IMG/VR virus record: IMGVR_UViG_3300005941_000078
Span: 1 to 20,006 of that record
DNA from: a virus
DNA: 20,006 bases
Reading direction: 5' to 3' (one strand)
A model generated the notes under the pieces. That model saw nothing but the letters and a program-made list of their open reading frames with translations. It ran no database searches and was not told the DNA's origin. Each line of letters opens with the position of its first letter. Position 1 is the stretch's first letter. Of this stretch, positions 1 through 20,006 are shown piece after piece. The position numbers were made by a program, and so were the translations under genes.

Positions 1-5
1 CTATA

Positions 6-410
6 TTACTTATTTCTAGGAATTAGTGTTTGAGGTCCTTCTGTGCCGAATAGAGACTTCTTTACAGGAACACAGTTAGGGACTCTCTTGCCGCCCTTGT
101 CCTTCATTCCTACCTGCTTGTAGCCAGACCAGCATGCCTTCTGGATGTTGTCCCAGTTGTCTTCTTCTTCATTGTCTGACTCGTATCCCTTTGAGATCTC
201 TTCATCTGTAATGTCTTCTGCCTTGTACATATTGTCATGGCCTTTGCACATTTCCATCTCGCATCCGCCGTTGTCCTTGCACTCAGTGCATCCGTTACAG
301 TTGCAACCCTTTGTTGTATCCATCTCATCTTCTGGCTTAGGGTCTATTGACTTTGACAGGCTATCTTGTAGCATGTCCTTGATATCTTCTACAATCTTGT
401 TTAGTTCCAT
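6..410 (-). CDS. Cys-rich phage protein with GYKQVGMK...VPNCVP tail motif
   Basis: 134 aa, function unknown. The N-terminal third is acidic and helical. A cysteine cluster at about residues 36-55 (CNCNGCTEC...CEMEMC) could bind metal. An acidic linker follows, and near residues 93-116 there is a segment ACWSGYKQVGMK followed by GKRVPNCVP. I associate that segment with C-termini of phage head-region and hypothetical proteins, but its function is not known to me. It is the last gene of the tiny-gene array, starting 4 nt after the preceding stop. A TATACT box lies exactly 6 nt before the ATG, so leaderless expression is possible in addition to read-through from upstream. There is no Shine-Dalgarno sequence. 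Confidence 0.8.
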   Translation of the reverse strand: MELNKIVEDIKDMLQDSLSKSIDPKPEDEMDTTKGCNCNGCTECKDNGGCEMEMCKGHDNMYKAEDITDEEISKGYESDNEEEDNWDNIQKACWSGYKQVGMKDKGGKRVPNCVPVKKSLFGTEGPQTLIPRNK

Positions 411-414
411 AGTC

Positions 415-579
415 TTAGTATACCACTTTCTTACTCATGATTCTTTTGATCTGATAGCAACAGTCAGGGCATTCCCCTATATGGAGCAATTTGCCTGACT
501 CCAAAGCCACTATTTCATTTAGCTTTCCCACCACATTTTTCTTGCATAAAATACAATAGGCGCTAATCAATTCAATCAT
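415..579 (-). CDS. Small zinc-ribbon protein (54 aa)
   Basis: Two Cys pairs, CILC at residues 9-12 and CPDC at 37-40, separated by a short beta-rich segment and followed by a basic tail. This is a minimal zinc ribbon resembling the DUF5679 type common in actinophages (family resemblance from memory). The start is fixed by an ATGA overlap with the preceding gene's TGA stop, implying translational coupling. It probably acts in the cytoplasm as a small metal-stabilised protein; its partner is unknown. Confidence 0.75.
   Translation of the reverse strand: MIELISAYCILCKKNVVGKLNEIVALESGKLLHIGECPDCCYQIKRIMSKKVVY
417..422 (-). promoter_or_regulatory. Possible -10 box (TATACT) for leaderless gene at 410
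   Basis: TATACT with exactly 6 nt (AAGACT) before the ATG at 410, the same spacing as other genes here. It overlaps the last codons and stop of the preceding gene (TAC TAA), and I see no convincing -35, so it could be chance. Confidence 0.35.
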
Positions 580-722
580 AGCTCATATTCAACAAGATCA
601 ATTGGCACATGCTGAGCAGTTTGATACTCCTCTTGCTGTGGATCTGTTTCATCATGCCATACTACATGCATAGACATAAACTTTTCTTCTACCATACAGT
701 AGCATATAGGACAACTAGACAT
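576..722 (-). CDS. Tiny protein with CPIC motif (48 aa)
   Basis: 48 aa starting MSSCPICYC, so three Cys lie in the first nine residues, followed by an acidic body ending LVEYEL. With only one CxxC pair it is either half of a metal site or uses His20/His24/His39. Its ATG shares the A of the preceding gene's TAA (TAATG) and its TGA overlaps the next gene's ATG (ATGA), so it sits perfectly in the coupled chain, which is the main evidence that it is real. Function unknown. Confidence 0.65.
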   Translation of the reverse strand: MSSCPICYCMVEEKFMSMHVVWHDETDPQQEEYQTAQHVPIDLVEYEL

Positions 723-880
723 TAATCTATTAGTCTTTCTAGTAGATCGGCATTCTCATCAAGTGTTTGATCTAAGGCTCTAAAGAAATCTCTACACCTT
801 GGGCAGGCATAGGCAGAAAAACCATTACGTTCCACTAATTCTAAATCCTGGGTTTTAATCTTGCAGTGCCCGCAAATCAT
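722..880 (-). CDS. Small zinc-ribbon protein (52 aa)
   Basis: 52 aa starting MICGHCKIKTQ. Two Cys pairs, CGHC (residues 3-6) and CPRC (26-29), make a classic zinc ribbon, followed by an acidic helix (LDQTLDENADLLERLID). An ATG 33 nt upstream (913) is in frame, but 880 is the better start: it has the ribosome site AGGTGG a few nt before it and an ATGA overlap with the preceding gene's stop. Function unknown; such ribbons are frequent in actinophage genomes. Confidence 0.78.
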   Translation of the reverse strand: MICGHCKIKTQDLELVERNGFSAYACPRCRDFFRALDQTLDENADLLERLID

Positions 881-1017
881 TCTGCCACCTGCCTTGGAAA
901 AGTAAATAAACAATAGTCACATACGTCGTAGTCTGATCCAGTGTATGGGCATGCCCCTAAGTGTTTTAGTTTATGTCCTCTAAATCGACATACAATAGAT
1001 TTAATTAAGTTTTTCAT
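877..1017 (-). CDS. Small Cys/His protein, GHKL...CPYTG...CDYC (46 aa)
   Basis: 46 aa: one Cys and a GHK segment near the start (CRFRGHKL), then CPYTGSDYDVCDYC at residues 23-36. The pattern C...H...C...C..C suggests a zinc finger and resembles short phage proteins of the form C..FGHK...G.CPYTG..YE.C..C that I recall from actinophages. Both ends are fixed by ATGA overlaps: its ATG with the membrane-protein stop, its TGA with the next start. Function unknown. Confidence 0.75.
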   Translation of the reverse strand: MKNLIKSIVCRFRGHKLKHLGACPYTGSDYDVCDYCLFTFPRQVAE

Positions 1018-1244
1018 AAATGAATATCATTTACAGGATCTTTAGACCAGTGAATATATGATCTAATATAAACTATAGCATAAGCAATTGCTGCAAATAT
1101 AAATCCGTATTGCTCGGTAGTAATGGCGTATACCATCCATAAACACTCATTAAATAGTAATAAGAACCAAGCCCATATCGACTTCCGCCCTACAAAGTAT
1201 ATGCCTGTTACACCTATTGCTGCTAATACATATGACCACATCAT
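1014..1244 (-). CDS. Small multi-pass membrane protein (76 aa)
   Basis: Three hydrophobic stretches (about residues 3-19, 22-40 and 44-62) with Trp/Tyr-rich edges, ending in a polar tail (HWSKDPVNDIHL). Similar small membrane proteins with a W.W..L.NE.LW..YA motif are frequent in actinophages; their role is not established. The start codon overlaps the preceding stop (ATGA). A second ATG follows immediately, so the first residue is uncertain by one codon. It is not next to the endolysin, so a holin role would be speculation. Confidence 0.75.
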   Translation of the reverse strand: MMWSYVLAAIGVTGIYFVGRKSIWAWFLLLFNECLWMVYAITTEQYGFIFAAIAYAIVYIRSYIHWSKDPVNDIHL

Positions 1245-1519
1245 TTAGCTTCTGCCTCATCTGCTTCCCTTAGCCATTGATCTTCCCATAGGCCCATCAA
1301 TGATTCGTTTCCAATATCATCAAAGTAGTAACGCTTGGCGTTACTATTGTATGTCCACCCGTACCATCTATCGCCCTCAGACCATGTTAGATTAGTTGGT
1401 TCTTCATCTTTGTATTCTTTAATACGTTTATCTAATTCATCATACATACGGACTTCATCAAAGATGGCATGTCTTAATGAGTCCCATCTAAATATACGGT
1501 TAACTAACCAGTCAATCAT
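1241..1519 (-). CDS. Hypothetical protein, Trp/Tyr-rich (92 aa)
   Basis: Not recognised. It is an acidic, aromatic-rich 92 aa protein. Residues about 45-70 contain TWSEGDRWYGWTY...KRYYFDD, and the C-terminus is an acidic helix (READEAEAK). It has a good ribosome site (AAGGAAAA directly before ATG) and overlaps the end of the preceding gene by 8 nt. The strong Shine-Dalgarno sequence and position in the coupled chain support a real gene. No transmembrane segment or Cys pair. Confidence 0.75.
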   Translation of the reverse strand: MIDWLVNRIFRWDSLRHAIFDEVRMYDELDKRIKEYKDEEPTNLTWSEGDRWYGWTYNSNAKRYYFDDIGNESLMGLWEDQWLREADEAEAK

Positions 1520-1664
1520 TTTTCCTTGCTTCCTGTAATAGTTTATTCTTCCACCCTGAAGGTGGTGGCCACTCGACTCCTAAAGATTTAAGCGAATCTT
1601 TAGTCCATCCGCCTTTTTCTGTTTTTAAAGATTCAATCTTAGCTAACATCTCGTCATGATTCAT
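1512..1664 (-). CDS. Small phage protein with GGWTKDSLKSLGVEWPPPSGW motif region (50 aa)
   Basis: 50 aa. The core (residues 18-38) has the form GGWTK..L...GVEWPPP.GW, a short module I recall as recurrent in phage genomes, alone or at ends of larger proteins; its role is unknown. The ATG at 1664 lies 1 nt after the preceding gene's stop, and the gene ends 8 nt inside the next. An internal Met (residue 6) is an alternative start. Expressed from the promoter at 1839-1867. Confidence 0.72.
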   Translation of the reverse strand: MNHDEMLAKIESLKTEKGGWTKDSLKSLGVEWPPPSGWKNKLLQEARKND

Positions 1665-1665
1665 A

Positions 1666-1830
1666 TTACATCAACCTTCGCCAATTTCTATAAATACGAT
1701 ATTCATCAAGCCATCTTATGATAGTTAATGTTGTTACTTTGCAGTCATGAGCTATATCTTCTATGCTTCTTTCCTGGGCTACATATTGATCTTGTAGCCA
1801 GGATTCGTTCATGTATCTAGGATTACCCAT
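1666..1830 (-). CDS. Small helix-turn-helix protein (54 aa)
   Basis: 54 aa. Residues 19-46 (ERSIEDIAHDC...TLTIIRWLDEYRI) match the pattern of a short helix-turn-helix like that appended to homing endonucleases and small DNA-binding proteins. The C-terminus is basic (YRNWRRLM). It is the first gene of the tiny-gene operon. The -10 box TATAAT ends 8 nt before the ATG with TTGTCA 17 nt further upstream, and there is no Shine-Dalgarno sequence, so the transcript should be leaderless or nearly so. It could regulate the operon, but this is only inference. Confidence 0.72.
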   Translation of the reverse strand: MGNPRYMNESWLQDQYVAQERSIEDIAHDCKVTTLTIIRWLDEYRIYRNWRRLM

Positions 1831-1838
1831 ATGTATTA

Positions 1839-1867
1839 ATTATACTATATAAGTTAGGTACTGACAA
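1839..1867 (-). promoter_or_regulatory. Sigma70-type promoter, TTGTCA-17-TATAAT
   Basis: -35 TTGTCA (1862-1867), 17-nt spacer, -10 TATAAT (1839-1844), then 8 nt to the ATG at 1830. It should drive the tiny-gene array running down to position 6. Confidence 0.7.
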
Positions 1868-1895
1868 GGGATTCTTCTACCGCCGAACTTTCGCA

Positions 1896-2042
1896 CTATT
1901 TGCTGCTATTATTTACACATTGATCAAGAATACGTGTAATCTTCTTAATTTCTTTTTCATTGCCTACAGTTAATTTGTTCCATGCGTAAAGGTTTACTGA
2001 TAATAAAGCTATCATAATAGCAATAACAATTCGATTAATCAT
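1896..2042 (-). CDS. Single-pass membrane micro-protein (48 aa)
   Basis: 48 aa: basic N-terminus (MINR), one transmembrane helix at about residues 5-20, then a charged cytosolic or external segment (KEIKKITRILDQC). No Shine-Dalgarno sequence; TATAAT lies exactly 6 nt before the ATG, predicting a leaderless mRNA. The short monocistronic arrangement, with its own promoter and the next operon's promoter downstream, is unusual for phage. Function unknown; small inner-membrane effectors such as lysis or exclusion proteins have this shape. Confidence 0.62.
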   Translation of the reverse strand: MINRIVIAIMIALLSVNLYAWNKLTVGNEKEIKKITRILDQCVNNSSK

Positions 2043-2048
2043 ACATTA

Positions 2049-2054
2049 ATTATA
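2049..2054 (-). promoter_or_regulatory. -10 box (TATAAT) for leaderless gene at 2042
   Basis: GGTATAAT followed by TAATGT and then the ATG: 6 nt. It sits just past the stop of the gene ending at 2057. No clear -35 at 16-18 nt. Confidence 0.55.
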
Positions 2055-2056
2055 CC

Positions 2057-2758
2057 TTATTTGTATTCTTTGCGAAACCAATAGAGATTTCGATATGCAT
2101 CAAATAGTTTTGAGGCTATGGTCCTTTGATTCATTAAACTTCTTTTTTTATCAAGAGGTACAATTTCCATTTGATAAGATTCTCTTTTAAATGGTATTAC
2201 TTGTGCTATTGGAGTTCCAGCTTCAATCAAGCCTTCAAAATTTTTATCCTTTAAGTTAAATGGAAGATTAATTTTTTCATAATAAGTATCTGTATCTACA
2301 ATACCTGGCAACACAATAATTTGATTATCTCTATGTAAGGGTGGTAAAATCATGCACGAATACCCTGGTTCTGTTTTAATAAGCCAGGGGTTTTCAATTT
2401 TTAATTGATGTCCTAAATTATTTTCTGGATGCCCTTGAACTTGAAAAAAATCATGTTGTGTTAAAATTTCATCTTTAGCAACCTGACCTTCAGTTCTCCA
2501 ATGAAAATATGGTCCAGTGGGTGTTCTTTCACAGTACATGTCTTGGCCAAGAACAATTACATAGCCAGCGGTCATGGCATCAAAAACTGGCATACATCTT
2601 TTTATTGTTGTATAACTTTCATGCATGTTTGGTTTTTTTTCATCATTTAAATACGATTTTGCATCTTTGTACCACTCGGGTATAAATTTACTTGCAGGGC
2701 CAGGATTATATACTGCATCAGTATTGTCATACCTTGAAAAATATATTTTTTTTGCCAT
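2057..2758 (-). CDS. Paralog family protein of unknown function, copy A (233 aa)
   Basis: 233 aa, no signal peptide or membrane helix. It is clearly homologous to the gene at 15581-16303. Shared blocks are IPEWY/FK (residues about 26-31), CMPVFDAMTAGYVIV (about 55-69), PGYS.M (about 131-136) and FEGLIEAGTPIAQVIPFKRE (about 174-193). Similar proteins occur in T4-like marine phages as hypotheticals; the layout somewhat resembles the DUF6065 group, from memory. It is probably all-beta and may be structural or metabolic; I cannot assign a reaction. Its own promoter (TTGACT-17-TAGAAT) ends 6 nt before the ATG, so it is leaderless. Confidence 0.85.
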   Translation of the reverse strand: MAKKIYFSRYDNTDAVYNPGPASKFIPEWYKDAKSYLNDEKKPNMHESYTTIKRCMPVFDAMTAGYVIVLGQDMYCERTPTGPYFHWRTEGQVAKDEILTQHDFFQVQGHPENNLGHQLKIENPWLIKTEPGYSCMILPPLHRDNQIIVLPGIVDTDTYYEKINLPFNLKDKNFEGLIEAGTPIAQVIPFKRESYQMEIVPLDKKRSLMNQRTIASKLFDAYRNLYWFRKEYK

Positions 2759-2764
2759 ATGTCA

Positions 2765-2793
2765 ATTCTATCTAATTAAATCAATATAGTCAA
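2765..2793 (-). promoter_or_regulatory. Promoter TTGACT-17-TAGAAT, 6 nt before ATG
   Basis: -35 TTGACT (2788-2793), 17-nt spacer, -10 TAGAAT (2765-2770), then TGACAT and the ATG at 2758. Near-consensus with no room for a ribosome site: a clear leaderless arrangement. Confidence 0.8.
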
Positions 2794-2797
2794 TAGG

Positions 2798-2887
2798 CTA
2801 TACTGGTGAATCTATTACTTCATCCATTGCATCATCTATCGTTCTTCCGCCGTGTTCTGTTGAACAACTTCCACAATTCTTACACAT
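2798..2887 (-). CDS. Micro-protein MCxxCxxC (29 aa)
   Basis: 29 aa beginning MCKNCGSCSTEHGG, then an acidic tail. A good ribosome site (AAGGAT) precedes the ATG. It resembles the start of the 48-aa gene at 3134-3280 (MCTECGCN), so a family of Cys-headed micro-proteins may exist here. Very short; coding status is supported by the Shine-Dalgarno sequence, the repeated N-terminal pattern and the position between a hairpin and the next promoter. Confidence 0.5.
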   Translation of the reverse strand: MCKNCGSCSTEHGGRTIDDAMDEVIDSPV

Positions 2888-2903
2888 ATTTATCCTTAAA
2901 CTA

Positions 2904-2929
2904 ATATGGCCCCATTTCTGAGGCCATAT
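2904..2929 (-). terminator. Stem-loop between small genes (8-bp stem)
   Basis: ATATGGCC pairs with GGCCATAT around a 10-nt loop, just after the stop of the gene ending at 2938. There is no U-run after it on the minus strand, so it may be a weak or factor-assisted terminator or an mRNA processing/stability element. Confidence 0.45.
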
Positions 2930-2937
2930 CTATTTAG

Positions 2938-3141
2938 TTATACCTTCTTGGGTCTACCTTTTTTTGAAGGTGGCTGATTAAGATTTGTTTCTCTACGGAT
3001 ACCGTGTTTGTTGGTATCAACCTTAAGTCCTTGTCTTGGGTAACGCTTAGGGGTTTCCCTGCTTGTTACCGCACCAGATGCAGATCCTGCTGCTGGTGGC
3101 GTAACCATTCCAGTGCCATCATCTTTTTTAAAATTACTCAT
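2938..3141 (-). CDS. Basic, disordered small protein (67 aa)
   Basis: 67 aa, rich in Lys/Arg/Gly/Pro (ending PPSKKGRPKKV) with a low-complexity Ala/Gly/Ser section, so probably disordered. The KKGRPKK end resembles an AT-hook-like basic tail. It overlaps the preceding MCTECGCN gene by 8 nt. Function unknown; small basic proteins of this kind may bind nucleic acid. Confidence 0.65.
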   Translation of the reverse strand: MSNFKKDDGTGMVTPPAAGSASGAVTSRETPKRYPRQGLKVDTNKHGIRRETNLNQPPSKKGRPKKV

Positions 3142-3280
3142 TTATGAATTGTCTTGTCTGCTCTGGTGTTGAAGTCATGTCTAATGTTAGACCTGATTCA
3201 CCATCTCTTGACGCATCAACAACAGTGACTGGCTCCATATAAGCCATTCCAAAGATGTTACATCCGCACTCTGTACACAT
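3134..3280 (-). CDS. Micro-protein MCTECGCN (48 aa)
   Basis: 48 aa starting MCTECGCNIFG, a CxxCxC head that can bind a metal, followed by a polar segment ending RQFINE. The same head occurs in short phage proteins I have seen annotated only as hypothetical. The start lies 2 nt after the preceding stop and the end overlaps the following start, so it belongs to the coupled chain. Compare the 29-aa gene at 2798-2887. Confidence 0.68.
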   Translation of the reverse strand: MCTECGCNIFGMAYMEPVTVVDASRDGESGLTLDMTSTPEQTRQFINE

Positions 3281-3282
3281 TA

Positions 3283-3438
3283 TTATTTACCGTTTGTTCC
3301 GACGCCTGAGCTGTCTTGTGTTGACTTATCTGTTGAAGCAAAAGCTCCACCTGGGTTGTCTGAATAGTGTGCATCAATTGTGATTGGTGCTGAAGGCTTT
3401 ACTGTTGCAAAGCCGTCTAAGTTAATTCCATCTGTCAT
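3283..3438 (-). CDS. Small polar protein, probably well expressed (51 aa)
   Basis: 51 aa, Ser/Thr/Gly/Asp-rich (VKPSAPITIDAHYSDNPGG...GVGTNGK), probably extended or disordered. It has a strong ribosome site (AGGAG, 7 nt before ATG) and an upstream TATAAT followed at once by a stem-loop and a leader of about 50 nt. That arrangement is shared with tail-fibre and surface-protein genes here, suggesting high late expression. Function unknown; it could be a minor virion component. Confidence 0.65.
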   Translation of the reverse strand: MTDGINLDGFATVKPSAPITIDAHYSDNPGGAFASTDKSTQDSSGVGTNGK

Positions 3439-3462
3439 TTTATTACTCCTATAGGTTGTATT

Positions 3463-3499
3463 TAGATAGGTCTAGAAATCTATCTATCAGTATATTATA
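3463..3499 (-). promoter_or_regulatory. -10 box plus 5'-terminal stem-loop leader
   Basis: TATAAT (3494-3499) predicts a start near 3487. The transcript then immediately folds TAGATAG...CTATCTA (7-bp stem, 3480-3486 with 3463-3469), before the AGGAG site of the gene at 3438. No clear -35. Confidence 0.5.
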
Positions 3500-3511
3500 G
3501 CATTTAGTTGA

Positions 3512-3634
3512 TTAGGATCGGTATATCTGATGCCAGCAATCGTCACAAATATCTATGATAGCTCCTTCTGGCCTTGAAGTAAGTCTGGTTGCTTTTTTAC
3601 CGCATCCCGCCATTTCACATAATCCGCTAAACAT
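3512..3634 (-). CDS. Small zinc-ribbon protein (40 aa)
   Basis: 40 aa: CEMAGC (residues 6-11) and CDDC (30-33) form a compact zinc-binding pair, with Arg-rich middle and end (HQIYRS). Its ATG overlaps the preceding TAA (TAATG). Similar short C....C...C..C(W) proteins occur in actinophages. Function unknown. Confidence 0.7.
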   Translation of the reverse strand: MFSGLCEMAGCGKKATRLTSRPEGAIIDICDDCWHQIYRS

Positions 3635-3780
3635 TATTTGATGTCGTTTTTAGCAGGGCCTTGTTTATAGGGGCCTAGGTCAGCCTTAATTGAGCCATCT
3701 TTTCTAATTCTAACTATTCTGCCATCTCTAATAATTGTTTTATTAAAAGGGTGTTTTGTTTTGCCTTTTTTATCAGCCAT
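3634..3780 (-). CDS. Small basic protein (48 aa)
   Basis: 48 aa, strongly basic N-terminus (ADKKGKTKH), a beta-hairpin-like centre (TIIRDGRIVRIRKDGSI) and a polar tail. It overlaps the previous gene by 8 nt and ends TAATG onto the next. Not recognised; the RDGRIVRIRKDGS centre suggests a small SH3-like or nucleic-acid-binding fold, but this is a guess. Confidence 0.65.
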   Translation of the reverse strand: MADKKGKTKHPFNKTIIRDGRIVRIRKDGSIKADLGPYKQGPAKNDIK

Positions 3781-3916
3781 TACTTTTTTCTATTATCCTT
3801 ACTATATATCTTATTACTTCAAACGGTCTCCACTCTGGAGGCAGTTCTAAATATCTTATTTCATCAGCTATTTGCTGTCTAATCTTTTCGTCTAAGTAGG
3901 TACTCAGGTCACCCAT
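3773..3916 (-). CDS. Small helical protein (47 aa)
   Basis: 47 aa, amphipathic helices around LPPEWRPFEVIRYIVRII. Its ATG shares bases with the TAA of the larger gene upstream (TAATG) and it overlaps the next by 8 nt. Not recognised. Coding is supported mainly by these overlaps and by a protein-like composition. Confidence 0.65.
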   Translation of the reverse strand: MGDLSTYLDEKIRQQIADEIRYLELPPEWRPFEVIRYIVRIIEKSNG

Positions 3917-4680
3917 TATATTAAATTTTCTTTAATCTTTTTTAAGATTATGTCTCTTGTTCTAGACTTATTAAATATTGAATATGACTCAGTTAAAGGC
4001 AACTTGTACCCAAACATGTGTTTGGCATTAATACATTTTCTTGAATAAGTGTCTAATTCTGGAGTTAATTCAAATCTTTGAAGATTTATTTTCCTATCGG
4101 TTAAAAAATTAACATAAAATATTGGTTCATCTTTTTTAATATGAAGCTCGCCTTTATTTGCAGCAAGCTGTATTTCTACATTTAATGTTCTAAACCATTG
4201 TCCTATATCAAATTGTCCAGCTGTTAAAAATCCATACTTTAAATATTCAACATTTTGAAGGTAAGGGCTGGTTAGCATAACTTCTACTGGCTCTTCTGCA
4301 AACATATGAAGCCTATAAGAAAATTCAATACTTGGGCCAACTGTCATTGTCTGATCTCTTGGCGGATAACATGATATATATGACTCCGTTAATGGAATAA
4401 TTTCAATTTGATTTACATCTGTAGACTGGGCATTATATGAATAGCTTGAATCTATTGGCCAGTTCCACGCATATATATTCTTTGATAGATTTTTAAATGC
4501 TGGACATTTAATAAAAGAGTCTCCCTCTTTTGTTTTGCTCTTAATGTCAAATTGTGTCCAATACTTAAATACATTGACTGGGTCTTCGTACAACATGTTC
4601 CAGTTTCCAATTGCGCCGTCGTCTTCTGCTACTGAGTTTGGTGCCCAGTATACATTTATTGGGCCTTGTTCTTTTTTCAT
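3916..4680 (-). CDS. Divergent third member of the paralog family (254 aa)
   Basis: 254 aa, soluble, no signal peptide. It aligns in layout with the copies at 2057-2758 and 15581-16303: N-terminal beta segments, a centre with PSIEFSYRLHMFAEEPVEVML.. in place of the PGYS.M block, then F..GQWFRTLNVEIQL and DEPIFYVNFLT in place of GTPIAQVIPFKRE. Identity looks low and homology here is inference. The start has only a weak AGAAAG ribosome site. An AT-rich TATAAT lies in the loop of the upstream inverted repeat. Function unknown; probably a beta-rich phage protein. Confidence 0.75.
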   Translation of the reverse strand: MKKEQGPINVYWAPNSVAEDDGAIGNWNMLYEDPVNVFKYWTQFDIKSKTKEGDSFIKCPAFKNLSKNIYAWNWPIDSSYSYNAQSTDVNQIEIIPLTESYISCYPPRDQTMTVGPSIEFSYRLHMFAEEPVEVMLTSPYLQNVEYLKYGFLTAGQFDIGQWFRTLNVEIQLAANKGELHIKKDEPIFYVNFLTDRKINLQRFELTPELDTYSRKCINAKHMFGYKLPLTESYSIFNKSRTRDIILKKIKENLI

Positions 4681-4700
4681 TTAATTCTTTCTGTTAGGGT

Positions 4701-4742
4701 AAAGGCTGGGAATAATATAATTATACATTACCCCCAGCCTTT
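4701..4742 (-). terminator. 10-bp inverted repeat enclosing a TATAAT box
   Basis: AAAGGCTGGG (4733-4742 on minus) pairs with CCCAGCCTTT (4701-4710). The loop contains TATAAT (4720-4725), with TTTACG at 17 nt as a possible -35. It lies between the surface-protein stop (4771) and the next ATG (4680), so it can act as terminator for one and promoter region for the other. No U-run follows the stem. Confidence 0.6.
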
Positions 4743-4770
4743 CGTAAAGCATTTGCTAGAGTTTTACCAA

Positions 4771-5910
4771 TTACTTTAGGTAAGTAACTTTAGCCTTTGG
4801 ATTCTTTGCGTTCCACTTCTTTGCAAGTGCATTGAAAGCATCCTTAATTGACTTAAGTGCAGCAGCATTATCTGCTGTTAACTTAGCGATAGTTGCATCC
4901 TTAGCAAGAACAACTGCATCTGAAGCAGCCTTTGCATCTGCAGCAGCCTTATCTGAGGCAACCTTTGCATCTGCAAGTGCCTTTGCTGAAGCAGCCTTCT
5001 CAGCAGCAATTAGAGCAGTGTGCTCTGCTGTTGCCTTAACAAGTGCAGCGTCTGAAGCAGCCTTTGCAGCAAGTGCTGCATCCTTTGCAGCAGTCTGTGC
5101 AGCAAGTTCTGAAACTAGATCACGAACTGCAATCTCTGCAAATGGTGCAAGTGCACGAGCAGGAAGTCCAACTACATCTGCTGATGTTGCATCAGATGAT
5201 GTTGTAGGTGAGAATGTGATTAGTGATCGTGTTCCAGTTGCTGGAAGTGTTGCCTTAAATGTAGCAACTCCAAAATCTGAAAGTGTAGCACCAGTTGTTA
5301 CTGTTGCTGTATCCATAACTGCTGTTGAAGCAAATACGGTTGCAGTAATTGACTTAGCAGATACCTTGTTGCCAAATGTATCTGTTGCGGTTACTGTAAT
5401 ATCTTGCTTTGTACCAGCGGCACCAGCAGAAGGAGCAGATACTGTAAGAGTATTAATCTTGCCAGCAGTTCCCTGTACGTAGTATGTAAGTGTTGTTCCA
5501 CCATTGTTAATTACGACTGTACCAATTGCTGTCGTTTTAGTATATACGTAAAACGTTGCGGTTGTTCCTGTACCAGTTGCAATTGTCAAAGATGAGGATC
5601 CTGACGTTGCTCCTACTGGTGCAGCTGTTGTGTGTAGTGCAGAAACGATTGTTGCATTTGTTGCTGTTACAAGAACTGATGTTCCTGTGTCAACTGTTGC
5701 AATAAACTTTAATGCGTCAGCAGCATCTACTGTGTTGTCTGCAGGGACTGGTAATGATGCAGGCGTTGCGATTGCAGAGTTTGTAGTGTTTGCTACAGTG
5801 TCAAGCGATACAGCGACTGTCATTACAGCAGCACTTGCAGGTGTTGCTACGATTGTGCCCAAAGTCATGGCTGCAACCATGGCTAGTGCGATTTTCTTAA
5901 ATGAGTTCAT
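4771..5910 (-). CDS. Exported Ig-like/coiled-coil surface protein (379 aa)
   Basis: Signal peptide: MNSFKKIALAMVAAMTLG... with a likely cut after ASA at about residue 27. The mature part is Thr/Ala/Val-rich beta-sandwich (residues ~30-250), including an Ig-like block TVTATDTFGNKVSA at ~172-185. A long Ala-rich coiled coil follows (~265-345, repeated AADAKAASDA), and then a basic tail FNALAKKWNAKNPKAKVTYLK. That architecture recalls surface-layer-type proteins of small freshwater actinobacteria and their phages (from memory). Good ribosome site AAGGAG, 11 nt from ATG, behind a 5' stem-loop leader. It is likely secreted and cell-surface bound or virion-associated; whether it helps the phage or alters the host surface is unknown. 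Confidence 0.85.
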   Translation of the reverse strand: MNSFKKIALAMVAAMTLGTIVATPASAAVMTVAVSLDTVANTTNSAIATPASLPVPADNTVDAADALKFIATVDTGTSVLVTATNATIVSALHTTAAPVGATSGSSSLTIATGTGTTATFYVYTKTTAIGTVVINNGGTTLTYYVQGTAGKINTLTVSAPSAGAAGTKQDITVTATDTFGNKVSAKSITATVFASTAVMDTATVTTGATLSDFGVATFKATLPATGTRSLITFSPTTSSDATSADVVGLPARALAPFAEIAVRDLVSELAAQTAAKDAALAAKAASDAALVKATAEHTALIAAEKAASAKALADAKVASDKAAADAKAASDAVVLAKDATIAKLTADNAAALKSIKDAFNALAKKWNAKNPKAKVTYLK

Positions 5911-5932
5911 TTATTTTTATTCTCCTTATTTC

Positions 5933-5967
5933 TTCTGTGTTCTTTGCGAGCACAGAAATTTAGTGTA
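5933..5967 (-). promoter_or_regulatory. -10 box (TACACT) plus 5' stem-loop leader
   Basis: TACACT (5962-5967) overlaps the end of the preceding gene. The predicted mRNA begins around 5955 and folds TTCTGTG/CACAGAA (5951-5957 with 5933-5939, 7 bp) before the AAGGAG site. A second inverted repeat, CATGTA-4-TACATG (5971-5986), lies just upstream. Confidence 0.5.
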
Positions 5968-6160
5968 GTTCATGTACTTTTACATGAAACGAGCAGGGAT
6001 CTCCGCCTTCATCCCATTCTTGCATTTCTTCATCTGACATTGGTGGCCCGTCATGTGTATCGCAAAATACATCTGATATCCACCCTCGATCATAACCATT
6101 CTTGAGCCATATTTCAAACTCTAAATGATCAGCATCTTCTGAATCAAATTCTATATCCAT
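5960..6160 (-). CDS. Small acidic phage protein, DVFCDTHDGPPMSDEE (66 aa)
   Basis: 66 aa, acidic. The segment around residues 30-55 (SDVFCDTHDGPPMS...EEGGDPC) is a pattern I know from many actinophage small proteins of unknown function; the C..H...C residues may bind a metal. It starts 10 nt inside the thioredoxin gene with a strong AAAGGAG site. It is last in the subtilase-thioredoxin operon, and the next promoter overlaps its stop. Confidence 0.8.
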   Translation of the reverse strand: MDIEFDSEDADHLEFEIWLKNGYDRGWISDVFCDTHDGPPMSDEEMQEWDEGGDPCSFHVKVHELH

Positions 6161-6453
6161 TCTGCTAACTCCTTTAGCAATAAGTGCTTTGGCTTAGCTC
6201 CAATTATTTTTTTAACTGGTTGACCAGACTTAAATAGTACCATAGTCGGTATAGAATGTACAGAGTATTCCTCCATTTTTAGAGGATTCTCATCAACATT
6301 TAGCTTACCGACCAGTAGCCCACGCTCATCTGCTATCTCATCAAGTATTGGTGAAAGCTTTTTGCATGGGCCACACCATTCAGCCCAGAAATCTACCAAT
6401 ACTAAATCATTTGTTGAGACTATCTCATTAAATGAATCATCAGTTACGATCAA
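6151..6453 (-). CDS. trxA: Thioredoxin
   Basis: 100 aa, the standard thioredoxin length. Active site WCGPC at residues 26-30 in the context VDFWAEWCGPCKKLSPILDE. The cis-proline is in SIPTMVLF (about residue 69), and Asp21 is in place. No signal peptide, so cytoplasmic: it reduces protein disulfides and, in some phages, serves as a DNA polymerase clamp. The start is TTG (6453), fixed by AAAGGAT 7 nt upstream and by sitting 1 nt after the previous stop. It is co-transcribed with the subtilase. The neighbouring protease has four Cys, but the two proteins would be in different compartments. Confidence 0.93.
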   Translation of the reverse strand: MIVTDDSFNEIVSTNDLVLVDFWAEWCGPCKKLSPILDEIADERGLLVGKLNVDENPLKMEEYSVHSIPTMVLFKSGQPVKKIIGAKPKHLLLKELAEWI

Positions 6454-6454
6454 T

Positions 6455-6667
6455 CTACTTATCCTTTAATGCTTCCGCTGCTGCATTGAATCTATTCATA
6501 AACTCCTGAATAACCCAAAATGTAGTCTGTGTAGCATTTTCTCTTAATGCCTTAGACATCTCTTCTGTCTTTTGATCTTCAGTTGCAGCGTTATACCATT
6601 TTTGATATAGTTCGTTACCAAGATCAACAATGATGCCTTCTAATACTGTTACTTGCTGTTCAGCCAT
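6455..6667 (-). CDS. Small helical protein (70 aa)
   Basis: 70 aa, mostly amphipathic helix (LGNELYQKWYNAATEDQK...NATQTTFWVIQEFMNRFN). Not recognised by name; similar helical proteins next to trx occur in phages from memory. Ribosome site GGGAG, 5 nt from ATG. The start overlaps the subtilase stop by 8 nt. No Cys pair or membrane helix. Confidence 0.75.
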   Translation of the reverse strand: MAEQQVTVLEGIIVDLGNELYQKWYNAATEDQKTEEMSKALRENATQTTFWVIQEFMNRFNAAAEALKDK

Positions 6668-7586
6668 TTAAAGCTCCCTGTAAATTAATTAGCTTACCGC
6701 CTTTAATTTTTGAATTGCTAATAGAAGTAGATGTTCTAGAGATTAGATCATACATCTGACTATATGTTAATCCTGGCTTTGCTGAAGAAATTGCAAGCCA
6801 TGTCGCTGCTGCTGCTTGAATTGAAGCAGATGTTCCAGCAACTGGAGCCTTAACATTACCTGGACCATATGTAATTGTTGTTCCCAACGCAAAGAAATCA
6901 ATAAGCTTTGCATCATAATTTGTGTAAACCGCAACAGCCTTAGATGGCATTGATGCACCTATAGCAATTGATTCTGGCAAGCATGCTGGCCAACGAAGCT
7001 TTGTGTAATTAAAATCATTACCCGCTGGCAAAAATACTGGAATGTTACTTGCTACTAGTGTTTGAATCTTTGATTGAGTAATTGGTGTCTTTGGACAATA
7101 ATCTGCTCCAGCAACCCAGTTGCTTGATGCCTGCGCCATTGATACCGCTTTAATATTATATTTATCTTTATTGTCAATTACCCATTGTAGAGCATTGTAA
7201 ACAGCAGCCTCTGTTGCTACTTGCCTAACTCCGTCTGGATTGTTTCCAATAATTCTGACAAAAACAATCTTCATGTTTGGATTATTAATAAGAGCAAGAT
7301 ATGTCATTTGTGTTCCATGATCAAATCCTCTTTGACTAATAAGATTTGAAGGCATTGATGCGGCACCTGGCCCCTCCATATAGGTCTGTCCATTAGGACA
7401 AGGGCCACGCTCTAGCAAACAAACTTCTTGAACAATCTTATCTTTAAATAATGGTAATGATGTGTCAATCGCTGTATCCAGGATTGCTAGTGTGGGTTCA
7501 ATTGTTGTGTTCTTTAATGCAGCATGAGATGCTGTAGGAACAACGAGTAGTAGGGCAACTAGTGCCGTAGTTATTTTTTTAGTCAT
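6660..7586 (-). CDS. Secreted subtilisin-like serine protease (S8)
   Basis: 308 aa. Signal peptide MTKKITTALVALLLVVPTASHA. The S8 triad is visible: Asp in AILDTAID (D37 or D41), His90 in FDHGTQM, Ser253 in VAGTSAS; Asn190 in FLPAGND supplies the oxyanion hole. There is no long propeptide: the Asp block follows the signal peptide within 15-20 residues. Four Cys in the mature part (56, 63, 164, 202) may form disulfides outside the cell. First gene of an operon with a 70-aa protein, thioredoxin and a 66-aa protein. The promoter TTGACA-16-TAGAAT ends 6 nt before the ATG, so the mRNA is leaderless. It could cut host surface protein or process virion proteins; the substrate is unknown. Confidence 0.92.
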   Translation of the reverse strand: MTKKITTALVALLLVVPTASHAALKNTTIEPTLAILDTAIDTSLPLFKDKIVQEVCLLERGPCPNGQTYMEGPGAASMPSNLISQRGFDHGTQMTYLALINNPNMKIVFVRIIGNNPDGVRQVATEAAVYNALQWVIDNKDKYNIKAVSMAQASSNWVAGADYCPKTPITQSKIQTLVASNIPVFLPAGNDFNYTKLRWPACLPESIAIGASMPSKAVAVYTNYDAKLIDFFALGTTITYGPGNVKAPVAGTSASIQAAAATWLAISSAKPGLTYSQMYDLISRTSTSISNSKIKGGKLINLQGALNG

Positions 7587-7592
7587 AGGTTT

Positions 7593-7620
7593 ATTCTACT
7601 AAATAATAGCAGGATGTCAA
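7593..7620 (-). promoter_or_regulatory. Promoter TTGACA-16-TAGAAT, 6 nt before ATG
   Basis: Consensus -35 TTGACA (7615-7620), 16-nt spacer, -10 TAGAAT (7593-7598), then AAACCT and the ATG of the subtilase. One of the clearest leaderless promoters in the window. Confidence 0.85.
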
Positions 7621-7623
7621 TGC

Positions 7624-7803
7624 CTATTCGTTGTCTAGTTTGTCTAGTTTAGCCTTATACCATTTTCCAGCGTCAAGCTGAGTTGGTGAAGATAGGCCTT
7701 GTGATTCTAATAGATTAGATAGTGTTTGTGTATATAGTTCAACCATCATCTCTAATCTTACAACCTGCATTTCAAGCAGTCTGAGTCTTTCGGATTTTCT
7801 CAT
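7624..7803 (-). CDS. Small phage protein MRKSERLRLLE...DAGKWYK (59 aa)
   Basis: 59 aa. An N-terminal amphipathic helix (RKSERLRLLEMQVVRLEMMVELY) suggests a small coiled-coil oligomer, with LDAGKWYKAKL near the end. This pattern (ER.RLLE..VVRLE ... LDAGKWY) is one I recall from actinophages as a hypothetical protein. The ATG overlaps the preceding TGA (ATGA). The next promoter's -35 starts immediately upstream in window terms, right after its stop. Confidence 0.75.
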   Translation of the reverse strand: MRKSERLRLLEMQVVRLEMMVELYTQTLSNLLESQGLSSPTQLDAGKWYKAKLDKLDNE

Positions 7804-8159
7804 TCCATTCCTTCTCTATCTACAGGGGTAGGTGCTGTTGCAACACTACCACAGCTAACACATTCCATGTCTAGAAAATATGTAGCAATTTCAAAATTTT
7901 CAAAAATAACTTTAAGGTTCCATATTTGTGATCCACATGGGCACAGGTGAGTTGGAGTTCCTCTGATATCCATGGAATTGTCATAGCTCTCTGGACGAAG
8001 TTGAAGGATATCATTGGAAGTACTTCCTTCTCGCTCAACATCTTCTTTGTCTACCAAGAATATCTCATAGCTTTTTAAAAACAATTCAACCTTGTACCTA
8101 ATCCTTGAATACACAAGGTATGAAAGCAACACGGACAAAATTAATATAATCCACTTCAT
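7800..8159 (-). CDS. Membrane-anchored zinc-ribbon protein (119 aa)
   Basis: 119 aa: one N-terminal membrane helix (residues 3-18, MKWIILILSVLLSYLVY), a charged linker, then a zinc ribbon. CPCG is at about residues 73-76 and CVSCG at 100-104, around the beta segment NLKVIFENFEIATYFLDME, ending ATAPTPVD. The soluble part is a type common in actinophages, usually without the membrane helix. No Shine-Dalgarno sequence; TATAAT lies 6 nt before the ATG. Confidence 0.8.
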   Translation of the reverse strand: MKWIILILSVLLSYLVYSRIRYKVELFLKSYEIFLVDKEDVEREGSTSNDILQLRPESYDNSMDIRGTPTHLCPCGSQIWNLKVIFENFEIATYFLDMECVSCGSVATAPTPVDREGME

Positions 8160-8165
8160 ATTACC

Positions 8166-8194
8166 ATTATACCTTAAATCTGGATGTATGTATA
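8166..8194 (-). promoter_or_regulatory. Promoter TATACA-17-TATAAT, 6 nt before ATG
   Basis: -10 TATAAT (8166-8171), 17-nt spacer, -35 TATACA (8189-8194, 4 of 6 match) inside the end of the preceding gene; then GGTAAT and the ATG at 8159. Confidence 0.6.
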
Positions 8195-8731
8195 GGGTGC
8201 TGCTACGCTCATATTAAACTCAGTTGCCGCCTCTAATGCTGCTTTTAATCTAAGCTTTGGGTTTTGTTGCTTTTTTGTTGCGTGTAGTGCTCCAAGAGCT
8301 ACCTGTCCGCCGCTTCCTTCCGCCATATAGTTAACTATGTTTTCTCCAACATGAAAGTCTTCGTCTACAGTAAAAAGTCTTCCGCATACTCCAACAATAA
8401 ATATTCCACCAGTGTCTTCTTCTGACGCAGACCCCACGCTTCCGTATCCGTGATCTTTAAATGCTTGCTTAACAGAATCAACAAACTTAGTTCGCATGAA
8501 CTTGTCTAAGCCTGAATTGGTTTTAGTTGGTGTATATTTTGGAGGGGTCCACATGTACTGAAGGATTTGTCCCATACGAAATGAGTCAGTAAAAGCAATT
8601 CCATACTGACCATTCTTAAAAACTTTAGGTTCTTTTCTTGATAAGATCCAGCCCGTTTTATCATCTGAGGCGGCATGGTCAGACCCCATATATACAACAC
8701 CGTTCTGGGCAATAGCTACTATACATGTCAT
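8174..8731 (-). CDS. HslV / proteasome-beta-like Ntn hydrolase
   Basis: 185 aa, close to HslV size. It starts MTCIVAIAQNGVVYMGSDHAAS, matching the proteasome beta / HslV pattern T(T)IVAV..NGVVI.aDsraT. After Met removal, Thr would be residue 1 and the Asp in GSD residue 17, the conserved D17. A Lys-Val pair (EPKVF) at mature residue 35 matches the catalytic Lys33 region with a 2-residue shift. AEGSGGQVALGAL near residues 138-150 matches the conserved GSGG..AlGA motif. It has no propeptide. No HslU-like ATPase is visible in the window, so it may act alone or borrow a host ATPase. TATACT lies 6 nt before the ATG (leaderless), and a Met-Thr start on a leaderless mRNA directly exposes the nucleophile. 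Confidence 0.82.
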   Translation of the reverse strand: MTCIVAIAQNGVVYMGSDHAASDDKTGWILSRKEPKVFKNGQYGIAFTDSFRMGQILQYMWTPPKYTPTKTNSGLDKFMRTKFVDSVKQAFKDHGYGSVGSASEEDTGGIFIVGVCGRLFTVDEDFHVGENIVNYMAEGSGGQVALGALHATKKQQNPKLRLKAALEAATEFNMSVAAPYTYIQI

Positions 8732-8737
8732 ACTACC

Positions 8738-8743
8738 AGTATA
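8738..8743 (-). promoter_or_regulatory. -10 box (TATACT) for leaderless gene at 8731
   Basis: TATACT followed by exactly 6 nt (GGTAGT) and the ATG; no ribosome site and no obvious -35. Confidence 0.55.
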
Positions 8744-8763
8744 CTAAATATAAATTCGAAAGG

Positions 8764-9060
8764 CTAGTCCTCGTGATGGACAATATGTGTTAAATTAATA
8801 AGGGTTTTTTCTAACTCTGCCTTGACTTCAATTAATTCTTGCAGGGCTTCGTAGTATTTGTTTCTCCACTCATCTAAATCTTTTTCAACCTTATATAATT
8901 TAATTTCAAGGTCTTTTAAATCAAGCTTAAGAAGGTCCTGTTCTTTCTCAACTCTACGCTTAATCTCTTTTTTATGGTCTCTGATGTTAGCAACCACGCC
9001 TGTCGCTAATCCGCTTAGAAGTGATGCTGCTATAGTTAGTATCAGGGCAGTGGTATCCAT
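8764..9060 (-). CDS. Membrane-anchored coiled-coil protein (98 aa)
   Basis: 98 aa starting MDTTALILTIAASLLSG: one membrane helix (about residues 4-25), then a long charged coiled coil (RDHKKEIKRRVEKEQ...KVEKDLDEWRNKYYEALQELIEVKAELEK). The shape is like spanin or holin-partner proteins, but the lysis role is unproven. A TTG 9 nt upstream (9069) is in frame, yet the ATG at 9060 fits better with the TATAAT that overlaps that TTG. Confidence 0.75.
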   Translation of the reverse strand: MDTTALILTIAASLLSGLATGVVANIRDHKKEIKRRVEKEQDLLKLDLKDLEIKLYKVEKDLDEWRNKYYEALQELIEVKAELEKTLINLTHIVHHED

Positions 9061-9068
9061 ATATACCA

Positions 9069-9074
9069 ATTATA
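9069..9074 (-). promoter_or_regulatory. -10 box (TATAAT) for gene at 9060
   Basis: GGGTATAAT, then 8 nt to the ATG at 9060. No ribosome site between. It overlaps the rejected upstream TTG. Confidence 0.55.
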
Positions 9075-9084
9075 CCCTAAATAA

Positions 9085-9094
9085 AGTTTAAACT
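9085..9094. repeat. 10-bp perfect palindrome AGTTTAAACT
   Basis: Perfect palindrome overlapping the stop of the gene ending at 9088 and about 11 nt upstream of the next -10 box. It could be an operator half-site or chance in AT-rich DNA. Confidence 0.3.
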
Positions 9095-9324
9095 AATAGT
9101 TCTGAAGCCGCAATATCATTGCCATGATATCGCTTTTTAATAATAAATTCTTTAACAGAATCTGATCCCAGTTGTCTGCCAGCAAGAATAATTACCCACC
9201 TTGGCTCAAACTTAGAAGAGATACATGTCTCGCACATAAATAGATTAATAGGTATTAATACTGATTTCTTTAGGTTAAGCTTATTCTTTGTTTTATTGCA
9301 GCAATAGCACAATATTTTTTCCAT
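9088..9324 (-). CDS. Zinc-ribbon phage protein, CYCC...CETC (78 aa)
   Basis: 78 aa. CYCC (residues 6-9) and CETC (31-34) flank a Leu/Lys-rich loop, followed by FEPRWVIILAGRQ and a C-terminal helix with KKRYHGNDI.A.ELL. This full pattern (C..CNK.K..L..KKS.L....L.MC.TCI...FEPR..IILAGR) is one I recall as widespread in actinophages, function unknown. The ATG overlaps the preceding TAA (TAATG). Confidence 0.85.
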   Translation of the reverse strand: MEKILCYCCNKTKNKLNLKKSVLIPINLFMCETCISSKFEPRWVIILAGRQLGSDSVKEFIIKKRYHGNDIAASELLV

Positions 9325-9521
9325 TAGTTTTCTTCCTCTGAATGCTCTAGAACGATTTCTTCCATTACTGTAAACTCCTCGTTATCGAACATATCTTCAT
9401 ATTCAATACCATCTTTTTGGTATTTGATTTTTGATGCATATAGGCCAAGCGAATCACATGTTCCCCACAATCTCTCCTCATGGATAAAGACTATGTTAAT
9501 TACTTCGTAGTATTCTCGCAC
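9324..9521 (-). CDS. Small actinophage protein REYYEV...RLWG.CDSLG (65 aa)
   Basis: 65 aa from a GTG start at 9521, chosen because GAAGGGG lies 6 nt upstream. An in-frame TTG at 9536 lacks such a site. The protein has (M)REYYEVINIVFI, RLWGTCDSLGLYASKIKYQKDG.EYEDMFD and an acidic tail, a layout I recall from actinophages as a small all-beta hypothetical protein. It overlaps the end of the preceding gene by 26 nt and is coupled to the next by TAATG. Confidence 0.8.
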   Translation of the reverse strand: MREYYEVINIVFIHEERLWGTCDSLGLYASKIKYQKDGIEYEDMFDNEEFTVMEEIVLEHSEEEN

Positions 9522-9825
9522 TTGGTACCCCTTCAAGTTCGCATCTTACTCCGTAAGATTCGATTAGTTTTTTAACTTTTCCAACGTAATCTATTACTTG
9601 TTCTTTTTTAATTCCTTCGTACTGAATAAAATTATCTTCGTATAGTCTTACAGCTAAAAACTCTGGGTACTGAACTACATCTAACTGCAGATCAATTACT
9701 GGCTTCTTTAATTCTCTTATCTTTGTTGACATTTCTTTTGTATAAAATACTGCTTTATTTGGCTCACCATTCCAAAGATTTATACCGTGTTTGAAGTGGT
9801 CCTTATCTTTATTTATGAATTCCAT
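9496..9825 (-). CDS. Hypothetical protein (109 aa)
   Basis: 109 aa, alpha/beta, no Cys pair or membrane helix. It contains NLWNGEPNKAVFYTKEM, then LDVVQYPEFLAVRLYEDNF and a helix QVIDYVGKVKKLIESYGV. Ribosome site AAGGGC, 5 nt from ATG. It starts 17 nt inside the WhiB gene, so the two are probably coupled. Family not recognised. Confidence 0.78.
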   Translation of the reverse strand: MEFINKDKDHFKHGINLWNGEPNKAVFYTKEMSTKIRELKKPVIDLQLDVVQYPEFLAVRLYEDNFIQYEGIKKEQVIDYVGKVKKLIESYGVRCELEGVPSARILRSN

Positions 9826-10126
9826 TTTTAGCCCTTATCTTTTTCCAAACATCTTCTGTCTTGTGAATATTTCTAGGCTTATCTACTTCTCCAGTGTTCA
9901 AGTATATTCCGCCCCACACACCCTGCTCATTACTATTTACACCAAACTCATAACACATTTTTGAAACTGGACAACTTAAGCAGGCCTGATCAATACTCTT
10001 TGCTATATTTACATCAGACTCATACTTATCATAAAATAAATTAGTATCAAGTCCTCTGCATGCTGCAAGGTGGTACCAGTCTAAATCATCTTCGTCTACG
10101 CCTAGCTCATTTAAAATATTTGACAT
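9809..10126 (-). CDS. WhiB-family Fe-S transcription regulator
   Basis: 105 aa from ATG 10126 (MSNILNELGVDEDD...). It has the four WhiB cysteines: one in LAACRG (about residue 23), then CLSCPVSKMC, the C-x2-C-x5-C cluster, followed by the signature GVWGGIY and a basic C-terminus (KIRAKNG). WhiB proteins carry a 4Fe-4S cluster and regulate transcription with the principal sigma factor; they are restricted to Actinobacteria and their phages. A longer reading from TTG 10180 exists but would lie within the preceding gene. It overlaps that gene by 20 nt and has a weak ribosome site, so coupling is likely. The phage WhiB may re-programme host transcription or block host WhiB2, as known for mycobacteriophage TM4. 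Confidence 0.93.
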   Translation of the reverse strand: MSNILNELGVDEDDLDWYHLAACRGLDTNLFYDKYESDVNIAKSIDQACLSCPVSKMCYEFGVNSNEQGVWGGIYLNTGEVDKPRNIHKTEDVWKKIRAKNGIHK

Positions 10127-10340
10127 AATGCTTAGGCAACTTCCAAATTCCGTTTTCGTTAACAGGTACTCTCTCTGCAATACCCCATGAATCTTTCCTA
10201 AACATTCCCTTTACATTTGTAAAGCCGCCTGGATCTTTTTTCCATATAAGCAAATCATAATTTTCCCAGTATGATTCTTGCTTGTTATGCTTTGATCTTT
10301 CCATAAAGACTTCTACACCTTTGAGTGTAAGGTTAAGCAT
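10107..10340 (-). CDS. Small hypothetical protein ending WKLPKHYVKYFK (77 aa)
   Basis: 77 aa, basic and aromatic (SYWENYDLLIWKKDPGG.. MFRKDSWGIAERVPV.. NGIWKLPKHYVKYFK). The RKDSWGIAERV...G.W.LPK.Y.KYF pattern is one I recall from phage hypotheticals near whiB. Ribosome site AGGA close to ATG 10340; a second Met (residue 13) is an alternative. It is first after tRNA-Asn and so likely co-transcribed with it from the strong promoter at 10478-10507. Confidence 0.78.
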   Translation of the reverse strand: MLNLTLKGVEVFMERSKHNKQESYWENYDLLIWKKDPGGFTNVKGMFRKDSWGIAERVPVNENGIWKLPKHYVKYFK

Positions 10341-10377
10341 TTCTTTCCTATCTAGTAAGTCCGCCTAGATTGATTTG

Positions 10378-10449
10378 CTGGCCCTCCTGGGATCGAACCA
10401 GGGACCTAGAAGTTAACAGCTTCCCGCTCTGCCGCTGAGCTAAGGGCCA
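10378..10449 (-). tRNA. tRNA-Asn (anticodon GTT)
   Basis: A full cloverleaf folds: acceptor TGGCCCT/AGGGCCA (7 bp), D arm GCTC/GAGC, anticodon stem GGAAG/CTTCT with loop CTGTTAA, T arm CCTGG-TTCGATC-CCAGG, discriminator G. No encoded CCA. Transcribed from a near-consensus promoter about 30 nt upstream. Confidence 0.95.
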
Positions 10450-10477
10450 AAAGCAGAAACCGCAGCTTCTATGTATT

Positions 10478-10507
10478 ATTATACAGTAAAAACCACGGCT
10501 CTGTCAA
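10478..10507 (-). promoter_or_regulatory. Promoter TTGACA-18-TATAAT for tRNA-Asn
   Basis: Consensus -35 TTGACA (10502-10507), 18-nt spacer, consensus -10 TATAAT (10478-10483), 28 nt before the tRNA. It probably also serves the WhiB gene chain downstream. Confidence 0.8.
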
Positions 10508-10514
10508 CGATGTT

Positions 10515-10649
10515 TTATAGGAAAAAGTCCCCATCTGGGATCTTTAAATCCTCTATCTCTTTATCTATTTCTAGTATAACTGGATCTATTAGATATCCGA
10601 ATATTTGCTGCATTTCAGCAGGTGTAATTTCTTTATCGGCATTACTCAT
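10515..10649 (-). CDS. Small acidic protein (44 aa)
   Basis: 44 aa, acidic, helical (ITPAEMQQIFGYLIDPVILEIDKEIEDLKIPDGDFFL). The ATG overlaps the previous stop (ATGA), which supports it. Not recognised; the PDGDFFL end looks like a short conserved tail. The next promoter's -35 begins a few nt past its stop. Confidence 0.6.
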   Translation of the reverse strand: MSNADKEITPAEMQQIFGYLIDPVILEIDKEIEDLKIPDGDFFL

Positions 10650-10789
10650 TTCTGAATAATCTTTACTATATTAACACCCTTAATTTCATCATCTATGTTG
10701 AATATATCTGATACGTAGTCTTTTGCATCTGTTTCATTAAAGGCTTGTACCTCTAGCTCTACATTTAATTTGACCGTATAGGTGTTCAT
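10646..10789 (-). CDS. Small phage protein YTVKLNVELEVQAFNETDAKDY (47 aa)
   Basis: 47 aa: a beta strand pair (TYTVKLNVELEVQAF) then a helix-like DAKDYVSDIF and a last strand GVNIVKI. The layout V.L.VE.EV.AF.E.DA.DY..DIF..DDEIK.V.IVKI is one I recall from actinophages, a small ferredoxin-like fold of unknown function. A -10 box TATAAT with extended TG ends 5 nt before the ATG; no ribosome site. Confidence 0.72.
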   Translation of the reverse strand: MNTYTVKLNVELEVQAFNETDAKDYVSDIFNIDDEIKGVNIVKIIQK

Positions 10790-10794
10790 ATCTA

Positions 10795-10800
10795 ATTATA
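10795..10800 (-). promoter_or_regulatory. Extended -10 box (TGA-TATAAT), 5 nt before ATG
   Basis: TGATATAAT, then TAGAT and the ATG at 10789. The TG extension can replace a -35. It lies immediately after the stop of the membrane protein ending at 10801. Confidence 0.6.
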
Positions 10801-11091
10801 TCACTTTGCAGCTTTTTTATCTACTGCGGTAAATGCTGAGTTAATTTCTGATACAGTTAATTTACCGTCATCTAGGAATCCACGAGCAAGCTTTTCAACT
10901 ACTGTAGCAACTCCTAAAGTTCCAGCCAATATGACTGCCTTGTAGGTTTCAATTCCTACAATTGCTCCTGCTCCAATTACGGATAATCCAGATGCTGCAA
11001 ATACAGCAATAATTCTAGCTAAAATATTATTGATGTTTGCAATTGCTCCTGAACCTACCTGTGCTGGTTCTTCTATATATGCTTTTGCCAT
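10801..11091 (-). CDS. Membrane protein, holin-like candidate (96 aa)
   Basis: 96 aa: polar N-terminus, two hydrophobic stretches (about 24-45 and 50-67), then a polar end GFLDDGKLTVSEINSAFTAVDKKAAK. The C-terminal D.G.LT..EIN..F pattern recalls small phage membrane proteins predicted as holins. Last of three consecutive small membrane genes after the PA14 protein, coupled by TAATG. The endolysin is 6 kb away, so a holin role is not certain. Confidence 0.75.
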   Translation of the reverse strand: MAKAYIEEPAQVGSGAIANINNILARIIAVFAASGLSVIGAGAIVGIETYKAVILAGTLGVATVVEKLARGFLDDGKLTVSEINSAFTAVDKKAAK

Positions 11092-11312
11092 TATTCGTCA
11101 CCCTTTGAACCCTTAGCACCAAAGTAGCCACCAATGATTCCGATGACACCGCCAAGTGCTGTTTGAACAAGAGTCATAACATCTGAAGAAACCTCTACGG
11201 CTTCTCCCGTTGCCTGTGTCTCAAGTGCCGCAACTACATAGTCTCCAACAATCGCAAGTCCAATTGCAGCCATTACTCCTGCTGCAAGTATAAACATAAT
11301 CTTTTCTTTCAT
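11091..11312 (-). CDS. Two-helix membrane protein, holin-like candidate (73 aa)
   Basis: 73 aa: hydrophobic helices at about residues 5-25 and 47-66 (TALGGVIGIIGGYFGAKG), short polar loop, charged tail GSKGDE. The size and topology suit a class II holin. The ATG is directly adjacent to the previous stop with AAAGGA near it. Which of the three neighbours is the holin, if any, cannot be told from sequence. Confidence 0.75.
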   Translation of the reverse strand: MKEKIMFILAAGVMAAIGLAIVGDYVVAALETQATGEAVEVSSDVMTLVQTALGGVIGIIGGYFGAKGSKGDE

Positions 11313-11540
11313 TTATTTATCCTTTCTTAATGGGATTGTAATTAGCCAGACTATTGTTACTGCCATTACAGCAATTCCAACAATATCTCTTGCTGATCCC
11401 GTTAAAGTTAACCATGCGATAAAGAAGCCGAGGAGGGTGAATGCCTGTGCAATTAATTCCATTCCTGCATCTTTAAACCATTTAGTTAATCCCTTTAGCA
11501 TTTTGCCTACCAGGTTTATGGCTTTATTGATTATTTTCAT
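11313..11540 (-). CDS. Small membrane protein with amphipathic N-terminus (75 aa)
   Basis: 75 aa: a basic amphipathic helix (KIINKAINLVGKMLKGLTKWFKDAG) followed by two transmembrane helices (about 29-47 and 52-70), ending LRKDK. Such a basic amphipathic head can lie on the membrane. The ATG overlaps the stop of the large PA14 gene (ATGA). Together with the next two genes it makes a three-gene membrane cassette. Confidence 0.72.
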   Translation of the reverse strand: MKIINKAINLVGKMLKGLTKWFKDAGMELIAQAFTLLGFFIAWLTLTGSARDIVGIAVMAVTIVWLITIPLRKDK

Positions 11541-13702
11541 TTGTTCCTCCTTATCATTGCCCCTGCAATTTGTGATGCAATGACCACTGGGACAATTACT
11601 TCCTGCGCTTTTTCTCTCTGATCATCCGTCATGTCCATACCTAATTCAGAGAAATTAGATAGGAGTTCTACTGGGTCCACTTCAAATACCGCTCCAAGTG
11701 GGTCTGCTAAAAATGCTTCTGTTTGTACTTCTGTTGTTGCATCTGCTAATGTAAATGGCATTGGGGCTTCTCCTGCATCCCCTGCTCTTTCTGCAAACTC
11801 AACAAAGGCTGCTGCGATGGCAGGATCTGACTTCATTACCTCTGCCACTTTTGCTACTTCTGCTGAAGAAATACCAAGATTAGAAGCAATCTCCTTTTTT
11901 GCTTCTTGTGTCAAAGACTTTAGGGTTTGGCTAACTGCTGCAGTCTGCTCTGTTGAAAGTTTAACTAATTTGTTATCTCTGCTTGTAAGGTTTGCAATAA
12001 CACCAGATAGATCTTCCACATTTCCTGTACCCTTTTGTGGAATAAGTGCTGCTAATACTTCATTTTTGATTACTGGATCAACATTTTCTGATGGCTTAAA
12101 GTCTGGTCTTGGCAATGGCTTAGGTTCTGGTGAAGGCTCTACAGGAGGCTCTGGAGTGGGTTCTGGCTTTGGTTCAGGGCTTGGGGCAGGTGTTGGCTTG
12201 GGCTCTTCTGGTTTAGGCTTATCTGTCGGTTCTGGCTTAGGACCTGGAGGTGTTGGTTTTGGATCTGGGTTTTCACTTGGTGGAGTTGGTTTAGGCTCTG
12301 GCTTATCTGTTGGCGGAGTTGGCTTTGGTTCTGGCTTATCTGTTGGTGGATCAGATGGCTTAGGCTTTTCTGGTTCAACAGTTGGCTTAGGTTCTGGAGA
12401 AGGTTCTGGTTTAGGTTGATTGGCTGCAGCATTGGCTGCTGCTTGAGCCATAGCAGCATTAAGTTCTCTTTGAGACTGCTCATCATAGTAACGCCATGCG
12501 TTATCAATTGCACTGTTGACATTATTAATTGCTTGATTGTATGCGCTAATAGCATTGTTTTTATTTTGCAATGCCGTCACAACATTTAAACTTGCATTAG
12601 TAGCCTCAGTTGTTTTATTAGTTAAGGTTTGATTGTAACCATTTAATGTTGAAACTGCTTGATTATAAACATTTAATTTATCATTGTATACATTCTGTGC
12701 TGAGTTTTTTGCAGAAAGGGCGTTGTTGTAGGCATTGGTTTGTTCTTGTGTTGCTACAGATCCATGGGACAGTGTATTTAAACTACAACTAAAATTTTGT
12801 CCCCATACTCTTGGAGTTCCAGCATAGTCACAGCCTACACCAGTCCAACCCATGCTGCCATATGAATCATATGGTATTCCCCATCCAAGATGATAAGATC
12901 CTACTCCTCCACCGTTGTACCACCATATTTCTACATCAAAAACTTTATCAGTTGTTACATCATATATTGGAGAATATGCACTCCAAGTTGCTCCTTGCTC
13001 TACCCAGTTGTCAATGGCCAATGCTCCGTCAATATACATTCTAAATCCATCATCTGTATACCCTGCAAATTTTGTTGATGTAAACCATGAAGGTACTGTT
13101 ATTTGTCCAGTAAATTTAACTATAAAGTTTTCATATCTATTACCACACACTGGACGCTGCATAGAGTTTTCACCATATTCCCCAAATATTCCACTACATA
13201 AGAATTGGTCTGTGGCTGCAAGGCCATTAACTCTAATTAAACTATAAACATCATATCTTAAACCAGGTCCTGATGAATTGTTATTATTTAATGCTTGTTG
13301 AGCAGTTGATAAATTAATATTGGCTACTTCAAGAGCATCATAGGCATTATTTTTATTAGTTAGGGCAGTGGCTACTACTACTGTTTGTCCATCTACGGCT
13401 GTTTGGGCTAATGCTTTTTGTTCCCCTGCCGTGACTTTTGAGGCAAGAGAGTTGTCATATAGCGTAGAGGTTTGGGTCTGGGTTTCTTTTGCAGATACTG
13501 CAAGGTCATACCTGTCTTCTGCCTCTTCAATTAGGGATATAAATTCATCCTTGTAGCCAAGGTCATCAATACTATTATTTAGCTCTTCAATTTCTTGAGC
13601 TGCCAAGCTTAGCGGGTCATCAGAATAGGCGGGGGACATAAAAAGCCATCCAAATGCAAGCATTATGGACGCTGTTATTCTAAATAATCTATTCCTAATC
13701 AA
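11537..13702 (-). CDS. Exported PA14-domain protein with proline-rich stalk (721 aa)
   Basis: Layout: signal-like N-terminus (residues 1-27, ending SPAYS), coiled coil (~30-140), PA14/GLEYA-like beta domain (~148-280: FAGYTDDGFRMYIDG, VEIWWYNGGG, HLGWG), second coiled coil (~318-430), a proline-rich repeat of PEPKPTPP units (~435-560), and a C-terminal helical domain with a hydrophobic end (VIVPVVIASQIAGAMIRRNK). PA14 domains bind carbohydrate, so this is a likely receptor- or wall-binding protein. The signal peptide and C-terminal hydrophobic segment are odd for a tail fibre and suggest display on the infected cell. The start is TTG 13702 with strong GGGAG, 6 nt upstream, behind a 9-bp 5' hairpin. 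Confidence 0.87.
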   Translation of the reverse strand: MIRNRLFRITASIMLAFGWLFMSPAYSDDPLSLAAQEIEELNNSIDDLGYKDEFISLIEEAEDRYDLAVSAKETQTQTSTLYDNSLASKVTAGEQKALAQTAVDGQTVVVATALTNKNNAYDALEVANINLSTAQQALNNNNSSGPGLRYDVYSLIRVNGLAATDQFLCSGIFGEYGENSMQRPVCGNRYENFIVKFTGQITVPSWFTSTKFAGYTDDGFRMYIDGALAIDNWVEQGATWSAYSPIYDVTTDKVFDVEIWWYNGGGVGSYHLGWGIPYDSYGSMGWTGVGCDYAGTPRVWGQNFSCSLNTLSHGSVATQEQTNAYNNALSAKNSAQNVYNDKLNVYNQAVSTLNGYNQTLTNKTTEATNASLNVVTALQNKNNAISAYNQAINNVNSAIDNAWRYYDEQSQRELNAAMAQAAANAAANQPKPEPSPEPKPTVEPEKPKPSDPPTDKPEPKPTPPTDKPEPKPTPPSENPDPKPTPPGPKPEPTDKPKPEEPKPTPAPSPEPKPEPTPEPPVEPSPEPKPLPRPDFKPSENVDPVIKNEVLAALIPQKGTGNVEDLSGVIANLTSRDNKLVKLSTEQTAAVSQTLKSLTQEAKKEIASNLGISSAEVAKVAEVMKSDPAIAAAFVEFAERAGDAGEAPMPFTLADATTEVQTEAFLADPLGAVFEVDPVELLSNFSELGMDMTDDQREKAQEVIVPVVIASQIAGAMIRRNK
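12110..12420 (-). repeat. Proline-rich coding repeat (PEPKPTPP units)
   Basis: Short imperfect repeats encode alternating PEPKP, TPPTDKP and PSPEP units. It forms a stiff extended spacer between the coiled coil and the C-terminal domain. Repeat number may vary between related phages. Confidence 0.75.
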
Positions 13703-13712
13703 CTAAAACTCC

Positions 13713-13744
13713 CAAGTAAACAACATGTTTACTTGTCAATTATA
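13713..13744 (-). promoter_or_regulatory. -10 box plus perfect 9-bp hairpin leader
   Basis: TATAAT (13739-13744), then CAAGTAAAC/GTTTACTTG with a 5-nt loop (13713-13735), then GGGAG and the TTG start at 13702. The predicted mRNA 5' end falls inside the first stem arm, leaving at least 6 bp. Confidence 0.6.
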
Positions 13745-13762
13745 GCAGAACTTAGTTTAAGA

Positions 13763-14524
13763 TTAAGTTAATGAGCTTACTTGTACAATGATTCCATCGA
13801 CAACTGAAAGCAGTTGTGGTCCCTCTGGACTAATAGTTCCTGTAAACCCATCAGGTCCTAATGCGCCAGTTTTAGTTAAGAACAAACCGTACTCATTATT
13901 ATTGGTAAGACCCGATGAGATAGCATTGTAAGCAGTTTCAGTATAATTTAAACACCAAACTTCTTTATCTACAGCAACGTTTGGATAAGGAACACCTAGT
14001 GTTAGTGTAAAACTTGCATGCTCTCCAAAAGATTTAAATGTCCAAGACTGTGGAACACCTGCTGTTACAGCGTAATTCATGTAAGCATCTACTTGTGGAG
14101 TTCTTGCAATTCCAATTGATGCCCCCATTGTAGCGTGATTAAAGTATCCGTAATCAAGATTATAATTGCTTGCTTCTTGAAATGATTTTAATGGCAAGTA
14201 TGCAGGAAGACCTGCAACTACAAGTCCATTTGTATACTCTGTCCAAGATGGGGTTCCTGGCGGATAGCCTGGGTTTCCTGGATTAGTAGACCTTATAAAT
14301 AGTTGTCCTGGATTTCCATAAGGACTCCCAACTGGGATACTTACAATTCCGCCGATTGGATATGAAGCACCGTTGTTGTATTCTCCTAAGTAGTTTGGGT
14401 ACTGGCCATCTTGTCCTGCTGGGCCAGATCCGCCTGAAGAACTAAGTGATCCGTCGCCCATTAAAAATTGAGAGGAGTTGCCTGGAAAAGTTACGCCAGC
14501 TGTTGATGTAAATGTAAATGGCAT
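13763..14524 (-). CDS. Tail-fibre-like protein with collagen-like segment (253 aa)
   Basis: 253 aa. N-terminus FTFTSTAGVTFPGNSSQFLMGDGSLSSSGG is typical of phage tail fibres. A short collagen-like GPAGQDGQ follows (~34-41), then Gly/Tyr/Pro-rich beta segments (~42-95) and a beta-rich C-terminal domain (~100-253). No signal peptide. Probably a virion fibre binding the host surface. It starts 1 nt after the stop of the previous gene, so the two are one operon. No chaperone domain seen. Confidence 0.78.
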   Translation of the reverse strand: MPFTFTSTAGVTFPGNSSQFLMGDGSLSSSGGSGPAGQDGQYPNYLGEYNNGASYPIGGIVSIPVGSPYGNPGQLFIRSTNPGNPGYPPGTPSWTEYTNGLVVAGLPAYLPLKSFQEASNYNLDYGYFNHATMGASIGIARTPQVDAYMNYAVTAGVPQSWTFKSFGEHASFTLTLGVPYPNVAVDKEVWCLNYTETAYNAISSGLTNNNEYGLFLTKTGALGPDGFTGTISPEGPQLLSVVDGIIVQVSSLT

Positions 14525-14525
14525 A

Positions 14526-14786
14526 TTAGCGCTCCAAAATTAATACTGCTACTGTTGATGTTCCAACTGCATAAATCTGATGGTTAGGTGCTAAATCTGC
14601 ACTCCATATTTGTCCCGCAGCTAATTTAATTCCGTAGTTAGTTGATGTGACTGACTGGTTACCAATATAAATTGGGGCAGAAGCATCTGTGTTTTGTACT
14701 GATATAGTATTTGCAGTATCAATAGAATCGTCAATTGTTAACTCTTGAGCTGTTGATGTTAAAGTTAAATTCCGTGTGCGTAGCAT
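14526..14786 (-). CDS. Small beta-rich virion protein candidate (86 aa)
   Basis: 86 aa: NLTLTSTAQELTIDDSI...TISVQNTDASAPIYIGNQSVTSTNYGIKLAAGQIWSADLAPNHQIYAVGTSTVAVLILE, an all-beta pattern typical of small phage head or tail decoration proteins (NT.s..piYiG...vt...G..l.pG). Ribosome site AGGAG, 5 nt from ATG. First gene of the fibre operon, with TATAAT and a G/C hairpin leader upstream. Confidence 0.8.
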   Translation of the reverse strand: MLRTRNLTLTSTAQELTIDDSIDTANTISVQNTDASAPIYIGNQSVTSTNYGIKLAAGQIWSADLAPNHQIYAVGTSTVAVLILER

Positions 14787-14799
14787 GTTTACTCCTAAT

Positions 14800-14850
14800 G
14801 TTGGGGGGTTCCCACATATAAATTATACCCTATTTGGGATTATCTGTCTT
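14800..14850 (-). promoter_or_regulatory. Promoter AAGACA-17-TATAAT plus 5' hairpin
   Basis: -35 AAGACA (14845-14850), 17-nt spacer, TATAAT (14822-14827), 6 nt, then GTGGG-AACCC-CCCAAC (14815-14800), which folds with one bulged A starting at the predicted first base, then AGGAG. Confidence 0.65.
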
Positions 14851-15018
14851 ATAAAATCCATTGCCTTTAAACTGTATACCAAAAGGGGTAAAGTGTCTTG
14901 TCATTTCCGACTCACATTCAACACATGTGTATCCTGGATCTTCATCCATAATTGATCTATGAGTTGACATTGTTGGGTGTGCTTCATCATATGAACACTT
15001 GTATTCGTATACTGGCAT
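14830..15018 (-). CDS. FmdB-type zinc-ribbon protein (62 aa)
   Basis: 62 aa starting MPVYEYKCSYDEAH, the FmdB/CxxC-CxxC-SSSS start (MP.YEY.C). The second pair is intact (CVEC, residues 32-35), but the first pair is reduced to a single Cys, so one zinc ligand may be His14 or missing. It ends FGIQFKGNGFYKTDN, a tail frequent in this family. Ribosome site AAGGAT, 5 nt from ATG. It follows Hsp20 and may be co-transcribed. Role unknown. Confidence 0.85.
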   Translation of the reverse strand: MPVYEYKCSYDEAHPTMSTHRSIMDEDPGYTCVECESEMTRHFTPFGIQFKGNGFYKTDNPK

Positions 15019-15083
15019 TACCGATCCTTAAATTTAATGAGCCTTTTCATGACTTGCTCAGGTCTCCTTCGGTAGCGAACCAA
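15018..15083 (-). CDS. Candidate 21-aa basic micro-ORF
   Basis: Between Hsp20 and the FmdB gene. From TTG 15083 it would read MVRYRRRPEQVMKRLIKFKDR; from ATG 15050, only 10 aa. Its TAA overlaps the next ATG (TAATG), as for real genes here, but the ribosome site is poor for either start. It may be a coupling leader rather than a functional protein. Confidence 0.3.
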   Translation of the reverse strand: MVRYRRRPEQVMKRLIKFKDR

Positions 15084-15086
15084 AGA

Positions 15087-15506
15087 CTATTTGATCTTGA
15101 TTGTTTTTGGCTTCTTTTCTTCTGGAATAATTCTATCTACATTGATATGTAACATTCCATCTTCGATTGAAGCACCAGTCACTTCCATATATTCACCAAG
15201 CCCAAATGTTCTTGTGAATTTACGTGCAGCAATACCTTTATGTAGATATTCTCCGTCTGTAACTTCTGTGATTTCACCCTTAACAATAAGTGTTCCGTTG
15301 TCTACTGAAACATCAATATCGCTCTTTGTGAATCCTGCTACTGCAATTGATACCTGATAGGTATCTTCGTCTAGCTTTAATACATCGTAGGGCGGATATG
15401 TCTGGCGTGTTGCAGCCTGATGTACATGTGACATTCTTTCCATTTCACGATTAAAGCCAATAAAAAAGGGATCTGTAAACATAGATCCCATTAGTGTATT
15501 TACCAT
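15087..15506 (-). CDS. Small heat-shock protein Hsp20
   Basis: 139 aa. Alpha-crystallin domain from about residue 38 (PPYDVLKLDEDTYQVSIAVAGF) with DIDVSVDNGTLIVKGE and the terminal GMLHINVDR segment. The I-x-I-type end (KTIKIK) allows oligomerisation. Hsp20 genes are known from cyanophages, where they may help virion assembly; ATP-independent holdase. Strong AAAAGGAGC site; promoter with extended -10 (TGA-TATAAT) and a short 5' hairpin. Confidence 0.93.
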   Translation of the reverse strand: MVNTLMGSMFTDPFFIGFNREMERMSHVHQAATRQTYPPYDVLKLDEDTYQVSIAVAGFTKSDIDVSVDNGTLIVKGEITEVTDGEYLHKGIAARKFTRTFGLGEYMEVTGASIEDGMLHINVDRIIPEEKKPKTIKIK

Positions 15507-15535
15507 TTTTGCTCCTTTTAAGCGAGTTAGTTTAG

Positions 15536-15567
15536 CATCCCCATAAGGCGGATGTAAAATAATTATA
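15536..15567 (-). promoter_or_regulatory. Extended -10 box plus 5' stem-loop leader
   Basis: TGATATAAT (-10 at 15562-15567), then, after 7 nt, CATCC...GGATG (15550-15554 with 15536-15540) at the predicted mRNA start, and AAAAGGAG further down. Confidence 0.55.
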
Positions 15568-15580
15568 TCATAATTGATAT

Positions 15581-16303
15581 TTATTCGTAAGACTTTTTCT
15601 GCCAGAACTGGCGCATATAAGACCTATTTAAAACTGATCTTACTTTAAAGTTATCCTGAAGTTCACGTTTTCTACTAAATGGGGGAAGTGATTCATGTAC
15701 CCAGTCTTCTCTTTTAAATGGAAATATTTGTGCTATTGGGGTTCCCTTTTCAATAATTCCCTCAAAATCATCACGAAGCCACATATTAATAGCGAGCCTG
15801 GCATGAACTTGATCTGAGTCTATTATACCTGTCATAGATAGAAATGGTAGATCATATCTATTAAATGGATGAGTTACCATTATGCTGTATCCCGCTGGTG
15901 TTTCAATTCTTGGATAAGCAATCATGCGCCATACGTATTCATTATATCCGTGTGGTACTGGCATCCCCTTTGATCTGTGAAGAGGTTGATCTAAATCAAA
16001 TAAAACATCTGCCCCCGCAGGTGTAGCACCCCAATAGGCCATAGTTCCTTGAGTTTCGTTTTTTGCAATCTTAATATCTTGTGGCGTAACAACCATATAC
16101 CCAGCAGTAAGGGAATCTAAAAATGGCATACATTTCTTTACCGTTGCTGCATCTCTAGGGTCTCCCCATTTCATTGCAGGATCTTCAGAAGGAATCTTCT
16201 TAAACCATTCAGGTATAGCTAATTTAGCTGGCATTGGAGGTTGTTCTATTTGATAGATATCTTCCGCAGCAGCATAAAACTTAATAGTTTTTTTATTTAG
16301 CAT
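15581..16303 (-). CDS. Paralog family protein of unknown function, copy B (240 aa)
   Basis: 240 aa, homologous to 2057-2758: IPEWFKKIP (~residues 30-38), KKCMPFLDSLTAGYMVVTPQD (~56-76), PAGYSIMVTHPFNRYDLPF (~136-154), GIIDSD, and FEGIIEKGTPIAQIFPFKREDW (~183-204). No signal or membrane helix. It sits between thermonuclease and Hsp20, 13 kb from copy A. Leaderless: TTGTAA-17-TATACT ends 6 nt before the ATG. The conserved GTPIAQ.FPFKR near the end and CMPF.D..TAGY centre probably define the fold or site. Function unknown. Confidence 0.85.
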   Translation of the reverse strand: MLNKKTIKFYAAAEDIYQIEQPPMPAKLAIPEWFKKIPSEDPAMKWGDPRDAATVKKCMPFLDSLTAGYMVVTPQDIKIAKNETQGTMAYWGATPAGADVLFDLDQPLHRSKGMPVPHGYNEYVWRMIAYPRIETPAGYSIMVTHPFNRYDLPFLSMTGIIDSDQVHARLAINMWLRDDFEGIIEKGTPIAQIFPFKREDWVHESLPPFSRKRELQDNFKVRSVLNRSYMRQFWQKKSYE

Positions 16304-16309
16304 ATAACG

Positions 16310-16338
16310 AGTATATCATTTCTAATAAAGTATTACAA
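16310..16338 (-). promoter_or_regulatory. Promoter TTGTAA-17-TATACT, 6 nt before ATG
   Basis: -35 TTGTAA (16333-16338), 17-nt spacer, -10 TATACT (16310-16315), then CGTTAT and the ATG at 16303. Leaderless. Confidence 0.75.
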
Positions 16339-16342
16339 TAGT

Positions 16343-16750
16343 CTATTTTCCAGACTTTGCTCTTGCTTTTGCTAAAGCTTGAAAATCTTTAACTTTAGTA
16401 TCTCCAAGGTATCCCCACGCATGTCCGTCTGCAATCATCTGTTCATTTATAGATAACTTCTGATCGTCAACAAATAACCATCCAAGTATTCTTCCATACT
16501 TCTCTGAAGAATCCATTTTTTCTGTTTTGATCTTTACATCTTTAGCATCTTTTAATTTAGACTTAAGGTATTCTTTTGCTTCAAGACCTAACTTTTTTTC
16601 TGCTAAATCTTTTGTTCTAGATTCTGGTGTATCAATTCCCGCAAGTCTTACTCGTGATGCAAATAGAATATCAAAACCTAAGTCAATGAGGACATCAATT
16701 GTGTCCCCATCAACTACAGCTTCTACTTTTTTAACGTAGTATTCGTACAT
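16343..16750 (-). CDS. Thermonuclease (SNase) family nuclease
   Basis: 135 aa SNase domain: VVDGDTIDVLID (residues ~12-23), VRLAGIDTPE (~34-43, with Arg, Asp and Glu of the active site) and YGRILGWLF (~86-94, catalytic Arg). Ca-dependent sugar-nonspecific nuclease family. No signal peptide, so it probably acts inside the cell, for example on host DNA. Its ATG overlaps the endolysin stop (TAATG), so they are co-expressed. Confidence 0.92.
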   Translation of the reverse strand: MYEYYVKKVEAVVDGDTIDVLIDLGFDILFASRVRLAGIDTPESRTKDLAEKKLGLEAKEYLKSKLKDAKDVKIKTEKMDSSEKYGRILGWLFVDDQKLSINEQMIADGHAWGYLGDTKVKDFQALAKARAKSGK

Positions 16751-17355
16751 TACTTAGTCTTCTTAACTACAGCTTTCTTTACAGGAGCCGCCTTCTTAAC
16801 GGTGGCTGCCTTAACTGGTGTAGCCTTCTTTACTGCTGCTCCAAATGCTGGGCGTCCAAATCCAACGATTGCTACGATCTGGCTTCTGCGAAGCTTTGAT
16901 CCGTTCTTCTTCTTGTAAGCACGATTCTTTAGGCAACATTCTCCGCCATTTCTTTGATCGCCCTTCTTATCTGCAGATGTATTTCCTTCTACAACATCTA
17001 CTGTGCCATCTGTATTTACTGCAGCAACAATACCTACGTGAGAAATTCTATCGACACCGTCTGATGGGAAATCAAAATAGGCAATATCTCCAACTGCTGG
17101 CTCTGCTGTTTCTACTGATTGCCATGTACCTGCTTTAATAAATGCTTGTGCTCCTGCTGGTGTATAAACAGTATTAGGAATTTTTACTCCTGCTTCGTTT
17201 CCGCACCAGTTAACAAAACTTCCGCACCATGGTTGGAAGTTAGCCTTTGCAAACTTACCATACTTTGTTTCATTTTCTTTTGGTCCTTCAATAGTACCAA
17301 CTTCTGCTAGTGCTACTTCTACTAATCTTGCTGCTGATCCTTGTTCTGCTGCCAT
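16750..17355 (-). CDS. CHAP-domain endolysin with Lys/Ala/Val tail
   Basis: 201 aa. CHAP amidase/peptidase: catalytic Cys44 in PWCGSFVNWC, His106 in SHVGIV, and VEGNT (Glu123) as third residue. Residues ~173-201 are low-complexity repeats of KKATPVKAA, a basic tail that may bind teichoic acid or the wall. No signal peptide, so release would need a holin. Ribosome site AAGGAG, 6 nt from ATG. Promoter TATACT with a 25-nt leader, placed just after tRNA-Gly. It could also be a virion-associated wall hydrolase. Confidence 0.92.
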   Translation of the reverse strand: MAAEQGSAARLVEVALAEVGTIEGPKENETKYGKFAKANFQPWCGSFVNWCGNEAGVKIPNTVYTPAGAQAFIKAGTWQSVETAEPAVGDIAYFDFPSDGVDRISHVGIVAAVNTDGTVDVVEGNTSADKKGDQRNGGECCLKNRAYKKKNGSKLRRSQIVAIVGFGRPAFGAAVKKATPVKAATVKKAAPVKKAVVKKTK

Positions 17356-17387
17356 TTTTTTCTCCTTATTTTAGTTGACTTGATTCT

Positions 17388-17393
17388 AGTATA
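17388..17393 (-). promoter_or_regulatory. Extended -10 box (TGA-TATACT) for endolysin
   Basis: TGATATACT, 25-30 nt before the AAGGAG-preceded ATG at 17355; lies directly after the 3' end of tRNA-Gly. No hairpin in its leader. Confidence 0.55.
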
Positions 17394-17407
17394 TCATTTT
17401 TTATTTG

Positions 17408-17478
17408 AGCGGATGATGAGAATCGAACTCACCCCTTCTGCTTGGAAGGCAGAGGCACTACCAATATGCAACATCCGC
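17408..17478 (-). tRNA. tRNA-Gly (anticodon TCC)
   Basis: Acceptor GCGGATG/CATCCGC, D arm GCAT/GTGC, anticodon stem TCTGC/GCAGA with loop CTTCCAA, T arm GTGAG/CTCAT, discriminator T. Reads GGA. 4 nt after tRNA-Arg. No encoded CCA. Confidence 0.95.
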
Positions 17479-17482
17479 ATTG

Positions 17483-17555
17483 TGCCCTTGGCAGGAATCG
17501 AACCTGCGGCGCAGACCTTAGAAGAGTCTCGCTCTATCCCCTGAGCTACAAAGGC
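17483..17555 (-). tRNA. tRNA-Arg (anticodon TCT)
   Basis: Acceptor GCCTTTG/CAAGGGC (one G-T pair), D arm GCTC/GAGC, anticodon stem AGACT/GGTCT with loop CTTCTAA, T arm GCAGG/CCTGC, discriminator A. Reads AGA, a codon favoured by AT-rich phages. It begins 5 nt after a CDS stop, so it is part of a mixed transcript. Confidence 0.95.
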
Positions 17556-17560
17556 TTAGA

Positions 17561-17869
17561 TTAATCGTTCGGTATATCTATATCCATGTCCATTTCAACT
17601 AAGCCCATCTCTTTTGCTGCTTTTTTCCCTTCATCTGACATTTCAATTATTGCTTCAAGATCATCGGTATATGTAACATTAATTAATCCTTTATTATATA
17701 GAGCAACTAATGATTCATTAACATGCTCTGCATGAGCATGCCATAATTCTGGGGCAAGTATTTTTGCTCTATCTGTTATGTTAAATATAAACTCGCCATC
17801 TTCATCCATGCCAGACAACTCTATTACGCCTATTGAAAGGTAATATTCCATTCTATCTTCGTTGTCCAT
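17561..17869 (-). CDS. Acidic hypothetical protein (102 aa)
   Basis: 102 aa, acidic: YLSIGVIELSGMDEDGEFIFNITDRAKILAPELWHAHAEHVNESLVALYNKGLINVTYTDDLEAIIEMSDEGKKAAKEM. It reads like a small winged-helix-type fold (GLINV.Y..DLEAII..S..G), as found in phage proteins; not proven. Ribosome site AAAGG, whose bases start right after the 3' end of tRNA-Met. It lies between tRNA-Met and tRNA-Arg on one transcript. Confidence 0.8.
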   Translation of the reverse strand: MDNEDRMEYYLSIGVIELSGMDEDGEFIFNITDRAKILAPELWHAHAEHVNESLVALYNKGLINVTYTDDLEAIIEMSDEGKKAAKEMGLVEMDMDIDIPND

Positions 17870-17881
17870 ATTTACCTTTCG

Positions 17882-17955
17882 TGCAACAAGTAGGACTTGA
17901 ACCTACGATTACCGAATTATGAGTTCGGGGCTTTAACCGACTAAGCTACTGTTGC
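17882..17955 (-). tRNA. tRNA with CAT anticodon (Met elongator or Ile2)
   Basis: Acceptor GCAACAG/TTGTTGC, anticodon stem CCGAA/TTCGG with loop CTCATAA, T arm GTAGG/CCTAC, discriminator A. The normal first pair (G-C) and lack of initiator features argue against tRNA-fMet. CAT could be elongator Met or, after lysidine change, Ile; not decidable here. Confidence 0.93.
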
Positions 17956-17965
17956 TTAGAAGTCT

Positions 17966-17995
17966 ATTATAACGTGCCGTCTTCATTTTTGTCAA
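17966..17995 (-). promoter_or_regulatory. Promoter TTGACA-18-TATAAT for the tRNA-Met block
   Basis: Consensus -35 (17990-17995), 18-nt spacer, consensus -10 (17966-17971), 10 nt before the tRNA. It lies inside the end of the zinc-finger gene and the -10 contains its TAA stop. Same spacer length as the tRNA-Asn promoter. Confidence 0.8.
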
Positions 17996-18215
17996 TAGTT
18001 TCTTCAACTATTTGCTGTACATATTCTGAAAAATGCTTACGGATATTTCCCATTGGTCTTTTACCAAAGGATACCCATATTCTTTTATATTCAACTACAT
18101 TAGAAAATGTTGTTGGACATAAAACTATTCCATTATATTCTTTTAATATAGTAGGAAGTGGAACATGCTTGCCACAACACTTACATTCTTTTGCTTTTTC
18201 TTGATAGGTACTCAT
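17967..18215 (-). CDS. Zinc-finger phage protein CKCCGKHVPLPT (82 aa)
   Basis: 82 aa. CKCCGKHVPLPTILKEYNGIVLCPTTFSNVVEYKRIW, with Cys at 11, 13, 14 and 33, and a helical end GKRPMGNIRKHFSEYVQQIVEETI. The C..CGKHVPLP....YNG..LCPTT..NVV.Y..IW...GKRP.G...KHFS.YVQ pattern is one I recall beside actinophage terminases. Possibly a packaging or DNA-binding accessory. The ATG overlaps the terminase stop (ATGA). Confidence 0.85.
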   Translation of the reverse strand: MSTYQEKAKECKCCGKHVPLPTILKEYNGIVLCPTTFSNVVEYKRIWVSFGKRPMGNIRKHFSEYVQQIVEETIDKNEDGTL

Positions 18216-20006
18216 ATTATCATCATCCTGTCCATTGCGTCCTTTAAGTTTTCGGGCATACGGGGTGCTCTTATCATGTTGTAAGTAGATGTTTCTCCGT
18301 CTGCTTCTTTGCCAAAATCATTATCATAGCTCATTGATTCATAAGTATGAATATTTACCTCCTGATTAGAATCAAATCTTGTCCTGCTTATAGCATTATA
18401 GACAGCGCCACATACAGCATCCGCCAAGTCTTTTGATCCCTTTCGGGGGTGATCAACCTTGTCTCTCATAATTCTTAACTGCAACAACTCATCAATTAAC
18501 AACTGAATGTGAGGGCCAGTCAGCCTCTCTTCTAGCACTACCATTGCCATATCGTCATAGTGTTTTTTGGCGACAGACAGAATTTCTGTATTGATGCCGT
18601 ATTGTTTTAGTTGTTGCATCATATCATGAGAATTCCATCTGTCAAAGGTACAAACGCTTATGTTAAAGCCTCTTGTTCTAAGTGATAAAATATAATCTTT
18701 AACTTCTGTAAAGTCAACAGATTTATCAGCTGTTGGTGTCCAGTATCTTACTGCATCTATCTCAACGATTGGTGCTGGCTGAGAATAAGTATCAGTTACT
18801 TTTACATTAACCCATCTGTTTACATGCCCCATTGCAACTGCACAATGGTCATGCTTCTGAGCTAAGTCTACGTGCAAAAAATATTTCTTGTCTGGATCTG
18901 GAATAAACCATTCTTCTAGTCTACCAAATGTATCTACAGCTAAATGACCTTTATTGAAAGCTTTTTCTACTTTTTCTCTTGACTTAAAAAATGCATCAAT
19001 TGCTTCTGGTGGCATGCATGCAAATCTAGATAAAGCATCTGTTGGGTTTGTAAAAAAAGCAACTTTAAAGTCATCAATCTTTCTCACTGGGTTAACTTCC
19101 CAAGTTGGTCTCTTTAAAGCGTATACCCTAGGAATCTTATATGAAAGTATATGGTCTTCTTCCCACTGTACATCAAACTCATTTCCTTCTGTTCCGTCTG
19201 GAAGATCAGCATCCATTTTAAATCTGTGATCTCTAACTATGGTTTCCTTATGAGCTACAACAGCGTCGTATCTTTGCTGGATATAGTCATTCTTATATCT
19301 AGGAAAGGAAAGCAAAATAACTTTACCAAAATCTGGGAAACGAGAATCTACTGAAGCTCTATACATATCATATATGGCCACACCTGTTTTAGCCTGATCG
19401 TGCCCTGTAGTATTTTCAATTGCAAAACCTGAAATCTCATCAAGAATAACGACAATAACGTTATATCCTTCCCAGGCTTCACGCTCAGAGTGGCCAGAGT
19501 GTACTGTTATTGCTTTATCAAACTTAATTTCTGCAGCTTTATCGCTGTACTTCCCAGCAAACCACGGTGACTTTTCAATTCTTGTTTTAAATCCTTTAAA
19601 GAATACGTTGCTTGCCTGTTGCGAGTTAATAGCAATATTAATGATATCAATGCTATCGCCTGGAGGCTTTCCGTAATATGTGGCTGGATCTTTTAAGCAC
19701 AATAGTAAATACACTATATATGAAGTTGCAATGGTTGAGCAGTAATCTTTACCCGAACCCTTTCCTAACTGAGCTACCACCTCATTAGCAGTTTGTTTAA
19801 ATCTTATCCTTCCTTCTTCTTCTCCGAATAATTTGATAAGGGTTGACTCTTTATAGATCTGCGAACTTTTTTCGATAAGCGTGTATTGATAGTCGGAAAG
19901 TTCTGGAAGCCCAAGGTATTCTGGACTTCTAACAAACGTTTTAAGATCGACTGGTTTTTCATCGAACTCCTCTCCATCGAGCATGTCGATAAGGTCGGTA
20001 AAATCA
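18212..20006 (-). CDS. Terminase large subunit (5' partial at window edge)
   Basis: At least 590 aa; the reading frame is open to the window edge, so the start is probably outside (ATG 19984 is an internal or alternative start). From that ATG: Walker A GKGSGKD at ~74-80, Walker B VIVVILDE at ~176-183, and an RNase H-like nuclease part with HVDLAQKHDHCAVAMG (~373-388), FDRWNSHDMM and DLADAVCGAVYNA near the end. ATP-driven packaging motor that cuts concatemeric DNA. Followed by a zinc-finger gene and tRNAs rather than portal and capsid genes. Confidence 0.95.
   Translation of the reverse strand, partial: DFTDLIDMLDGEEFDEKPVDLKTFVRSPEYLGLPELSDYQYTLIEKSSQIYKESTLIKLFGEEEGRIRFKQTANEVVAQLGKGSGKDYCSTIATSYIVYLLLCLKDPATYYGKPPGDSIDIINIAINSQQASNVFFKGFKTRIEKSPWFAGKYSDKAAEIKFDKAITVHSGHSEREAWEGYNVIVVILDEISGFAIENTTGHDQAKTGVAIYDMYRASVDSRFPDFGKVILLSFPRYKNDYIQQRYDAVVAHKETIVRDHRFKMDADLPDGTEGNEFDVQWEEDHILSYKIPRVYALKRPTWEVNPVRKIDDFKVAFFTNPTDALSRFACMPPEAIDAFFKSREKVEKAFNKGHLAVDTFGRLEEWFIPDPDKKYFLHVDLAQKHDHCAVAMGHVNRWVNVKVTDTYSQPAPIVEIDAVRYWTPTADKSVDFTEVKDYILSLRTRGFNISVCTFDRWNSHDMMQQLKQYGINTEILSVAKKHYDDMAMVVLEERLTGPHIQLLIDELLQLRIMRDKVDHPRKGSKDLADAVCGAVYNAISRTRFDSNQEVNIHTYESMSYDNDFGKEADGETSTYNMIRAPRMPENLKDAMDRMMII

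Follow-up and report, generated by a model that had tools for sequence, protein, structure and literature searches.

A phage gene whose product resembles a proteasome subunit raises the question of what kind of peptidase it encodes, whether it works with an ATPase partner and what it does in the infected cell. The gene lies in a stretch of 20,006 nucleotides, positions 1 to 20,006 of IMG/VR virus record IMGVR_UViG_3300005941_000078, referred to here as the window. A preliminary description had put the gene at 8174-8731; there is an ORF of 185 amino acids at that position, but it is read from the minus strand, with its ATG at 8731 and its stop codon at 8174-8176, and a plus-strand reading of 8174..8731 is ruled out by stops throughout. 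The protein begins MTCIVAIAQNGVVYMGSD and hence, just as had been proposed, Thr and Asp occupy mature positions 1 and 17; the GSGGQVALGAL motif reported earlier is also present, as residues 139-149. Relatives are encoded in 178 GenBank phage records and in at least 324 IMG/VR stretches, the latter including at least 80 close copies, and the median pairwise dN/dS for 81 close copies is about 0.04. Purifying selection on the gene is thus strong and, taken with the match to phrog_1040 and the number of relatives, places the ORF far beyond chance. It is an intact, strongly conserved peptidase gene, and its family is already known from both bacteria and phages.

Catalytic residues and translation start

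The conservation of the putative active site was followed in two alignments, one containing 60 homologs (15 close phage and 45 bacterial sequences) and the other 14 more diverse rows. Thr2, the predicted nucleophile (mature Thr1; codon 8726..8728, minus strand), Asp18 (mature Asp17; 8678..8680, minus strand) and Lys36 (mature residue 35; 8624..8626, minus strand) are invariant in all 60 homologs, so that the conservation suggested earlier as a check on the assignment does hold. Among the diverse rows the Asp and the Lys are again invariant (14/14), and a single sequence has Ser in place of the N-terminal Thr, the other 13 having Thr. A profile alignment to BPH and PsmB, in which Lys36 falls on the Lys of both, equates the three residues with proteasome Thr1, Asp17 and Lys33, and residue 2 of the structural model superposes on chain residue 1 of BPH and HslV. 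Gly139 and Gly141 are invariant as well. The oxyanion-hole Gly47 provides a backbone contact and is present in most Ntn members, its sequence not being required for the fold. Its place in the window protein is taken in the alignment by Asp49 (codon 8585..8587, minus strand), next to a Ser50 that is invariant in the 60 rows, and across those rows the position is occupied by Ser in 35, Asp in 23, Gly in one and Thr in one. As aligned, then, the oxyanion position is mostly non-Gly, which sets the family apart from HslV, BPH and proteasome beta. Catalysis may therefore differ with Asp or Ser in place of Gly but, as the oxyanion-hole contact is made by a backbone NH, function may equally persist.

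The ATG is preceded on the minus strand, at a distance of 6 nt, by a predicted -10 element, TATACT (8738..8743), that is conserved in relatives. A -10 hexamer occurs at exactly -12 to -7 from the ATG in 80/80 close relatives (TATACT in 65, TACAAT in 15) and a Shine-Dalgarno sequence upstream of the ATG in 0/80, whereas among 90 other relatives the hexamer was found at that spacing in none and an SD-like motif in 53. Furthermore, in a relative of 116 kb the spacing of TATA[CAT]T from candidate starts downstream of it has a peak at 6 nt (10 occurrences, compared with about 1 at other spacings). The invariable -10 box unaccompanied by a Shine-Dalgarno sequence, together with this peak, makes it likely that the peptidase mRNA is translated without a leader. 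Leaderless genes are a familiar feature of bacteria, Actinobacteria among them (PMC3160421). Several other genes, both in the 116-kb relative and in the window (6-410 and 1666-1830), carry a -10 hexamer some 6-8 nt before their ATG, and for this reason leaderless expression appears to be usual throughout the phage. The earlier proposal that a leaderless Met-Thr start would expose the nucleophile by simple Met removal is supported as to the start by the conserved -10 box 6 nt away, but Met removal would expose Thr1 with or without a leader.

Fold and family membership

An AlphaFold2 model made from the 60-row alignment (pLDDT 91.2, pTM 0.88) has a predicted alpha-beta-beta-alpha Ntn fold in register with solved members. 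In comparisons made with Foldseek and VIA-align 2 the top solved match was BPH 5ovt (Z 20.7, rmsd 2.1, 167 residues, in register at Thr1), followed by HslV (Z about 19), the comparator proposed at the outset, and then by 20S beta subunits (Z 17-18), and in a viral structure library the model matched phage homologs including one from Gordonia phage Daredevil. BPH was also first when a family profile was searched against PDB sequences (E 1.6e-5); the single-sequence PDB match was to a proteasome beta (E 0.028). Searching with proteasome-family HMMs, another check suggested beforehand, gave a divided result, in that the single-sequence match to Pfam Proteasome was sub-threshold (E 0.047; 13.8 bits, the cut-off being 22.4) but phrog_1040, named "peptidase HslV family", matched over the whole protein (E 1.9e-19). 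Since the single-sequence Pfam match is sub-threshold, it is profiles, residues and fold that connect the protein with the proteasome. Helices are modelled at residues 51-60 and 75-94, and between the second of these and the next strand there is an acidic loop of about 16 residues (95-110, GYGSVGSASEEDTGGI) that contains SEEDTGG.

The protein probably belongs to group I of the proteasome-like superfamily, being of the type published as AAH and having a fold close to that of BPH. As the AAH label is based on taxonomy and similarity, it is to be read as a putative assignment. A genome scan with a five-row alignment found cellular relatives that are 35-47% identical over the full length in Frankia, Streptomyces, Actinomadura, Plantactinospora, Azospirillum, Rhizobium, Mesorhizobium, Bradyrhizobium and a few Bacillota; no relative was found by a genome scan with the single window protein. 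This range is that given for AAH by Fuchs et al. 2021 (PMC8665760), whose survey identified AAH and PPH as the main proteasome-homolog families in phages. Beyond the cellular range, the points of likeness to AAH are the absence of a propeptide, the lack of an AAA+ partner and the occurrence in phages; the point of difference is that the window phage appears to be Actinobacteria-specific, and the survey found no such phage with AAH (PMC8665760). The match to phrog_1040 is shared by cellular AAH-type proteins, but that group mixes AAH-like with short PPH-like proteins and its name suggests HslV, which the window protein is not.

Membership of PPH, a family of about 140 residues lacking helix 2 (PMC8665760), is ruled out by the length of 185 residues, the presence of both helices and a BLASTP comparison with a short PPH-like protein of an Aeromonas phage, which gave no meaningful match. 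In Aeromonas phages such as 4L372D an AAH-like gene has directly after it the gene for a short PPH-like proteasome homolog that is extended at its C-terminus, and it is possible that this pair (2501-3954 of the compared stretch) constitutes a two-subunit system. HslV is likewise ruled out, no HslV NCBIfam model matching at E 1 and Pfam Proteasome remaining below its cut-off. The protein shares with HslV (ClpQ) and proteasome beta the Ntn fold and Thr1, Asp17 and Lys33, but it is only about 20% identical to them, has a long loop rather than a short linker and no propeptide, and comes from a group in which neither HslU nor another proteolytic AAA+ was found in 16 relatives of the window phage. 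The description of the product as an HslV/proteasome-beta-like Ntn hydrolase therefore stands for fold and triad, but the protein is not HslV and its best matches are BPH and AAH-type proteins. With BPH (5ovs, 5ovt, 5ovu), the best PDB match by both fold and profile, it has in common the long acidic loop and the lack of a known partner unfoldase, no AAA+ over cut-off having been found in relatives of the window phage; the two differ in that identity is about 20%, that BPH has Gly at the oxyanion position where the window protein has Asp, and that BPH is bacterial. Another comparison is offered by the HslV-like protein of DSL-LC01 (OQ999401), also a lake actinophage, whose gene likewise adjoins a WhiB gene, but the two proteins are only 26% identical and that of DSL-LC01 has a C-terminal basic tail and an oxyanion Gly. 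HslV-like genes without HslU have been noted in a paper on jumbo phages (PMC7823757), and in Escherichia phage 121Q an HslV-like gene lies near genes for a ClpP-like protease and a Sir2-like protein (1065-2597 of the compared stretch).

When HslV and PsmB were included as outgroups in a tree from which four very long rows were left out, the window protein and its close phage relatives formed a separate long branch apart from the outgroup. Grouping of this clade with the sampled cellular AAH-type proteins was not rejected (p-AU 0.29), nor was grouping with homologs of T5/Vibrio-type phages (support 72/92), and a position inside the actinobacterial AAH was neither supported nor clearly rejected (p-AU 0.095). 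An origin in the 20S proteasome of an actinobacterial host, from its beta subunit, is ruled out by low similarity and by the separation of the clade from the HslV/PsmB outgroup.

Probable function and its alternatives

On balance the protein is most likely a catalytically competent, ATP-independent, self-compartmentalising Thr peptidase that acts in the infected cell. Translation would start at Met-Thr on a leaderless mRNA, methionine aminopeptidase would take off the Met to expose Thr1 and, if the conserved residues imply the usual chemistry, Thr1 would attack peptide bonds with the help of Asp17 and the Lys33 equivalent. If BPH is a guide, identical subunits may assemble into a closed double ring whose active sites face inward, gated by the elongated acidic loop in place of an AAA+ cap, and unfolded or specific host or phage proteins might be degraded or trimmed in it during takeover. 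HslV for its part is a dodecameric double ring, and the ring of BPH is tetradecameric. The enzyme may, as was also suggested beforehand, alter proteolysis in the infected cell. Counted in favour of this explanation are the triad (60/60), the Ntn fold, the matches to BPH, the dN/dS of 0.04, the loop and the leaderless start (80/80), as well as the lack of AAA+ hits over cut-off in 16 records, a separate head protease in 16/16 and the metabolic-gene context in unrelated phages. Counted against it are the inactivity of BPH on the substrates tried (PMC5777263), the oxyanion Asp or Ser and the fact that a host ATPase could be the partner. BPH has an elongated acidic pore loop, which may share in substrate recognition in a ring that has no partner unfoldase, while HslV has only a short linker; BPH was inactive on the model substrates tried, yet epoxomicin bound its Thr1 (PMC5777263). 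For the AAH-type families no function or partner was known at the time of the 2021 survey (PMC8665760), and the literature searches made yielded neither data on the activity, assembly or substrates of any AAH nor an experimental study of a phage AAH.

The question of a partner was approached through 16 related phage records (completeness not certified), in which an AAA_2 (ClpX/HslU-type) domain was found in 0/16 and an AAA domain over the family cut-off also in 0/16. An unfoldase encoded by the phage is for this reason unlikely, the earlier observation that no ATPase partner is seen extends to the relatives and, no proteolytic AAA+ unfoldase having been found in them, an HslUV machine is argued against. 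The same absence can be read in favour of the idea that an AAA+ unfoldase of the host (Mpa/ARC, ClpX or ClpC) uses the peptidase as its proteolytic chamber, so that the phage redirects the regulated proteolysis of its host, and the kindred HslV and proteasome beta do use AAA+ partners. Nevertheless, the survey found no AAA+ partner co-occurring with the AAH-type families, HslU is unlikely to be present in the host since HslV is not marked for Actinobacteria in its Table 1 (PMC8665760), and the long BPH-like loop is suited to ATP independence, so this alternative is considered doubtful. The ATP-independent peptidase might be extended to a phage proteasome-like chamber that reprograms proteolysis in freshwater Actinobacteria, its Asp-for-Gly oxyanion site giving restricted specificity or ligase-like chemistry and, for example, a host defence or regulatory protein being removed early in infection, but at this level of detail the reading is speculative and rather unlikely.

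It was also suggested earlier that the enzyme might process virion proteins. Processing proteases are needed by many phages, and terminase and endolysin genes are also present in the window, but a separate head-maturation protease is found in 16/16 related phages and in unrelated phages the homolog lies outside the head module, near genes for RNR, thymidylate synthase, DHFR, dCMP deaminase or NAD metabolism. The presence of the separate protease argues against a capsid-maturation role and leads us to infer that the peptidase is not the capsid maturation protease; virion processing is accordingly disfavoured as its main role, and site-specific processing of virion proteins, or of others made by the phage, is improbable. 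A similarly low probability is attached to a role in specific transpeptidation or ligation, or in reactions on other amides, like that of the monomeric homolog connectase: such functions have been taken up by proteasome homologs (PMC8665760) and the oxyanion Gly is replaced, but the model lacks the helical insertion between early strands that is the connectase signature. Least probable is a decoy or inhibitor that has lost catalysis and is built into the 20S proteasome, or some other barrel, of the host for, although some actinobacterial AAH carriers also have a 20S proteasome and Gly47 is not kept, similarity to PsmB is low and Thr1, Asp17 and the Lys33 equivalent, for which an inactive decoy has no need, are invariant over deep divergence.

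The phage and its relatives

In TerL the window phage shares 64% identity with Streptomyces phages Francob, Gilson and their kin (Stanwilliamsviridae/Loccivirinae), and its WhiB (9809-10180) is 50% identical to theirs; WhiB is present in 16/16 long relatives tested and in Gilson is followed by thioredoxin, the same order as in the window. No member of the peptidase family was found in the whole Gilson genome, and so the gene has been either gained in the window lineage or lost in the Streptomyces lineage. The window appears to derive from a phage of freshwater Actinobacteria, belonging to a group of relatives of about 110 kb that carry the AAH-like gene, the freshwater origin being suggested by the lake-phage context as well as by the abundance of environmental copies in IMG/VR. 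The window and these relatives supply an Actinobacteria-specific phage group with AAH, of which the 2021 survey could find no example (PMC8665760), and so fill that gap, as does DSL-LC01 more distantly and perhaps four Microbacterium phages. If the enzyme is active, such phages would bring a compartmentalised Thr peptidase of their own that has no ATPase. With at least 80 copies under selection, a defined start and a small single-domain protein of 185 residues, this AAH is easy to test.

Several other genes of these phages may be recorded. Downstream of the Ntn hydrolase gene is a gene for a subtilase (6660-7586, minus strand; Pfam Peptidase_S8, E 7.6e-13) whose start resembles a signal peptide and whose LDTAID, FDHGTQ and GTSAS motifs are intact; it is kept in 77/78 close relatives and gave no match by tblastn against the phage collection. 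The window also encodes two paralogous phrog_7084 (DUF6065-like) proteins (2057-2758 and, on the minus strand, 15581-16303) and two secreted-looking proteins (4771-5910 and, on the minus strand, 11537-13702), one of which is Ala-rich with a signal peptide, the other having 721 residues, a PA14 domain and a Pro-rich stretch. Among the products of the 116-kb relative are a fatty acid desaturase and some seven 2OG-Fe(II) oxygenases.
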